Source: Acidobacteriota bacterium (GTDB lineage Bacteria; Acidobacteriota; Terriglobia; Acidiferrales; UBA7541). Taken from it: DNA of 64,000 nucleotides. Of the stretch, positions 1 to 64,000 are shown piece after piece. Position numbers and translations under genes: made by a program. The stretch lies in contig JABCZR010000010.1 in the NCBI GenBank assembly GCA_013289585.1, positions 1-64,000 on the forward strand, given 5' to 3'. The notes below the pieces were generated by a model. That model did no database searches. It was given only the letters and a program-made list of their open reading frames with translations, and was not told the DNA's origin. Position 1 is the first letter of the stretch. Every line of letters starts with the position of its first letter.

Positions 1-9
1 TTCGCGCCA

Positions 10-58
10 CAAATGGCGGCTCTCCGGTCGCCTACGGCTCCCTGCGACCCGCCATTTG
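10..58. repeat. Compound hairpin downstream of the first gene
   Basis: A perfect 10-bp inverted repeat (CAAATGGCGG at 10-19 and CCGCCATTTG at 49-58) encloses a second stem (GGTCGC at 26-31 and GCGACC at 44-49). It sits about 65 bp beyond the stop codon of the leftmost minus-strand gene. It could be a factor-dependent terminator (no T-run is seen) or another folded site of the array. It does not share the sequence of the CTGGTAAG palindromes further right. Confidence 0.45.
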
Positions 59-124
59 CACCGATGCCCGATGAGGTTGTGATGTAAACTCTCTCATTCG
101 CCGTGGTACAAAAACTCGGGCTGG

Positions 125-505
125 TCACACCTTGGCCCTGAAAAAGCTAGATTTGGTTGGGAAACTCATTACTAGTTCTTTTGATTTTGTGTACACGCAC
201 GCGAACGGATTTCCGTTTAGGACCTGTTCTTCTCTCCAGAGTACATCCTCTCGTTTGGCGGTCCGTGCCGAGTCTTCGGAATACATATCCAGAACGACGA
301 ACTCAATTTTAGGTCCGCCCTCTCTCCAGATTCTGCCTCCGACGCCGCCTTCAATACCCGACACGCTTTGAATTCTATATCCGGGAAGTAGACGAACAGC
401 AGATATTGTCTTCTTGGCTTGTGAGGTGCCTTCATCCTGTCCCCGCACTTCCAATACTGGCGATGCAATCAATAGCAGCAAAAGAGCAAGTCCGGCCTTC
501 TTCAT
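125..505 (-). CDS. Small secreted protein of unknown function
   Basis: The 126-residue product begins with a clear signal peptide (MKK, then a Leu-rich hydrophobic run to about residue 18, then VRG). The mature part is polar and basic toward the C-terminus. I recognise no domain or catalytic motif. It lies on the minus strand at the left edge of a stretch of small, unrelated genes separated by palindromic repeats, which suggests accessory rather than core DNA. The start is the only ATG that keeps the full signal peptide. An exported or lipid-free periplasmic role is inferred only from the signal. Confidence 0.6.
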   Translation of the reverse strand: MKKAGLALLLLLIASPVLEVRGQDEGTSQAKKTISAVRLLPGYRIQSVSGIEGGVGGRIWREGGPKIEFVVLDMYSEDSARTAKREDVLWREEQVLNGNPFACVYTKSKELVMSFPTKSSFFRAKV

Positions 506-569
506 TCTCAGGGTCCCCCTGTCCGAGACAATTGTACGACGCTAATGTGAAGGGATTAATTGGTCCGCG

Positions 570-640
570 CTGCCAAGTCCTGGTAAGTCGCCTTACCGGA
601 CAATTGGTTTCAGTCGTCGCTTACCCCGTTAGCTTGGCAG
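570..640 (+). repeat. Palindromic array site A
   Basis: The core CTGGTAAGTCGCCTTACCGG (580-599) is a hairpin with stem GGTAAG/CTTACC. It is nested in an outer perfect 8-bp inverted repeat, CTGCCAAG (570-577) and CTTGGCAG (633-640). A second CTTACC (620-625) offers an alternative pairing with GGTAAG. The same core recurs near 2425, 3465 and 4067, always in this orientation, in consecutive intergenic gaps. The stop codon of the neighbouring minus-strand gene (621-623) falls inside the site. Confidence 0.75.
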
Positions 641-926
641 GGGGGTCATTTCGATTAGTGAATCCCAAAAACAAAGCTTGCACAGCTCGGCCAAGTAGAT
701 ACCACCAAAGAGTGCCCGCCACAAAGACCCAAGTCGCGGCGAGCGCCGGGTGTTTCCATCCGAGACCGTACGCAAGAAGTGAAACGGGAAGGTCGGCCAA
801 CAGGACCAATGACAACAGTATCCCGAGGAACTGAAGGCTGGGTATCAGAAGGCCGACGTAGCTGGTTAAGCAGGCCAAAAAATGAAGGGACGGTAAAACA
901 TAGCGCCATCGTATGGGTTGGGCCAT
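621..926 (-). CDS. Small multi-pass membrane protein, unknown
   Basis: The 101-residue protein is almost entirely hydrophobic, with about three membrane segments (roughly residues 10-30, 32-55 and 60-85) and a short charged tail. No family is recognised. Its 3' end lies inside palindromic site A, so the last few codons are encoded by the repeat. It is a lone minus-strand gene between sites A and L. Function is unknown; a membrane location is the only supported statement. Confidence 0.5.
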   Translation of the reverse strand: MAQPIRWRYVLPSLHFLACLTSYVGLLIPSLQFLGILLSLVLLADLPVSLLAYGLGWKHPALAATWVFVAGTLWWYLLGRAVQALFLGFTNRNDPPAKLTG

Positions 927-987
927 GAGTGAAGAATATCAACCCCGCAAGCGATTGTTCCCTCGCCGCAAAGCTTTGTGCCCAATG

Positions 988-1267
988 CCTGATTAGTGGG
1001 GTGGTCTCAATGGGTCGACGCAACACGCAAGTCGAACCCGACTTGCGTTGAAAACAAAGGCTAAATCGCCCACCAGGGTTAGATCACCCGGGACACTACC
1101 CTGGCTAGGTTTTGCGCAAGGGCGGCCAAACAGATCACTTTGCCCGGCGAAGCATTGTCGAATCAACGTATTGGATGGTGTTGCATCGACCGGTTGAGCT
1201 GGCAGGCCTTACCGGACAATGGGAACCGGGCCGATTTCACATCTCCGGTAAGTGCGTTAACCAGGCA
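988..1267 (+). repeat. Palindromic array site L with 204-bp loop insert
   Basis: TGCCTGATTAGTGG (988-1000 area) and GGCCTTACCGGACAATGG (1205-1222) are the two halves of the array palindrome. They are separated by a 204-bp block (1001-1204) that recurs inverted at 2437-2640 with no gaps and 17 mismatches by my count. The block has two hairpins kept in both copies: ACGCAAGTCG/CGACTTGCGT (1025-1048) and CCAGGGT/ACCCTGG (1073-1104). The distal part, GTAAGTGCGTTAACCAGGCA (1247-1266), can pair with TGCCTGATTA at the left edge. It fills the gap between the 621-926 and 1335-2402 genes. Confidence 0.8.
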
Positions 1268-1334
1268 CATGGAATCGAAGAGACTAGTCGACTAAGATTG
1301 CATACGCTTCGTAAACACATTGAAGTGAGACTCC

Positions 1335-2402
1335 ATGTCACCATTGAAACCTCTCGATACGCAACGCTTTAACTTCGAGGGGGAACTGACTCGTACCGAG
1401 CTTGAGCAGTTGGCCGCCAATCCCGCAGTGAAAGTGGTCCAGTCTGAGGTTCGACATCCGGTTAACGCCCCGACATGGGACCTACTGAACGAGATATTGT
1501 TGGCGCACAGGCCCGATGTCGAACTCAGATTGTACGGCGGTGTTTACGATTCCCTTTGTGACCTTTCTTTCCTCCATCGGGTTAGGAACGTAAGACGATT
1601 CTCCGCCGATAGCCTCATAAGGGTCGCGGGAATCGAGCACCTCGGTTTTTTGCAAAACCTTGAAGAACTCTCTATAGGAATCTACGGCCTTGAAAGTTTC
1701 GATTTTCTGGACTTAATACCACCCGGAATCAGAAGCCTGTCTCTTGAGGCCACGAAATCAAAAAAGCCGCGACTAGACAAGCTATCCCGGTTTCACTCTC
1801 TGCGTGAATTGTATTTGGAAGGCCAGCAGACTGGAATCGACGTGCTATCTAGACTCCTCACGCTCGAAAAAGTAACGTTGCGTTCGATAAGCACGGCGAA
1901 CTTGGACTACATCTGCGGTCTGCCAAGACTGTGGTGGTTAGACATCAAGCTTGGTGGGATACGAGATTTATCTGCGATTGAGAACAAACATAGCATTAAA
2001 TATCTGGAACTTTGGCAAGTCAGGGACTTGTCAGACCTGAGCTTTATTTCGTCACTTACGGGACTACAATACCTCTTTCTGCAATCACTACGAAACGTGA
2101 AGGCCATTCCAGACTTGTCAAAACTTACAATGCTGCGTCGCCTTCACCTAGAGAACATGAAAGGCCTCAAGGACGTCAGTGCGATCGCACAGGCACCAGC
2201 ACTTGAAGAGTTCAGCCACTTCTCGGCACGGAATATTGAACCTGGAAAGTACCAGCCTCTTTTGAGCATACCAACTATGAGAAGTGTGCGCGTCGGTTTC
2301 GGTAGCCGAAAAAAGAATGAGGCTTTTGCCGAGTTGGCGACACGAAACGGCAAGAATCTAGATGCAGGTGGCAAACTGGGTAAGCAATTCGACTTTGTGT
2401 GA
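1335..2402 (+). CDS. Leucine-rich-repeat protein
   Basis: The 355-residue soluble protein has no signal peptide or membrane segment. From about residue 85 to 320 it consists of irregular leucine-rich repeats of 20-24 residues of the form LxxLxxLxLxx (for example near LEELSIG, LRELYLEG, IKYLELWQ, LQYLFLQS and LRRLHLEN). These would build a curved solenoid for protein binding. There is no attached effector domain. Similar stand-alone LRR proteins are often immunity-like or of unknown role. The gene is bracketed by the two inverted 204-bp arms (1001-1204 and 2437-2640) and has more A/T-rich codons than the rest of the window, which fits acquisition by transfer. The ATG at 1335 was chosen; the ribosome site is weak. 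Confidence 0.75.
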   Translation: MSPLKPLDTQRFNFEGELTRTELEQLAANPAVKVVQSEVRHPVNAPTWDLLNEILLAHRPDVELRLYGGVYDSLCDLSFLHRVRNVRRFSADSLIRVAGIEHLGFLQNLEELSIGIYGLESFDFLDLIPPGIRSLSLEATKSKKPRLDKLSRFHSLRELYLEGQQTGIDVLSRLLTLEKVTLRSISTANLDYICGLPRLWWLDIKLGGIRDLSAIENKHSIKYLELWQVRDLSDLSFISSLTGLQYLFLQSLRNVKAIPDLSKLTMLRRLHLENMKGLKDVSAIAQAPALEEFSHFSARNIEPGKYQPLLSIPTMRSVRVGFGSRKKNEAFAELATRNGKNLDAGGKLGKQFDFV

Positions 2403-2420
2403 AAACCTGAGTTTTTAACA

Positions 2421-2656
2421 CATGCCTGGTAAGTCGTGCCAGCTCAACCGGTCGATGCAACACCGTCCAATGCGTTGATTCGACAATGGTTCCCCGGGCG
2501 AAATGATCTGTTTGGCTGTACTCGGTCAAAACCTAGCCAGGGTAGTGTTCCCGGTGATCTAACCCTGGTGGGCGATTTAGCCTTTGTTTTCAACCCAAGT
2601 CGAGTTCGACTTGAGTGTTGCGTCGACCCATTGAGACCACCCGCCTTACCGGACAT
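2421..2656 (+). repeat. Palindromic array site R with inverted 204-bp loop insert
   Basis: TGCCTGGTAAGTCG (2423-2436) and CCTTACCGGACATG (2643-2656) are the palindrome halves. Between them lies the 204-bp block of site L in reverse orientation (2437-2640). The outer halves keep the same orientation as sites A, B and C, so only the insert is flipped. Both internal hairpins are preserved. One substitution in the first stem is tolerated as a G-T wobble. The site begins 20 bp after the LRR gene stop codon. Confidence 0.8.
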
Positions 2657-2757
2657 GTGGTTTTGGGACGATTTTACTTCTACGATTATCGAAGGGGGTC
2701 CTAGAAAGGACGCGCGTCGAGCAGAGTCCAGCCAGACCTAGAGGAGACTACCGGGCT

Positions 2758-3366
2758 TCAGAAAGTCGGCTTGGTCATCCGTGCTTTCTCTCGGAGGTCG
2801 GAGACCAGCCAGTAGACGGAGTCTACATCCTCAATGTCGACAAACGTGGGTGTGCCTCCAACACTTAACGCGTTCCATGCGCCCCATCCACGGTTGTTTG
2901 ACCACATGGGTTGAGGTTGGACGAAGCGTAAGGCGCCTACTCCGTTTGACCCGACCTCCTTGATAAGCGTGGGCAGCGAGTCGATGTAAGCCGATGCCAT
3001 TTGTCGTTTCCAGCCGTTCTGAACTACGATAACCCGACGGTTCGTCACTGCATAATGAGTACGTCTCTTCAGCCATGCTGCGTAGAAGAACCTACCCCAG
3101 ATTACATACTGCCCAATCAAAACAAAGGGGATGCCCCACAGGATTCCAAACGACCACCGTTCATTAGCATGAGCAGCTCCCCACATTCCCAAGACGCCTG
3201 CTTCCCAGAAAATAGCAAAACCGCCCCAAAGAAGGCTGAACGGAATCAGTAAGCCGTCTTCCTTATGAAAGATGACAGAGGATTTCGGTTGTCCAGCCCA
3301 CACGACGCTCTCGCCGGAGGTGAGTTCCGATTGGACAGCGACGACGGAGGATTGCTCAGTTTGCAT
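2758..3366 (-). CDS. Membrane protein with bacterial PH-like domain
   Basis: The 202-residue protein starts with a soluble segment containing GESVVWAGQP, typical of the lead-in of bacterial PH / YdbS-like proteins. Two membrane helices follow (about residues 40-62 and 75-97), then YAVTNRRVIVVQ at about residue 105. A YxVTxxRV motif is the hallmark start of the bPH_2-like fold. The C-terminal part has a DVxxVYWLVSDL-type helix. Function of the family is unknown beyond membrane association. It lies alone between sites R and B on the minus strand. Confidence 0.65.
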   Translation of the reverse strand: MQTEQSSVVAVQSELTSGESVVWAGQPKSSVIFHKEDGLLIPFSLLWGGFAIFWEAGVLGMWGAAHANERWSFGILWGIPFVLIGQYVIWGRFFYAAWLKRRTHYAVTNRRVIVVQNGWKRQMASAYIDSLPTLIKEVGSNGVGALRFVQPQPMWSNNRGWGAWNALSVGGTPTFVDIEDVDSVYWLVSDLREKARMTKPTF

Positions 3367-3459
3367 AATTCATAGAAGCATAAGATAAATCAGAACCCAT
3401 ATGCAGTTGGTCAACCATACGTGTGTACAGAGGCAAAACTTGGAGTGAATAGAGGAGCC

Positions 3460-3532
3460 AAGTCCTGGTAAGTCGCATTACCGGACAATGAGGATTCAAG
3501 TTTCCGATTAGCGTTAATCAGGCACTTACCCC
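3460..3532 (+). repeat. Palindromic array site B
   Basis: The core CTGGTAAGTCGCATTACCGG (3465-3484) has an empty 4-nt loop. It is followed by GCGTTAATCAGGCACTTACC (3511-3530), whose ACTTACC can pair with GGTAAGT at 3467-3473. It has the same orientation as sites A, L, R and C. Its flank AAGTCCTGG is identical to that of site A. It lies in the 300-bp gap between 3366 and 3668, which holds nothing else recognisable. Confidence 0.75.
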
Positions 3533-3667
3533 GGACAGCACTTTTGAAACATCTGAACACTATACGTAAGGTGAAAGACCGGGTGATCAAGCAGCAAGCC
3601 TCGGACGGTAAGAAGAAGCCTGTTCCGCCAAGTAATGTGGTAGATTCTCCGTCCGGGAGAAACTACA

Positions 3668-3904
3668 TTGAAGAATATCAAAGCTGCGCTTCGACGTGAG
3701 GAAAAGAAGTTAGAGAAGCATCTGGCTAAGTTACAGCATCAGTTGAGCAGCGTTCGCGCCGCAGCTTCGGCATTAGGCAGTACGGTGGAGAAAGAGGTTC
3801 GCAGGGTTGGTAATCGCTCCGCCGCTGCGAGAGCTAGGATGTCAAAAGCTGCAAAGCTTCGATGGAAGAAGATAAAAGCCCAGGCAAAGAAGGCAGGGGC
3901 GTAA
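3668..3904 (+). CDS. Small basic coiled protein (histone-H1-like composition)
   Basis: The 78-residue, strongly basic protein begins with a heptad-like helix (EEKKLEKHLAKLQHQL). It ends in a Lys/Arg/Ala-rich tail with SAAARARMSKAAKLRWKKIK, a composition common in small acidobacterial DNA-binding or histone-like proteins. I choose the TTG at 3668 because GGGAGAA lies 7-8 nt upstream and no ATG fits. Nucleic-acid binding is inferred from charge only. It lies between sites B and C. Confidence 0.6.
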   Translation: MKNIKAALRREEKKLEKHLAKLQHQLSSVRAAASALGSTVEKEVRRVGNRSAAARARMSKAAKLRWKKIKAQAKKAGA

Positions 3905-4061
3905 CCGCGACCGCTGCTCCAATTGGAATCCATCCCGCTGCGGGTGAGGTTGTCTTGAAAATCGACCGGGGAACCACAATCATTCCTTATCGCAGGCTTT
4001 GTCAACACCTCCCTAGCTTGTGAATGAGCCCTTAACAACTAACCTAAATTCATCGTCTTTT

Positions 4062-4149
4062 GTTAACTGGTAAGTCTGATTACCGGACATCAAATGAATT
4101 ATTTTCAAGTATACGGTCACTAAAGAACAATCGTGAGTTACCGGCCAGG
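4062..4149 (+). repeat. Palindromic array site C (diverged)
   Basis: GTTAACTGGTAAG (4062-4074) and GATTACCGGACAT (4078-4090) form the same hairpin as sites A and B with loop changes. A further TGAGTTACCGGCCAGG (4134-4149) may be its distal half. The site lies in the 419-bp gap 3905-4323 ahead of the S9 peptidase. No other gene is seen in this gap. The long in-frame extension upstream of the peptidase runs through this repeat and is not a convincing part of the protein. Confidence 0.65.
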
Positions 4150-4323
4150 TGGCTTGCACCGAGGGGTTGCAAAACCGTGCAGAAATCTGGTGCAATTTCG
4201 AGCTGTGCTGCGGTGTACACCAGACCGTTGGGGAACTCCAGAGCAATGTCACGTTGCGACGCTGCGAACAGGCGACCTGCGTGTAGAATGGCGGCTGTCT
4301 TTGAAGTCAGAAAGGAGATTCCG

Positions 4324-6306
4324 GTGAAACGGTTATTGGGAATCATCACTTTGCTGTTGTTAGGCCTGCCGGCACTGGTTCGGAACAATGCCGCGGCGCA
4401 AGCCAACGTCATACGTCCGGGAGACAATCTGGTGCTCGAGAATATCCCGGCGATACCGGCCGCCATTGCCGAAAAGGCATTTCGGTACGGCGAAGTGCGC
4501 GCCGCTGCGCTTGAGGACTGGGATCGTTCGCGCCGCGAGATGCTCATTGTCACCCGCTTCGCGGACGTGCCTCAGGTGCATCTAGTCAAAATGCCGGGCG
4601 GTGCGCGCACTCAACTGACTTTCTTCCCCGACCGCGTGGCGGGAGCACACTACGGTCCCAAGGGAAGCAACTACTTTACGTTCGTCAAGGACGTGGGCGG
4701 CGGCGAGTGGTTCCAGTTTTATCGCTATGACCTGTCCGACGGCAACATGACTCTTCTTACTGACGGCAAGTCGCGCAACACCGGCGGCGCGTTTGCCCAC
4801 AATGACAATCGCTTCGCTTACAGCTCCACCCGCCGCACCGGTCAGGACACCGACATATGGATCATGGATGCCACAAATCCAAAGACCGACCACATGCTGG
4901 TGCAGTTGGAAGGCGGCGGCTGGGACGCGACTGATTGGTCGCCGGACAACCAGAAGCTGCTCGTGCTGCAGGAAATCTCCGCCAATCAGTCTTACCTCTG
5001 GCTGGCAGACGCCGCCAGCGGTGAAAAGAAGCTTCTGACGCCCAAATCCGGTACGGAAGAAGTCGCTTACGGCGGCGGGACCTTCAGCAAAGACGGCAGG
5101 GGCTTCTATACCACCACGGACCGCGATTCGGAGTTCCAGCGGCTCGCCTATTTTGACTTCGCCACCATGAAGCCGGCCTATCTGACCTCCGACATCAAAT
5201 GGGACGTGGCTGAGTTTGATCTCAGCGATGATGGCAAGACTTTGGCCTTCGTCGCCAACGAGGATGGAGTCGACGAACTGTATCTGATGGACACGTCGAC
5301 GCGCAAGTATCAGTCTGTTCCTGGGATGCCAGCGGGACAGGTGTTCGGTCTGAACTTCCACAAGAACAACCAAGACTTGGGATTCGTGGTCAACTCCGCC
5401 ACCTCGCCTTCTGACGTTTATTCGCTCAATATTCCCACCGGCAAGTTTGAGCGCTGGACCTTTAGTGAGACTGGAGGTCTTAACACTGCCTCGTTTTCCG
5501 AGCCCCAGCTAATTAAATGGCAGACCTTTGATGGCAAGACCATCTCCGGCTTTCTCTACACGCCCGATCCCAAGAAGTTTCCCGGCAAGCGTCCGGTGAT
5601 CGTGAACATCCACGGCGGCCCAGAAGGACAGTTCCGTCCCGGCTTTCTGGGAAGGAACAACTACTATCTCAACGAACTGGGCGTGGCACTAGTATTTCCC
5701 AACGTGCGCGGCTCGTCGGGTTACGGCAAGACCTTCCTCAAGCTGGACAATGGCATGAACCGCGACCATACGCATAAGGATATTGGAGCGCTTCTCGATT
5801 GGATCAAGCAGAGCCCCAATCTCGATGGCGATAAGATCATGGTCACCGGCGGGAGTTACGGCGGCTACATGACGTGGGCCGTCGCATACGAATACAACGG
5901 TAAGATTTGCTGCTCACTGCCTATCGTTGGCCCCTCGAACCTAGTGACGCTGCTGGAGCACACTGAGGCCTATCGCCGCGATCTGCGCCGCGTGGAATAC
6001 GGCGATGAGCGCGATCCCAAGATCCGCGAGTACTTGGAGAAGACTGCGCCGCTAAACAACTCGGAGAAGATCCAGAAACCGGTTTTTGCCGTGGTTGGTA
6101 AGAACGATCCCCGAGTGCCATGGACCGAGTCCCGCCAGATGCTGGACAAGCTGAAAGGCAACGGCATCACCACCTGGTTCCTGATGGCCGACGACGAAGG
6201 TCACGGCTACGCCAAGAAGAAAAACCAGGACTTCCTGTTCTATGCCACAGTGATGTTCGTTCGGCAGTTTCTGCTGGGTGAAAACGTGAGCGCAGCGGCG
6301 AAATGA
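4324..6306 (+). CDS. S9 family prolyl oligopeptidase-like serine peptidase
   Basis: Exported alpha/beta-hydrolase peptidase of the dipeptidyl aminopeptidase / acylaminoacyl peptidase group, 660 residues. An N-terminal signal peptide (VKRLLGIITLLLLGLPAL) leads into a WD40/TolB-like beta-propeller (about residues 60-380, with DWSPDNQKLL- and FSKDGRGFY-type blades). The catalytic domain carries Ser511 in GGSYGGYMTW, Asp595 in NDPRVPW and His627 in DEGHGY. The GTG at 4324 is preferred over an upstream start at 4060 because AGAAAGGAG lies just before it and the signal peptide then becomes N-terminal. It probably degrades short peptides in the periplasm. It is a stand-alone gene. Confidence 0.92.
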   Translation: MKRLLGIITLLLLGLPALVRNNAAAQANVIRPGDNLVLENIPAIPAAIAEKAFRYGEVRAAALEDWDRSRREMLIVTRFADVPQVHLVKMPGGARTQLTFFPDRVAGAHYGPKGSNYFTFVKDVGGGEWFQFYRYDLSDGNMTLLTDGKSRNTGGAFAHNDNRFAYSSTRRTGQDTDIWIMDATNPKTDHMLVQLEGGGWDATDWSPDNQKLLVLQEISANQSYLWLADAASGEKKLLTPKSGTEEVAYGGGTFSKDGRGFYTTTDRDSEFQRLAYFDFATMKPAYLTSDIKWDVAEFDLSDDGKTLAFVANEDGVDELYLMDTSTRKYQSVPGMPAGQVFGLNFHKNNQDLGFVVNSATSPSDVYSLNIPTGKFERWTFSETGGLNTASFSEPQLIKWQTFDGKTISGFLYTPDPKKFPGKRPVIVNIHGGPEGQFRPGFLGRNNYYLNELGVALVFPNVRGSSGYGKTFLKLDNGMNRDHTHKDIGALLDWIKQSPNLDGDKIMVTGGSYGGYMTWAVAYEYNGKICCSLPIVGPSNLVTLLEHTEAYRRDLRRVEYGDERDPKIREYLEKTAPLNNSEKIQKPVFAVVGKNDPRVPWTESRQMLDKLKGNGITTWFLMADDEGHGYAKKKNQDFLFYATVMFVRQFLLGENVSAAAK

Positions 6307-6747
6307 GGCTGAGGTAGATAGGACTTAATCCGAGATTTCCTGCATTACTCTGAAAAGGGAAAACTTCTACACCCGTTTTGCCACCCTGAATGTTGGTTCA
6401 ACCATGTCCTACAGAGCGCATTAGTCTTAGCCGTGAATCTCGACTAAGCTGGCCAGAAGTCTTAGGGTTGTCGGAAGTTGCGCGTGGCCTGACAAATCTG
6501 ACTTGGCCTAGAATCCCTTTACCGGCATTTAAAGTATTATTTGTCCGGTGAGCAGCGTTAATCAATCAGTTTGGGAAACAAATCAGCGGAACAACCACGG
6601 TCCGAATGGGCGTCTCTTCAAGAGTTCTCGGGCTTCCGCCTCTTGGGAACAACTTGGGAACAAACATTGACGAATACCGTGCAAAACCGTGATGCATGAC
6701 ATAGGAAAATGCTAGACGAACCAACTACTTAGCGTTTCTGCGCTTAC
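6307..6747. other. Gene-free stretch with diverged array repeat
   Basis: I see no credible gene in these roughly 440 bp. CCTTTACCGG (6516-6525) and TCCGGTGAGCAGCGTTAATC (6544-6563) resemble the distal halves of sites L and B (TTACCGGACA, then GCGTTAAYCA), so this is the rightmost, most decayed member of the array. A short direct repeat, TTGGGAACAA, occurs twice near 6640-6662. Confidence 0.4.
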
Positions 6748-6792
6748 CTTGGGCGCAGGAGGCCCCCGGTTCAAATCCGGGCGCCCCGACCA
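6748..6792 (+). pseudogene. tRNA-Pro 3'-end fragment
   Basis: From the anticodon loop (CTTGGGC, anticodon TGG) onward this matches the 3' half of a tRNA-Pro: variable loop, a perfect T-arm (CCCGG TTCAAAT CCGGG), acceptor strand CGCCCCG, discriminator A and encoded CCA (6790-6792). The 5' half (acceptor, D-arm, 5' anticodon strand) is absent. Such 3' fragments are typical of att sites left by tRNA-targeting integrative elements. A second, more degenerate copy in the same orientation lies at 19929-19969. Confidence 0.7.
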
Positions 6793-6921
6793 CTTACGCA
6801 GAGGTTTCAGGTAGGAATCAAGTGACTCCTGCGATCAGGCTTGGATTCAATTTGCCAAATATGCCCTCGCGAGCCGTGAGGTGCTGAGGGGCGGTCTCGG
6901 GATACTTCGGATTATGAAGAA

Positions 6922-7602
6922 CTAGAGGGCGGAGGAAACAGAGGTGCCGGCGGCTGCAAAAACCGTGGCCATCTCGGCTTGCGCGAAGGAAATGAAGCAT
7001 TGCACGACCGTGGGATCGAACTGAGTGCCGCTCGACTCGATGAGCCGGCGAATTGCTTCTTCGTGCGGAAGACCGACGCGGTAGGGGCGCGACGACACCA
7101 TGGCGTCGAAGGCATCGATCACGGAAACGATGCGAGACACGACAGGAATTTCCAATTCTTTCAATCCAGCTGGATAGCCTTTTCCATCGAAATTTTCGTG
7201 GTGGTGAAGAATGTCGAGAGCCGCGCGTTCAAATCCCGGTAGCATGCGGAGCACCGCCCAGCCGTATTCGGGATGTTTCTTCATCAACGCGTATTCCTCC
7301 GCGTCCAGGCGTCCAGGCTTCTTCAAGATAGCGTCTGGAATGCCGACTTTGCCGATATCGTGCAGGAGCGCCGCGACTTCCAGGTTTTGCAGTTCCGGTT
7401 CTTCCAGCCCAAGCTCTTGACCAACGCGCATGCCCCATTCCGCGAGGCGCGTGCTATGTACTCCGGTGTTGAGATCTTTCAAGTCCAGAAGCTGGTTGAA
7501 GGCGCAGATCACCGAACTTCGCAGCGTGGTGACCTGCTCTTCGACTAGTTTTACGCGCAGGGGATCTGGCGTCCGAAGAAGATTGGAGGAGGGGGCGAGC
7601 AT
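6922..7602 (-). CDS. HD-GYP domain protein (putative c-di-GMP phosphodiesterase)
   Basis: The protein carries a complete HD-GYP domain: HDIGKVGIPDAIL (metal-binding HD), KKHPEYG, then HHENFDGKGYP (HHExxDGxGYP). This family hydrolyses the second messenger c-di-GMP, or occasionally serves as an adaptor. No REC or sensor domain precedes it; only a short helical N-terminus is present. I use the ATG at 7600-7602, which avoids overlap with the subtilisin gene upstream; a longer start at 7680 would overlap it. It lies last in the minus-strand run after sigma, CHAT, anti-sigma-like and subtilisin genes. Confidence 0.88.
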   Translation of the reverse strand: MLAPSSNLLRTPDPLRVKLVEEQVTTLRSSVICAFNQLLDLKDLNTGVHSTRLAEWGMRVGQELGLEEPELQNLEVAALLHDIGKVGIPDAILKKPGRLDAEEYALMKKHPEYGWAVLRMLPGFERAALDILHHHENFDGKGYPAGLKELEIPVVSRIVSVIDAFDAMVSSRPYRVGLPHEEAIRRLIESSGTQFDPTVVQCFISFAQAEMATVFAAAGTSVSSAL

Positions 7603-7628
7603 CGGTGCGCGCTCCTTCACCACGGCGC

Positions 7629-8984
7629 TTACAAGCAGAGCCAACCGCACGAATTGGAGTTGGAGCCGGCGTTCACCCAAGCCGAAACCGCCTGGTAGAC
7701 ATCGAGACGGCCGTTGTGCAGATCTGGAGTGAGTTTGATCGCATGGGACAGCGCGCTGGACGCCGATGTCTGGTTCAGGGAAGTCTTGGCGTTCAACATC
7801 AGCGCCACGGCTCCGGCGACCATCGGTGAGCTGAAAGAAGTCCCGGAAGCACTGGCGTAGGTGCCGCCCGGAAAGGTGCTGATGACATATTCGCCGGGCG
7901 CGGCAATCCAGACGTCGGTGTTTCCGTAATTAGAAAAAGTAGAGCGCGTGTCCCAGTTCGTGGTCGACGCAATGCCCATCACGTTGCCATTAAGCGCAGC
8001 AGGGTATACAGGGGCGCTGGTATTCTCGTTTCCGGCAGCGGCGACGAGAACCACGCCGTTCTGGTTGGCGTAGGAAACTGCCTGACTCAAAGCCGCAGAA
8101 GATGTAGACACATCAAAGCTCATGTTCACGACGTTAGCCTGATGTTGAACGGCATAGTAAATTGCGGAGATGATGTTGGAAAGGTAGCCGGTCCCGTTGG
8201 AAGTAAAGGCCTTGAGAGGGAGAATCTTGGATTTCGGCGCGACGAGGTGGACCAGTCCGGTCGTCATTGTACCGTGGCCAAATGCCGCATATGGCCCTCC
8301 GTCGAGAACCGCAACGGAAGATTGATCCAGAACGGCAACGCTGGACTGCTGAACGACTACCGGACCTTGATCGTCCGAGTTGTCGTCGTTATCTCCATTT
8401 TGCAACTGCGGGACGTCCAGCCACTCGGAAGCGCCCGGCTGATTGCGGGTGAAGTCGTACCCCGGCAGCAGAACGGGCTGGAGAACCGGGTGGGAGGTAT
8501 CCACGCCGGTATCAATCACGGCCACAATCCCGCTTCCACCGATGTTGAAGCCATTTTGTGCATCGGAAAGGCGAATGATCTGTGCGGCGGGTTGAGCGGC
8601 GTAGCCATGCCAGACGAGAGTGCCGTAATAGTTGACGGGGGTTCGATCGTTCAATCCTGGAGGGATGTTGCTAACCGGCTTTTGAGGAATGGGCAAAAGC
8701 TGATCAGGCTCGATGCTCTTGATGCCAAGAAGAGATTCGACGAGATTCAATGTGCCGCTCAGCAAGTTCGAGATAAGATTGCCGGTCGAAGTCACGAGAT
8801 AAGTCTGGCCGACAGCGCCGTCCAACGAGCCTTGTACCTGACAGTTGGCTGCCAGGCAGAGGTTAAGAACGGAAGTCAGTCCACCGGTCGTCCGGACGAT
8901 ATAGCGATTCTGAGCTGCGGCAGGCTGAACGCCCGCGGTAGCGAGACCAGCAAGGACGGCGAGAACGAGTATGCTACGTTTCAT
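7629..8984 (-). CDS. Secreted subtilisin-like serine protease (S8)
   Basis: Signal peptide (MKRSILVLAVLAGLATAG...AAA), a propeptide-like region of about 110 residues, then an S8 catalytic domain with Asp158 (DTGVD), His237 (FGHGTM), oxyanion Asn319 (AAGNE) and Ser383 (GTSFSSPM). All triad residues are intact. Between Asp and His is an acidic loop (NGDNDDNSDDQG) followed by a tandem SSVAVLD repeat (residues 214-220 and 222-228), unusual for S8 enzymes. The C-terminus ends in a short Cys-containing tail (CGWLC). It follows the anti-sigma-like gene by about 200 bp. An ATG start with GGAAGGG upstream is convincing. Confidence 0.92.
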   Translation of the reverse strand: MKRSILVLAVLAGLATAGVQPAAAQNRYIVRTTGGLTSVLNLCLAANCQVQGSLDGAVGQTYLVTSTGNLISNLLSGTLNLVESLLGIKSIEPDQLLPIPQKPVSNIPPGLNDRTPVNYYGTLVWHGYAAQPAAQIIRLSDAQNGFNIGGSGIVAVIDTGVDTSHPVLQPVLLPGYDFTRNQPGASEWLDVPQLQNGDNDDNSDDQGPVVVQQSSVAVLDQSSVAVLDGGPYAAFGHGTMTTGLVHLVAPKSKILPLKAFTSNGTGYLSNIISAIYYAVQHQANVVNMSFDVSTSSAALSQAVSYANQNGVVLVAAAGNENTSAPVYPAALNGNVMGIASTTNWDTRSTFSNYGNTDVWIAAPGEYVISTFPGGTYASASGTSFSSPMVAGAVALMLNAKTSLNQTSASSALSHAIKLTPDLHNGRLDVYQAVSAWVNAGSNSNSCGWLCL

Positions 8985-9184
8985 GGTATAGATCCCTTCC
9001 AGGGAACTCCTGCTTTAGGTCACTCCACCTTCGGCACAAAGGGATACCCCGCAAGTCTTGCGGAATCTGCCCATTGGGCCAATGGTACGAGTGTGATGTC
9101 TGTCACCATCTTTCGAACTAATTGCCTTTGGTACCTTCGTACCATCGGGCAAGAATCCAGGAAACTCGATGTGGTGCGAGGCCG

Positions 9185-9826
9185 TCACGCCTTGCTCCCG
9201 GGCAAATTTCCCAAGGTATTCCGGAGCGAAATCACGATGGATTTTTCGGCTTGGCCGGGAAAGGAAAGCTCCAAGTCTCCCGTGTTTTCGATCTCGCTGC
9301 GGAACTCGCCAAACTGATTCGTGACCGTGTGTACGACATTCCCACGATGATTCGATAGAGTGATTTTTACGTCCCGTCCGGCAACACCGGGCGAACTGAC
9401 GTCTAACAGTTGACCAGTGACCATCAGACGATTACCCTCCGGCTTCGCTTCAATCTGGATATCGATCTGGTATGGATCAGCGCGGTAGAGCATTTGCCTC
9501 GTTCCCAGTCCGCCGCTGGAGCGCGCGCCAGCCAATAACGGCTGCAGAAAGCTGTCGAACATCACCTCGGCGAAGCTGCTCATTTCGTTCCGCTGCTTCG
9601 CTCCACCGGCAGTGGCAAACGCCGCCTTGGCAAGACGAACTTGCGCCACTGGAGGCTGATAACTGACCTCCATTGCACCCGTGTTGTGCAGTTTTTGCCA
9701 TAGAGCTACCGTTTCCATGCATCGCTCGCATCCCGTATCCAAGTGCTTCCTCATGGCTCCCTGTTGCTTTGGAGAAGTCACTTGGTTCACGAAATCGATC
9801 CACTCCTCAGCCGTAAAGTGCCTCAT
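9185..9826 (-). CDS. Putative zinc-finger anti-sigma-like protein
   Basis: The 213-residue protein begins with a helical segment and HLDTGCERC (about residues 28-36), the HxxxxCxxC pattern of zf-HC2-like anti-sigma domains. The C-terminal half (about residues 120-205) is beta-rich, with a GQLLDVSSPGVAGRDVKITL / NQFGEFRSEI pattern like a carboxypeptidase-regulatory or Ig-like fold. There is no clear transmembrane helix, so if it binds sigma it would be cytoplasmic. It lies just downstream of the TPR-CHAT gene and the ECF sigma factor, which supports the role. Direct sigma binding is inference. Confidence 0.65.
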   Translation of the reverse strand: MRHFTAEEWIDFVNQVTSPKQQGAMRKHLDTGCERCMETVALWQKLHNTGAMEVSYQPPVAQVRLAKAAFATAGGAKQRNEMSSFAEVMFDSFLQPLLAGARSSGGLGTRQMLYRADPYQIDIQIEAKPEGNRLMVTGQLLDVSSPGVAGRDVKITLSNHRGNVVHTVTNQFGEFRSEIENTGDLELSFPGQAEKSIVISLRNTLGNLPGSKA

Positions 9827-9943
9827 CTTCGTTTCCCCCCATCAGCCTTTCTCTGAACTTCCGCTCCCCAGCGGATAAGGGCCGGTAAAGCCCTCATGGA
9901 GTAAGGGCGCGGAAGTAGACGAAAAATATAGCCAGCAAGGGAT

Positions 9944-12829
9944 TTAGCTAACTTCTTTAGTTTCAGCTATTTTGCCGACTAGCACGAAGGGAGCCCAGAA
10001 ATACGGATGGGGGTGCTCGTGGCGGAGTTCCATCATCGTGGATTGCAGAGCTCCGGCCATGTCACCGGTTTGGATGTAATTCTTGTAGAACTCCTGCATT
10101 AGGGCCGAGGTGCTCTCATCATGGACGTCCCACAAGGAAAGGAGCAATGATGTCGCGCCGGCACAGAACAAGCCACGCTGCAGGCCCAGAAGCTCGTCCC
10201 CTGCGGAAACGAAGTTCATCCCCGTGGCGCAACCGCTCAAGGTAACAAGTTTCGCCGGCAGGCGAATCTGATACAAATCGTACAGATTCAAGTAACCATC
10301 TCCGAGCCGAATGCCGGAAAACATTGGGTTGTCCTGACGATAGGTGCCGTGCGTTGCTATGTGAAGAAGGCTGCTTGCCGAACCTCGCTCCCGAAGGACC
10401 TTTGCGGTTGCTTGCGCGCCGAGGAAAAGCTCGGGATGCGGCAAGAGCGTCGCGACGGATTGCACCTCTTGCAGAATGTGCGGGGCGCGGTCATCGGGAA
10501 TCCCCATCACCAGCGAGTTGGGCATGTCTCTGCCCGTTTTTTCCTGGCAGAGGGCAAAGACGGTGGCGCTCGGCGCGTAGGAGATAGTATGAGTTTCGCA
10601 CAGGTACGTTTCTCCATCTCGCAAAGCATGAAATGGAAGAAAATGCAGCGCACCGTGGGGCACGAAGATCAGATGCTTGGCGTTGAGTTGGTCGCGAATC
10701 GGAGCAATCAGTTCCGCGTACAGAGCTTCCAGATGGCCCTGAGTTGCGCAGAGCAAAGGCTGCTCAAAACGATGAGCGTAGGCTGCGCCCATGCGAAATT
10801 TCGACAGCTGGAAGCGCAGTAGATGCAAAAAATGAATTACGCGGGAGACTACGCTGACAGCGGTGATTTTGATCGAATCTCGCGTAACCACGGCGGCGAC
10901 AAGGCGGTCTCCCGTGGAGTAATACTCGACCAGCGCTGTGCCTCGAGGCAGAGTGGATTGCAGCCGGGACAGCGAAAAGTCCGCGGGAGCATCGAGTGTG
11001 GCGTATTCCCTTTCGTTCGCGGGCAGCTCCCGAAGTGTTCGCAATAGCTCGTTCTCGTGAGAGATCGCTTTTTCATGCAATTGTTGCAGGCGTTTGGAAG
11101 AACTTTCTTCCGGGCGTAGTTGTTCCAACTCGATGCGGTGGTAGTACCAGTTGAGCTCCTCGCGCAAATCGCGAATCCTCCGCACCAGTTCGCTCTGCCC
11201 GGCACCTCCCATCGGCAGGCTCTGGCCGCTCTGAAAAATCATTTCCGTCATGCTGCGTGATTTTGCCGCTTCGATGCAGTTAAAGGCCTCGGCAGCAGCA
11301 GCCTCACCTGACTCGCCGCTCAAGTGCAAATCCACTAGCGCTTCGTAAACCTGAAGACGGTTTTTCACGAAAGAGATCTTCAATTCTTCGGAGTGCAGCC
11401 GGCTGCGCAAGGTTTCGAGGGCTTTTCGCGCCTCGCCGTACTCAGCGAGAGCCGCCGGACGGTCTCCGCGATTCTGGGCCAGCTGCCCACGGAGGAAATG
11501 CGCCTGATAGGCGAGCACTGGCGCTTGTAAGGCCTCAATCTTGGCGACGGCTGCCTCCGTCTCGGATTCAGCAACGGACGGCTCTCCGATTTGCAGGGCG
11601 ATCCGCGCCAGAAGAAGATGTGCGAGAACGGATTTGCTGGAGAGCAAGGTTTGATCGAAAAACCCGGCGGCGCCAACGCAAAGCCTTCTCGCCTCAAAGT
11701 AGCGTCCCTCGTGGAAGAGCAGGAGTCCCTGGTACAAATCCAGAAGCCACGGCCAGACGAGATTCTTTTCTCGCGCAAACATTTCTCGGGCCTTGCTGAA
11801 CCGTTCTAGCGCCTGTACTGTTTTACCTTGCTGACCGAAAGCGATTGCCCGGTTTGCGAGTGTTTTCGCCGCTTCGTAACCCATGCCCAGCTTTTCAAAT
11901 CGAGAGAAACCTTCATCGGCCATTTCCCCGGCTTCTTCGCTCAAATTCAACTCGAGGTATATGTCCGAAAGATCGAGATAGCAAAGAGCCAGATGATAGG
12001 CGTCGCCCGTGGCCTCGCAGGCGCGGCGTGCGGCGTAGAGCATCTCGATGGCAATGCTATATTCGCCGCGGAAATAGTGGAGGTAAGCGATGTTGTAATC
12101 GGCCTGCGCGACCAGCAGTGGCATGCCGTTTTCCTTGCACAGCTCGCGAGCCTTCTGATAGCAATCCAACGATCTGGCAAAATCGTTCAAATTGATCAGG
12201 CACATCGCCAAGTTGCTGAAGATGGCCGCCATTCCTTCCCCGTCCTTGTAGGGCATCAAACCGATGTACGCGCGTTCGTAATGTGCGATCGATTCTTCGA
12301 AGCGGTCCTGACGGTGATAGATGTTGCCAACGTTGATTTCCAGGCGGGCCAAGCGCCAGGAATCATTGAGGCGCGCAAATATCTCCCGGGCGCGTTCCGC
12401 CGCCTGAAACGCCCGGTCGTACTCTCCGAGGAGGATCAGCGGCTGGATCGAGCTGCTGAGAGTTCGCGCGGCCTCTTTCTGATCCTTCAGCGCTTGGTAA
12501 AGTTCGAAAGCCTTTTCGTGGTGTTCGACGGCCCCCGCATTGTTCCCGCACGCGTAGAGTGCGTTCGCCTTGGCCCGCAGTCCGAGAGCCAGGCTCTCCT
12601 TCCGCCTTAGTTTCCTTCCGATCAAAACCGCTGCTTCCGCAAGGTGTACTGCTTCGCGCGTGTCGACCCGCACCCGCTCAACAACCAGCTTAGCCAGCCG
12701 CTCGACAACCTCGCCGCGCACAAGGGTGCGGTGGCGAGCGAGAAATTTCTGGCGCGCCGGCTCAGTCTCGAGTTGCGCGAGTTGCGAGAAAAGCTCTTCC
12801 TGCGGCGCTTTCTTGACTATAACGGGCAT
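9944..12829 (-). CDS. TPR-CHAT caspase-like protease
   Basis: 961-residue cytoplasmic protein. Residues about 60-500 are tandem tetratricopeptide repeats. A Glu-rich coiled coil follows at about 540-610, then a C-terminal CHAT domain (about 650-955). The CHAT dyad is present: His827 in HIATHG and Cys867 in LSGCATG. CHAT enzymes are clan CD cysteine proteases related to caspases and separase, usually cutting one partner protein. The ATG at 12829 overlaps the sigma-factor stop by one base (TGATG), showing translational coupling; this excludes the longer start at 12877. The natural target is unknown; the neighbouring sigma and anti-sigma-like proteins are the obvious candidates. Confidence 0.9.
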   Translation of the reverse strand: MPVIVKKAPQEELFSQLAQLETEPARQKFLARHRTLVRGEVVERLAKLVVERVRVDTREAVHLAEAAVLIGRKLRRKESLALGLRAKANALYACGNNAGAVEHHEKAFELYQALKDQKEAARTLSSSIQPLILLGEYDRAFQAAERAREIFARLNDSWRLARLEINVGNIYHRQDRFEESIAHYERAYIGLMPYKDGEGMAAIFSNLAMCLINLNDFARSLDCYQKARELCKENGMPLLVAQADYNIAYLHYFRGEYSIAIEMLYAARRACEATGDAYHLALCYLDLSDIYLELNLSEEAGEMADEGFSRFEKLGMGYEAAKTLANRAIAFGQQGKTVQALERFSKAREMFAREKNLVWPWLLDLYQGLLLFHEGRYFEARRLCVGAAGFFDQTLLSSKSVLAHLLLARIALQIGEPSVAESETEAAVAKIEALQAPVLAYQAHFLRGQLAQNRGDRPAALAEYGEARKALETLRSRLHSEELKISFVKNRLQVYEALVDLHLSGESGEAAAAEAFNCIEAAKSRSMTEMIFQSGQSLPMGGAGQSELVRRIRDLREELNWYYHRIELEQLRPEESSSKRLQQLHEKAISHENELLRTLRELPANEREYATLDAPADFSLSRLQSTLPRGTALVEYYSTGDRLVAAVVTRDSIKITAVSVVSRVIHFLHLLRFQLSKFRMGAAYAHRFEQPLLCATQGHLEALYAELIAPIRDQLNAKHLIFVPHGALHFLPFHALRDGETYLCETHTISYAPSATVFALCQEKTGRDMPNSLVMGIPDDRAPHILQEVQSVATLLPHPELFLGAQATAKVLRERGSASSLLHIATHGTYRQDNPMFSGIRLGDGYLNLYDLYQIRLPAKLVTLSGCATGMNFVSAGDELLGLQRGLFCAGATSLLLSLWDVHDESTSALMQEFYKNYIQTGDMAGALQSTMMELRHEHPHPYFWAPFVLVGKIAETKEVS

Positions 12830-13422
12830 CAGTGGAATCCAAGTTCGTCCAGATTTCGCCGCAATCGCTCGATGCACTTCTGGCGTGTAAACCCGATAGA
12901 ACCCAGCGCAAGGCCCAGTTCCGCGGCAACCTGCGCGTAAGGCCGTGCAGGTGTTTCAAAAAACAGCAGTTCCACGAGCCTGCGGCATTGCGGTGTCAGA
13001 GTTCCCATCGCTTCCCGCAGCATCTGTTCTTCTTGCGTCTGCTGCACCAGGGTTTCTGCGATCGCGGGCGTTTCCGGCTCCGGTAAATCCGGTTCGGCAT
13101 CGCGGCTCACCAGGCGCTGCGCCTGGCGTTTCACTCGATAGCACTGGTGATGCGCCACCTGCATGAGCCATTTTGGCAATGCCTTCGGCTCTCGCAATTC
13201 CCGCAGACGAATCAGCAATTCCATGCAGGTAGACTGAAATACGTCGGCCGCTTCGTGAGGCGGCAAGCCGTACTTGACGGGCATCGAATAAATGAGCGCT
13301 TTATACTTGTCAATCAGCAGCGACCAGGCATCTTCGTTTCCCGCGAGACACTCCTTGACCAACCGTGGGTCGTCCCAGGCATTCCGCGTTTTCTTTTCTG
13401 CCTTAACGATGACAGGGCTCAC
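12829..13422 (-). CDS. ECF-type RNA polymerase sigma factor
   Basis: 197-residue protein with a sigma-70 region 2 (about residues 25-95, including DEADVFQST-like EAADVFQSTCMELL and the LPKWLMQVAHHQCYRVKR helix) and region 4 (about 135-190, LTPQCRRLVELLFF ... YAQVAAELGLALGSIGFTRQKCIERLRR). The usual sigma-1 region is absent, as in ECF sigmas. Its ATG overlaps the stop of the peptide-binding protein gene by four bases, and its own stop overlaps the CHAT start. It is thus locked between transporter and protease in one transcript. It probably directs transcription of a small regulon, perhaps including its own operon. Confidence 0.88.
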   Translation of the reverse strand: MSPVIVKAEKKTRNAWDDPRLVKECLAGNEDAWSLLIDKYKALIYSMPVKYGLPPHEAADVFQSTCMELLIRLRELREPKALPKWLMQVAHHQCYRVKRQAQRLVSRDAEPDLPEPETPAIAETLVQQTQEEQMLREAMGTLTPQCRRLVELLFFETPARPYAQVAAELGLALGSIGFTRQKCIERLRRNLDELGFH

Positions 13423-15224
13423 GGGCGGCCGTTACCTGAGGTATTTCTGAAGTACAGTTGTTCGACGTTCCACAAAACGTACGGTTCCAAAACAGTGGGA
13501 TGAAAATTGCCGACCGATTTTTTTGCTCCCACCAGGATGTCCGGACTGGCAAGAAAAATCATCGGCTGATTTTCGGCTAGGATCTCTTGCACGCGGTCAA
13601 ACGACTTTTTCCTTTGCGCGTAACTTTGCGCGTCCAGTTGCTGCTCCATCAGCTTGTCGATCTCCGCTTCCCATGCCGTCGCTGGATGAGCTTGCGATGG
13701 GTTCCAGAGGTGCGTCCCCCCGCTCGACAGCCAAACGTTCATCTCGGCGGTGGGGTCGGCGTCGAAACTGACCAGACCCAGGACACAAGCCTCGTATTCT
13801 CTTGTTTGCGTCACGCGATCGATCAAGGACCGAAACTCCATCGGCACGATTTGAACGCGCACTCCGAGTTGTTTCAGGTCATCCTGAATCAGCGTGGCCA
13901 TCTTTGTGCGGTCCGCATTCGTCGAACTGGTAAGGATAGAAAACTCAACAGGCTTGGCGTCGGAATCCACGAGCGATTGCTCACCGTCCGGTCCGGTGGT
14001 CCAGGCGAAGCCCACTTCCTTCAAGAGCGCCCGCGCTTTCTCCAGAGAACGCGCGGTATGGGAGATCCCTGAATTTCCCCAACGATGATTGCCCGGGGTG
14101 ACGGGTCCCCAAAGTGCGGCTCCGCGGCCCTGATAGACAAGCCGGACAATCGCTTCCCGGTCGATCGCCGCGGAGATGGCCTGCCGGAACTTAACCTCTC
14201 GAAACCACTTTATTTTCCGCGCCAGATCGGGCGAAGTCTTTTCCTCCGGTTTGTTCACATTGAAGAAAAGAAAATTGTATTCGAGTCCGGGCCCGGCGTC
14301 GGACATCGTATAGCCACTCTGCTGGCGACTCAGCACCGAGAAATTCTCCGCGCTCAGCCTGCTGATGAGATCCGTTTCTCCCGACTGGAACCGCAACACT
14401 TGCGCGTCCGCATTGGGCACAAAAAGGAAAACCAATTCGTCCAAATACGGCAACCGGTTGCCCTTGGCGTCTTGTTTCCAGTAGTAGGGATTACGCTCCA
14501 GAACCAGCTTTTGCCCTGCGACATATTCTTTCAGCCGAAACGGTCCGAGCCCCGCCCACTCATTCGCGGGCGTCGCAAGCGTCCAGGTTTGCCCGAGCTT
14601 TCCATCGTTATAGGGTTTCTCGAGCAAGTGCCGCGGCAAGACAGCCAAGCCGTCGAAAAGTCTCTCCCCGGCACCATAAGTTTTCGCCAACTGGAAGACC
14701 ACCGTTTGCGCGTCCACTTTGCGCACAGTAATTGGTTTGCCCCCGACGATGAACTGGTCGCGCTGCGTAGCATGAACGTTTTCGTCGAGGTAAACTCGAA
14801 ATGTGAATAGCACGTCGTCTGCATCGACTGGCTGCCCGTCTGAAAACCGCAACCCTTTGCGCAGGATCAGCGTGTACTGCAGCCCGTCCGAAGAAACATT
14901 CCACGACTTCGCCAGCGCGGGTTCCGTGAGCTGCGTCGCGCGATTAATGTGAATCAGGTCCGCTTGCATCGCGCCAAGAATTACTTCGCGCGACGGCGCA
15001 TCCGCGGCGGTCAGCGGGTTGAGCGTTTTCGGCTCAGCGCGGAGAGAGACGACTAGCCGCCCACCTTGTTTTCCGATTTCCCCGGGGAGGGTTAGTAGTT
15101 CTTCGGTTGAGCTTGTCTGCGGAGGAGTTCCGTTGGCGGACCGTGAAAATACGATGGTACCGGCTAGGAGCAAGCCGCAAACAAGCCATCTGCCAAAGGT
15201 GGACTGTGCTGCCATTCTCACCAT
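13419..15224 (-). CDS. Oligopeptide ABC transporter substrate-binding protein
   Basis: Extracytoplasmic solute-binding protein family 5 (DppA/OppA type), about 600 residues. A signal sequence (STFGRWLVCGLLLAGTIVFS) is followed by LRAEPKTLNPLTAADAPSRE, the typical mature start of this family. Later come the conserved YTLILRKGLRFSDGQPVDADDVLFTF segment (in parts) and the C-terminal QPMIFLASPD region. The ATG at 15224 overlaps the permease stop by seven bases; the ATG at 15215 is an equally possible start. The long upstream reading frame to 15731 is the shadow of the permease gene. It captures peptides for the adjacent permeases. Confidence 0.9.
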   Translation of the reverse strand: MVRMAAQSTFGRWLVCGLLLAGTIVFSRSANGTPPQTSSTEELLTLPGEIGKQGGRLVVSLRAEPKTLNPLTAADAPSREVILGAMQADLIHINRATQLTEPALAKSWNVSSDGLQYTLILRKGLRFSDGQPVDADDVLFTFRVYLDENVHATQRDQFIVGGKPITVRKVDAQTVVFQLAKTYGAGERLFDGLAVLPRHLLEKPYNDGKLGQTWTLATPANEWAGLGPFRLKEYVAGQKLVLERNPYYWKQDAKGNRLPYLDELVFLFVPNADAQVLRFQSGETDLISRLSAENFSVLSRQQSGYTMSDAGPGLEYNFLFFNVNKPEEKTSPDLARKIKWFREVKFRQAISAAIDREAIVRLVYQGRGAALWGPVTPGNHRWGNSGISHTARSLEKARALLKEVGFAWTTGPDGEQSLVDSDAKPVEFSILTSSTNADRTKMATLIQDDLKQLGVRVQIVPMEFRSLIDRVTQTREYEACVLGLVSFDADPTAEMNVWLSSGGTHLWNPSQAHPATAWEAEIDKLMEQQLDAQSYAQRKKSFDRVQEILAENQPMIFLASPDILVGAKKSVGNFHPTVLEPYVLWNVEQLYFRNTSGNGRP

Positions 15225-16273
15225 CTGCTTCCGCCTGCCGTCCTCACTATTTTCTCCGTGCCCGCATCCTGCTGCAATGCACTCGCGAGTCCCAGGTATC
15301 CTAGAAAGAACGGTACGATGGCCAACGCCGGCAGGTACATCCACCAGTACGACACCAGTACGCTGTACTGTTGAAGGCTGGCCAGGAGACTGCCCCAGCT
15401 CGGCACCGGCTCCGGCACTCCCAGCCCCAGAAAAGAAAGCGTCATTTCCGCAAGCACGAATTGCGGCACGAGTATCGCCGCTTGCGTCAGAATCACGCTC
15501 GAAGTCTCCGGCAAAATGTGACGCCGCAGGAGATAACTGTCCGTCGCGCCAAAGCCGCGCGCCGCGCGAACGAAATCGCGCTCTCTTGCGCTTAGAACCA
15601 CGCCGCGTACTAGCCGCGCCGGACGCGCCCAACCTACGGCTCCAATGACTAGGATGATCAGGAAAAAGGCCTGTACTGGGCTGACCGAGAGCGGCAAGAA
15701 GGCGCGAAGCGCAAACAGTAAATACAACCATGGCAGCGCCATAAAAAGCTCAGCCACGCGCATCAAGAGTCCATCTCTCCAGCCGCCTAAATAGCCCGCT
15801 GTCGCCCCAATCAGCACGCCAATTAGCAGGGTGAGGCCCGCGCCCAGCATTCCCGCTAGCAGAGAGATTTGCCCGCCATAGAGAATTCGCGATAGTTGAT
15901 CGCGGCCGTAAGCATCGCTCCCCAGCAGATACACTCGACTCGCTTCAGCGCCGAAAAGATGCGTGCGGAATGGGAGAAGGCCGAGCAAGTCGTAGCGCGC
16001 GCCGGTCACAAAAAAACGTAAAGGGATGGCTTGCTGGGAATGCTCTTCGAACTGGTCAAAGGATCCGACGCGCAGCTGTTCCGCGTAGAAAAACGGGCGG
16101 AAGTGGAAGTGTCCCTGTGTATCCACCAAATGGATTCTCATTGGTGGCAGATAGGGGTGCTCGCGGTCCTGCTCGGTTGGATCATACGGCGCGAAAAACC
16201 CTGCGCACGCGACGATTCCGTGAAGAACCACAATAGCGAGGAGCCATCGCTTCCATCCGCTAAGCTGAATCAT
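15218..16273 (-). CDS. Oligopeptide ABC transporter permease (DppC/OppC type)
   Basis: 351 residues. One N-terminal membrane helix is followed by a long periplasmic segment, then the binding-protein-dependent transport domain with about five helices. GSDAYGRDQLSRILYGGQISL is the classical DppC signature (quoted in part: GSDAYGRDQLSRILYG). The EAA loop is near REREFVRAARGFGATDSYLL (as ARERDFVRAARGFGA). The start overlaps the DppB-type stop by four bases (ATGA). It forms the transmembrane channel with its neighbour. Confidence 0.92.
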   Translation of the reverse strand: MIQLSGWKRWLLAIVVLHGIVACAGFFAPYDPTEQDREHPYLPPMRIHLVDTQGHFHFRPFFYAEQLRVGSFDQFEEHSQQAIPLRFFVTGARYDLLGLLPFRTHLFGAEASRVYLLGSDAYGRDQLSRILYGGQISLLAGMLGAGLTLLIGVLIGATAGYLGGWRDGLLMRVAELFMALPWLYLLFALRAFLPLSVSPVQAFFLIILVIGAVGWARPARLVRGVVLSARERDFVRAARGFGATDSYLLRRHILPETSSVILTQAAILVPQFVLAEMTLSFLGLGVPEPVPSWGSLLASLQQYSVLVSYWWMYLPALAIVPFFLGYLGLASALQQDAGTEKIVRTAGGSRW

Positions 16274-17244
16274 TTTGCGGCGGCCCCCGTACGGATTCTG
16301 GGATCGGCCCAGTACATCAGCACATCCGCAAAGAAGTTTCCCGCGACTAGAAATATCGTCGAACAGAGGACGCCACCAATCACCACATACAAATCACGGG
16401 CGAGAATAGCTTCAAGGAGCAGCGGCCCGAGTCCTGGCCAGCTCATGACCACTTCTACAAGCAGAGATCCGCTCAAGAGTACTCCCAGGCTGAATCCAAA
16501 AAGTGAGATCAGGGGATTCGCGGCGGCTCGAAGCGCATACTTGTAATGAAGTGTTCTCTGCGGAATGCCGTGACTCGCGGCCGCTCGCAGAAAAGGTGCA
16601 TCAAGCACTTCTGCCACAGCGGCGCGCACGTGTCGGACTAGAATCGGCAAGGCGGAAAGGACAAGCGCGAGCACCGGCAATTCCATATGCCACGCGACGT
16701 CACGGAATTTCTGCATTGGTGAAAGGATTTCAAATCCGACAGAGAACATTCCTCCTGTGGGGAACCACCCGCTGCGTACTGCAAGAATGAGCAGACCAAG
16801 GGCGAGCACGAGCTCCGGGATGACGAGAAGCGCCGCCGTCGCGCCGGAGAGCGCGCGATCCGGCAAGCGCCCTCGGGTTTCGGCGCTCCAGATTCCTAGC
16901 GGGAGTGCCAGCGCCCAAGCGATTAGCGTGGCCGTCAGCGTAAGCAGCAACGTGTTTCGAGCACGAGCCCACAACAGCGGCGCAACAGGACTGTTGTTCG
17001 CAAAAGAGAATCCCATTTCGCCGTGTAACAGCGAGTTCACCCATCGCGCGTAACGCACCGGCAGCGGCCGGTCCAGCTGATATTGCGCTCGCAATGCCGC
17101 CACCGTTTCCGGAGAAATCTGCGGATTCAGCCGCATCTCGTCAAAATAATTGCCCGGAGCGATCGCGGAAAAAAGAAATGTAAGAATGGATACGCCGATC
17201 AAGAGAAATACGGCCTGCATCCATCGGCGCAAGAAATAGCGCAT
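16270..17244 (-). CDS. Oligopeptide ABC transporter permease (DppB/OppB type)
   Basis: 324 residues, six predicted helices. The N-terminal MRYFLRRWMQAVFLLIGVSI helix and LNPQISPETVAALRAQYQLD segment are standard for DppB. The EAA loop lies near VRAAVAEVLDAPFLRAAASHG. The start codon overlaps the ATPase stop by one base (TAATG) and the stop overlaps the next permease start by four, so the four membrane and ATPase components are made as a coupled set. Confidence 0.92.
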   Translation of the reverse strand: MRYFLRRWMQAVFLLIGVSILTFLFSAIAPGNYFDEMRLNPQISPETVAALRAQYQLDRPLPVRYARWVNSLLHGEMGFSFANNSPVAPLLWARARNTLLLTLTATLIAWALALPLGIWSAETRGRLPDRALSGATAALLVIPELVLALGLLILAVRSGWFPTGGMFSVGFEILSPMQKFRDVAWHMELPVLALVLSALPILVRHVRAAVAEVLDAPFLRAAASHGIPQRTLHYKYALRAAANPLISLFGFSLGVLLSGSLLVEVVMSWPGLGPLLLEAILARDLYVVIGGVLCSTIFLVAGNFFADVLMYWADPRIRTGAAAK

Positions 17245-18053
17245 TAGACGGCCCTTGGCGCGTGCGCCTCGGCGGTCAGTCGGGGCATGGCTGCAATCAA
17301 ACGTCGAGTGACCTCTTGATTGGGCGTCCCCAAAACCTCATCCGCTGCCCCAATCTCGACCACCCTTCCTTGCTCCATCACCGCGATTTCGTGGGCCAGA
17401 TGACCCGCCATCGCGAAATCGTGCGTAATGAAGAGGTACGTCAATCCCAACCGGCCCTGTAGCTCCATCAGCAGATTCGCAATCTGCGCTTGCACAGAGC
17501 AATCCAGCGCGGAAAGCGCTTCATCTAGAATCAGCAGTTTTGGCTCAAGCGATAATGCTCGCGCGATTGCCAGCCGCTGTCGCTGTCCACCACTGAACTC
17601 CTCGGCCCTCTGCAGTGCTTTTTCTTGCGGGATGCCTACCTGCCCAAGGAGGGCTCGCGCCCGGGCTTCTCTCTCCCGCTTGTCCAAGCGCCCTTGCACG
17701 AGCAGTGGCTCGCTTACCAATTCCAACGCCGAAAATCTCGGGTTGAGTGATCGCGCCGGATCTTGAAACACCAGCTGAATCTGTGGACGCACTTCACGCA
17801 ATTGCTTTTCATCGAGGACGGTGATTTCGTTTCGATTAAAAACAATCTTTCCGGATGTCGGCCGCTCCAGACAGGCTATACATAACGCCAGCGTGCTTTT
17901 CCCGGACCCCGATTCACCAACCAACGCCAGCGTCGAACCTCGTCCAATGGAAAAAGATACGTCTAGCAAAGCCGTTACTTCCTGCTTGGCCCCGAGCACA
18001 TGCGCGCGCCCGTAGCGCTTTTCTATCTTTTCGACGATCAGGAGTCGATCCAT
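17244..18053 (-). CDS. Oligopeptide ABC transporter ATPase (DppF type)
   Basis: About 269-residue ABC ATPase: Walker A GESGSGKST, Q-loop, signature FSGGQRQRLAIARAL, Walker B LLILDEALSALD and the switch His in FITHDFAMAGHLA. I choose ATG 18053 (MDRLLIVEKIEKRYG) over 18068. It is paired with the second ATPase upstream, as in Dpp/Opp systems where D and F form the heterodimer. It lacks the long C-terminal oligopeptide-transporter extension that the partner has. Confidence 0.9.
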   Translation of the reverse strand: MDRLLIVEKIEKRYGRAHVLGAKQEVTALLDVSFSIGRGSTLALVGESGSGKSTLALCIACLERPTSGKIVFNRNEITVLDEKQLREVRPQIQLVFQDPARSLNPRFSALELVSEPLLVQGRLDKREREARARALLGQVGIPQEKALQRAEEFSGGQRQRLAIARALSLEPKLLILDEALSALDCSVQAQIANLLMELQGRLGLTYLFITHDFAMAGHLAHEIAVMEQGRVVEIGAADEVLGTPNQEVTRRLIAAMPRLTAEAHAPRAV

Positions 18054-18074
18054 ATACTCGGGCCTCAAACCGAA

Positions 18075-19058
18075 TCATTCGCCGTACTTAAAACACGAGA
18101 CGGCATGCACTTCGCTCATCGCCACCGCCGGCGGTTCGCGCTCTGCGCACTGCTCCATCCGGTCCGTGCATCTGGATTCGAATCGGCAACCGTTCATCAA
18201 GACTGCCAGGTTTGGCGCTTCTCCCGGGATGACCCTTAGCCGTGACTTGCGGTCCTTCGCAGGTTCGTCGAGTCCCGGCGGAACGCTTTGCATCAGGGCA
18301 TGCGTATACGGGTGCTGAGGAGATCCAAGTACTTGTTCCGTCGGGCCGATTTCTACTACTTTTCCTGCGTACAGCACCAAAACCCGGTCCGCCAGGCCGG
18401 CCAGCAATGGTGGGTTGTGTGTGATCAAAATCAGGGATAGATTGAATTTTTCTCGCAGCATCCGAAACAGTTCCAGGATCTCCTGCTGGGTCGTGGGATC
18501 CAGGGAAGCCGTCGGCTCATCCGCGATAATCAGAGATGGACCGCACGCGATTGCTTGAGCGATTAGCACCCGCTGCTGCTGACCGCCACTCAGTTGGTGG
18601 GGATAGGAATCTGCAATCCGCGACGCATCCGCAGGAAATACCTCCCTAAGCAATTGCAGCGTCTTTTGGTGCCGGGCTGCTCGGCTCGCCGCTTCGTGCG
18701 CCGCCAGCACGTCGCTGACTTGTTTACCAATTCGAATTGTAGGGTGCAGCGCAAGCGACGGCTCTTGAAAAACTAGCCCAATGCGCGCGCCACGAACGCG
18801 TTCGAGCGCGCGGGGTCTTGCTCGCAGTAAGTCCTGCCCTTCGAATTGAATTGCACCCTTTTGAATCTCCGCATTGCCAGGAAGGAGTCGCACCAGCGCC
18901 AAAGCTAGCGTGCTCTTCCCGGAACCTGACTCTCCAAGCACGCCGAGGGTCTCTCCCGGCAGCACGTCAAAGCTTACCCCTTCAAGAGCAGGGGACACTT
19001 TCCCGGCCCCTGAAATGTACGCAACATGAAGATCCTGTACCTGCAGCAGGGATATCAT
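18075..19058 (-). CDS. Oligopeptide ABC transporter ATPase (DppD type)
   Basis: About 327 residues: Walker A GESGSGKST, signature LSGGQQQRVLIAQAI, Walker B LIIADEPTASLD. The C-terminal oligopeptide/dipeptide extension includes four cysteines (GCRFESRCTDRMEQCAE), a likely Fe-S or metal knot known in DppD/OppD. ATG 19058 (MISLLQVQDLHVAYISG) is preferred to the start at 19244, because the extra N-terminus is unlike the family. First gene of the coupled transporter-sigma-CHAT transcript; the promoter should lie just right of 19058. Confidence 0.9.
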   Translation of the reverse strand: MISLLQVQDLHVAYISGAGKVSPALEGVSFDVLPGETLGVLGESGSGKSTLALALVRLLPGNAEIQKGAIQFEGQDLLRARPRALERVRGARIGLVFQEPSLALHPTIRIGKQVSDVLAAHEAASRAARHQKTLQLLREVFPADASRIADSYPHQLSGGQQQRVLIAQAIACGPSLIIADEPTASLDPTTQQEILELFRMLREKFNLSLILITHNPPLLAGLADRVLVLYAGKVVEIGPTEQVLGSPQHPYTHALMQSVPPGLDEPAKDRKSRLRVIPGEAPNLAVLMNGCRFESRCTDRMEQCAEREPPAVAMSEVHAVSCFKYGE

Positions 19059-19281
19059 ACGGGAACGGGCATCAGACCTTTTTCTGTCCCAACACCCATG
19101 TTCGACGAAGAATACCGAGCGGACAAGGCGGATGAACCCACAAGCGTTCGAATGGTAAAGGGACCATGGAGTTCGCTCGTTGACCTCAACGATTGGCCCA
19201 TTCGCCGCGGAACTCTTCCGGGATACTGCGTCAACGTCAGCCAAATCCTGGCGAAATTAGGTCGCAGATTCAGAATGATCC

Positions 19282-19716
19282 CTATCGGTTTGCGTGAGCC
19301 GTCGCAGCCTGGTTCTCTGCCACGTCCGTGCGTGGCGTCATTGAGAGCACGATGTACTCACGCTCCTTGCCATCTGTCTCCGGAACTCGCAACAACAGCT
19401 TGTCCTTGTGGATTCGAAACACCGCGGTCTCGCCAATCGGCAGAAGTGAAGGGTGTTTGTCATCTTTCGGCCGAATTCGGTATGTAATCCGCTGCGACCT
19501 CAGCACGTATTCCTGGCACAGCGTTTCCTGTGTCTTTTTGTGTTGCCCTTCGGTTCCAAAAATCTCCCCCGCCAGCGTCTTGCCGTCCTTTTCTGCATAG
19601 CCGCACGCGGCCGAATCCATCTGCACCAATTCGCCCCTCTCGTAAGCGGGCTTGTCCTTCGCCTGCAAGGACATAGACGTAAGCAGCAGAACAACAAGGG
19701 AACCTGTCTTTCTCAT
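19282..19716 (-). CDS. Small secreted protein, family with LCQEYVxR motif
   Basis: 144 residues with a signal peptide (MRKTGSLVVLLLTSMSLQA). The mature part has one Cys in AACGYAEKDGK, then TLCQEYVLRSQRITYRIR and a C-terminal basic beta segment (FRIHKDKLLLRV). A second member is encoded at 42764-43111: same signal start (MRKT), same single Cys region (VGCGS), same ELLCQEYVVRTETTEYHIR, same end. I do not recognise a named domain. Two conserved cysteines may form a disulfide. It is a lone gene upstream of the transporter operon. Confidence 0.7.
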   Translation of the reverse strand: MRKTGSLVVLLLTSMSLQAKDKPAYERGELVQMDSAACGYAEKDGKTLAGEIFGTEGQHKKTQETLCQEYVLRSQRITYRIRPKDDKHPSLLPIGETAVFRIHKDKLLLRVPETDGKEREYIVLSMTPRTDVAENQAATAHANR

Positions 19717-19928
19717 CGCATCTCCTTCAATACGGTCGTCCGATTAGCCGCATGATAGCCCGCGGGTTCCAACTATTCGGCACTTAGGTATAAGGGCTAG
19801 ATCGCCCTTCAAAAATATAGGGCTACTGGAACATCTCCCACTCGGGTCATGGACTTCTAGAATCCGTCTACAACTGCACGGCTATGACTGCGCCAAGCGG
19901 ACCCCGCGACTCGAGGGCGTCTGCCGTC

Positions 19929-19969
19929 GGCACAGGAGGCCCCCGGATCAAACCAGGGCGTCTCGACCA
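19929..19969 (+). pseudogene. Degenerate tRNA-Pro 3'-end fragment
   Basis: CAGGAGGCCCCCGG is identical to the variable loop and 5' T-stem of the fragment at 6748-6792. It is followed by a mutated T-arm (ATCAAAC, one stem mismatch), a mutated acceptor strand and an intact ACCA. It has the same orientation as the left copy, with shared downstream ACTT. No 5' half of a tRNA is present. It looks like a decayed att-type copy. Confidence 0.55.
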
Positions 19970-20017
19970 CTTCAGTTACAATGTTTGCGCGATGCGAATC
20001 CCTCTTCGCCCGCTATC

Positions 20018-21472
20018 ATGCTCCCCAAAGCTTTCTATAAGCACCTCGCGCCTGCACTCCTCGCCGGATTCCTGCTGCGTCTTTTCTTCATTCTGAGATT
20101 CCCTTTCTATTCCGGAGATACCGCCTATTACGAAGAACTTGCCCGCAATTGGCTCAATTACGGTGTATATGGTTTTTATTCCCACGGGCAACTCCTCCCT
20201 TCTGACCTACGCGCGCCGGGCTATCCGGCATTCCTTGCACTCGTCTACTCTCTGGCCGGTCCCGGCCGCAGAGCTGTCATGCTGGCGCAAGCCTTTGTCG
20301 ACCTTGCGACCTGCGTGCTGGCTGCAGGCATCGCGGCACGCCTGGCGGCCAACCTCTCTGAACTTGATCGTGGTCGTATCACCACTGCGGCGCTTTGGCT
20401 GACGGCTCTCTGTCCGTTCACCGCAAATTACGCGGCAGTGCCTCAGACGGAAGTCCTTGCAACTTTTTTCACCACTCTCGCGATTCTGATTTTTCTCTCC
20501 CCAGCTTCGATGCGAGTTGAATCCATTACATCGAAGCAGGATCTTCTCCGCGCGGTTGGGGTTTGGTTCGCCGGCGGCCTTGTCGTGGGACTCGGCACCC
20601 TTGTTCGCCCGGAAACGCCCCTCCTCCTGATCGCCGTGGTGATTGCGCTTTGGTTTCGAAATCTCCGTTCCGCGAAGTGGAAAAACATGGCGGTCGCCAT
20701 ACTCTGGATGACACTCGGTTTGCTTCTGCCATTGACGCCGTGGGCCGCACGCAATGCGCTAAGTCTCGGGCGCATGCAATTTCTCGCTCCTCGCTATGCC
20801 GAAACTTACGGCGAAGTCTTGCCAACCGGTTTTTATGCCTGGACAAGAACCTGGATGTTTCGTTTTCAAGACGTGTATCTCTTCACGTGGAAACTGTCCT
20901 CGCAGCCGATCTACGAGAAGGATCTACCCGCCTACGCCGCGGACTCTCCTGAAGAACGGTCGCGCGTCGCTTCCCTCCTGCAACGCTACAACGGCGCCCA
21001 CGGAATGGCGATAACCATAGATCGCGAATTCGCCGTTTTAGCTCGCGAGCGGGCGCAGCGTCATCCTGTCCGGACCTATGTCTGGATTCCCATCGAGCGC
21101 GCAGCAGCCATGTGGTTCACTCCGCGAATTACCCTGCTGCCTTATTCAGGCCGGCTTTGGCCTCTCGTGGATAGTTATCGCAGCAATCCCACGGATTTTC
21201 TTGTCACGCTCGGCCTCGCTATCCTTAACGTCTTCTACCTTGGGATGGCTCTGGCCGCCGCGCGGTCCTGGCGGATGAACACCGGAATCCTGCTGATTGC
21301 GGCATTCATCCTTATTCGAACAGCGTTTCTCACGCAATTGATAACCTGCGAGCCGCGCTACGTCCTGGTCTGCTACCCCGCCTTGTTAGCGCTGGCCGCG
21401 CAAATTTCCCTCTGCCTTCAAGTCGGTGGAAAACATTCCGATCGGACCGTCCCTATTGCACCTTCAACTTGA
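20018..21472 (+). CDS. Membrane glycosyltransferase, GT39/ArnT-like
   Basis: About 484-residue integral membrane protein with 10-12 hydrophobic helices. The first periplasmic loop contains YSGDTAYYEELARNWL, where the acidic D/E residues after helix 1 are the catalytic-type motif of the PMT/ArnT superfamily. LRAPGYPAFLALVY follows, also typical. Such enzymes transfer sugars from polyprenyl-phosphate donors to proteins or lipids outside the membrane. I choose ATG 20018 over the TTG at 19985 because the first helix begins there. Its last 20 bp overlap the end of the convergent minus-strand gene. Confidence 0.82.
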   Translation: MLPKAFYKHLAPALLAGFLLRLFFILRFPFYSGDTAYYEELARNWLNYGVYGFYSHGQLLPSDLRAPGYPAFLALVYSLAGPGRRAVMLAQAFVDLATCVLAAGIAARLAANLSELDRGRITTAALWLTALCPFTANYAAVPQTEVLATFFTTLAILIFLSPASMRVESITSKQDLLRAVGVWFAGGLVVGLGTLVRPETPLLLIAVVIALWFRNLRSAKWKNMAVAILWMTLGLLLPLTPWAARNALSLGRMQFLAPRYAETYGEVLPTGFYAWTRTWMFRFQDVYLFTWKLSSQPIYEKDLPAYAADSPEERSRVASLLQRYNGAHGMAITIDREFAVLARERAQRHPVRTYVWIPIERAAAMWFTPRITLLPYSGRLWPLVDSYRSNPTDFLVTLGLAILNVFYLGMALAAARSWRMNTGILLIAAFILIRTAFLTQLITCEPRYVLVCYPALLALAAQISLCLQVGGKHSDRTVPIAPST

Positions 21473-21812
21473 TGCTCGGAATTCCATCAGGCCCGACCTG
21501 CACGCTTTCCCCACCGGACAGATATCTGCGCAGCACTTCGGGATTTGCCCATTCCAGTTCCCAGCCCTTCTCAATCGCCACGATCGTATATCGTCCCGGT
21601 GGCACCATTTTCAGCGTGAAGGTTCCGTCGGAATCGCTTTGGTCCCGCCGGATCAGCTGCCCGAAATCCTCGACGTCCTGAGGAACCAGAAGGACCATCG
21701 CGCCTTCGATTGGTTTGCCGTCCCGCAGCGCGATTCCATTGATCGAGCTCATTGCCCTCGCTAGCGTAAGTTCTAGCCGAACATCTTTCCCTGCCTCAAT
21801 TTCCACCTTCAA
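21453..21812 (-). CDS. Carboxypeptidase-regulatory-like protein, 3' piece (frameshifted)
   Basis: A 119-residue continuation of the gene that ends at 21809. It begins mid-domain and contains INGIALRDGKPIEGAMVLLV and GTFTLKMVPPGRYTIVAIEKGW, the standard carboxypeptidase-regulatory (CarboxypepD_reg) pattern. The end resembles the EFLRKYLPNAQ end of the next protein (here EVLRRYLSGGESV). It has no signal peptide and probably no own ribosome site. It reads as the C-terminus of its upstream partner after a one-base frameshift near 21825-21840. Confidence 0.7.
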   Translation of the reverse strand: MKVEIEAGKDVRLELTLARAMSSINGIALRDGKPIEGAMVLLVPQDVEDFGQLIRRDQSDSDGTFTLKMVPPGRYTIVAIEKGWELEWANPEVLRRYLSGGESVQVGPDGIPSIKLKVQ

Positions 21813-23098
21813 CCCGAATACTTTGGCTCCGGTGCCTTAATGCTTTTGATGAACGAGTCGGGGTTCGGCAGGGAAACTTCATATGAGCCTGTCGCAATCA
21901 TCTCGTTCTCAAACGAAAACTCTCCACCCGGCTGGCAGCGGGCAAAGCTCGCATCGCCCCCCGGCAGTCTGCGCAATTGAACGACTGCCACCTCTGGCAG
22001 TCCGCTCCCGTCCTCCATCCTCGCGATTCCGCTCACCTTCACGTCGGCGTTGCCCTTTGAGGCCTCAATCTCCGAGTCACCGGAAAGATCCAAGTTTTGC
22101 GTTTGCGTCCTTCGGTTCCCGCCTTCCGTTGCATCCGCATGAAGGACAAGATGTCCGGGTGGCAGCCCGGTGAGCTCCATCAGCCCGGGTCCGGCCGATC
22201 TTTGTGTGATTCGTACTGGCAGTTCGAGCCCTTCTCCCAATTGCTCCACGATCTGGATATTCGTACTATTGGCCGCATCACTCGTCGGAACTCTGACGCG
22301 CAGATGAATCGCCGGCATCGGTTGCAATCGGATGTCAGCCTTCTCCACATCACCAGCGCGCAGCCTGATTACCGTCGCGCTGGGGAGGTCTCTCGCGTTA
22401 GGGAAAAATGTCATGGGGTAGACCACATCCAAAGCCGCTTCCGAAGCTAAATTGCCATCTGTTCTGGCGGAGAACCTCTCTCCATGGTCGTCCTCTTCCA
22501 ATTGTGGAGCTGCCAGGGAGTACCAGGGAACTGCATTCACTCCCACAATGTATCTGCCCGGAAGCAGATGACCAAAACGGAAGTGCCCTTCGTCGTCAGT
22601 GGTGGCCGTTTCTCTCATTCTCGTCATACGCCTGCCGTTCTCCAGGCTTTGTTCGAAGAGCAGGACGTTCGCCGCCCGCACGGACTCACTCCCCTCATCA
22701 AACACCTGGCCGGAGATAGATGCCGACGGCTGCAATGGAAATCGGATTCTTTCTGAATTGAGGCCCGGTCCCACCGCGATTCCTGTCCAATAGTTTTCGT
22801 GCTGCAAATAGGCTTGCGGCGCATACCCGCGTCGCTGCGCATTCAGCGTGTACTTGCCGGGCGCCACGTTATCGAAAGCGAACCTGCCCTCTGCGTCCGT
22901 AAGCTCGGACGCCATAATCTCTACAGGCTCTGTGCTCCCAGCTAGCAGGAAAATGACGGTAGAGGGAAGCGGTTGACTGCTCTGCGCATCTACCACTACT
23001 CCGCTGATGCGATAAGTCTGCGGCGCCGGAGCGGGCCTCGCGAGCTGCGGCAGCAGGCTCACCAGCAATGCCATCCAGCGGAGAGCGGAGGGAATCAT
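21809..23098 (-). CDS. Secreted carboxypeptidase-regulatory-like protein (5' piece)
   Basis: 429 residues with a signal peptide (MIPSALRWMALLVSLLPQLA). Two or more CarboxypepD_reg / SdrD-like beta domains follow: ISGVVVDAQSSQPLPSTVIFL, GRFAFDNVAPGKYTLNAQRRGY and GHFRFGHLLPGRYIVGV. It ends abruptly (IKAPEPKYSG, then stop). Restoring one base in the CACCGG context would read through as APGAKVFGLKVEIEAGKDV into the next frame, which continues the fold. Such proteins are abundant in Acidobacteria, outside the cell or at the outer membrane; their role is unknown. The stop and the ATG/GTG of the downstream piece overlap. Confidence 0.75.
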   Translation of the reverse strand: MIPSALRWMALLVSLLPQLARPAPAPQTYRISGVVVDAQSSQPLPSTVIFLLAGSTEPVEIMASELTDAEGRFAFDNVAPGKYTLNAQRRGYAPQAYLQHENYWTGIAVGPGLNSERIRFPLQPSASISGQVFDEGSESVRAANVLLFEQSLENGRRMTRMRETATTDDEGHFRFGHLLPGRYIVGVNAVPWYSLAAPQLEEDDHGERFSARTDGNLASEAALDVVYPMTFFPNARDLPSATVIRLRAGDVEKADIRLQPMPAIHLRVRVPTSDAANSTNIQIVEQLGEGLELPVRITQRSAGPGLMELTGLPPGHLVLHADATEGGNRRTQTQNLDLSGDSEIEASKGNADVKVSGIARMEDGSGLPEVAVVQLRRLPGGDASFARCQPGGEFSFENEMIATGSYEVSLPNPDSFIKSIKAPEPKYSG

Positions 23099-23101
23099 GC
23101 C

Positions 23102-24781
23102 TCAGTCTCCAACATGAACCAGCTCAAGTTGTATTGCCACAGCTTGTCTCGCACTCAAGGATATTTCCTGAGCATTCGGCAAGTACTTCCGCAGGAATTC
23201 CGGATCGCCATATTCGACGTCATCCATCCGATCCATCCCCAGGACCTTGTAGTTCCCAGGCGCCAAGACCGAAAACTCAAACGCTCCCGAAGAATCAGTT
23301 GGCATCAGCTTCATAAGTCGCGGTGCATTCTCCGGAACCAATAGAACGGCCCCTGCGGCCTTCCTTCCATCCAGGGTAAGCGTCCCGCTCAGTTGTGCGG
23401 AGTCATCCCGCAGAATCACTTCGATGGTCTGGACCGGCGTGTCTGAGTCGACAGTCAAATCTTCGTGAAGAAGATCGATCGAGCCATATTTGGCGGAGTA
23501 GATGTAGGCGTTTTGCGTAGGCTCCAACCGAACGGAATATGTGCCGGACTGAACGCCGCTAATTTCAAAAGTCATGTCTTCCGGGGTTCCAGTCGGCCGA
23601 GTGATGCTGTGGTCTCCTCCTGAAGATGCGTCCACAGGAGTCAACAATACCGTCGCCGCGAGCCGTCGCGGAAAGCCATTCTCCGTTGGGGCTGTGGTCG
23701 AAAATTCAGCTCGCATGATAACAGGAACGGAAATCGTTCCTGCAAGCCGGAGCTGAACGTTCGAAACGTCCGAGTTAACGATTACCTGTTTCCTTGCGAG
23801 AGCAGGTGAGCCTGAAGGTCCAACCACTGCCGCGGCAATCGTATAGAATCCTGGCGAAACTCCTGCGATTTGAAAACGGCCCGTCTGCGGATTGAAATTG
23901 GACTCCACCGCCAGTGGTTGCCCCGATGCATCCGTGATTTGCAATCCCACATTCTGACCGGCCGCATAACCTGACACCGCCCCGCCGACGCGATATAGCG
24001 GTTTGGCCGTCAGTAGCATGTCCAGTTGCTTCCGCTCTCCGGGAATGATTTTGATTGGGCTCGCCTCCGTTGCAACAGGAACTCCGGGATAAAATTCAGT
24101 CGGGTAACCCTTCGTGCTTGGTTGGATGATTCGCCCGCGGAGACCCGGAGCGGATGGGTCCCCCTGGCTAACGCTGAGAAAATACATGCCAGGAATGAGC
24201 TCGGCAAAACGGAAAGCGCCAGTCTCATCGGTCTGCACCGTCCCCTGCGCTTCGCGTCTCTTGCGGCCCGAGCTAAAACTGTTGCGCATCAAACGCACAT
24301 TCATTCCCTCAAGGGGCTCTCCTTCCTCGCCTCGGATCGTGCCAAAAATGACTCCTTCGGGAATGAGCTTCAACACCACCGGCGCGCTATCTGGCCCCGT
24401 GGAATATATGCGCTGGCTGTTCGTGAGGGAATGAATTTCCTCCTCCGAGAAAAAACCCGGTTTGCGAACACTGATGGCGGTTTGCCCGCTCGGGAGCCCT
24501 TCAAATCTGAATTTTCCATCTGACCCGGTGAGCATCGACAGTTGCCTGGTGAAACTTATCTGCACCAGCGCGCTGCGAATCGGTGCTCCAGTGACCGAAT
24601 TAAGGACGATTCCCGTCAAATTGTAGTTCGATTCGTCTGCGCTCTGTTCGAATGCGGCTTTGCTGTCGTTCACCGCGCTCGCGCCATAAGCATCGAATGC
24701 CGCCGCCCACAGAACGGCCGCAGATGTCACGGCAAACAAAAATCCCCCGCCCGTAGCGGACCTGACCGACCTGGAAAACAT
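23102..24781 (-). CDS. Secreted carboxypeptidase-regulatory-like protein
   Basis: 559 residues, signal-anchor or signal peptide (about residues 12-33), then at least three beta-sandwich repeats with the CarboxypepD_reg signature: LTGIVLNSVTGAPIRSALVQI / GKFRFEGLPSGQTAISVRK, IFGTIRGEEGEPLEGMNVRLM / GAFRFAELIPGMYFLSV, and AQLSGTLTLDGRKAAGAVLLV / GAFEFSVLAPGNYKVLG. No catalytic motif is present. It is a paralogue of the frameshifted gene 3 bp downstream; the two are probably a tandem duplication and one transcript. Confidence 0.85.
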   Translation of the reverse strand: MFSRSVRSATGGGFLFAVTSAAVLWAAAFDAYGASAVNDSKAAFEQSADESNYNLTGIVLNSVTGAPIRSALVQISFTRQLSMLTGSDGKFRFEGLPSGQTAISVRKPGFFSEEEIHSLTNSQRIYSTGPDSAPVVLKLIPEGVIFGTIRGEEGEPLEGMNVRLMRNSFSSGRKRREAQGTVQTDETGAFRFAELIPGMYFLSVSQGDPSAPGLRGRIIQPSTKGYPTEFYPGVPVATEASPIKIIPGERKQLDMLLTAKPLYRVGGAVSGYAAGQNVGLQITDASGQPLAVESNFNPQTGRFQIAGVSPGFYTIAAAVVGPSGSPALARKQVIVNSDVSNVQLRLAGTISVPVIMRAEFSTTAPTENGFPRRLAATVLLTPVDASSGGDHSITRPTGTPEDMTFEISGVQSGTYSVRLEPTQNAYIYSAKYGSIDLLHEDLTVDSDTPVQTIEVILRDDSAQLSGTLTLDGRKAAGAVLLVPENAPRLMKLMPTDSSGAFEFSVLAPGNYKVLGMDRMDDVEYGDPEFLRKYLPNAQEISLSARQAVAIQLELVHVGD

Positions 24782-25090
24782 CCGAGTGCCCTTTCACAGC
24801 TACATCATGATTCGGCTCTCGACCAAAGTTTACACCTGCTGTGATGCTGCCCTTTCGACGCAGGTTTGCCTTCGGCTTTCGCCGAACGGTGAGCTCACGC
24901 CCCAGTTGCACTATCCCTCGCCAGGACTTCTCTCTTGACAAGTTAACGCCAACGAAGTATCTCAGCGGTCGGAACATCGAGATTCGGGGATCGGAACGGG
25001 AGCTGAGGTTGGCCTTCTCTCTTTCCTCTTTAGCACTTAGCAGTCAAGCTCGTCGCCAATTCGCAATTCGTCGTGTGCTGGAGGCTTCTC
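24782..25090. promoter_or_regulatory. Divergent intergenic region
   Basis: The 309-bp gap lies between the minus-strand secreted protein (start 24781) and the plus-strand lactate permease (start 25091). It must hold both promoters. I see no convincing palindromic operator. A ribosome site GGAGG at 25080-25084 serves the permease. No small gene is supported here. Confidence 0.4.
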
Positions 25091-26806
25091 GTGACTTGGA
25101 CTCAGAACTATGATCCCTTTGGACACTGGTGGCTCTCAACTCTGGTGGCCGCTCTGCCCATCATTGTCTTGCTCGGCTTGCTGGCAGGTCTTAAGGTGCG
25201 AGCTCATCTCTGCGCCGTCGCGGGCGCTGCCACCGCCATCATTTGCGCAATCGCAGTCTTCAAGATGCCGGCGAGCCTCGCAATCAGCAGTTTTTTCTAC
25301 GGCTCCGCGTTCGGCCTCCTCAAGATCGTCTGGATCGTCATCGCCGCTGTCTTTCTGTATGACATTTCCGTCGAAACCGGCCAATTCGAAATCATGAAGC
25401 ACTCTGTCGCCGCCATCACTCCGGATCGCCGATTGCAACTCCTCCTCGTCGCCTTCTGCTTTGGCGCATTCATTGAAGGCTGTGCGGGATTCGGCGCACC
25501 CGTCGCGATCGCTGGCGCGTTCATGATTGGCCTTGGTTTCAAGCCTTTTCAGGCGGCCGCGCTCAACCTCATCGCCAACACCGCGCCCGTCGCCTGGGGC
25601 GCCATCGGCACTCCGGTACATGCACTGGCGAGCGTGACACAGCTTCCCGAGAGCGATTTGAGCGCGATGATCGGTCGCATTCTTCCCATCACCGCCATCA
25701 TTGTCCCGTTCTGGCTGGTTCGCGCCATGGTCAGTTGGGAAGAAACCTTCGAAGTTTTCCCCGCTATCCTCGTCGTTGGTATTTCCTTTGCCGGCACCCA
25801 ATGGTTCTGGGCCAATCACATGGACAGCAATCTCGTAGACATCGCTGCCGGCGTTGTTTCCATGGTTGCCACACTGCTTTTCCTTCGTGTGTGGCAGCCA
25901 AAGCGTATCTGGCGATTCGAAGATGAACGCCAGGAAGATGCCGCCAAGGTAGAGCGCAAGGATGTAGTGAAGCACTACACCGCCGGTCAAACAGCCAAGG
26001 CTTGGTTACCCTTCGCGATCCTCTCCGTCCTCGTGCTCCTCTGGGGATTGCCCACGGTAAAGCTGGCTATGAATCAAGCTACGACGCCTGCGTTCAAGGT
26101 CCTAATGCCTGACGGCAAGCCTCGGCCTGGTGCAGCGGGATGGGACTGGCCGTATTTGCATAACAAAGTGTTTCGAACGGCGCCAGTTGTTGCGAAGGCA
26201 ACGGCCGAAGGTGCGCGCTTCGACTTCAACTGGCTCACAGCTACCGGTACAGGATGCTTTATAGCGGCTATTCTTTCCGGTCTAATCCTCGGCCTCGGGG
26301 TAGGCAAACTCTTCCAAATTTTTGGCAAGACTCTCGTTCGATTGCGGTTCGCCATCGTCGCCATGACTTGCATGCTCGGCCTCGGCTACGTCACCCGCTA
26401 CTCCGGCATGGACGCTGTCTTAGGTCTCGCTTTCACGCGCACCGGCTGGTTCTTTCCCTTCTTCGGTACGTTCATCGGCTGGCTCGGGGTAGCCCTCACG
26501 GGTAGCGACACCTCTTCCAACGTTCTCTTCGGCGGTCTACAGAAAATCACCGCGCAACAGCTTAACCTCAGCCCTATTCTCATGTGCGCTACCAACAGCG
26601 CCGGCGGCGTCATGGGCAAAATGATTGACGCGCAGTCCATCTGCATCGCCACTGCCGCTACCAACCAGGTCGGCAATGAGGGCACCATCTTCCGCTTCGT
26701 TTTCTGGCACTCCGTGGCGCTCGCGGCCATCGTCGGCGTCATCGTCATGATGTACGCCTACGTCTTCCCCCAATTCATCCCCAGTGGGTTGAACTTCATC
26801 CATTGA
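25091..26806 (+). CDS. lctP: L-lactate permease family transporter
   Basis: About 571 residues with 12-14 membrane helices, matching the LctP/LldP family: start TWTQNYDPFGHWWLSTLVAALP, then FGAFIEGCAGFGAPVAIAGAF, ALNLIANTAPVAWGAIGTPV, GSDTSSNVLFGGLQ and the Met/Asn-rich NSAGGVMGKMIDAQSI. It imports lactate, glycolate or related 2-hydroxy acids with protons. GTG at 25091 is preferred to 25073: it follows GGAGG by six bases and matches the family N-terminus. It directly precedes a GlcD/E/F-type oxidase set, a coherent uptake-and-oxidation unit. Confidence 0.93.
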   Translation: MTWTQNYDPFGHWWLSTLVAALPIIVLLGLLAGLKVRAHLCAVAGAATAIICAIAVFKMPASLAISSFFYGSAFGLLKIVWIVIAAVFLYDISVETGQFEIMKHSVAAITPDRRLQLLLVAFCFGAFIEGCAGFGAPVAIAGAFMIGLGFKPFQAAALNLIANTAPVAWGAIGTPVHALASVTQLPESDLSAMIGRILPITAIIVPFWLVRAMVSWEETFEVFPAILVVGISFAGTQWFWANHMDSNLVDIAAGVVSMVATLLFLRVWQPKRIWRFEDERQEDAAKVERKDVVKHYTAGQTAKAWLPFAILSVLVLLWGLPTVKLAMNQATTPAFKVLMPDGKPRPGAAGWDWPYLHNKVFRTAPVVAKATAEGARFDFNWLTATGTGCFIAAILSGLILGLGVGKLFQIFGKTLVRLRFAIVAMTCMLGLGYVTRYSGMDAVLGLAFTRTGWFFPFFGTFIGWLGVALTGSDTSSNVLFGGLQKITAQQLNLSPILMCATNSAGGVMGKMIDAQSICIATAATNQVGNEGTIFRFVFWHSVALAAIVGVIVMMYAYVFPQFIPSGLNFIH

Positions 26807-26836
26807 TGGTGCAAGCTTCTTCTTCCATTCTATGGA

Positions 26837-28294
26837 ATGGAACTTATGGATGCGCGCATTCTTGATGAGCTCCGGGCAATTGTTGACGGCCGCGGCCTGA
26901 TCTCCTCGCCCGAAGAGCTGCACACTTACGAGTGCGATGGTTTGACCAATCTTCGCGTCATGCCCCGCGCCGTCCTATTGCCGACTTCCACTGGGCAAGT
27001 GCAGGCGATCCTCCGCATCTGCCACCGTGAAAAAATCCCTTTCGTCGCGCGCGGTTCCGGCACCGGCTTAAGCGGCGGGGCGCTCCCCGTCGAAAACGGC
27101 GTCGTCATCAGCCTCGCGCGCATGAATCGCATCCTCGAAGTTGACTTCCCTAACGCTCGCGCGGTTGTCGAACCTGGAGTCATCAATCTCGACGTCACCG
27201 CGCGGATCCTCCATAACGAATATTTCTATGCGCCCGACCCCTCTTCGCAATCCATATGCAGCATTGGCGGCAACGTCGCTGAAAATTCCGGCGGTGCGCA
27301 TTGCCTGAAATATGGCTTCACCACCACACACGTCCTGGGCCTCGATGTTGTTCTGCCAGATGGCACACTTGTCCACCTCGGCGGAAAAGCACTGGACGCC
27401 CCCGGCTACGATCTCGCCGGAGTCTTCGTCGGCTCCGAAGGCACGCTTGGCATCGCCACAAAAATCATTCTCCGCATCGTCAAGCGTCCCGAGTGCGTGC
27501 GCACTTTACTCGCCGCTTTTCCTTCCACGAACGAAGCCGGCGCCGCCGTCAGCGGCATCATCGCCGCCGGAATGCTGCCCGCTGCCATCGAGATGATGGA
27601 CAATCTTGCCATTCAAGCGGCTGAAGCTGCGGTCCGCGCCAATTACCCGAACTGTGGCGCCCTGCTCCTGGTGGAACTCGACGGCCCGCTCGCCGAAGTC
27701 GAAACCCTGATGACTCACGTCAACGAGATTTGCCTTTCGAACGGCGCCTCGGAAATTCGCCTCGCTCAATCCGATGCCGAGCGTGCTCTCGTCTGGAAAG
27801 GCCGCAAAGCCGCCTTCGCCGCCATGGGCCGCATTTCTCCCAACTATATCGTGCAAGACGGGGTGATTCCGCGAACCTCTCTTCCCCAAGTGATGGGCGA
27901 AATCGTGCGCCTCAGTCAAGAAGCAGGCCTGCGTGTCGCCAACGTCTTTCATGCCGGCGATGGCAATCTTCATCCTCTGGTTCTCTACGATCGCCGTATC
28001 CCTGGCCAGGAAGAGGCCGCCGAGGCCCTCTCTAGCAATATTCTCGAATTGTGTATCGCCGCCGGGGGTTCCATCACCGGCGAACATGGCGTCGGTGAAG
28101 ACAAAAAGAAAATGATGTCCAAAATGTTCGCCGAGCCCGACTTGTTGACGATGCAGCGCGTCCGCAACGCATTCGATCCTCTTCAACTTTCCAATCCCAC
28201 AAAAATCTTTCCCACGCCGCGCCTCTGCGGTGAAAAACCTGGCAAGTACACTCCGCACCCCCTCGAATCCTCCGGCCTTGCGGAGCGCTTCTAG
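26837..28294 (+). CDS. glcD: Glycolate/D-lactate oxidase FAD subunit (GlcD)
   Basis: 485 residues with an FAD_binding_4 domain (PRAVLLPTSTGQVQAILRIC, then ARGSGTGLSGGALP and SIGGNVAENSGGAHCLKYG) and a FAD-oxidase C-terminal domain (NVFHAGDGNLHPLVLYD; GSITGEHGVGEDKK). This is the catalytic flavoprotein that oxidises glycolate or D-lactate to the 2-oxo acid. It lies 30 bp after the permease and 10 bp before the GlcE gene, so one operon. The ATG at 26837 follows AATGGAA; a second ATG (MDAR) is three codons on. Confidence 0.93.
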   Translation: MELMDARILDELRAIVDGRGLISSPEELHTYECDGLTNLRVMPRAVLLPTSTGQVQAILRICHREKIPFVARGSGTGLSGGALPVENGVVISLARMNRILEVDFPNARAVVEPGVINLDVTARILHNEYFYAPDPSSQSICSIGGNVAENSGGAHCLKYGFTTTHVLGLDVVLPDGTLVHLGGKALDAPGYDLAGVFVGSEGTLGIATKIILRIVKRPECVRTLLAAFPSTNEAGAAVSGIIAAGMLPAAIEMMDNLAIQAAEAAVRANYPNCGALLLVELDGPLAEVETLMTHVNEICLSNGASEIRLAQSDAERALVWKGRKAAFAAMGRISPNYIVQDGVIPRTSLPQVMGEIVRLSQEAGLRVANVFHAGDGNLHPLVLYDRRIPGQEEAAEALSSNILELCIAAGGSITGEHGVGEDKKKMMSKMFAEPDLLTMQRVRNAFDPLQLSNPTKIFPTPRLCGEKPGKYTPHPLESSGLAERF

Positions 28295-28304
28295 TCATTG
28301 ATTT

Positions 28305-29597
28305 ATGGATGCCGCCACTCCATCCCAGCCAGCCACGCTCCACTCATCGTTCCGCTACAAACTCATCTCCTTCATCGGCCCGGAACACGTGCGCGCCACA
28401 AGCGCTGTCGACGCCATCGTCGGTGTCCAGCCAAAAGTCCTCGTCGCGCCGGGCAACGAAAGAGAACTCGCCGAGGTCCTGCGTCTTTCGAATGAAGCCG
28501 GTCTCGCGGTCATCCCGTCCGGCGGCGGCACAAAACGCTGTTGGGGAAATCCCCCATCGCGCGCAGATTTAGTTTTGTCCACCGCTCGCCTGAACGAAAC
28601 CACCGAACACGCCTGGGCTGACCTGACCGTTACCGTCGAAGCCGGATGCACCATTCAAAAACTGCAGGAAGCTCTCGCTGAACACGGCCAACGGCTTGCG
28701 CTCGATCCGCTCTGGCCAGAGAAAGCCACGGTCGGCGGTGTGCTCTCCGCCAACGACAGCGGCGCCCTGCGTCTGCGCTTCGGCGCGCTTCGCGACCTCA
28801 TCATTGGCGTGACGCTCGCCCTTCCCGATGGCACGCTCGCCAGCAGCGGCGGCAAAGTCGTAAAAAACGTTGCGGGCTATGACCTACCCAAGCTCGCCAC
28901 GGGAGCATTCGGCACGCTCGGAGTTATCACCCGCGCCGTTTTTCGTTTGCACCCACTGCCGCGCCATACACGCTCTTTCACCGTTGCCACCTCCACAGGT
29001 GAGGAAACCCGCAGGTTCGTTCAAGCCGTTCAAAATTCAAAGCTCGCACACACCGCGCTCCAAGGCCGCTTCGAAAGCGGCATCTCCCCTTTGGTGGATG
29101 TCCTATTCGAAGGAACTGAGGCCGGACTAAGCGCCCAGGAAGCCCACCTGAAAATCCTCGCCGAAACAAGCGCCGTGACCGAAGCTTCGCCGGAGGTCTG
29201 GAAGGCGCGGCAGGGTCTCTGGTCCTTCACAAAACCGGAGTCTGCCGCGCTCGCGAAATTTAGTATTTTGCCTGCGGAAATTGAGAAATCGATGGAAACA
29301 ATCGCGAAATCCGCAGGCACAAGGCGGCTCCAATGGAAAGCCGTCGTGCAAGCGACCGGAATCGGCTGGCTTCGGTTGGAGGGAGACGCGAAGGACTTGC
29401 GTGTTTCGTTGCAGGAATTGCGTGAACTGTTTGAACGCAGCGCAGGCTCTCTGATCGTGTTCTATCGGCCTGCGGCAATGCCCGCCATCGACACCTGGGG
29501 AGGCGCGGGCGATGCTTTCCCCTTGATGAAAGCTGTGAAGCAGCAGCTCGATCCAAGAAATACCCTGAACCCCGGCCGTTTTGTGGGAGGAATCTGA
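28305..29597 (+). CDS. glcE: Glycolate oxidase FAD-binding subunit (GlcE)
   Basis: 430 residues, a shorter FAD_binding_4 protein: RDELAEVL-like start, IPSGGGTKRCWGNPPSRADLVLSTARLN, TVGGVLSANDSGALRLRFGALRDLIIGV, GGKVVKNVAGYDLPKLATGAFGTLGVIT. It lacks the long C-terminal oxidase domain of GlcD, as is normal for GlcE, which partners GlcD and GlcF. The C-terminus QQLDPRNTLNPGRF is typical. An ATG start 10 bp after glcD. Confidence 0.92.
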   Translation: MDAATPSQPATLHSSFRYKLISFIGPEHVRATSAVDAIVGVQPKVLVAPGNERELAEVLRLSNEAGLAVIPSGGGTKRCWGNPPSRADLVLSTARLNETTEHAWADLTVTVEAGCTIQKLQEALAEHGQRLALDPLWPEKATVGGVLSANDSGALRLRFGALRDLIIGVTLALPDGTLASSGGKVVKNVAGYDLPKLATGAFGTLGVITRAVFRLHPLPRHTRSFTVATSTGEETRRFVQAVQNSKLAHTALQGRFESGISPLVDVLFEGTEAGLSAQEAHLKILAETSAVTEASPEVWKARQGLWSFTKPESAALAKFSILPAEIEKSMETIAKSAGTRRLQWKAVVQATGIGWLRLEGDAKDLRVSLQELRELFERSAGSLIVFYRPAAMPAIDTWGGAGDAFPLMKAVKQQLDPRNTLNPGRFVGGI

Positions 29598-29635
29598 TTT
29601 TATTGGAGTGCGGGGGCCAGGCTCCCGCTTTTACG

Positions 29636-30964
29636 ATGACGAACACATCACCAAACTCACCCAAATCCTCCGCCTTCGACCAGTACCACGCCCCCTCGAA
29701 CGAACTCATCGAAAAGTGTGTCCACTGTGGCTTCTGCCTGCCCGTCTGTCCCACCTATGTCCTGTGGGGCCAGGAGATGGATTCCCCTCGCGGCCGCATC
29801 TATCTGATGAAACTTGCCGGCGACGGCGCCACCGATATGAATCCGAATTGGGTCAGCCACTTCGATAGCTGCCTCGGCTGTATGGCCTGCATGACCGCCT
29901 GCCCTTCCGGCGTGGACTACGGAAAACTCATCGAAGCCACGCGTGCACAAATCGAAAGGAACACCCCGCGCTCGTCTAGCGAAAAACGTCATCGCCACTT
30001 TCTCTTCGAAACCTTTACCAATCCGGAGCGCTTGAAGCGCCTGCGCTTGCCGTTGCTGCTCTATCAAAAATCCGGTTTCCAGGCCGTGGTGCGCGCTTCA
30101 GGTTTGCTGAACTTTCTGCCAAAGAAAATGCAGGCAATGGAAGCGCTGCTTCCGAAACTGGGTCCAAACGAAACCGTAGCCGAAGTCACGCCCGCGATTG
30201 GCGCAAAGCGCCGCCGCGTCGGCCTGCTCCTCGGCTGTGTGCAGCGAGAATTTTTCCCCCAGGTGAATGTGGCCACGGCTCGCGTTCTCGCCGCGGAAGG
30301 TTGTGAAGTCGTCGCACCGCAGGCGCAACCCTGTTGCGGAGCACTCCTCGTTCACGCCGGTGAGGAAGCCGCTGCAATCGAAATGGCAAAGAAAACGATC
30401 GACGTATTCGAAAGCGCAAACGTCGACGCCATCGTCACCAACGCTGCCGGCTGCGGTTCGAACGTGAAAGAGTACGGCCATCTCTTGCGCGACGAGCCGG
30501 AGTATGCCGACCGCGCCAGACGATTCGCAGCCAGATGCAAGGACATCAGCGAAGTTCTCACCGATCTCGATCCGCTTGCCACTCGTCATCCCCTCAAACT
30601 TCGCGTGGCCTTCCACGATTCTTGCCACTTGCAGCATGCACAGGGAGTTCGTTCGCAACCCCGCGCGCTCCTTGCAAATATTCCCGACCTGCAACTTGCC
30701 GAAATCCCCGAAGCCGCCATCTGTTGCGGTTCCGCGGGCATTTACAATCTTGTCCAGCCCGATGCCGCCAATGCCATCGGCGATCGCAAGGCCGCACTCA
30801 TTGCACCTCTGAAAGCCGACGTAATCGCGACGGGAAATCCGGGCTGCGTGCTACAAATTCAAGCTTCTCTAGCAAGGAACGGTCACCGGACTCCGGTAAT
30901 GCATACCATTCAATTGCTCGACGCTTCCATCCGCGGAATCGCGCCAGGGACTCTTCTGAAATAA
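29636..30964 (+). CDS. glcF: Glycolate oxidase iron-sulfur subunit (GlcF)
   Basis: About 442 residues. Two [4Fe-4S] ferredoxin motifs at the N-terminus (CVHCGFCLPVCP and CLGCMACMTACPSG) are followed by two CCG domains (PCCGALLVHAG and ICCGSAGIYNLVQ with CxnC spacing), the HdrB/GlcF fold. It carries electrons from the flavin subunits to quinone. I prefer the ATG at 29636 to the TTG at 29603. It ends nine bases before the convergent MFS gene stop. Confidence 0.93.
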   Translation: MTNTSPNSPKSSAFDQYHAPSNELIEKCVHCGFCLPVCPTYVLWGQEMDSPRGRIYLMKLAGDGATDMNPNWVSHFDSCLGCMACMTACPSGVDYGKLIEATRAQIERNTPRSSSEKRHRHFLFETFTNPERLKRLRLPLLLYQKSGFQAVVRASGLLNFLPKKMQAMEALLPKLGPNETVAEVTPAIGAKRRRVGLLLGCVQREFFPQVNVATARVLAAEGCEVVAPQAQPCCGALLVHAGEEAAAIEMAKKTIDVFESANVDAIVTNAAGCGSNVKEYGHLLRDEPEYADRARRFAARCKDISEVLTDLDPLATRHPLKLRVAFHDSCHLQHAQGVRSQPRALLANIPDLQLAEIPEAAICCGSAGIYNLVQPDAANAIGDRKAALIAPLKADVIATGNPGCVLQIQASLARNGHRTPVMHTIQLLDASIRGIAPGTLLK

Positions 30965-30973
30965 CAGGCGCGC

Positions 30974-32296
30974 CTAGGCCGGTAGAGTCTGCCCGCGCGT
31001 TTCGACACCGAATGGAATAAGTAGCAATCCGATCGCGAACGCGATGGAAGTCAACGCAACGGGAATTCCCAGCGAGCCATAATGCTGCACTCCCGCTCCC
31101 ACGAGAAACGTGATCCCCGCCCCTCCAAACCTCGCAAACGAAGTGCAGAACGCAAACGCGCTCGCGCGGCATTCCGTCGGATATTGTTCCGGCAGCCAAA
31201 GCGTGTAAACGGCGAAATTAGCGCCGCCCAATCCAAGAAAGAACAGACAAACGAAAAACCACGGAAATGCGTCCGCGCCCAGATAAAAAACTTTCCCAAA
31301 GGTCACCGCGATCACCGTGCCCATTAGCGCAAAATAGAAACTCAGTGCCCCGCGTCGCCCCAATTTCTCTGCCAGCCACGGCATCGCCAGGCATCCGAGA
31401 ATCGTCGCAAACGCCACCAGCATCGTTGCTCGCGATGCGAGTTGCGCCGCTTGCGGACCAACACGCCCAGCCGCTTCCGCCAGCGCCGTTACCGCTGCGG
31501 GCACGTATACCGTTCCCGCCCACAATCCGCTGATGGAAGCCAGCATGTAAAGTGAATTCAGAATCGTCCGCCGCCGCCATTCTTTCGAAAATAGCGTCGC
31601 AAACGGCCGCCAGATCTGCCACGTTCGAACGACGCCTTCCTTTTTCTGCCAATGCACCGGTTCCTTCACGCCGTGCCGCACCCAAGCCAGCAGCAAAGCT
31701 GGCAATCCGCCCACCGCGAACATCACTCTCCACGCGTTGTGCCCGAAGTGGCTCCCGATTGCGTAATTCGCCAGCGCCGCCAGAAAAATCCCCACGTAAT
31801 ACCCCGTATGCATGAACCCCGCGCCCGCCCGCCGACGGCTCTCCGGCCACTCCTCCGCCACAAACGTCCCTCCCATGGCCCATTCCCCGCCGATTCCAAT
31901 TCCCGCAAGCAGCCGCAGCCCTGCAAGCTGCCAGACATTGGTCACCAGCGCGCTGAGAAACGTGAACACCGAATACCACACGATCGTCAGCATCAGCGTT
32001 CGAACGCGCCCGAACTTATCTCCAACCGGCCCCCACAGAAACGCGAGTCCCCACCCAATCAGAAAAAGTGCGAACAGCAGTCCGCCATAAAACCCGATGT
32101 TTCCTTTCGTTGCTGCAATTCCGGAACGCGGCAGCAGATCGCGCAGCGACGGCACAAGCACCAGCGCATAAATAAACGAATCCATCCCGTCGAGCGCCCA
32201 TCCTCCCCACGAAGCCCAGAATCCTCGTATCTGATTTCGCGTAAGCGACGCCTCCTGAACAGGCCGCGCTTCGGGTTGGATTGCATCCGTGCTCAT
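30974..32296 (-). CDS. MFS transporter, sugar/carboxylate-type (NanT/JEN-like)
   Basis: 440 residues, 12 helices. The N-terminal WGGWALDGMDSFIYALVLVPSL and loop signature GPVGDKFGRVRTLMLTI, plus GIGIGGEWAMGGTFVAEEWPE, place it in the sialate / aromatic acid / lactate (NanT, JEN, AAHS) group of the major facilitator superfamily. Context (lactate permease, glycolate oxidase, acetyl-CoA synthetase) suggests a carboxylate substrate, but the sequence alone does not decide it. Transcribed convergently to glcF. Confidence 0.85.
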   Translation of the reverse strand: MSTDAIQPEARPVQEASLTRNQIRGFWASWGGWALDGMDSFIYALVLVPSLRDLLPRSGIAATKGNIGFYGGLLFALFLIGWGLAFLWGPVGDKFGRVRTLMLTIVWYSVFTFLSALVTNVWQLAGLRLLAGIGIGGEWAMGGTFVAEEWPESRRRAGAGFMHTGYYVGIFLAALANYAIGSHFGHNAWRVMFAVGGLPALLLAWVRHGVKEPVHWQKKEGVVRTWQIWRPFATLFSKEWRRRTILNSLYMLASISGLWAGTVYVPAAVTALAEAAGRVGPQAAQLASRATMLVAFATILGCLAMPWLAEKLGRRGALSFYFALMGTVIAVTFGKVFYLGADAFPWFFVCLFFLGLGGANFAVYTLWLPEQYPTECRASAFAFCTSFARFGGAGITFLVGAGVQHYGSLGIPVALTSIAFAIGLLLIPFGVETRGQTLPA

Positions 32297-32369
32297 GGCA
32301 GCGGGACTATATCAAAAGCGGTTGTGGCTGAAAGAGCAATTCATCAGCTCGAACTCGCGGAAGAGGCTC

Positions 32370-33137
32370 TCAGCGATACCCTAGAATGAAAAAGTAGATC
32401 GTCATGGCCGTCCCCACCAGAATCACAAAAGCCTTCACCCACGCCTGCGGCAGCTTCTGCGCGTAATGTGCGCTGGAGTAGCCACCCACCAATGATCCGG
32501 CCGTCATCACCATGGCCTGCGGCCACACGATCGCGCCGGTAATAATAAAAGTGATCGCCGCCACACCATTGATGACACCCCCAAGCACCACCTTCAGCTT
32601 GTTCATCGCGTGGATGTCGGTCATCCCCAGCGCCGCCAGCATCGCCAGGTTCATGATCCCGATCCCTCCGCCGAAATACCCGCCGTACACAGCAACTATC
32701 AATTCGAAGATCGACGCTCCCGCCACGGACGCATTGCTGGCATCATGAGAGATACTCGCTGAAATGCGCCCTGTGAGATGCTTGCCGAACGCAAACAGCA
32801 GCGTCGCCCCAAGCAGCAGCCAGGGCAGCACCCGTAGGAATGTCTGCGCCGGCGTCTTGATCAAAAGAAATGCCCCTGCCAGCCCGCCGATCACGCTGGT
32901 AACCACCAGGGGAATCATCACGCGCCGCGCAATATTCAGTTTTTCGCGGTAAGCGCCTCCGCTCGCTGTTGTGCCCACCCACAGCGCGAGTGTGTTCGTG
33001 GCGTTCGCGGGTACAGGAGGCACACCCGTAAAAAGCAGCGCGGGAAATGCTACAAAACTCCCGCCGCCGGCCACCGCGTTGATGGCTCCCCCGAGAGCAC
33101 CCGCAAAAAATAGAAAGATAGCTGTGTGCAGGTTCAA
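32370..33137 (-). CDS. TauE/SafE-family membrane permease
   Basis: 255 residues, eight helices. The two halves show the TauE/SafE repeats: GGAINAVAGGGSFVAFPALLFTG and YGGYFGGGIGIMNLAMLAALG. The family exports or imports sulfite, sulfoacetate, sulfonates or similar small anions. It sits in a cluster for carboxylate use and may move an organic anion here. Its start is divergent from the MHS-type MFS gene with about 290 bp between them; no operator is seen. Confidence 0.85.
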   Translation of the reverse strand: MNLHTAIFLFFAGALGGAINAVAGGGSFVAFPALLFTGVPPVPANATNTLALWVGTTASGGAYREKLNIARRVMIPLVVTSVIGGLAGAFLLIKTPAQTFLRVLPWLLLGATLLFAFGKHLTGRISASISHDASNASVAGASIFELIVAVYGGYFGGGIGIMNLAMLAALGMTDIHAMNKLKVVLGGVINGVAAITFIITGAIVWPQAMVMTAGSLVGGYSSAHYAQKLPQAWVKAFVILVGTAMTIYFFILGYR

Positions 33138-33426
33138 ACCAGAGTTTTATCACGTTTGCCGCTTCTTGCTCCAGCAAGCCCTTTCTTTGCCTCACGAGCC
33201 GGCCGACAACTGATTCTTGACAACACACCCGGACGCGTATATGAACGGGGGCATTCCAGTGCCTTCCCCAGCTGAAGGGCTGGCTCGCCTCCCGTACCGC
33301 GAGTCACAGAGGGCTCCAGCAGGAAGGAATAGCGGCGAAACCATAGGTGTGTCCCGACGCGTCGTTCATGAGGCGACCCGTCTCTGGCACAAATCAGCAC
33401 CAGGTCGAAGTTCAACAGGAGGAAGC

Positions 33427-34890
33427 ATGGCCAGCCGTGCAGACGCAATCGCAATCAGCGGTACCCCCGAATACAGTATCTGGCGGGTGATTTTCGCCTC
33501 CAGCGTTGGCACGATGATCGAATGGTACGACTTCTACATTTTTGGCAGCCTCGCGGCCGTGCTCGCCCTCAAATTCTACCCGCCTGGGAATGACACTTTC
33601 GCCTACATCGCTTACCTCGCGACGTTTGCTGTTGGCTTTCTCGTTCGTCCATTCGGCGCGCTATTTTTCGGCCGTATCGGCGACCTGGTTGGCCGCAAAT
33701 ATGCCTTCCTCGTAACGCTGACCATCATGGGCGGCGCAACCTTTCTGATCGGTCTTCTCCCGGTTTATAAGACTGCTGGCTGGTTCTCTCCCATTACGCT
33801 CATTCTGATCCGCGTCTTGCAAGGCTTGGCGCTTGGTGGTGAGTACGGTGGGGCGGCCGTTTACGTGGCCGAGCATGTTCCCGATAACAAGCGCGGTTTT
33901 TACACCAGCTTCATCCAGATCACGGCCACGCTGGGCCTGTTCGTCTCTCTCATCGTCATTCTGCTCACCCAGCAATCGATGAGCAAGGATGACTTTAGCG
34001 CCTGGGGTTGGCGCATTCCTTTCTTGATCTCCATCATCCTGGTTACTATCTCGCTGTATATTCGCCTAAAGATGAAGGAATCACCCATTTTTACCTCTAT
34101 CAAGACCGCGGGCATGACCTCCACACAGCCTCTAAAGGATGCTTTCGGGAAATGGGAAAATCTCAAGCGCGTCCTTATCTCGCTTTTCGGTGCTACTGCA
34201 GGACAAGGCGTCGTTTGGTATACCGGTCAGTTCTATGCTCTCTTCTATCTCCAGACGATCCTCAAGGTGAACACCAAGACCGCCAACATCATCATCGCCA
34301 TCGCTCTCCTCTGTGCCATGCCCTTCTTCACTCTTTTCGGGGCCCTCTCGGACAAGATCGGCCGCAAGTGGCTCATGATGGGTGCATGTCTGCTCGCGGT
34401 ACTTACGTACATCCCGATCTACAAAGCCATGCAGGCCGCCGCGGGTAACAACGTTGTCACTGTGCAATCCTCAAAAAACAAGGTTACCGGGGCTACCTCT
34501 CTGACCGCTATGACTACTGACCCAGTTACCAGCGCGCTGGTCCCCGCGAAAGAAGCGCCCAACCCGAATGTTCCTATGCTCGTCTTCCTGGTTTTCCTCC
34601 AGGTGATCTACGTCTGCATGGTTTACGGCCCGATCGCTGCCTACCTGGTCGAAGCTTTTCCCGCGAAGATTCGCTATACATCGCTTTCGCTTCCGTATCA
34701 CATAGGCAACGGCGTTTTTGGCGGCCTGTTGCCGCTCATCGGATTATGGAGTTGCGCGGCGACCGGCAACATTCTTGCCGGCCTCTACTACCCGATGATC
34801 GTGGCAAGTCTGACTTTCGTCGTTGGCGGCCTGCTGCTCAAGGAAACCCACGGCACCCTCATCTGGAACGAAGTCGGCGGCATGAAATAA
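33427..34890 (+). CDS. MFS transporter, metabolite:H+ symporter (MHS) family
   Basis: About 487 residues with 12 helices. SSVGTMIEWYDFYIFGSLAAVL is the MHS hallmark (ProP, KgtP, ShiA relatives), with RPFGALFFGRIGDLVGRKYAFL and LALGGEYGGAAVYVAEH. An extra polar loop of about 45 residues (near residue 345, QSSKNKVTGATS to PNPN) interrupts the C-terminal half and resembles loops of acidobacterial members. The ATG at 33427 has AACAGGAGGAA upstream and is chosen over the long extension from 33217. Likely a carboxylate importer upstream of acs. Confidence 0.88.
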   Translation: MASRADAIAISGTPEYSIWRVIFASSVGTMIEWYDFYIFGSLAAVLALKFYPPGNDTFAYIAYLATFAVGFLVRPFGALFFGRIGDLVGRKYAFLVTLTIMGGATFLIGLLPVYKTAGWFSPITLILIRVLQGLALGGEYGGAAVYVAEHVPDNKRGFYTSFIQITATLGLFVSLIVILLTQQSMSKDDFSAWGWRIPFLISIILVTISLYIRLKMKESPIFTSIKTAGMTSTQPLKDAFGKWENLKRVLISLFGATAGQGVVWYTGQFYALFYLQTILKVNTKTANIIIAIALLCAMPFFTLFGALSDKIGRKWLMMGACLLAVLTYIPIYKAMQAAAGNNVVTVQSSKNKVTGATSLTAMTTDPVTSALVPAKEAPNPNVPMLVFLVFLQVIYVCMVYGPIAAYLVEAFPAKIRYTSLSLPYHIGNGVFGGLLPLIGLWSCAATGNILAGLYYPMIVASLTFVVGGLLLKETHGTLIWNEVGGMK

Positions 34891-35041
34891 CCGCGCTCCG
34901 CGGATTGACTGCCGCGTCCCGGCAGTAGCATCATTTTGGGCGGGCAAGCTCATCCGAAACTGGAACTAAGCCTGCCCGAAGCATTCTTTTCCTCGTTATA
35001 GCGTCACATTCGGATTCGATCTTCCAAGGGGAGTTGCCGCC

Positions 35042-37165
35042 GTGGCCAAAGCACGCCAGAAATCAAAAGCGAAGCCATCCAGCACCAAGAACAAACTCAC
35101 CGAATCGCAAATCGCCGTTCACTGGAAAGAAGAAGAATACCTCCGCCCCTCCAAAAAATTCATCGCGCAGGCCAACCTCGCCGATCCTGCCTTCGTCAAA
35201 AAATTCGACGAAAAACATTTCCCCGAATGTTTCGACCTCTATGCCAGCCTCCTCGACTGGGACAAGCCCTGGCGCAAAACCCTCGACTCCAGCAATCCAC
35301 CCTTCTGGAAATGGTTCGTCGGCGGCAAACTCAACGCCTGCTACAACTGCGTCGATCGCCATCTCGCCAAATACAAAAACAAGGCCGCGCTCATCTTTGT
35401 TCCCGAACCCGAATCCGAACCCGCCGCCGTCATCACCTACCAGGAGCTCTACAAACGCGTCAACGAAGTCGCCGCTATGCTCCGCGATTTCGCCGGACTC
35501 AAGACCGGCGACCGCGTCACCATCCACATGCCCATGATCCCTGAGCTGCCCATCACCATGCTCGCCTGCGCCCGCCTCGGGATCGTCCACTCTGTCGTCT
35601 TCGGCGGCTTCAGCGGTGAGGCCTGTGGCCTCCGTGCTGCCGACTCCGGCAGCCGCGTCCTGATCTACGCCGACGGCTACCATCGCAACGGCAAATGGGT
35701 GGACCACAAAGCTAGCGCCGATATCGCCGTTCACACCGCCACAAAAGAAGGCCAGCCCATCGAAAAAGTTCTCATCTGGCAGCGCTATCCCGGAAGATTC
35801 ACTTCCGACGCGCCCGTGGTCGCGAACCGGGACTTTTTCGTGAACGACGTCCTGAAAAACTATCGCGGCCAAACCGTCGAACCCGTTTCCCAGGATGCCG
35901 AAGCTCCGCTGTTCCTCATGTACACCAGCGGCACCACCGGCAAACCCAAGGGCTGCCAGCATCGCACCGGAGGTTATCTCGCCTACGTCACCGGCACCGC
36001 CAAGTATTACCAGGACATTCATCCCGAAGACGTCTACTGGTGCATGGCCGACATTGGCTGGATCACCGGCCACTCCTACATCGTCTACGGCCCCATGGCC
36101 CTCGGCGCCACCAGTGTCCTCTACGAAGGTGTCCCGCAATACCCAGACGCTGGCCGCCCCTGGCGCATCGCCGAACGCCTCGACGTCAACATCTTTCACA
36201 CTTCCCCTACCGCTATTCGAATGCTCCGCAAAGCCGGCTTCCACGAGCCGAAAATTTACAACTACCACTTCAAGCACATGACCACCGTCGGCGAACCCAT
36301 CGAGCCGGAAGTTTGGAAGTGGTATTACGAAGTCGTGGGCAAAAGCCAAGCGGTCATCGTCGACACTTGGTGGCAAACCGAAACCGGCGGATTCCTTTGC
36401 ACTACAAAGCCTGCTTTGGATCCCATGAAGCCCGGCAGCGCCGGTCCCGCAGCACTAGGCATTTATCCCGTCATCTGGGACGAAGAAGGAAAAGAAGTGA
36501 AAGCAGGTTCGGGACACGCCGGCAATATTTGCATTCGCAATCCCTGGCCGGGCATCATGCAAACAATTTGGGGGGATCCCCAGCGCTTTGTCACGCAGTA
36601 CTATAAAAAGTACAACAAGAATCCCAAGAGCAAAAACTGGCGCGACTGGCCCTACTATGCCGCTGACGGCGCCATGCTTCCTGCCGACGGCTACTATCGC
36701 ATTCTCGGCCGCGTCGATGACGTCATTAACGTCGCCGGCCATCGCCTCGGCACCAAGGAAGTCGAATCCGCCTGTCTTACGATTGGGGAAATTGCCGAAG
36801 CCGCCGTCGTTCCCGCCGTCGACGAAGTCAAAGGTCGCGTTCCCGTCGTCTACATTTCACTGAAACCCGGAGTTCCCTCCACCAAAGCCATCCAGGACAA
36901 AGTCATCTCCACCATCGAAACCATGATCGGCAAAATCGCCCGCCCCAAAACCATCCACATCGTCCCGGACATGCCCAAGACCCGCTCCGGAAAAATCATG
37001 CGCCGCGTCCTCGCCGCCATTTCGAATCACATGGACACCGGCGACATCACCACCCTTGCAAATCCCGACATCGTCGAACAAATTCGCGAACTCGTCCAGG
37101 GCCGCAACGCCACCCCTCTCAAGGAAGGCCCCGAAGACATCAAGCGCTTCGGCGAAGAAGCCTAG
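35042..37165 (+). CDS. acs: Acetyl-CoA synthetase (AMP-forming)
   Basis: 707 residues. N-terminal ACAS_N ([18 protein letters not shown]), the adenylation core motifs [21 protein letters not shown] and [34 protein letters not shown] (quoted in pieces), and the C-terminal [10 protein letters not shown] with catalytic Lys at about residue 651, the site acetylated by Pat-type enzymes. It forms acetyl-CoA from acetate, ATP and CoA. The Lys-rich N-terminal 25 residues are longer than in most Acs. The GTG start is preceded by AAGGGGAG. Complements the transporters on either side. Confidence 0.93.
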
Positions 37166-37268
37166 CTCACTTCATGGCGCTTTGCATTTCGTCTTTGCTT
37201 GCAGACTACGCGCTGCCCTGCTAGCAAGATGTGCGACAATAGCCGCCACAGGTCGGTCTAAACTCGAA

Positions 37269-40220
37269 ATGGCAGACTCTCAGTCGCTCGTTGGCAAGAC
37301 CGTCTCCCACTACCGCATCCTCGACAAACTCGGGGGTGGCGGGATGGGCGTCGTCTACAAGGCGGAAGACACCGAGCTCGGCCGCTTCGTCGCTCTCAAG
37401 TTCCTCCCCGATGACCTCATGAGCGACCCGCAGGCTCTTGAGCGCTTCCGCCGCGAAGCTCGCGCCGCTTCGGCTCTCAACCACTCCAACATTTGCACCA
37501 TCTACGAAATCGGCGAGCACGAAGGCATGCGCTTCATCGCCATGGAATTTCTCGACGGCGCCACACTCAAGCACGTCATTATGGGCAAGCCGATGGAAAC
37601 AGATCGTCTGCTCGACGTCGCCATTGAAGTCGCTGACGCCTTGGATGCCGCCCACTCCGAAAATATCGTCCATCGCGACATCAAGCCCGCGAATGTCTTT
37701 GTTACCAAACGCGGCCACGCCAAGATTCTCGACTTTGGCCTCGCCAAAGTTGCCACCAAGAAAAAATCCGGTGAGAAGACTGACGCCATGGCCACTCTCC
37801 CCGTCGATTCCAATCAGCTCACCAGCCCTGGTACCGCCCTCGGCACCGTCGCTTACATGTCTCCGGAGCAAGTGCGTGGCAAGGATCTTGACGCCCGCAC
37901 CGACTTGTTCTCTTTTGGCGTCGTGCTTTACGAAATGGCCACTGGCACGTTGCCCTTCCGTGGTGACACCTCCGGCGTCGTTTTTGACGCCATCATGAAT
38001 CGCCCCGCAATGTCTCCGATCCGCCTCAACCCCGATCTTCCGGATAAGTTGGCGGAGATTATCAGTAAAACTCTGGAGAAGGACCGCAGCCTGCGTTACC
38101 AGGTCGCTTCCGAACTGCGCACAGACCTGAAGCGCCTGAAACGCGAGATGGATTCCAGCGCGAGCTCCATCTCTCGAGTGGAACCGGCGGAACATCAAAC
38201 TTCCGGCCGGTCCGTGGCCGTACCCGCCATTGCCGCCCCAAGCGTGGCTGCTCGCGCACCGTCTGCATTGTCCATCAGCGTTTCCACCGCCGTCGTGCAA
38301 GCCGTGAAACGCAAACCTCTGCTCTGGATTGTCCTCCCTGCGATTGTCATTGTGGTCGTCTCAGGCAGTTTCCTCGCCACTCATCGTGCTCGCGCCCTCA
38401 CCGAAAAAGATTCCATCCTGCTCACCGATTTCGTCAATACCACGGGTGATTCCGTCTTTGACGGCACTCTGAAGCAAGCCCTCTCCGTCCAGCTCGAGCA
38501 ATCCCCCTTCCTCAGCATCGTCCCCCAATCACGCATCCAGTCCACCCTCCATTTGATGGGACGCCCCGCCGAGGAACGCATCACCAACGAAGTAGCACGC
38601 GAAATCTGCGTCCGCGAAGGCATCAAAGCCATGCTCACCGGCTCCATCGCCGGCCTCGGCTCCCATTACGTCATCACCCTTTCCGCAATCAATGCGCAGT
38701 CCGGCGACACTCTGGCCAGCGAGCAGTCCGAAGCGGAAAACAAAGAACAAGTTCTCAAGTCTCTCGACAAGGCTGCCTCCAGCCTCCGCGGAAAACTCGG
38801 CGAGTCCCTCTCTTCCGTCCAGCAGTTCGCCACACCCCTCGAACAAGCCACCACTTCCTCACTCGAAGCGCTCAAAGAGTTCAGCCTCGGAAACGCTGAG
38901 CACCTCAAGACCAGGGACTTCGCCGCGATCCCTTATCTCAAGCGCGCCACCGATCTCGACCTCAATTTTGCCCTCGCCTTCGCTACCCTCGGTATTTGCT
39001 ATAGCAATACTTCCCAAGGGAAGCTCGCCGAAGAGAATCTTAGAAAAGCGTTCGATCTCAATGACCGTGCCACCGAGTCCGAGAAGTTTTACATCTCCGC
39101 GCATTTCTATGACACCGTGACCGGCGAACTCGAAAAGTCTCTGCCGGTCTACGAGCAATGGCATCGCACATACCCAAGGGACACCACTCCGCTCGACAAT
39201 CTCGTGTTCACTTACAATCCCCTCGGCCAATTTGAAAAGACAATTGCAGCTAACACCGAGGCCATCCGCATGGATCCGAAAGACAGCTACGCCTACGAGC
39301 ATGCGGCCTTTGCCTACATCTGCCTGAATCGCTTTGCGGAGTCTCGCGCAATGGCCGAGGCGGCCGCCGCCAACAAATCAGATTCCCCCGGCACGCATCG
39401 CTCCCTCTTTGTCTTGGCATTCTTGCACGGAGATCAAACCGGAATGCAGAAGGAAGCAACCGCAGTCTCGGGCACGGAGTGGGAACCCCAACTGCTCTCG
39501 GCGATGGGGGAAGCCCATTTTGCTCTCGGCAAAGTTACTCTGGCTCACTCCGCTTATAAGCAAGCCGAGGCCTCGGCCCTCCGCAATGGCTCGAAGGAGG
39601 ATGCGGCATTCATGAAGGCGGGGATGGCGATAAGGGATGCCAACTATGGTAATTGCTCCGCTGCGCGCCCCGAGTATTCCGCGGCTTTGAGTGAGCTGCC
39701 TGCTGGATTCGGCCGCGACGCGGTCGCTTTCGCGATGGCTCAATGTGGCGATATTGCCGCCGCTGAGAAAATAAATGCGGATGAGGAAAAACGTCATCCG
39801 TTGGACACTCTCATCCACTCCGTCCGTGCGCCACTCTTGCATGCCATCGCGAGCCTTCAACGTGGCAAGCCCGCCGATGCGGTGGCGTCTCTGGAAGTAA
39901 GTCGTCCCTTCGAAATGGGCAGCGGCGTCGGCGTACCTGCCTACTGGGTGCTCTATATCCGCGGCCTTGCCTATCTACGGATGAAAGAAGGAGAGAAAGC
40001 CGTCGCCGAATTTCAGAAAATCCTGGACCACCGCGGATTCGATCCTCTGAGCGAACTCCTCCCGCTAGCCCAGCTGAATCTTGCACGCGCCCGCGTCCTG
40101 CAAGGCGATTCTGCCAAAGCCCGCACCGCTTATCAGGATTTCTTCTCCGCCTGGAAAGACGCCGACCCGGATATCCCCGTCTTGAAAGAAGCAAAGGCAG
40201 AATACGCCAAGCTACGCTAA
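37269..40220 (+). CDS. Membrane Ser/Thr protein kinase with TPR sensor
   Basis: 983 residues. An N-terminal Hanks-type kinase (about 14-280): glycine loop [10 protein letters not shown], Lys44, HRDIKP with Asp137, DFG at 155-157, and [10 protein letters not shown] activation segment. A membrane helix lies at about 350-373 ([19 protein letters not shown]). The extracytoplasmic part holds a FlgO/TolB-like domain ([21 protein letters not shown]) and a TPR array (about 560-983). This architecture is common in Acidobacteria and Planctomycetes. The ATG at 37269 follows the acs gene by 100 bp; upstream in-frame sequence is the acs shadow. Confidence 0.92.
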
Positions 40221-40244
40221 CCTGTGCTGATAGAGTGTGCTGGG

Positions 40245-42338
40245 CTACTGCGAAGCTGAGCAGCGGAGTTGTACTTCGGCGGCCAAATCCGCATCCATCT
40301 GCGCCGCACGTCCATGCTGCGCGGAGCAAACTTGCTGCGCCGTAATCCCCGAAGCGCCGCGCAAATCCGCGCCCGCCAGGTTTGCGCCATCCATTTCAAC
40401 TCCGCGCAGGATGGCGCCGGTCAGGTACGCTCCGCGCAGGTCGGCTCCCGTTAAATCGGCGTCCAGCAGGATCGTTCCTTTGAGCTGCGCACCCGTCAGG
40501 TTCGCCCCCGCAAGTTTCGCGGAGGACAAATCCGTCTGCTCCAGGTTTGCGAACGAGAGAATCGCGTGATCCAGTTTTGCATCTCGCATATCGGTGCGTG
40601 ATAAATCGGTCCGCAGCAGTTGCGCGTTCTTCAAATTCACGGCGTACAGCGACGCTCCGGAAACTTTGGCATTCGAAAGCACTGCGTTTTCGAATGTCCC
40701 ATAAGACAGATCCACAAACCGCATATCCGCCGCCGCAAAATTTGCGCCCGTCGCATTCGCGGAAACCAGCACTGCATGTGCCACCTGCGCGCGATCGAGC
40801 ACCGCATTTCGCAGCAGCACCTCGCGCAGATTCGCGCCGCGCAGGTCCGCCTCCGATAAATACGCGCCTTCCAGGTTCGCGCGCCACAATTTTGCGTTGA
40901 TCAGAAACGCCTTGTACGCGCGCGCAAATCGCATATTCGATTGATTCAGCCGCGCACCGGAAATGTTCTCCACTGTCTCGTCTGTCCACGCTGTGCCTCG
41001 GGGCGGCGCTGTGGAGAGTGTCCCTTCCGTGATATCCGCGTAAGGACGGTAGCCGATCGATTGGAAAACCATCGAGGCCCACCGCCGCGCGTCCGCGGGA
41101 GAATCATCTGTCCCGGTGCTCCGGTCATACGGCAGACCGCGGTTCACACCAATCGACAACAGAAAAAGAATGCAGCCCACCGCAAGCGCCGAACGCAGCG
41201 TTCGCAGAACCAGGCGTAGAACATTCTTCGATTTCGGCAGCCGCAAATCTCCTGGCCGTAGCACCCGCGATACCACAAATGGCAGGCACGTCGCCGACGC
41301 TACCGAAGCCGTGATTACCGCCACGTGCAGCAGCGTGCCCCGGAAATCCTGCCGTGCCAGGTATCGCACCCAGAACAGAATCAACGTCGCCGGCACAATC
41401 CAGTATGCCAGGACTGTCGAGAGCACCGTTTCGAACGCCGTCATCGGTGACTTCGTGTCGCCCTGCCACCGGAAATGCCGTCGCACCAGCCCCATCAAAT
41501 ACCACGGTCCATCTCGTTCCAATGTTTGTCCATCCGGAAAAACCGCGGGCAGCGCCGCCATACTTCCCCATAACCGCAGCAGCAGAAAATGGAATCGCAA
41601 CGATAGCGCTAGCAAAACCAGCGGTCCGCCAAGATATAGCCCGCTCATCGGCAGAATCGTGGTCAGCCGCGAAGACGGTAGCGCCGAGGAATTCAGCAGC
41701 AACCGCAGGTCCGTCGTAAACGCAATCAGCAAACAGCACAGCAGGCTTGCGCCCACCGTCATAAAATAAAACACGCGCGCCACTTTCGTCGCATCGCCGA
41801 TCGCTTTCGAGCTGTCCACCGCCGAAATCGATTCCGGCAGCACGGCATCGAATAAATTCGTTCCTCCCAGCCGGCCGAACCACAATCCGTCCGCGCCGTA
41901 CGCATTCGCCCCCATCAGGTTTGCGCCGCGCAATTCCGTGCCCAGCAGATTCGCATTCTGCAGGTCCGCGCGCACCAGGCTCGCTCCGCGCAAATTTGCC
42001 ATCGAAAGATCCGCGCCCACCAGGTTCGTCCGGTGCAGGTGTGCACCCTGTAGATTGACGCCTGTCAGGTCCGCCTTCGAAAGGTTGATCCCGCTCAGGT
42101 CCGCTTTCGTCCCCGATTCCCCTCCCGATTCCACCCAGATCTTGTGCTGATCCAGGATTTCCGCCAGATCAATCAGCGAAATCCCAATGCATTCCTCTCC
42201 GCTGGGAGCATCTCCCGGAGTAGGATCACCAGCCGGCGCCACTTTTTTGATTTCTGCTAGATCCAGAGCCATCTCGAACTTTTTCCCCCGCCCTTGGGCC
42301 CATTCTTGCGCCTCGTTGCGCGCGTCAACACGTCCCAT
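40245..42338 (-). CDS. Membrane protein with two pentapeptide-repeat blocks
   Basis: About 697 residues. A(D/N)LxG-type pentapeptide repeats occur in an N-terminal block (about 75-160, for example ADLSGINLSKADLTGVNLQG) and a longer C-terminal block (about 470-690). Between them is a hydrophobic region with four to six helices (about 215-450). The repeats fold as right-handed beta helices with unknown partners. The start is unsure: ATG 42338 (MGRVDARNEAQEW) is chosen, but ATG 42473 or the longer frame to 42650 is possible. It is convergent with the kinase gene, 24 bp apart. Confidence 0.75.
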   Translation of the reverse strand: MGRVDARNEAQEWAQGRGKKFEMALDLAEIKKVAPAGDPTPGDAPSGEECIGISLIDLAEILDQHKIWVESGGESGTKADLSGINLSKADLTGVNLQGAHLHRTNLVGADLSMANLRGASLVRADLQNANLLGTELRGANLMGANAYGADGLWFGRLGGTNLFDAVLPESISAVDSSKAIGDATKVARVFYFMTVGASLLCCLLIAFTTDLRLLLNSSALPSSRLTTILPMSGLYLGGPLVLLALSLRFHFLLLRLWGSMAALPAVFPDGQTLERDGPWYLMGLVRRHFRWQGDTKSPMTAFETVLSTVLAYWIVPATLILFWVRYLARQDFRGTLLHVAVITASVASATCLPFVVSRVLRPGDLRLPKSKNVLRLVLRTLRSALAVGCILFLLSIGVNRGLPYDRSTGTDDSPADARRWASMVFQSIGYRPYADITEGTLSTAPPRGTAWTDETVENISGARLNQSNMRFARAYKAFLINAKLWRANLEGAYLSEADLRGANLREVLLRNAVLDRAQVAHAVLVSANATGANFAAADMRFVDLSYGTFENAVLSNAKVSGASLYAVNLKNAQLLRTDLSRTDMRDAKLDHAILSFANLEQTDLSSAKLAGANLTGAQLKGTILLDADLTGADLRGAYLTGAILRGVEMDGANLAGADLRGASGITAQQVCSAQHGRAAQMDADLAAEVQLRCSASQ

Positions 42339-42763
42339 GTATTCGCAAATTAACGTCCGGTCGGATTCGAACGCTCCCGCAACAGGCTGGATTGCCGCGG
42401 GCCGGTTCCATCCTCTCCCAGACGCCCCACGAAAATCGCCTGCCCACAAGTACAGGCGGCGGATGGGTAACATCTGGCCTCGATCCTTCATGTTCTGGAA
42501 CGTGCCGAGCCTGCATCGCCGGCGCTGCAAAGATGTTCGATGCCGAGGACAATCTGACTCGCGAGAGAACCGGTGATTTATTGCAGAAGTCTTGAGTGTC
42601 ATTCGCTTCGTGGATCGAAGCAAACCACAAGCGGTGACCTGAGAAGGCACAAAAGTCTTTCAGCGTTCGTGCACTCTTCCGCCTGCACGCAATAGAGCAA
42701 AATCCGAAAAATCACTGAATTCGGCGATGCCTGCCATTCATAGGGCGCCCCGCGTGGCCCCAC
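42339..42763. other. Gap between pentapeptide gene and secreted paralogue
   Basis: About 425 bp, both flanking genes on the minus strand. If the pentapeptide protein starts further upstream (42473 or 42650), part of this is coding. I see no other gene and no clear terminator. Confidence 0.3.
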
Positions 42764-43111
42764 TCAGGCCTTCGGCGTCACCACCGCCGTTTCGGAAACC
42801 ACCTGGTACTCGTATTTCTTCCCGTTGGCTTTGAACTTCATCTTATCTTTGTCCAGCGTGAATTCGATGCTGGTGTTCACCGGAATCAGTTCCTGCCCTG
42901 CGTGCTTCTCCTGCCGGATGTGGTACTCCGTCGTTTCCGTCCGCACTACATATTCCTGGCAGAGCAGTTCCGTCGTCTCTTTCTTGTTCTTTATCTGAGA
43001 ACCGCAGCCCACCGACGTCTCGGAGACAATCGTCCCCGCACGAGGCTCCTTGGCCGCGGCCGGAATCCCCATCAACAACACCGCTGCCGCCAACATGTAC
43101 GTCTTTCTCAT
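42764..43111 (-). CDS. Small secreted protein, family with LCQEYVxR motif
   Basis: 115 residues with signal peptide (MRKTYMLAAAVLLMGIPAAA). The mature domain contains VGCGSQIKNKKETTELLCQEYVVRTETTEYHIR and a basic beta tail (IEFTLDKDKMKFKANGKKYEYQV). It is a shorter paralogue of the protein at 19282-19716. No ligand or domain name is known to me; two conserved Cys suggest a disulfide-bonded extracytoplasmic fold. An isolated gene. Confidence 0.7.
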   Translation of the reverse strand: MRKTYMLAAAVLLMGIPAAAKEPRAGTIVSETSVGCGSQIKNKKETTELLCQEYVVRTETTEYHIRQEKHAGQELIPVNTSIEFTLDKDKMKFKANGKKYEYQVVSETAVVTPKA

Positions 43112-43509
43112 GGCGCCTCCTTGGCACGTCTCCGGAATCTCCCGGCTTCACAAACACTGCACCGGTCCTTTCGAACCTGAATTTACTTGTAGCCAATTCA
43201 AACGTTTCCTTCCACTCCCTTTTCTCCCTCTGTTTCCCAAAAGTAGCCGGCGCTTCGCCATTCTTATTTTTCTGATCCTGTGATGCACTTCCCGCGGCGC
43301 TCTGCGGAAAAAGTGATTATAGGAGCGCGAGGAATGCTCTTCCCATCCGGCGAAAATTCACCATACATTCGCGCCATGAACCAGCTAAAAACCCTTCTCT
43401 TCACTCAAGGGCAACGAAGAAATTCCGAAGAACAGAACCAGAAAAGCTCGGTTACACTGCCCAGGTCGCGGAACACAAGCCGGCGAGGAAAGCGAAACGG
43501 AGCGTAACA
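43112..43509. promoter_or_regulatory. Divergent intergenic region
   Basis: About 398 bp between the starts of a minus-strand secreted protein and a plus-strand glycosyltransferase, so it must carry both promoters. A short open frame at 43280-43507 has no coding character that I trust. No repeats or operator palindromes are evident. Confidence 0.35.
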
Positions 43510-45027
43510 ATGCGAAAGTGGGCCACGGCGTTTTTTCGTTCGGACTTGGCCATCCTCCTGCTCCTCGCCGTTATCCGCTTAGCTCTGCACTCGCTGAGCA
43601 ATGGCCAATACGGATTTCACCGCGACGAACTGCAAACTCTCGACGACGCGCGCCACCTGGATTGGGGATTCGTGGTCTATCCCCCGATCACCCCGCTGAT
43701 CGGCCGGCTGGAGCTTGCCCTCTTTGGAACTTCTTTGGTGGGCTTCCGCTTCTTCGCAGCGGTCGCGGTCAGCACCGTGATGGTTGTGGCTGGGTTGATC
43801 ACTCGGGAATTGGGAGGAGGTCGCCGCGAGCAAGTCTTAACCGCGGTAGCCGTGGCCATTTCCCCAACTTCGCTGACGCAGGGTGCCGTCTTTCAATACG
43901 TTTCATTCGACTACTTGTGGGGGGTGCTCGTCACTTACTTCTTGGTGCGCCTACTGAAGTCCGAGGATCCGAGGTGGTGGCTTGCGATCGGCGCCGCGTT
44001 GGGTCTGGGAATGGAAACGCGCTACACCATGGGATTCTTAGCCCTCGGAGTTGTCGGTGGGGTGCTGCTTTCGAACGCGCGGCGCTACTCGCGCAGTGGC
44101 TGGCTGTGGGTGGGAGCAGCCGTTTCGCTGTTGCTCTTCTTGCCCAACCTCATCTGGCAGGCACAGCATCATTTCATCTCACTCGATTTCCTCGCTCACA
44201 TTCACGCGCGGGATGTGCGGCAAGGACGCGCGCGCGGCTTCCTAGGGCAACAACTGTACTTATGCATCAACGTCGTCACCGTTCCGCTGGCATTCCTTGG
44301 TTTGTGGTTCTTCCTGATTCGCGAAGAAGCGCGGCGCTATCGCCTCTTGGGCTGGACCTTCGTAGTGGCGTTTGCGTTGTTCTATTTTGCGCATGCGCGA
44401 TTTTATTACACCGCGCCGTTGTATCCCGTTCTGATCGCCGCGGGCAGCGTACTGTGGGGCGGGTGGATCAACGGATTGCGCCCTGGGTGGGCAAGAATTG
44501 CGCAAGGCGTTCAGTGGGCCGGAATACTTTCGGGAGGCATCGCCTTCATCCTGCTAGTCATCCCCATTGCTCCGTTCGGCTCGGCCCTTTGGAACGTGAC
44601 CAGCAAAATGCACGATCAGTTCAGGGAAGAGATCGGATGGGATGAGCTGGCGCAAACGGTGGCCAACGTTTACAGCTCGCTTCCGCCAGAGGAGCGCGCG
44701 AAAACGGGTATCCTCACGGGAAACTATGGAGAGGCAGGCGCGATGAATTTATATGGTCCGGGATTGGGATTGCCGCACGCCATGAGCGGCACCAATTCGT
44801 TCTGGTACCGCGGCTATGATCAAAAACAGCCGCAAACGGTGATCTTGATCGGATTCGACCTCGACGAAGGAAATGAACTTTTTCGAAGCTGTGCCTTGAG
44901 CGCCAGAAATTCGAACAGGTTTGGAGTCGTCAATGAAGAATCGCGCGACCATCCTGACATTCTGGTGTGCCGCGATTTGCGCGACTCCTGGCCCGCGTTC
45001 TGGCAGAAATTCCGCAGGTTCGGATGA
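43510..45027 (+). CDS. Membrane glycosyltransferase, GT39/PMT-like
   Basis: 505 residues, about 11 helices. After helix 1 the loop reads GFHRDELQTLDDARHLDWGFVVYPPITPL, the HRDEL plus P-rich loop of PMT_2/ArnT-type enzymes found in Acidobacteria. The C-terminal soluble domain contains TGILTGNYGEAGAMNLYGP. It probably uses a polyprenyl-phosphate sugar to glycosylate extracytoplasmic targets. It is a single gene whose end converges on a PilZ gene with a strong hairpin between them. Confidence 0.85.
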   Translation: MRKWATAFFRSDLAILLLLAVIRLALHSLSNGQYGFHRDELQTLDDARHLDWGFVVYPPITPLIGRLELALFGTSLVGFRFFAAVAVSTVMVVAGLITRELGGGRREQVLTAVAVAISPTSLTQGAVFQYVSFDYLWGVLVTYFLVRLLKSEDPRWWLAIGAALGLGMETRYTMGFLALGVVGGVLLSNARRYSRSGWLWVGAAVSLLLFLPNLIWQAQHHFISLDFLAHIHARDVRQGRARGFLGQQLYLCINVVTVPLAFLGLWFFLIREEARRYRLLGWTFVVAFALFYFAHARFYYTAPLYPVLIAAGSVLWGGWINGLRPGWARIAQGVQWAGILSGGIAFILLVIPIAPFGSALWNVTSKMHDQFREEIGWDELAQTVANVYSSLPPEERAKTGILTGNYGEAGAMNLYGPGLGLPHAMSGTNSFWYRGYDQKQPQTVILIGFDLDEGNELFRSCALSARNSNRFGVVNEESRDHPDILVCRDLRDSWPAFWQKFRRFG

Positions 45028-45189
45028 TCGAATTCCTTAGGTGGAAAAACAGCGAACGGCAAATCTGCATTGATGGTTCGCGCAGCGACTGCAATGTCGC
45101 AGTGCTTCGCTCACTCCGCCGCCGCAGCGAGCGCGCTGAACAAATCTTCGCAAAAAATATTTGGGTGAGACGCCGCGCGTAGCAAGAAA

Positions 45190-45247
45190 AACTAACAAAA
45201 GAAAAAGTGAGCCGGGGGCTTCGCTGAGGGGCCAAGGCACCCCGGCT
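45190..45247 (-). terminator. Rho-independent terminator of the PilZ gene
   Basis: On the minus strand, AGCCGGGG (45247-45240) pairs with CCCCGGCT (45217-45210) as an 8-bp GC-rich stem. It is immediately followed by TCACTTTTTCTTTTGTTAG, a strong U-tract. It lies about 75 bp past the PilZ stop. In the plus direction the A-rich side comes first, so termination of the converging glycosyltransferase transcript is less certain. Confidence 0.7.
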
Positions 45248-45319
45248 TATCCTGCCCGCCTCCGCAGTGAGCGAGCAAGAAACTCGTCAGAGGAAAACTC
45301 AAGTTTGCACTTCGCGAAT

Positions 45320-45652
45320 CTACTTTTCTTCGTCGCCGCGCAAGAACTCGTAGCGCTCGATGGCAGCAACTACGCCGACGGCGCCTTCATCGCGCGACTC
45401 GGTGCGCTGGACGCGGCCGAGGCAGCGTACGCGGACAGGGCCTGCCAGGGTGATCTCGTTCGGCAGGGTCAGAAGAATTTCAACAGGTGAGCCTTCCTTT
45501 ACGTCTTTTTGCAGGAAGAAGTAGACACCGCGGGAGCTGACATCCCGGGACTCGGTGCTGGTCTCACCAACCGCAGCTCCCGTAGTCCAACGGACGGTGA
45601 GCGGCAGCCGCATGGAAAAGCGCTGTGTGGTGCGGCGTTCGGAGCCAGTCAA
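45320..45652 (-). CDS. PilZ domain protein
   Basis: 110 residues consisting of a PilZ fold: ERRTTQRFSMRLPLTVRW, then SRDVSSRGVYFFLQKDVKEGSPVEILLTLP and RVRCLGRVQRTE. The canonical RxxxR plus D/NxSxxG c-di-GMP motifs appear as QRFSMRLP and DVSSRG, so c-di-GMP binding is plausible. I place the start at a TTG (45650-45652), preceded at ideal distance by AGGAGG (45659-45664). The open frame to 46045 has no PilZ-like content. Stand-alone PilZ proteins adjust motility or polysaccharide export. Confidence 0.78.
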   Translation of the reverse strand: MTGSERRTTQRFSMRLPLTVRWTTGAAVGETSTESRDVSSRGVYFFLQKDVKEGSPVEILLTLPNEITLAGPVRVRCLGRVQRTESRDEGAVGVVAAIERYEFLRGDEEK

Positions 45653-46115
45653 GGAAGTCCTCCTAGTCGAAGAGAGAGTGTATCCGGGAGAGGCCCAGGG
45701 AACAATAGGACTCCGGGTACAAAATCGATTCAATTTAGCGAAGTACCGATGTACTAGGACGTCTGTGGAAAACGTGGCCCGTGGGTCATGATCTGTGACC
45801 CAGTGATGCCCGCAGTTCGGGCGGAGTTGGTCGTCGAAAGGCCGGGCCTCCACCCCCTGTTTCTTGTAAATGTTGAAAGTAAAGGACTTAGAGATTGCGT
45901 AAGTCTTTTGTTTGCAATACATAGAGGTTAGTTGCACAGGTGTTGCCGCTAAAGGACTTACGAAGGCGAAGTGTTGGCGAGAGAGTAACTGGCTAGGGCG
46001 GGAAGACTTTGAAGGAGCTAAAAGGACTGCCTCGCGGGCGGGCATGGCGGCGGGTACGGAAGAGGTGTGGCGAATACATCCACCATTATTACATATCGGT
46101 ATACTTAGTCAAGGA
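45653..46115. other. Gene-free stretch with hairpin repeats
   Basis: No gene is supported in about 460 bp. AAAGGACTTA (45881-45890) forms a hairpin with TAAGTCTTTT (45900-45909). The same AAAGGACTTA recurs at about 45951-45960 and part of it (AAAAGGACT) near 46020. The hairpin could terminate transcription to the right. Low coding signal and decayed neighbours suggest an old insertion scar. Confidence 0.4.
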
Positions 46116-46420
46116 TTACTTTAAGTGGTTTGGATGGAGGGGGATAACCCTTCGAGGCTGCGGGTAAACAGGTGTCTGAATCAATTTGGAATGGGAAAAG
46201 TCAAAGGCCCCAGGTGCAAAACCGGCACCTGGGGCACCCTGCAGCGTCACGCTGGTCATGCGGTTCTCATAGTCCCAGGCATAGCTTGTGGTGTTCGACC
46301 CAACCACCTTGGTCAGCGTATTTCCGTTGTAGTCGTATGTGTAATTCACGTGGTGGTATCAGGATAGAACTTCTGCGTCAGCCGATTCAACTGGTCGTAA
46401 GTGTAGGTGAATCTCATAGG
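46116..46420 (-). pseudogene. RHS/YD-repeat protein remnant (frameshifted)
   Basis: Read on the minus strand, 46415-46350 encodes FTYTYDQLNRLTQKFYPDT, and the next frame continues YTYDYNGNTLTKVVGSNTTSYAWDYENRMTSVTLQG. These are YD repeats of RHS-family proteins (polymorphic toxin or cell-surface scaffolds). The two parts are offset by one base at ACCACCACGTGAATTAC, where one missing G (ACGGTGAAT) would fuse them. After the repeat the frame ends in 40 residues of unrelated sequence. No RHS core or toxin tip remains, so this is a fossil. Confidence 0.75.
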
Positions 46421-46736
46421 ACTTGCCGCGATGCACGAGGCACCCAGCCAACCGCTATTGACTTCATTTCTAACGAATTATTCTGAAACCGGCAAATTGA
46501 AAGGCGGTTTTTTGTATAATTGGCAGAATGTACTCGATTTCCAAAAGTGTGCAAAATTGAACAGGCAAATATTACCGAGCGTTCTAGGATTCACGGCCTG
46601 TGGCCGGAAACACGAAAATGGCGCACCCCAATTAGATCGAGAAGCGCCACAAACAGGGGGGAGAGGACCCGAGCCGGTTTTTTTAAGGTATTCTTACCCA
46701 GTCGTACGCGGACAAAGTGAGAATGGAAAGGTGGAG
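46421..46736. other. Gene-free stretch upstream of the leader-like ORF
   Basis: About 316 bp between the RHS remnant and the small ORF at 46737. An in-frame extension to 46407 exists but has no coding features. The promoter of the RiPP-like cluster should lie here. I see the ribosome site AAAGGTGGAG at 46727-46736 and no terminator. Confidence 0.35.
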
Positions 46737-46814
46737 ATGAGCTTAAAGCCGTATATCAAGCCGAAACTGAGGTTTTTGGGCCTCCTGAGGCTGCTTACCA
46801 AGCTTAGCTTCTGA
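46737..46814 (+). CDS. Putative RiPP (lasso-type) leader peptide ORF, core missing or minimal
   Basis: A 25-residue ORF whose residues 6-21 read YIKPKLRFLGLLRLLT. This matches the lasso-peptide leader signature YxxPxLxxxGxxxxxT at every fixed position: Tyr6, Pro9, Leu11, Gly15, Thr21. In known precursors the Thr is two residues before the core, so the core here would be only about three residues (LSF) before TGA. The ribosome site AAAGGTGGAG abuts the ATG. It lies about 200 bp ahead of PqqD-like, lasso-B2, kinase and nucleotidyltransferase genes. A truncated precursor, or a leader-only peptide, is possible. Length alone gives weak statistics. Confidence 0.5.
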   Translation: MSLKPYIKPKLRFLGLLRLLTKLSF

Positions 46815-47020
46815 GCGGACTGTAGAAACAGGTGGGGCAAGGAGCGCTGGTTTAGCTGTTGAACCGATTCCTCGCTCATGGAAACCGCAGCCGCAGGCAT
46901 CGCGTAGGCATATGCGATGCGCATTGGGAGATGTTTGTCTCTACGTTTGGACATTTGCGAACCGCCAAATCACGTGGCTTGACCTGAGAAGGACCTGGCG
47001 ATTGAACGCCGCGAAAAACG

Positions 47021-47356
47021 ATGAAAGAGAACATAAACTTTACTAGCTGCCCCATACGACAGGAGCAGATCATCGTCCAGAAGGGGGCGCAGGAAGTACT
47101 TCTCTTCAATATGGATGACGGGAGCTATTACGCGCTGAACGAAGTAGGAAACAGAATTTGGGAGCTCTGCGACGGAGCGCATGGAATCGCGGAGATGGCT
47201 TGCATGCTGGCGAAGGAATATGGGGCCCCCACCGAAGTTATCGAGACGGACATTCTGGAACTGCTCGATGAACTACGAAGCAAGAATCTTATTGTGGAGT
47301 GCAGCGGTGATCGTATGAGTTCCGAAGCCGGTGACGCCGCTCCGGGATCTCCATAG
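47021..47356 (+). CDS. PqqD-like peptide-recognition protein (RRE)
   Basis: 111 residues. The PqqD fold is seen in EVLLFNMDDGSYYALNEVGNRIWELCDG followed by a helix and ELLDELRSKNLI. Such RiPP recognition elements bind the leader peptide and hand it to modifying enzymes; in split lasso systems this is the B1 protein. A short low-complexity tail follows. The gene begins the run PqqD-like, B2, kinase, nucleotidyltransferase, with 187 bp before B2. Confidence 0.85.
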   Translation: MKENINFTSCPIRQEQIIVQKGAQEVLLFNMDDGSYYALNEVGNRIWELCDGAHGIAEMACMLAKEYGAPTEVIETDILELLDELRSKNLIVECSGDRMSSEAGDAAPGSP

Positions 47357-47543
47357 ACGATGGCACGCGATTCGAATTGTTCCCCTTATTCGGGTGGGCC
47401 GCTGCACACTCCATCGACAGGCTTTCGGCGCTAAAAGGGGTCCGATTGCGCCTAGATAAGTGCCCCGCGGCTTTTCAGACTTTCAGGGGCCCCGGAACGA
47501 TTTCTGCTAATCCTCGTCGAGAAACTGAGCGCGTAGGGCAGGC

Positions 47544-48005
47544 ATGAGCAAACGGTCCATTCCCGATGTTTTTCTCTTCTTTCAGGTATTGCTCTTTGCC
47601 GCCGCCGTTCCCTTCCTCCTTCGGCTAAAACTATCGCGAGTGGAAACTCTGCTGGAGCCGAGAACTCCATCGCTGCGGGGCGGAGATCGAGTTGAGCAGA
47701 TTACCGAATACGTGGAGAAGGCAATCCGTGCGGGCCGCCCCCTGGTGCGCCCGGGATGTCTCACTCGAGGGGTCACGCGATATTATTTTTTTCGCCGGGA
47801 CGGGCTGGACGTGTCCCTGTGTTTCGGCATGGGCCAAATTAAAGGAGAGTTTGTCGGCCATTGCTGGTTGGTCAGAGACGGAGAGCCCTTTATGGAAACC
47901 CGGGATCCGCGACCTCTGTATGCGGAGATGTACCGCATTTCAGGAACTGCCCGCCACAGCATGGTTCCCTCCGGGAAATCTGAACTGGAGCAATCAAGAT
48001 CGTGA
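47544..48005 (+). CDS. Lasso-peptide biosynthesis B2-type (transglutaminase-like) protease
   Basis: 153 residues. An N-terminal hydrophobic helix (PDVFLFFQVLLFAAAVPFLL) is followed by a Transglut_core3 domain with Cys72 (RPGCLTRGVTRYYFFRRDGL), His106 (GHCWLVRDGEP) and an acidic residue after it (Asp112 or Glu114). In lasso systems this enzyme removes the leader at the Thr-2 position. The stop overlaps the next gene start (GTGA). No asparagine-synthetase-like lasso cyclase lies nearby. Confidence 0.83.
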   Translation: MSKRSIPDVFLFFQVLLFAAAVPFLLRLKLSRVETLLEPRTPSLRGGDRVEQITEYVEKAIRAGRPLVRPGCLTRGVTRYYFFRRDGLDVSLCFGMGQIKGEFVGHCWLVRDGEPFMETRDPRPLYAEMYRISGTARHSMVPSGKSELEQSRS

Positions 48006-48985
48006 GCGATAGCCAGGGCACGCAGACCTACGGTTTCCACGGCTTGAATCTCAGGGTGTCGTCCTCGGCCGCAATTGCAAGCTGCCTCGATTCCAGATTC
48101 CAAATGCTTCCCTCGAACGGAGAGGGCGGCGAGACTATTTTTTTCGATTTCGAGTCCGTTTCAAGTACGAAAGAACACCGCTTCGGGAGACCGGCCGGGC
48201 GGGCCAAGCCCTTTTATCAACTGGAGAGCGGCGATGCCAGCTACTTCGATGCCGAAGACCAACTCTACCTTTCTTACGAGGATCGCGTGCGCGTGTTGTG
48301 CAGCCCCGGCTCCGGCTCGGCGTGGTTCTCGGTGGTCGAGCCGGAGATTGAAAACCTGTGGCTTGCCTCCCATCTTCTGTTCACAATATGCCTGATTGAA
48401 ATATTAAAGCGCCGCGGGCTGTATAGCCTGCACGCTGGAGGCTTCAGCGCAAATGGCAAGTGCATTTTGATTCCGGGCACAAGCGGGGCAGGCAAATCCA
48501 CGCTAACGGTTGCTTCGCTCAGAGCACATTTTGACTACATGAGCGATGACATGGTCTTTCTAGTTGACCGGCCGTATGGGTTCCGGGTCCTGGCATTTCC
48601 TGAGGCGGTGGATGTCAGTGATCAGACTGCCGGCTTCTTTCCGGAGCTGAGTTTTCTGTTGCGCGCCCCCAAACGTCTCGGGTGGCGGAAGCAGCAAATC
48701 CACCCGACCCAGGTTTATGGCGCGAAAGTAGCCCCGGAAGCTCGGACTGCAGCGGTTGTGATTCCTCGCATCTCGAAGGCTGAAACCAGCGTGGTCACGA
48801 GGATGGATCCAGACGAAGCGCTGTTGGAAATGGTTCCCAATGTGTTGCTCACGGAGGCGAACTCGTGCCGGGCACATTTGGATGCCCTGAGTGAACTCGT
48901 GACGTCTACGCCCTGCTATCGCCTGGAGACGGGACGTGACTTTGATCGGGTCTCCCTTCAATTTCGGGAGCTGCTGGAGTCATGA
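48002..48985 (+). CDS. HprK-like peptide/protein kinase of RiPP clusters
   Basis: 327 residues. A central P-loop GTSGAGKST (159-167) and upstream LHAGGF are like HPr kinase C-terminal domains. SDDMVFL (181-187) supplies the acidic residues. It lacks the N-terminal HprK regulator domain. Members in lasso clusters (paeninodin type) phosphorylate the C-terminal Ser of the precursor. Others of this type occur with PqqD/B2 pairs without a known substrate. A GTG start overlaps B2 by four bases, and its stop overlaps the next ATG. Confidence 0.82.
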   Translation: MSDSQGTQTYGFHGLNLRVSSSAAIASCLDSRFQMLPSNGEGGETIFFDFESVSSTKEHRFGRPAGRAKPFYQLESGDASYFDAEDQLYLSYEDRVRVLCSPGSGSAWFSVVEPEIENLWLASHLLFTICLIEILKRRGLYSLHAGGFSANGKCILIPGTSGAGKSTLTVASLRAHFDYMSDDMVFLVDRPYGFRVLAFPEAVDVSDQTAGFFPELSFLLRAPKRLGWRKQQIHPTQVYGAKVAPEARTAAVVIPRISKAETSVVTRMDPDEALLEMVPNVLLTEANSCRAHLDALSELVTSTPCYRLETGRDFDRVSLQFRELLES

Positions 48986-50205
48986 TCCGTAACGAACTCA
49001 TGCTCGAACAGACTCCGCAGCTCCGAACGGCGGGGACTAGCCCAGAGGTGGAACTGCTTCTCTCTTGTGCCCGCACGCGGACCAACCCGGAAATATCGCA
49101 GCGAATCCGAGAGGCCGCTCAGAAGAAAATTGACTGGGTCCAATTCATTCGACTGGCGCTCGATCACGACGCGCTATCGCTCTCCTATTGCAACCTTCAC
49201 CGGGTCTGCCCGGATATTGTGCCGGGCGGTGTCCTTGAGCCGCTACGCGTGCGCCACGAAGCGGGGGTTGCGGAGCGCCGGCGACTCGCCGAGGAATTGG
49301 TGGGCATAGTCGGCTTCTTCGATACGCAGGGTATTCCTGCAGTGCCGTATAAGGGCCCCGCACTCGCCGTCAGACTCTATGGCGATTTGTCGCTTCGCGG
49401 GTTTAGCGATCTGGACGTCGTGATTTGTGAACGGGATGCCCTGCGGGCTCGGCAGCTCCTCATCGACCGGGGTTACATGCCTACCGAGAGGGTAGAAAAC
49501 GGGAAACTCAAAGAATACTTGCGCAAGCACCATGAAATGCCGTTTTGTCGCGTGGATGGAAAGGTACATTTGGATCTGCACTGGCGATACACCAGTAGAT
49601 CAACGTGTCTTGCGGGAGATCCTGAGCGGTTCCACCGCGAGCTAGAGACGGTTTCCATGGCGGGAAAAAAAGTGCGAAGTTTGCGGCTGGAAACCTACCT
49701 GCTGGTCCTCTCCATGCATGCTGCTAAGCACAAGTGGTCACAACTAAAGTTAATCTGCGACATCGCCGAGATCCTTGCGGCTCCTGATTTAGACTGGGGC
49801 TACGTGCTGCACGAAGCGCGCGATCTGGGCCTGAGGCGTGCCCTGGGGACTTCTCTTCTCCTAGCGCAGGGTTTGCTTGGGGCGGGAGTGCCCCCGAGAC
49901 TCGCTCAGGAGCTGAAAATCGATCGCACTGCGAAAGCCTTGGCTACGCAGGCATGTACCAGCCTTTTCGAGGAGACTGGCCAAAGCTGGCGTGCGGAACC
50001 CGACTATACTTTTGAGCTTGCGCTCCGTGAGCGCTTTCGGGACCGACTGAAAATCTTTCTCCGGTATTTCTTCCCTAAGCTTAAGCCGAATGAACGTGAC
50101 CGAGCGTTTTTGCCGCTGCCGGGCGCTCTCTCCGTGGGATATTACGTCGTTCGGCCGCTTCGATTGGCTCTAAAGAAAATGGGTAGGACAACCCCTCTTC
50201 ACTAG
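48982..50205 (+). CDS. Nucleotidyltransferase (NTP_transf_5 family)
   Basis: 407 residues. The motif YKGPALAVRLYGDLSLRGFSDLDVVI has the G-S-x-D-x-D-like metal site (SDLDVVI). VHLDLHWRY follows as the third acidic/His element. The family usually accompanies lasso-type PqqD/B2/kinase genes and may nucleotidylate a peptide or lipid target; the reaction is unproven. A start overlap of four bases with the kinase shows a coupled operon. The gene ends about 130 bp before a strong bidirectional hairpin. Confidence 0.83.
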   Translation: MIRNELMLEQTPQLRTAGTSPEVELLLSCARTRTNPEISQRIREAAQKKIDWVQFIRLALDHDALSLSYCNLHRVCPDIVPGGVLEPLRVRHEAGVAERRRLAEELVGIVGFFDTQGIPAVPYKGPALAVRLYGDLSLRGFSDLDVVICERDALRARQLLIDRGYMPTERVENGKLKEYLRKHHEMPFCRVDGKVHLDLHWRYTSRSTCLAGDPERFHRELETVSMAGKKVRSLRLETYLLVLSMHAAKHKWSQLKLICDIAEILAAPDLDWGYVLHEARDLGLRRALGTSLLLAQGLLGAGVPPRLAQELKIDRTAKALATQACTSLFEETGQSWRAEPDYTFELALRERFRDRLKIFLRYFFPKLKPNERDRAFLPLPGALSVGYYVVRPLRLALKKMGRTTPLH

Positions 50206-50331
50206 TCGCTGGTTGAGGTAACGCCGGTTGTTAGCCGACTCAAACCCTGCATGCGGGGGATACGCACCGTCCCACACACCAAAGGGCGACACCAGCATCG
50301 TCAGGTATCGTACGGACGCCAGCCAGAAGAA

Positions 50332-50380
50332 GCCCGGGTTCGCTCCTCCACCTGAGGAGTGTGAAGCGCGAACCCGGCCC
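50332..50380. terminator. Bidirectional hairpin between convergent genes
   Basis: CCGGGTTCGC (50334-50343) and GCGAACCCGG (50368-50377) form a perfect 10-bp stem. Inside it, CTCCTC and GAGGAG (about 50344-50360) add a second stem. It lies between the plus-strand nucleotidyltransferase and the minus-strand DUF3494 gene (stop at 50390), the expected place for a shared terminator. There is no long T-run on either side. Confidence 0.5.
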
Positions 50381-50389
50381 GGCAGACGA

Positions 50390-52003
50390 TTACTTCGGCC
50401 CGTCGGAGATGGTCAAATCGACGGAACTTCCCGAGTCACCGAAAACGGCAACGGTAACTTTGTTGGTTCCGTGGAACAAAGCGGATGAGATATCGAGCTT
50501 CTTGGTTTCCCCATCGGAAAGCTTCGTTCTGAACTGCCTATGATTTACGGTAATCACGAGCGATTCCACACCGGGAGTACTGTTTTGAAGGAGCACCATC
50601 CCCTCTGTATGACCGATGCCGTCGAAGGCTGCCATCTCCCAATGATCGAAGTCGAATTTTTCAACATGGTGGAACTTAGAACCAGGGCCCACGGCGGGAA
50701 TTGTGATGGTTGCAAAGACCGGATCAAATACAGTTCTATGCCCACATAGATCTGTAGCAGTCACTTCCACAACGGCCGATGCCGCCTGATTGATCTTCGT
50801 AGCGGTTACGCCCAGAGCCAGGGTCGTTCCGTTGTCAAACGAGGGGATGGGGACGGTAGCATTCGTGGTCGGAGGAGTATCGACGAACACGAAAATCAAT
50901 CCACCTGGAGACTGAACCGAGAGGACGACCTGCTTAGGCGGACCTGCTACCACATTCACGAGAGCGATCGTAGGGGACGGGGCCGTCGAACAGAACGCTC
51001 CTGAGGTCGAACCCGAACACGTCGCAAAAGCCGTGTTCGAGAGAATCGTTCCGCCGTTTACTTTGGCGACGATGGAATCTCCGGCCGAGGCCGTTAACGA
51101 AGGCGCTCTGATTATGAAAGTTGCAGTCCCGGACCCATCCGTGATAGCGGTTCCGCTCTGGCCAGCGTCCGGTCCAGTGACTGTAAAAGTTACGGTCGTA
51201 CCCACGACGGGCAGTCCGTTCGCCAAGACAACCGCGGTTTTGGTGATGGAAGAGCTGGCGGAACCGCATATAATCGCGGAGTTTACAGGGGAGAGCACGA
51301 CAGTCGGCGAGCTGGACGACCCCGAACATCCGCCGATTATGGTCTCCTTACCGCTGATCGTGACCGTACCGTTTCTGGCCAGAGCCCGGCCCGTCAGGGT
51401 GCCGCCATTCAGCGTGATGCTCGCTAGCGCCATGATATTTCCCGCAAAGCTGGTGCCCGTCTGGATGGTCGCGGAGGAGCCTACCTGCCAGAACACATTG
51501 CAGGGCGATGCGCCGCCGGCAAAAACTACGCTAGCACCGGTGGCAGTTGTCAAAGTGCTGCCAATCTGGAATATCCACACGTCGGTAGAGCTACCGGTCA
51601 GCGTCAAGGTTCCGTTCAGCTGCGCCGCCGTCGAAAAGCAGTAAACTCCCGGGCCCAAGTTCATATTGGTCCCGGTGCCCAGGGCGCCAGTAAGCGGCGT
51701 ACACGACGGCCTGCCGGCTGCGTCAAGGTACGCGGCAGTTAGGTCCGTCTTCGCTGTTGTCACGACGGCGCTCCCCGCCGTGTACAACGTGCCACCGGTG
51801 ACCTGGCTTGCCAAAAGTCCCGTGACCGAGGTTGTGGGAGCACTTCCAACACTACGGACAATCGTGGTTCCGGCGTCAGCGCTCGTGATGCCGCCACCGG
51901 CCAGCACCGCAAAGTTGGCCGCTGAATTCAGGTTAGGGGCTTGGGCATAGGCATTTGATCCCAGCGCCAGGAAAACCAATAAACAAGTGCCACGGAATTT
52001 CAT
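50390..52003 (-). CDS. DUF3494 (ice-binding-like) secreted protein
   Basis: 537 residues, signal peptide (MKFRGTCLLVFLALGSNAYAQ). DUF3494 spans about 25-235: NLNSAANFAVLAGGGITSADAGTTIV, LNGTLTLTGSSTDVWIFQIGSTLTT and GTLTGRALARNGTVTISGKETI. This beta-helix family includes ice-binding proteins and surface adhesins. A bacterial Ig-like domain follows (about 240-330, VGTTVTFTVTGPDAGQSGTAITDGSG) and then unassigned beta segments with no anchor. It probably is a released or surface-bound adhesion or ice-binding protein. Monocistronic, minus strand. Confidence 0.85.
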   Translation of the reverse strand: MKFRGTCLLVFLALGSNAYAQAPNLNSAANFAVLAGGGITSADAGTTIVRSVGSAPTTSVTGLLASQVTGGTLYTAGSAVVTTAKTDLTAAYLDAAGRPSCTPLTGALGTGTNMNLGPGVYCFSTAAQLNGTLTLTGSSTDVWIFQIGSTLTTATGASVVFAGGASPCNVFWQVGSSATIQTGTSFAGNIMALASITLNGGTLTGRALARNGTVTISGKETIIGGCSGSSSSPTVVLSPVNSAIICGSASSSITKTAVVLANGLPVVGTTVTFTVTGPDAGQSGTAITDGSGTATFIIRAPSLTASAGDSIVAKVNGGTILSNTAFATCSGSTSGAFCSTAPSPTIALVNVVAGPPKQVVLSVQSPGGLIFVFVDTPPTTNATVPIPSFDNGTTLALGVTATKINQAASAVVEVTATDLCGHRTVFDPVFATITIPAVGPGSKFHHVEKFDFDHWEMAAFDGIGHTEGMVLLQNSTPGVESLVITVNHRQFRTKLSDGETKKLDISSALFHGTNKVTVAVFGDSGSSVDLTISDGPK

Positions 52004-52294
52004 ACGTTTCTCCAGCAGCTTTCGCAGTGTATTTCCAGGATTAGGAAGTTCTTGACGGCGATAGCATGAGGTGTCAATTCGAAACAGTCTGTTCCATATT
52101 GGACATCATGGGGCCTATTCGTGCAGGTTGAGAGTAATAGTCCTTAGATAGAGTAGAGAATTCGATCTCATTACAAATTCCTCGAATGAGGCCTCCGACC
52201 AGTCCAAGTGTGGCTGGGGAACGGCAAAAGCAGGCAGCCGACCAATGAAGAGTTGGTGAGGTAGATTGAAAACCAGCGACTTAACGAGTGTTGA

Positions 52295-52969
52295 CTACGA
52301 CTGATCGATCAGGCGGTGGTGAATAGCGTAGAGCGCCAATTCGAGGCGGTCGGAGACGCCGAGTTTGTCGAAGATGTTGTGGAGATGATTTTTTACGGTT
52401 TGTTCGGAGATGAAAAGCTTCTCGCCGATTTCCTTGTTGCGGAAGCCCTGGGCAACGAGCTGGACGATTTCTTTTTCGCGGTCGCTGAGCAGGGGCTTTT
52501 CGCGGCGTGGGCCTGATTCGGCTGATTTTGAAAACGCTTTCATGACTTCGGCGGTCATGCGGTTATCGAGCCAGATTTCACCGGCATGTACGCGATGAAT
52601 ACTTTTGACGAGAAGATCGGTGGCGGACTGCTTCAGCACCACGCCGCGAGCGCCAAGGCGCATGGCGCGAACTACGTCGCGATCATCTTCAGCGGCAGTG
52701 AGAACAACGACGCGCGTGGGCAATGTATCGAAATTGACTTCCTCGAGCACGGCGAGGCCGTCTTTATCAGGCATGCGGAGATCGAGGAGAAGAATATCGG
52801 GCTTGAGCTTGGCGAGAAGCTTGATGCACTCGGCGCCGTTCTGAGCTTCGCCGACGATGGTGATGTCCTCATCGGAATCGAGGAGCTTGCGAAGACCATC
52901 GCGAAAGATGGCGTGATCATCGGCTAGTAGTACCCGTATCTGCTGTTTTGCTGTCTTGGCCATATTCAT
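52295..52969 (-). CDS. NarL/FixJ-family response regulator
   Basis: 224 residues. REC domain with phospho-acceptor Asp in PDILLLDLRMPDKDG and conserved Thr/Lys (VVLTAAEDD; GVVLKQSA), then a LuxR-type HTH (LSDREKEIVQLVAQGFRNKEIGEKLFISEQTVKNHLHNIF, quoted here only as its start and TVKNHL). Follows its kinase by 33 bp on the same strand. An alternative ATG is two codons in. Confidence 0.92.
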   Translation of the reverse strand: MNMAKTAKQQIRVLLADDHAIFRDGLRKLLDSDEDITIVGEAQNGAECIKLLAKLKPDILLLDLRMPDKDGLAVLEEVNFDTLPTRVVVLTAAEDDRDVVRAMRLGARGVVLKQSATDLLVKSIHRVHAGEIWLDNRMTAEVMKAFSKSAESGPRREKPLLSDREKEIVQLVAQGFRNKEIGEKLFISEQTVKNHLHNIFDKLGVSDRLELALYAIHHRLIDQS

Positions 52970-53002
52970 GTCAGGGTTTGTAAGTACAAACCCTGAAACC
53001 CG

Positions 53003-54673
53003 TTACCCGAGTGGAACTTCGATCGTCAGACGCGCTCCATGGCCCGGGTTCGACTCCACAGTCAGAACCCCGCCCACGGTTCGCGCGCGCTCCTTAATGG
53101 AAATGGGACCCAGCCGCAGCCGATCCAGTTCATCGGCGGTAAACTTGCCGGCAAAGCTAAAACCCTCGCCGTTGTCGTCTACTACGAGTACTAGGCGGCT
53201 ATCGTCCTGCGACAGTTTTACCACGACATGGGAAGCCTTAGCATGCTTTTTTATGTTGTTGAGTGCTTCACGGTAAATCTGGAAAATCTCGCGGCAGACG
53301 CGGTCGGGAGCGCGTAACTGGGTGGAATCGATGAGCAAATCCAGCGCGATGGTGGATTCGTTGCGGTAGCGCTCGGCAAAACCGCGCATCAGGTCTACCA
53401 AATCAGCGCTTTGGACGCGCAGAGGGCGCAGGTCGGTGACGATCTGTCGGAGTTCGGCGCCTTCGTTTTTAACGGTCTGCTGGAGGGTGGTGAGGCCGGC
53501 GACGGCCTGGTCCGGAGTTGCGGGGACGCGGCGGCGAAGGACGTCGAGCTGGATTTCGATGCTAAGGAGGGTCTGGAGAATGCCATCGTGGAGGTCGCGG
53601 GCGATACGGCTACGCTCGGCTTCGATGGCGCGGGCGCGCAAGTGCCTCAAAAGAAAGATGTTCTCCAAGGAAGAGCTGATATGCAGAGCGATGCGTTCGA
53701 GCCAGGCTAAGTCCTCTTTTTGGAAAGGTTTACGGCCATTCAGGAGGAAGAGACGGCCGGTGGCCTGGCCTCCTTGCTCGAATGCGACGGTCATCAGGGA
53801 GCGGACTTTGAACTCCTGCTGGGCTGGGCCGGGCAGGCGGGGTAGGGTCTTGATCGGGCGGCCATTGCGGCGATCCCAGCCAAAACCGGAGCCTTGGCCG
53901 ATGAGCGAGTTCCAGCAGATGGTGGCGTCGAGGTCGTCGAGCAGAAAGCCGTCGGTGCGCGAAAGGGGCATGCTTTCAGGAACAAGGCGCTCGCTTTCAC
54001 CGGACTTTAAGCGCCAGAGGAAGATGCGTTCAAGATCGGTGTCGCGATAAAGGAGCAAAGCCTCTTCGGCGTTGAAACTGCCGGCGAGCTCTTCGAGAAA
54101 GAGGCGAAGGGACTCGGCGAGGCCCTGGTCCACCTGCATCGTGGAGCTGATCCGAGAGAAAAACTCGATTTGGGCGGCGTAGCGGCGATTGAGATCACCA
54201 AGATAGGCGAGGCCGGCGCCGCCGGCAAAGGTACCGACGGTGATTCCGAGCCAGGAGACAACGCGCATCCAGTGAATTTCACCTTTGACGGCGGTGAGAA
54301 ACACCAGAACCAGCGAGAGCGCGCCAGCAAGCGGCAACGTAAGAGAAGAACCCCAGCGAATGCCTCCCGCGTAACAGATGAACATGTACGGAAACCAGAC
54401 GGGAACTGTGGAGGGGCTGATGTACATGAGAAAGCCAAGCGCGAGAATGTCGCAGGCCAGCGGCAAGTGCCAGCCACGCTTGCGAAGAAGGCGCTCGAGC
54501 TGGGTAACCACTAGCGCAACGATCAGGTAGGCGACCAGGAAAGAAGCGGAACGGTGCGCTTCGCGCGAAGGCGGCTGCTCCAGCATGGCAAGGAGCGCCA
54601 GCAAAATAAAAACAGGGCGGGCATTCGCGATCTGCTGATCGAAATGGTGCCGATCCGTTTGATGGGGGCTCAT
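53003..54673 (-). CDS. NarL-type sensor histidine kinase with GAF domain
   Basis: 556 residues. Five to six N-terminal membrane helices (about 20-165), then a GAF-like domain (about 185-345, FNAEEALLLYRDTD to GRLFLLNGRKPFQ), a HisKA_3 dimerisation helix with phospho-His in ARDLHDGILQTLLSIEIQLD, and an HATPase (REALNNIKKHAKASHV; DDNGEGFSF). Partner of the response regulator downstream. The signal is unknown; the membrane region has no recognised binding domain. Confidence 0.92.
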   Translation of the reverse strand: MSPHQTDRHHFDQQIANARPVFILLALLAMLEQPPSREAHRSASFLVAYLIVALVVTQLERLLRKRGWHLPLACDILALGFLMYISPSTVPVWFPYMFICYAGGIRWGSSLTLPLAGALSLVLVFLTAVKGEIHWMRVVSWLGITVGTFAGGAGLAYLGDLNRRYAAQIEFFSRISSTMQVDQGLAESLRLFLEELAGSFNAEEALLLYRDTDLERIFLWRLKSGESERLVPESMPLSRTDGFLLDDLDATICWNSLIGQGSGFGWDRRNGRPIKTLPRLPGPAQQEFKVRSLMTVAFEQGGQATGRLFLLNGRKPFQKEDLAWLERIALHISSSLENIFLLRHLRARAIEAERSRIARDLHDGILQTLLSIEIQLDVLRRRVPATPDQAVAGLTTLQQTVKNEGAELRQIVTDLRPLRVQSADLVDLMRGFAERYRNESTIALDLLIDSTQLRAPDRVCREIFQIYREALNNIKKHAKASHVVVKLSQDDSRLVLVVDDNGEGFSFAGKFTADELDRLRLGPISIKERARTVGGVLTVESNPGHGARLTIEVPLG

Positions 54674-54938
54674 GCGCGGGGACGCTATTCCTGGGAATCA
54701 GTTTAACAAGCGAGGGGAGGTGGTGAGGCGTCCGCTCTTGCGCACGTTTCCAGCCTGCAACGGGCGCGGAGAAAAGAGAACCCCTCGCGCGCTACGGCGC
54801 TGTTCTTATACTGCCTATAACCATTAGGAAATCGCCGGATCGGGGGTGCACGGCCGCACGGACAAATCCACCATAATTCAAATGACGAGCGGAGAGTTCG
54901 GAAATCTGTCCTCGCAGGCTCGCTCGAAAGGAAGACCG

Positions 54939-56132
54939 ATGGTTCGCGGAGCAAGAATGATAGCGCTGGCTTGTCTTTGGCTGGCCCCGCTATTAATCCT
55001 TTATACGGCCTTGGTCTCCGATTGGGTTTCGACGTGGGAAACCCTAGCGGTGCCGTCCATGAGGCCGCCGTTCATGGATCTTTGCGCCATCACCAACGGA
55101 GTGAAAACGCGGCAAATGGGAAGCGACCCGCTGATCAACAATCCCTCCGACCCCTACCATCGGCCGCTGCCCTATCCGCGGATCTGGGTTCAAGCTTTTT
55201 CTTGGCTGGGAATCCGCGAGTCGCAAACACGCTACCTTGGAATAGCTTTCTGCGTGCTTTACTTGAGCTGTGTTTCGTGGCTGATCCTGCAATGCCGGAG
55301 CAGCCTCGGAGCGATTGTCCTGGCGATTGCGTCGCTTTCCCTTGCGCCGCTGCTCGCCATCGAGCGCGGAAACATCGATTTGTTCATTTTCTTTCTGCTG
55401 TTCACCGGATGTGTGGCAAGCAACCGATTCCTGAGGTCGGGAGTTTTTTTTGTAGCGACAGTACTCAAGATTTATCCAATCGCGGCGCAGATGGTTGACG
55501 CGATCCGTCGTCCGCTGAAAGAGAATCGCGTGGCGATTGCAGCGGCGCTCGCAGGAGCCGCCATGTGGAGCTGGAAATGGCAGGAATTCAGTGCCGTCCG
55601 GCAGGCTGCGCCGGTATCAACATTTTTGGCGTTTGGAACGCTCACGCTAAAGGCGCAGTCGGAATACCTGAGCGGCGGGCTGCTCGCGTGCGCTTTGGCG
55701 GCGTGTGGGGTGATCCTGGGACTCGCCTGGGTCAGCCGTCCCGACTTTGAAAAAACGGTTCTCAATTCAAGATTCGGAGAACTGTTTCTGATCTTTGGCG
55801 GAATTTACGTTTTTACCTTTGCAGCCGGTTCGAATTACAACTACCGGCTGATTTTCCTGATTCCAACGTTGCCTCTTGCTTTTGAGCTCGTTCGAAGCAC
55901 GAAGTATCGCCTGTGGGGAATCATTTACGTTGCCGCGGTGCTCGCGGCGGAAAATGCAGTGGCGTTGGGGATTTATCAGGGAATTCCCCTTGAGGATTTT
56001 GCGACATTTACGTTGTTTGCGATGATCCTGCCGATCCTGTTGAAACAGGCGAAGGAATTTCTCCTGGGCTCCGCCGCGCTCTTTCAGGCACCAGCAAGCA
56101 TTGCGGCTTCTCACGACAAAGTTGCTGGATGA
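54939..56132 (+). CDS. Membrane glycosyltransferase, GT87/DUF2029-like
   Basis: About 397 residues and 9-10 helices. After helix 1 an acidic loop (MDLCAITNGVKTRQMGSDPL, with PSDPYHRPLPYPRIWV) and the mid LSLAPLLAIERGNIDLFIFFLL segment match the mannosyltransferase GT87 (DUF2029) type, where ERGNIDLFI is a hallmark. It should use a polyprenyl-phosphate mannose-like donor. ATG 54939 is preferred: GAAAGGAAG precedes it and the first helix begins soon after. The GTG at 54846 is a weaker choice. Convergent to the fucose cluster. Confidence 0.8.
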   Translation: MVRGARMIALACLWLAPLLILYTALVSDWVSTWETLAVPSMRPPFMDLCAITNGVKTRQMGSDPLINNPSDPYHRPLPYPRIWVQAFSWLGIRESQTRYLGIAFCVLYLSCVSWLILQCRSSLGAIVLAIASLSLAPLLAIERGNIDLFIFFLLFTGCVASNRFLRSGVFFVATVLKIYPIAAQMVDAIRRPLKENRVAIAAALAGAAMWSWKWQEFSAVRQAAPVSTFLAFGTLTLKAQSEYLSGGLLACALAACGVILGLAWVSRPDFEKTVLNSRFGELFLIFGGIYVFTFAAGSNYNYRLIFLIPTLPLAFELVRSTKYRLWGIIYVAAVLAAENAVALGIYQGIPLEDFATFTLFAMILPILLKQAKEFLLGSAALFQAPASIAASHDKVAG

Positions 56133-56209
56133 AGGATGGGTTTTTTCGTCTAGCCGAAGACTTACTTGCTGGGAACATACGAACTAAAACCAGCGCGCGC
56201 AATGCCTTC

Positions 56210-57571
56210 TTAGTCAGCTTTTCGAGTGCTTGAAGCTCGCATTTTGATGCGGATCAGGCCCACCCAGGTCATCTTGAGCAGCAGCAGCCCGTGGCGGAAA
56301 CGCTGGATATTCGTTTCGCCGTAGGTGCGAGCAAGGTAGCGGATGGGGATGTCCACAATTCCCAGGCCCAGGACCGCCGCGGGATAGAGCAACTCAAAAT
56401 CGCCGAAAGGATCGAAGTCACCGAAATCGCGGCGCCACGCCACCATGCGCTGGTAGTCGCTGCGAGTGACGAGTTTTGTGCCGCAGAGTGAATCACCGAT
56501 GCGAACGTCCAGAACCGCGCTGAGCATTTTCGCGAAGAAAATATTTCCCAGGCGATTTAAGAAACGCATGGCATCGCCTTCCATGGGGTAAACCAGCCGC
56601 GACCCATTGATGAAATCGCCGAAGCCGTGACAATAGGCTTCGTAGAAACGCCCGAGCATTTCGGGTGGCATGGTCAGATCCGCGTCGAGAATGACGAGAA
56701 GAGGCTGAGTCGCATGAGAAAAACCGAGTCTTACGGCGTCGGCCTTGCCTTTTCCGGTTTGTTGCCAGGCTTGAATTCGAAAGCGGTCCCCATAAAGAGC
56801 TGAAACACGCTGGATCTCTTCCCACGTGCCGTCATTCGAATGGCCTTCCACAAATACAATTTCCGTCTCGCAACCAAGATCGGGAAAACGCTTCAGCGCA
56901 TTTTCGATGTTCCCGCGTTCATTGCGCGCCGGAATGATGCAGGAAATTCCCGGCCGGGATTGCCGGCCCAGCGGGCGCAAGATAACGATGTACGTCAGGC
57001 TAAACCATCGGACGAGCGGGACGAGCGGCAGAACTCGATTGATAACATTGCCAAGTCCGAAGAGCTTCCATGGACAGTAGACCGCCAGCCGGCTGCGGAC
57101 AATCTCAAAGCCGGCTACTTTGACGATGTTGCGAAGATCCACTTGCGTGACGAAGGTGCTGGGAAGTTCGCCTTTTCTGATCCCTAACCGGTTGGCTAGG
57201 CTGTAGAGCGAGCGCAGATAGGGGTTATAAAGGATGGCGATAACGCGCGAGGTGCGTGAAAGATTCGGCTTCAGCTGGGACAGCAGTCCTTGAATATCGT
57301 ATTCGTGATTGAACGTTCCATTGATTAAGATCGCCGTGCGCTTTTCGGTTTCGCTGGAGAGATCGGGGAACGGCTGTTCCCGTTCGACGGTTTGCTTGAC
57401 CGGAGCATCCATCGCGGCGAGCAAGCCGCCGGTGTCTTCTTCACGGGGCAGCCACTGAATCAGCCGGTCGTAATACCTCGTGAGAGTGGACAACTCTCCC
57501 GCGAGGAAAGCGTTCACATATTTCTTCCAGCGCGGCGTGGCGATAGGGGCCACATCCGGGGCTTTTTTCAC
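56210..57571 (-). CDS. GT2 glycosyltransferase with methyltransferase-like N-terminus
   Basis: About 453 residues. The C-terminal part (from about residue 215) is a GT2 fold: SCIIPARNERGNIENALKRFPD, EIVFVEGHSNDGTWEEI, VILDADLTMPPEML. The DxD metal site is DAD. The preceding about 130 residues (ILINGTFNHEYD... VTQVDLRNIVKVAGFEIVRS ... INRVLPLVPLVRWFSLTYIV) resemble the C-terminal half of a SAM methyltransferase, but no SAM-binding motif I is present. The GTG at 57571 is the first start codon (ATG, GTG or TTG) after the fucose synthase stop at 57679; starts before it would overlap that gene. Confidence 0.78.
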   Translation of the reverse strand: MKKAPDVAPIATPRWKKYVNAFLAGELSTLTRYYDRLIQWLPREEDTGGLLAAMDAPVKQTVEREQPFPDLSSETEKRTAILINGTFNHEYDIQGLLSQLKPNLSRTSRVIAILYNPYLRSLYSLANRLGIRKGELPSTFVTQVDLRNIVKVAGFEIVRSRLAVYCPWKLFGLGNVINRVLPLVPLVRWFSLTYIVILRPLGRQSRPGISCIIPARNERGNIENALKRFPDLGCETEIVFVEGHSNDGTWEEIQRVSALYGDRFRIQAWQQTGKGKADAVRLGFSHATQPLLVILDADLTMPPEMLGRFYEAYCHGFGDFINGSRLVYPMEGDAMRFLNRLGNIFFAKMLSAVLDVRIGDSLCGTKLVTRSDYQRMVAWRRDFGDFDPFGDFELLYPAAVLGLGIVDIPIRYLARTYGETNIQRFRHGLLLLKMTWVGLIRIKMRASSTRKAD

Positions 57572-57678
57572 TTCTCCCTGTGACGACTCCGTGGGTTGCG
57601 TCTCAACAATCGTAGTTATGGCCGGCTCCCATTCCCTTTCAGACGGCGCTCGTTCGAATCCGCGCCACGAAATAGTTC

Positions 57679-58641
<963 letters not shown>

Positions 58642-59733
58642 TTAGTGCTGCGAAGCCCGGCCGCTGACGGCTTGCACCATGCTGGTGACGGAACTCTGCC
58701 AGCGATGCCAGTGTCCGATTTTCTTTTCGAGAATGGATTTGCCATCGCCGCGCGGCTTGAGGCCGGCGGCTTCGACGTCCGCATCCACCATGATGGCGAC
58801 CAGATCCTGGAATCCAATTTGCGATTTCCACCCCAGTTTCGTGCGCGCTTTGCTGGCATCCGCGACAAGCACATCCACTTCCAACGGCCGGAGATAGCGT
58901 TCGGACATTTTGATGTGCTTCTTCCAGTCCAGGCCCGCGTAAGCAAACGCCGCTTCCACAAATTCGCGCACGGAATGCGTTTCACCGGTTCCGATCACGT
59001 AGTCATCGGCGGTATCCTGCTGCAGGATTTGCCACATGGCTTCGACGTATTCAGGCGCGTAGCCCCAGTCGCGGCGCGCGTCCAGGTTGCCGAGGTATAA
59101 GGTATCTTCGCGGCCCGCGAGGATCGCGGCGACGCCGCGGGTAATCTTGCGGGTCACGAAAGTTTCGCCGCGCCGCGGGCTTTCGTGATTGAACAAAATG
59201 CCGTTGGCAGCGTGAAGGTGATAGCCCTCGCGATAAATCCGGGTCATCCAATAAGCGTAAAGTTTTGCAGCCGCATAAGGACTGCGCGGTTGAAAAACGG
59301 AGGTTTCACTTTGTGGCGGCGCGGCGGAGCCGAACATCTCTGAACTCGACGCTTGATAAAACCGCGTCTTCGCGCCACTCCGGCGGATGGCTTCCAGCAA
59401 CCGCATGGTACCGAGGCCGGTGACGTCCCCGGTGTATTCGGGAATATCAAAGCTCACTTTCACGTGACTCTGTGCCGCCAGGTGGTAAAGCTCGTCGGGC
59501 ACGAGCGTGTAAATCAGATTCAGAATCCATTCCGTGCTGGACAAATCGCCGTGATGGAGAAAGAGCTTCGTTCCTGGATGATTGGGGTCCTGATAGATGT
59601 GATCGATGCGCGAAGTATTGAAGGTGCTCGCGCGGCGGATGATTCCGTGGACCTCATAGCCTTTGGAGAGCAGCAACTCCGCCAGATACGATCCGTCCTG
59701 GCCCGTTATTCCGGTGATGAGTGCGCGTTTCAT
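58642..59733 (-). CDS. gmd: GDP-mannose 4,6-dehydratase
   Basis: 363 residues. [20 protein letters not shown] (NADP-binding), [18 protein letters not shown], catalytic [11 protein letters not shown] (YxxxK), [15 protein letters not shown]. Forms GDP-4-keto-6-deoxy-mannose, the substrate of the fucose synthase that follows. The ATG at 59733 (MKRALITG) is the family start; an upstream start at 59781 adds an unlike N-terminus. Confidence 0.94.
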
Positions 59734-59820
59734 GCGTTCAGTCCTTCTCGTAACCAGCGAAGCGATTGGAGTGCGCAACAATCGGATGCGTCTTAGGGTG
59801 AGACGCGTACCCTCAGCTTC

Positions 59821-61797
59821 CTAATTCGTAAATTCAAGCATACCAACGGTGGCCGTCAATGTTTTTTCACGTTGCGCGCGCCGTGTCCTACAGGAGACGG
59901 TCTGCGGGTTCAGTGATGACCATCGCGGCTGAGCTTCCGCATTGCGCTCCCAGATTTCCGCGGTCCAATCCCCTAGTGAAACCGGTTCCGGAAGCAAGGG
60001 CCTGACGCGGTGGTAATGTGACCGCAAATAGTTCCCGAGAGTTTGATCGAAATCCGTGCCGAACCGGAGAACTCCATATTCGGGGAAAATCCGGTTCGAC
60101 CAGATAAGGTAGCGAATTTGTTTCCGCTCGATCTGGCCAATCACATCGTCGGTCATTTTTCCGGGCACCACAAGCCCAGGAGTGAATGCGAAGACGCGCA
60201 GCGGGCAGTCTACGCCGGAAAGGAAGTAGAGGCTGGTGTCTTCGGGGACCGAGAGAACTGCTTCGCCGCGGGCGTTCTGCTCCTTCATGAACTGAATGGC
60301 CGCTTGATACTGCTCGGCCTGAGCTTTGGGAACGACAATCGTGCCGCGCTCCGTTGCGAGCACGCCTAGTGCCCTTCCTGGGTTGTCACTGCGCCGGGAG
60401 TTCATGACTGTTATGCTCAAAACCGCGATGCAGAGGAGCAGCTCCGCGCGGGAAACAGACTGGCCCGATTGCGCGGCACGCGGAATAAAGAGCCTCGCAA
60501 TGATCAGGAATGAGAGAACCACAGGCCCGTCGTAGTAAATCGCATAGCCCCAGGGGATGACTCGGAGCAGGATTCGAAACGCAAGCAGGGACGCAAATGT
60601 CAGCAACAGGGCCACGGCAGCGGCTCGGCTCTCCGCCGGATGCCGCCAGAAATACCACCAGGCAGCGGCGGCGGCGAGCGCCACGTACAAACCCATGTCT
60701 TGGGGGAAAAAGACGATACGCAGAGCATCACCCCAGGACTGCGTAAAGATCAAGGATACGAGCGCGGTCAGGAAGAGCACGGCCCTCAGAGAAATTTCTC
60801 TTCGGCCCGTTCGTTTCCACGTCGCGAGCAAATGAAATCCCTGGAGGATTCCCAGCAAAGCGAAAGTGCGCTGCGCGGCATCGCCGAGCGCGGCGCCAGT
60901 GATGCTGAATCCGGTGGATGCCAGCCAGAACTTGCCGTACGTCTTCATGAAATAGGACGTCGGCCAGCTCATGAAGTTTTCCTGCAAGATGAAGTCGACG
61001 CCTGCGATGGAGATCATCCAGCGAATGACCAGGGAGCAGAGCAAGATGCCCGGCAAAATTGCCGCCAGATCCAAGGGGATGGTTTTCCAGCTACGGCGCT
61101 GAATGCTGCGCGCGGCGATGAGCAACACCAGCGTCAGAAAACAGGCCGCACCAAATTCCAATTTGAGGAGCAGTGCGGAGGCCGCCGCCAATCCCGCGAC
61201 CATGATCCAGCCCCAGCTCGGAGAGGACAGAGCCATCACGACTAGCCACAGAAAAAAACAGGCCACCAGGCATCCATAAACGGAGCTGAAACTATAGGGC
61301 AGAGGAAAAGAGAACAAGGATGGATGAAAGGCCTGAATCACCACGACCGCACCAGCTGTCCATCCCGCCAACCCGAAAGACAAACGCATGCCAACGAGAT
61401 AGAGCAGGATTGCCGAGCCCAGCGCAGAAAGCGACCCCGCCCAATAGAGAACGTTTAGCTGTACGCCGAACAAATGGAAGAGCCCGCTGTTGAAATAGGG
61501 AGCGGCGGGACCGTACATGAACCAGATGTCCCGGTAGAGCATCTTCCCTTCCGCGAGCACTGCGGGAATGTACATCTCACGGCCCGTATCGATGGTCAAG
61601 TTTCCCCAATGAGCCCACGTGGCAAACATCCACGCCGCCCACAGGATCACAAGCGCGAAGAGGCCGCCTAGCGTGGTGAGATTCCAGGGAACTGGAGAAC
61701 CAGAGGTCAAGCGCGAAAAAGAATCATCAAGCCACTGGCGAGCACTCGCGGACGGCGATTCTGAAAGTTTTGGCGGAGATAAAGTCTCGGCGGGCAT
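59821..61797 (-). CDS. Large membrane glycosyltransferase, GT39/ArnT-like
   Basis: 658 residues and about 11-13 helices. LTIDTGREMYIPAVLAEGKMLYRDIWFMYGPAAPYFNSGLF (here in short pieces: TGREMYIPAVLAEGK and WFMYGPAAPYFNSG) is a YxDI/YGP-type loop common in bacterial PMT-family glycosyltransferases. The C-terminal periplasmic domain (about 490-600) has VLSVPEDTSLYFLSGVDCPLR. It lies 87 bp ahead of gmd in the same direction, so the cluster is membrane GT, gmd, fcl, GT2. Confidence 0.8.
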   Translation of the reverse strand: MPAETLSPPKLSESPSASARQWLDDSFSRLTSGSPVPWNLTTLGGLFALVILWAAWMFATWAHWGNLTIDTGREMYIPAVLAEGKMLYRDIWFMYGPAAPYFNSGLFHLFGVQLNVLYWAGSLSALGSAILLYLVGMRLSFGLAGWTAGAVVVIQAFHPSLFSFPLPYSFSSVYGCLVACFFLWLVVMALSSPSWGWIMVAGLAAASALLLKLEFGAACFLTLVLLIAARSIQRRSWKTIPLDLAAILPGILLCSLVIRWMISIAGVDFILQENFMSWPTSYFMKTYGKFWLASTGFSITGAALGDAAQRTFALLGILQGFHLLATWKRTGRREISLRAVLFLTALVSLIFTQSWGDALRIVFFPQDMGLYVALAAAAAWWYFWRHPAESRAAAVALLLTFASLLAFRILLRVIPWGYAIYYDGPVVLSFLIIARLFIPRAAQSGQSVSRAELLLCIAVLSITVMNSRRSDNPGRALGVLATERGTIVVPKAQAEQYQAAIQFMKEQNARGEAVLSVPEDTSLYFLSGVDCPLRVFAFTPGLVVPGKMTDDVIGQIERKQIRYLIWSNRIFPEYGVLRFGTDFDQTLGNYLRSHYHRVRPLLPEPVSLGDWTAEIWERNAEAQPRWSSLNPQTVSCRTRRAQREKTLTATVGMLEFTN

Positions 61798-61929
61798 CGT
61801 GTGCTGTCAAGAATACCAACGCCGCGCTGCGGATTTCTCCGGGAAGAGTCCGGCAGTGCCCAAGATGAAACGCCGGGAGCCACTTTTCCACGCGCGGGAA
61901 TTAGCGTAGACTGAAGGAGTTCGTCGGTG

Positions 61930-62005
61930 GTGGGAGTAGCTCAGCTGGTAGAGCGTCGGTCTGTGGCACCGAATGTCGCGGGTTCAAGCCCCGTCTCCCA
62001 CCCCA
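61930..62005 (+). tRNA. tRNA-His(GTG)
   Basis: Complete cloverleaf: acceptor GTGGGAG (61931-61937) with CTCCCAC (61995-62001), D-arm GCTC/GAGC, anticodon loop CTGTGGC (anticodon GTG) between TCGGT and ACCGA, T-arm GCGGG TTCAAGC CCCGT, then C73 and encoded CCA (62003-62005). The extra G-1 (61930), opposite C73, is the histidine identity element. It is the only intact tRNA in the window and ends four bases from the stop of the convergent PIN toxin gene. Confidence 0.95.
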
Positions 62006-62009
62006 AATC

Positions 62010-62405
62010 TTACTTTCCACAGAAAATCTGGTCGACCTTGTATTTTTGAAAAGCGCGATCTGCCGTCAGCAAAGTCATTTCTTCGATCAGAGCCTGGGCG
62101 ATGAGCATCCGGTCAAACGGGTCCCGGTGATGCATCGGCAGAGCGCCAGCGCGCAAGGCGTGTTCGTGGGTGATATTGAGCGCCTGCATGGGCCAGGAAC
62201 GCAACGCGAGAGGTACGAATTCCAGAGGCGCCTTCGGAAGACGCAGTGCCCCTAACGCAAACTTGATAGCGATTTCCCATGTGCCAACGGCGGAGAAGTG
62301 CAACTCAAACGAGGAGGAAGTCAGAATCTCCTGCGCTCTGGCGTTTAGTCTATTTTCACCGTTCAGGGCCCAGAGAAACACGCTCGTATCAAGCAAATAC
62401 TTCAT
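62010..62405 (-). CDS. PIN domain toxin (VapC-like)
   Basis: 131 residues. PIN signature: LLDTSVFLWAL with Asp6, GTWEIAIK with the second acidic residue, HHRDPFDRMLIAQAL with Asp pair, and TLLTADRAF with the last acidic residue. These acidic residues chelate Mg for RNA cleavage, often of tRNA. The start overlaps the antitoxin stop by four bases (ATGA). Confidence 0.9.
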   Translation of the reverse strand: MKYLLDTSVFLWALNGENRLNARAQEILTSSSFELHFSAVGTWEIAIKFALGALRLPKAPLEFVPLALRSWPMQALNITHEHALRAGALPMHHRDPFDRMLIAQALIEEMTLLTADRAFQKYKVDQIFCGK

Positions 62406-62674
62406 GCCTGCTTCTTGGATTTCCCGGCGCGCTTCGGCTTTCGACCTTCAAATAGATCAAGCAAATCGTCGGGAAGGGGAGCGTCAAAATCATCAGGGAC
62501 GGTGAACTGCCCGCGAAACATCCCCAGGACGCGCTGCGCCTTCTCCCTGGGGACAGGGATCAGGCGCGCCACCGGAACACCGCGGTTCGCGATGGTAATT
62601 TCCTCGCCAGCGGCAACGCGGCGCAGCAGCATAGAGAATTGCGTTTTCGCCTCGTGCGTATTCACTTTCCTCAT
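62402..62674 (-). CDS. Phd/YefM-family antitoxin
   Basis: 90 residues. KVNTHEAKTQFSMLLRRVAAGEEITIANRGVPVARLIP is the Phd/YefM DNA-binding and dimerisation domain (here: NTHEAKTQFSMLL and ITIANRGVPVARL). The C-terminal tail (QFTVPDDFDAPLPDDLLDLFEG) is the acidic toxin-binding segment. Likely represses its own promoter together with the toxin. First gene of the pair. Confidence 0.9.
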   Translation of the reverse strand: MRKVNTHEAKTQFSMLLRRVAAGEEITIANRGVPVARLIPVPREKAQRVLGMFRGQFTVPDDFDAPLPDDLLDLFEGRKPKRAGKSKKQA

Positions 62675-62759
62675 AAACTCATACTAGACTAAGTTAGTGG
62701 ACTAAGTCAAGTCGTTACTCCCTGTTTCGCATTGGGCCTCATTCTGTCTATCATGAATC

Positions 62760-63428
62760 ATGACCTCCCTGCGGTGCCGCGGTTTGCTGTTTGATATGGA
62801 TGGAGTCTTGGTGGACTCGACGCCGGCGGTGGCGCGTGTGTGGTCCGTCTGGGCGCGCAAGCATGGTCTTGATCCCGAAACGGTGGTGAAGCTAGCGCAC
62901 GGAAGGCCCAGCATCAGCACGATTCTCGAGCTCCTCCCTCGTGCAGACCATGACGCGGAGGATCGCGAAGTGGAGCGTATGGAAATCGCGGACGTTGAAG
63001 ATATCGTGGCCCTGCCGGGCGCCGCAGAGCTTCTGCATTTGCTGCCATCGAACCGATACGCGATCGTGACTTCCGCTACGCGGGCGCTGGCGGAGGTGCG
63101 GCTGAGCGCAGCAGGGTTCTCCATCCCTGAAAATCTCGTGACCGCACGCGACGTCCAGCGCGGCAAACCGTATCCGGATCCTTATTTGAAAGGCGCGCAG
63201 TTCCTAGGGGTTCAACCCACGGAATGCGTGGTCGTTGAAGATGCGCCATCCGGCATCCGCGCCGGAAAAGCAGCGGGCGCGCGCGTTGTGGCGCTGCGGA
63301 CGACTTCCAGTGATGCAGAACTTGAAGAGGCGGGCGCGGACTGGATCGTCAACGATTGTGCCGACCTGTTTTTGGAATCTGAGGCCGGGAACGAAGAGTT
63401 CTTAGTTCTGCGCCGTCGAACAAAATAG
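62760..63428 (+). CDS. HAD-superfamily sugar phosphatase-like hydrolase
   Basis: 222 residues. Motif I FDMDGVLVDST (nucleophile Asp and acid/base Asp), motif II TSATRAL, motif III Lys in RGKPYPDPYLKG, motif IV VVEDAPSGIRAGKAAG. The helical cap insertion is of the beta-phosphoglucomutase / 2-deoxyglucose-6-phosphatase subfamily. Substrate probably a small phosphosugar or glycerol phosphate. A stand-alone gene with start at ATG 62760. Confidence 0.88.
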   Translation: MTSLRCRGLLFDMDGVLVDSTPAVARVWSVWARKHGLDPETVVKLAHGRPSISTILELLPRADHDAEDREVERMEIADVEDIVALPGAAELLHLLPSNRYAIVTSATRALAEVRLSAAGFSIPENLVTARDVQRGKPYPDPYLKGAQFLGVQPTECVVVEDAPSGIRAGKAAGARVVALRTTSSDAELEEAGADWIVNDCADLFLESEAGNEEFLVLRRRTK

Positions 63429-63505
63429 TCCAAGACTTTGCGCGAACAGGTACAATCTCAACTTCGCAAAATGACGAACGATGAGCCTACCCGAGGAGAG
63501 AACTG

Positions 63506-64000
63506 ATGATCCGTGTGAAGAATCTGGGTGTGTTGTTAGCTCTAGCATTGGCCCTGGGCACCATCAGCGCGAGCCTGCACGCGCAAGAGAAAGACGCGAA
63601 GCCCGCTGATAAGCCGGCGGAGGCGGCTCCTGTTCCCGCCAAGGAAGAATCGTCGATCACCGATCACACCATCAAGCTGGGCGGGCAAACGATTCCCTAC
63701 AAGGCCACGGCGGCCACGATTTTAATTAAGAATGAGAAGGACGAACCGACGGCGCTGATTTATTACACCGCTTATACACGCAGCGACGCGAAGGATCTCA
63801 GCCAGCGGCCGGTATCCTTTGTATACAACGGCGGGCCAGGCTCTTCTTCCGTATGGCTGCACATGGGTTCGTTTTCGCCGCGCCGCGTCATCACCACGAA
63901 TGCCGAGTCGACGCCGCCGGCTCCCTACAAGCTGGTGGAAAACGCCAATTGCCTGCTGGACAAAACGGATCTGGTGTTCATTGACCCCGTCGGAACGGGA
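63506..64000 (+). CDS. S10 serine carboxypeptidase-like protein, 5' part
   Basis: The gene runs off the right edge. Signal peptide (MIRVKNLGVLLALALALGTI), a Lys/Pro/Ala linker, then the S10 start ALIYYTAYTRSDAKDLSQRP, FVYNGGPGSSSVWLHMGSFSPRR (NGGPGSSS is the oxyanion segment) and LVFIDPVGTG, the typical peptidase S10 core. The catalytic Ser, Asp and His lie outside the window. The ATG at 63506 has CCGAGGAGAG upstream. Confidence 0.9.
   Translation, partial: MIRVKNLGVLLALALALGTISASLHAQEKDAKPADKPAEAAPVPAKEESSITDHTIKLGGQTIPYKATAATILIKNEKDEPTALIYYTAYTRSDAKDLSQRPVSFVYNGGPGSSSVWLHMGSFSPRRVITTNAESTPPAPYKLVENANCLLDKTDLVFIDPVGTG

What the first reader, a model, noticed from the sequence alone, without database searches (positions are those of the whole stretch)
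46737..46814. Lasso-type leader peptide with almost no core
Seen: the 25-residue ORF carries Tyr6, Pro9, Leu11, Gly15 and Thr21 in exact YxxPxLxxxGxxxxxT spacing, with a ribosome site directly before it and PqqD-like and B2 genes downstream. Known: this pattern is the leader recognised by the lasso B1/B2 proteins, with Thr at position -2. Here only a few residues remain after Thr21, too few for a lasso ring. It may be a truncated precursor, or a leader-only peptide acting as a signal or kinase substrate. Reading frame +1 stays open well past this point, so one indel could have removed a core.
Basis: partly seen in the sequence, partly recalled or inferred. Interest (0 to 1): 0.78.

Follow-up and report, generated by a model that had tools for sequence, protein, structure and literature searches.

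The report
Lasso-like leader with three-residue core
A tiny gene in a soil bacterium encodes a lasso-peptide-style leader followed by only about three residues, and relatives keep it beside a protease and a kinase but no ring-forming enzyme, so it probably makes a very small phosphorylated peptide rather than being a broken lasso gene.

Summary
The 25-residue ORF carries the exact YxxPxLxxxGxxxxxT leader and stops four residues after Thr21. It is not an indel artefact: a congeneric genome (L032) has the same locus with a 23-residue peptide that ends in the same TK[LF]SF-stop, and the shifted frames share no similarity. Two further genomes of the family carry the same four-gene set (PqqD-type RRE, B2 protease, HprK-like kinase, nucleotidyltransferase). 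No lasso cyclase hit lies on the contig of any of the four loci. Those two genomes carry nine leader copies, one a likely remnant, and five lie on other contigs. Leaders are conserved and cores hypervariable (3-19 residues), but Leu/Phe/Tyr-Ser is kept at or near the core start.

Best reading: a cyclase-free, kinase-modified RiPP system related to lasso peptides, closest to the Bacillota 'linear polyphosphorylated peptides' (LPP) but with a B2 cysteine protease. The window's predicted product is a phosphorylated tri- or tetrapeptide, (K)LSF. All chemistry is inferred. Against it, 7 of 8 long cores carry Asp/Glu at position 7 or 9, as lasso rings do, so cyclisation in trans is possible in the two distant genomes.

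The parts
46547..46594 (+). upstream block kept in L032 (possible promoter region; function inferred)
   Evidence: 85.4% identity over 48 bases to L032
46725..46736 (+). Shine-Dalgarno-like GGAAAGGTGGAG
   Evidence: sequence directly; GGAAAGGTGGA also precedes the L032 start
46737..46814 (+). precursor peptide MSLKPYIKPKLRFLGLLRLLTK-LSF (leader-core split inferred)
   Evidence: leader profile hit 2.3e-13
47021..47356 (+). PqqD-type RiPP recognition element (B1)
   Evidence: PF05402 2.6e-19; lasso RRE models 3.1e-12 and 2.8e-8, below their cut-offs; solved relative TbiB1 3.6e-7
47544..48005 (+). B2 leader peptidase (transglutaminase-like cysteine protease)
   Evidence: PF13471 5.6e-13, NF033537 2.6e-13 over its cut-off; Cys and His kept
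48002..48985 (+). HprK-like kinase
   Evidence: TIGR04352 2.2e-10, below cut-off; His, Walker loop and Asp-Asp kept; model resembles PEPCK
48982..50205 (+). PF14907 nucleotidyltransferase
   Evidence: 1.6e-53

Best explanation
The ORF is the precursor of a small RiPP system related to lasso peptides but with no cyclase beside it. The PqqD-type RRE (B1) binds the YxxPxL leader. The HprK-like kinase phosphorylates the kept Ser just behind the leader (Ser24, core residue 2). The B2 cysteine protease cuts near Thr21-Lys22. The nucleotidyltransferase then decorates the phosphoserine with a nucleotide or sugar. In the window and L032 the released product would be only a modified tri- or tetrapeptide, (K)LSF or (K)FSF. 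In two other genomes the same enzyme set lies with a precursor of the same leader type, and further copies with hypervariable cores lie elsewhere. Shown: the peptide, its conservation, the gene set, no PF00733 hit on the contigs of the four loci, no lasso-type cyclase hit in the window genome, purifying selection on the enzymes, kept kinase motif and protease Cys/His. Inferred: leader binding, Ser phosphorylation, cleavage site, NTase chemistry, export and function.
For: Same peptide ending and gene order in L032. Four-gene set with a leader peptide in G202 and G316. No PF00733 hit on the contigs of the four loci. dN/dS 0.16-0.33 for the enzymes. Kinase motif kept and equal to the residues shown to matter in BsfK, a kinase acting on core Ser3 with RRE help. 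[LFY]S directly behind TK in 7 of 7 precursors of G000, G014 and G202 while cores otherwise diverge. LPP precedent: RRE, kinase and NTase without cyclase, Ser at Thr+3 phosphorylated; TKLS has that spacing.
Against: No product or activity has been seen. 7 of 8 long cores hold Asp/Glu at 7 or 9, which points to ring formation in other members. In G316 the Ser lies two residues further on. No transporter gene is in the set. The NTase was inactive in the LPP expression test. One full-length synthase of the window genome begins MSGICGF, without the usual N-terminal Cys, so a trans-acting synthase cannot be wholly excluded. Only two genomes show the three-residue form.
Confidence: 0.5

Rival explanations
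1. The family makes lasso or simple macrolactam peptides with a cyclase encoded elsewhere acting in trans; the window and L032 forms are derived and lost the ring part.
For: Asp/Glu at core position 7 or 9 in 7 of 8 cores of 9 residues or more (within-core shuffles p 5e-5; positions 7-9 p 3.5e-4 and the best of the triplets listed). G202 and G316 hold lasso-type C genes; that of G316:C54 is open over 620 codons with no B1, B2 or precursor found beside it.
Against: Copies are related, so the p-values overstate. Two cores end at the acid and leave no tail. LSF, FSF and YSICLPIYSR have no acid. No lasso-type C hit in the window genome.
Confidence: 0.17
2. The uncut or cut leader itself is the active molecule: a short cationic amphipathic or signal peptide.
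For: Net charge +6 in both short forms against +2 to +5 in the other eight; the acid before VTK is lost in both.
Against: The protease, kinase and NTase stay under purifying selection beside it; RRE motif kept.
Confidence: 0.1
3. The core shrank and the locus is decaying, with enzymes still intact.
For: Related precursors are longer; one copy in G316 looks like a remnant.
Against: Same ending in two species whose synonymous sites differ at about 40%, and enzyme dN/dS 0.16-0.33.
Confidence: 0.12
4. A chance ORF.
For: Short; no model match.
Against: 0 of 60 simulations hold the motif; kept in front of the same enzymes in 4 genomes.
Confidence: 0.01

Closest known systems
Linear polyphosphorylated peptides (LPP), PMC13381572 (outline and sections 6, 7, 12 read)
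   Same: Discrete RRE, HprK-like kinase, NTP transferase, no cyclase; YxxP leader; variable cores; Ser three residues behind a leader Thr
   Different: LPP uses an SpI-like peptidase and an MsbA-like transporter, has 35-200 aa precursors and is said to be restricted to Bacillota; here a B2 cysteine protease, no transporter in the set, 23-39 aa precursors, Acidobacteriota
Bsf lasso cluster, PMC10368454 (passages and Discussion read)
   Same: B1, B2, kinase and NTase; kinase acts on Ser near the core start; kinase motif
   Different: Has a cyclase and an ABC transporter; Ile(-2) leader
Paeninodin/pseudomycoidin lasso peptides, PMC9266682 (passages read)
   Same: Kinase and, in pseudomycoidin, NTase tailoring
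   Different: Cyclised; C-terminal Ser is modified
Prochlorosins (recalled, from no call)
   Same: Several precursors with kept leaders and hypervariable cores for one enzyme set
   Different: Other enzymes and leader; far fewer copies here

Membership tests
Lasso peptide | YxxPxL leader with Thr at -2 | tested here: met
   which bond is cut was not tested
Lasso peptide | B1 and B2 genes | tested here: met
Lasso peptide | Macrolactam cyclase C in the cluster | tested here: not met
   No PF00733 hit on the contigs of the four loci
Lasso peptide | Core long enough for a 7-9 residue ring with Asp/Glu and a tail | tested here: not met
   Window core LSF, L032 core FSF. Seven of the other eight cores have the acid, two of them without a tail
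LPP | Discrete RRE, HprK-like kinase and NTP transferase without cyclase | tested here: met
LPP | SpI-like leader peptidase | tested here: not met
   The set has a B2 instead; genes 47021-50205 read. No genome-wide SpI search was made
LPP | Leader motif YxxPxVLxHQxIxFETxxS | tested here: not met
   Only YxxPxL and TxxS are shared
LPP | Polyphosphate on core Ser | not testable with these tools
   needs mass spectrometry
HprK-like RiPP kinase | His, Walker loop Lys/Ser and Asp-Asp | tested here: met
   H144, G159, G164, K165, S166, D183 in 13 of 13 aligned kinases; SDD/TDD in the four C-less ones; motif
B2 leader peptidase | Catalytic Cys and His, plus Asp | tested here: inconclusive
   Cys in 54 of 54 and His in 53 of 54 rows (one gap); the Asp column is not shared with other B2s

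The most novel reading that the evidence does not exclude
A cyclase-free, kinase-modified RiPP family of Acidobacteriota in which one RRE-B2-kinase-NTase set serves several precursors, some encoded far from it, with a fixed leader and hypervariable cores. Its smallest members encode a modified tripeptide (LSF/FSF), among the shortest ribosomally templated products one could have, with the phospho-acceptor Ser as the core's kept feature.
Probability: 0.35. Interest if true: 0.8.

Novelty: new variant of a known kind. Interest (0 to 1): 0.6.

Why it matters
It would extend cyclase-free phosphorylated RiPPs beyond Bacillota and show the kinase and nucleotidyltransferase working on a nearly bare leader. 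A minimal substrate (KLSF) would make the open question of what the nucleotidyltransferase adds to phosphoserine directly testable. The fixed-leader, hypervariable-core copies in two genomes offer natural variants for the same enzymes.

Tried and rejected
Indel or truncation: rejected by the shared ending in L032 and the lack of similarity of the shifted frames (the script stopped with an error after the +1 comparison because the window's other frame is closed at once; its remaining steps were done).

Recent loss of the cyclase from a local lasso cluster: not supported, as the four C-less kinases (of 16) and B2s (of 54) sit together on long branches (SH-aLRT 100 and 99). The trees are quick and unrooted and hold no LPP or Bsf sequences, so an old loss is not excluded.

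Wider spread: the B2 profile in 396 evenly drawn phylum genomes hit only the window genome at 1e-12. The A3 leader profile in 399 class genomes hit the same four genomes plus G237 at 4.6e-4, whose peptide looks by sequence like an ordinary longer lasso precursor. Viral contigs: none. The genome-contig scan used two narrow patterns, so its three hits are a lower bound. No metagenome scan was available.

Solved structures: no sequence match for the kinase, one to an engineered protein at E 0.9 for B2. The 50 rows shown for the kinase model are PEPCK or PEPCK complexes; HPr kinase was not among the rows shown, which does not exclude it.

Papers: searches listed no cyclase-free B1-B2 system of this kind in Acidobacteriota. 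The library is partial and listings were capped, so this is no proof. Passages of PMC7470986 say that of almost 8,000 proteins best matched by the discrete lasso RRE model only about 4,000 co-occur with leader peptidase and cyclase, so other cyclase-free sets may be known to specialists.

Full report
OBSERVATION. The ORF at 46737-46814 reads MSLKPYIKPKLRFLGLLRLLTKLSF and has the leader spacing claimed. The full motif occurs once in the window's six frames and in 0 of 60 simulated windows. Downstream are a PqqD-type RRE, a B2 protease, an HprK-like kinase and a PF14907 nucleotidyltransferase. B2/kinase and kinase/NTase overlap by four bases each; 206 bases separate the peptide from PqqD.

CONSERVATION. 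PF13471 (B2) was found in 33 of 61 genomes. I fetched the 50 places other than the window's own and looked for the four enzymes; some stretches end at contig ends. Of 51 loci with the window, only the window and L032 (G014, same genus) had PqqD, B2, HprK and NTase in direct succession. L032 encodes MKKYSKPSLRCLGLLRLVTKFSF in front of them. The flanks are syntenic (window 45202-45993, 50351-52031 and 52295-52500 also match), so this is one inherited locus. The stop falls at the same codon (TAA against TGA). The +1 frames share no similarity: score 17, shuffle mean 20.9, 454 of 500 at least as high. dN/dS by simple counting: PqqD 0.28, B2 0.28, kinase 0.16, NTase 0.33, peptide 0.34 over only 23 codons. 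A relaxed leader pattern found longer lasso-type precursors (41-54 aa) in 11 further loci and one chance-like 19-residue match in L055.

FAMILY. The window B2 over 399 class genomes matched 38 at E 0.001, with four strong matches (window, G014, G202, G316; 1.2e-49 or better), then a gap to 1.1e-9. The 89 genomes of the family gave the same four at 1e-20. The genome-contig scan returned JABCZG010000034.1, PMUS01000060.1 and JASHRI010000121.1, Acidobacteria MAGs, the last titled Candidatus Acidiferrales; their contig lengths equal those of G014:C34, G202:C112 and G316:C270. L117 (G202) and L118 (G316) have the same gene order with leader peptides upstream.

MANY PRECURSORS. Leader profile A2 over the 89 family genomes matched 14 at E 0.1. 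Hits of 1.1e-6 or better (11 in all) lay only in the four: one each in G000 and G014, five in G202, four in G316; the next best is 7.0e-4. The profile was built from one peptide of each locus, so that first hit in each is circular; the seven further copies and the 85 genomes without a strong hit are not, although two of the seven (both beside the G316 enzymes) had been seen already. A3 over 399 class genomes agreed. Five copies lie on other contigs (four in G202, one in G316). In G316 one more lies about 2 kb beyond the NTase on the other strand, and a remnant-like one between the first precursor and PqqD. Cores behind TK: LSF (window), FSF (L032), LSRCEIWCEVL, FSGCGIETLGRRAECTL, YSICLPIYSR, YSGPTCDIRINEVVVCGKY, LSHPCVPSDCKGAITRD (G202), CLYSGCPLD, CVYSGQLPE, QTLSGGDPNWCHRVTG (G316). 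The remnant (L118:5589-5666) has no ATG, GTG or TTG in front of its leader motif in frame and no TK, and was dropped: 10 of 11 copies entered the core counts. Leader identity averages 68% over the ten and 76% within G202; G202 cores from residue 3 on average 7%. In 7 of the 8 G202 pairs whose leader DNA aligned, similarity ends between 1 base before and 11 bases behind the last leader codon; the eighth ends inside the leader, and two of the ten pairs gave no leader alignment.

CORE RULE. Leu/Phe/Tyr-Ser follows TK in 7 of 7 precursors of G000, G014 and G202. In G316 three of four copies have [YL]SG two residues later. Each of the 8 longer cores holds at least one Cys (13 in 108 residues).

ENZYMES. 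Kinase: His144, Walker loop and Asp-Asp are present in all four, the residues studied in BsfK (passages of PMC10368454). Its model (mean pLDDT 81.2, 13 rows) matches PEPCK 2pc9_B: Z 16.9, rmsd 5.0, 280 aligned, 14% identity; that HPr kinase and PEPCK are related is recalled. B2: Cys in 54 of 54 and His in 53 of 54 rows (one gap); the Asp column is not shared. The four kinases and four B2s group on long branches.

NO CYCLASE. PF00733 in nine genomes gives no hit on the contigs of the four loci. The window genome has three full-length synthases (267, 278, 346 bits) and two weak partial hits of 27 and 20 bits. Two full-length ones lie side by side among ORFs that I read by eye as glycan genes, and one of the two begins MSGICGF, without the usual N-terminal Cys, so a trans role is not wholly excluded. 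Lasso-type synthases of the other genomes score about 82-132 bits. G014:C24 and G202:C65 hold such a C with its own precursor; G316:C54 holds one (620 codons open) with no B1, B2 or precursor found beside it.

MECHANISM. I propose RRE binding, kinase modification of the junction Ser, B2 cleavage and NTase tailoring, without ring formation. The nearest precedent is LPP: RRE, kinase and NTP transferase without cyclase, core Ser3 phosphorylated, cut behind Thr(-1). Ser is there Thr+3, as in TKLS here. Lasso numbering puts Thr at -2, so the product would be LSF or KLSF. What the NTase adds is unknown: PsmN is linked to hexose on phosphoserine (passages of PMC9266682), and LppN showed no effect in the heterologous host.

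AGAINST. 7 of 8 long cores have Asp/Glu at 7 or 9 (within-core shuffles 5e-5; 3.5e-4 for 7-9, the best of the triplets listed). The copies are related, so the true strength is less. This favours ring formation in trans in G202 and G316; I give that rival 0.17.

CONTEXT. L117 is flanked by glycosyltransferases and an FkbM-type methyltransferase, L118 by two methyltransferases and a polysaccharide deacetylase. LPP and paeninodin clusters often lie near capsular polysaccharide loci.

Noticed in passing
G000:C23 (L057) and G014:C24 (L152): In this genus a PqqD-B2 pair can stand without a cyclase while a cyclase, precursor and kinase stand at another locus without B1-B2 (G014), as if lasso clusters were split; the window genome has such a PqqD-B2 pair but no lasso-type C hit.
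   Followed up: partly
L182:6385-8244 (G316:C54): A lasso-type cyclase open over 620 codons with no B1, B2 or precursor found beside it; the genome's only PF13471 hit is the C-less cluster's B2.
   Followed up: partly
window 50390-52003 (-): Ice-binding-like protein (PF11999, 1.4e-43) directly downstream, in a stretch that also matches L032.
   Followed up: no
window 46116-46417 (-): Short ORFs that look by eye like remnants of an RHS/YD-repeat protein just upstream; Pfam gave no match for 46116-46349.
   Followed up: no
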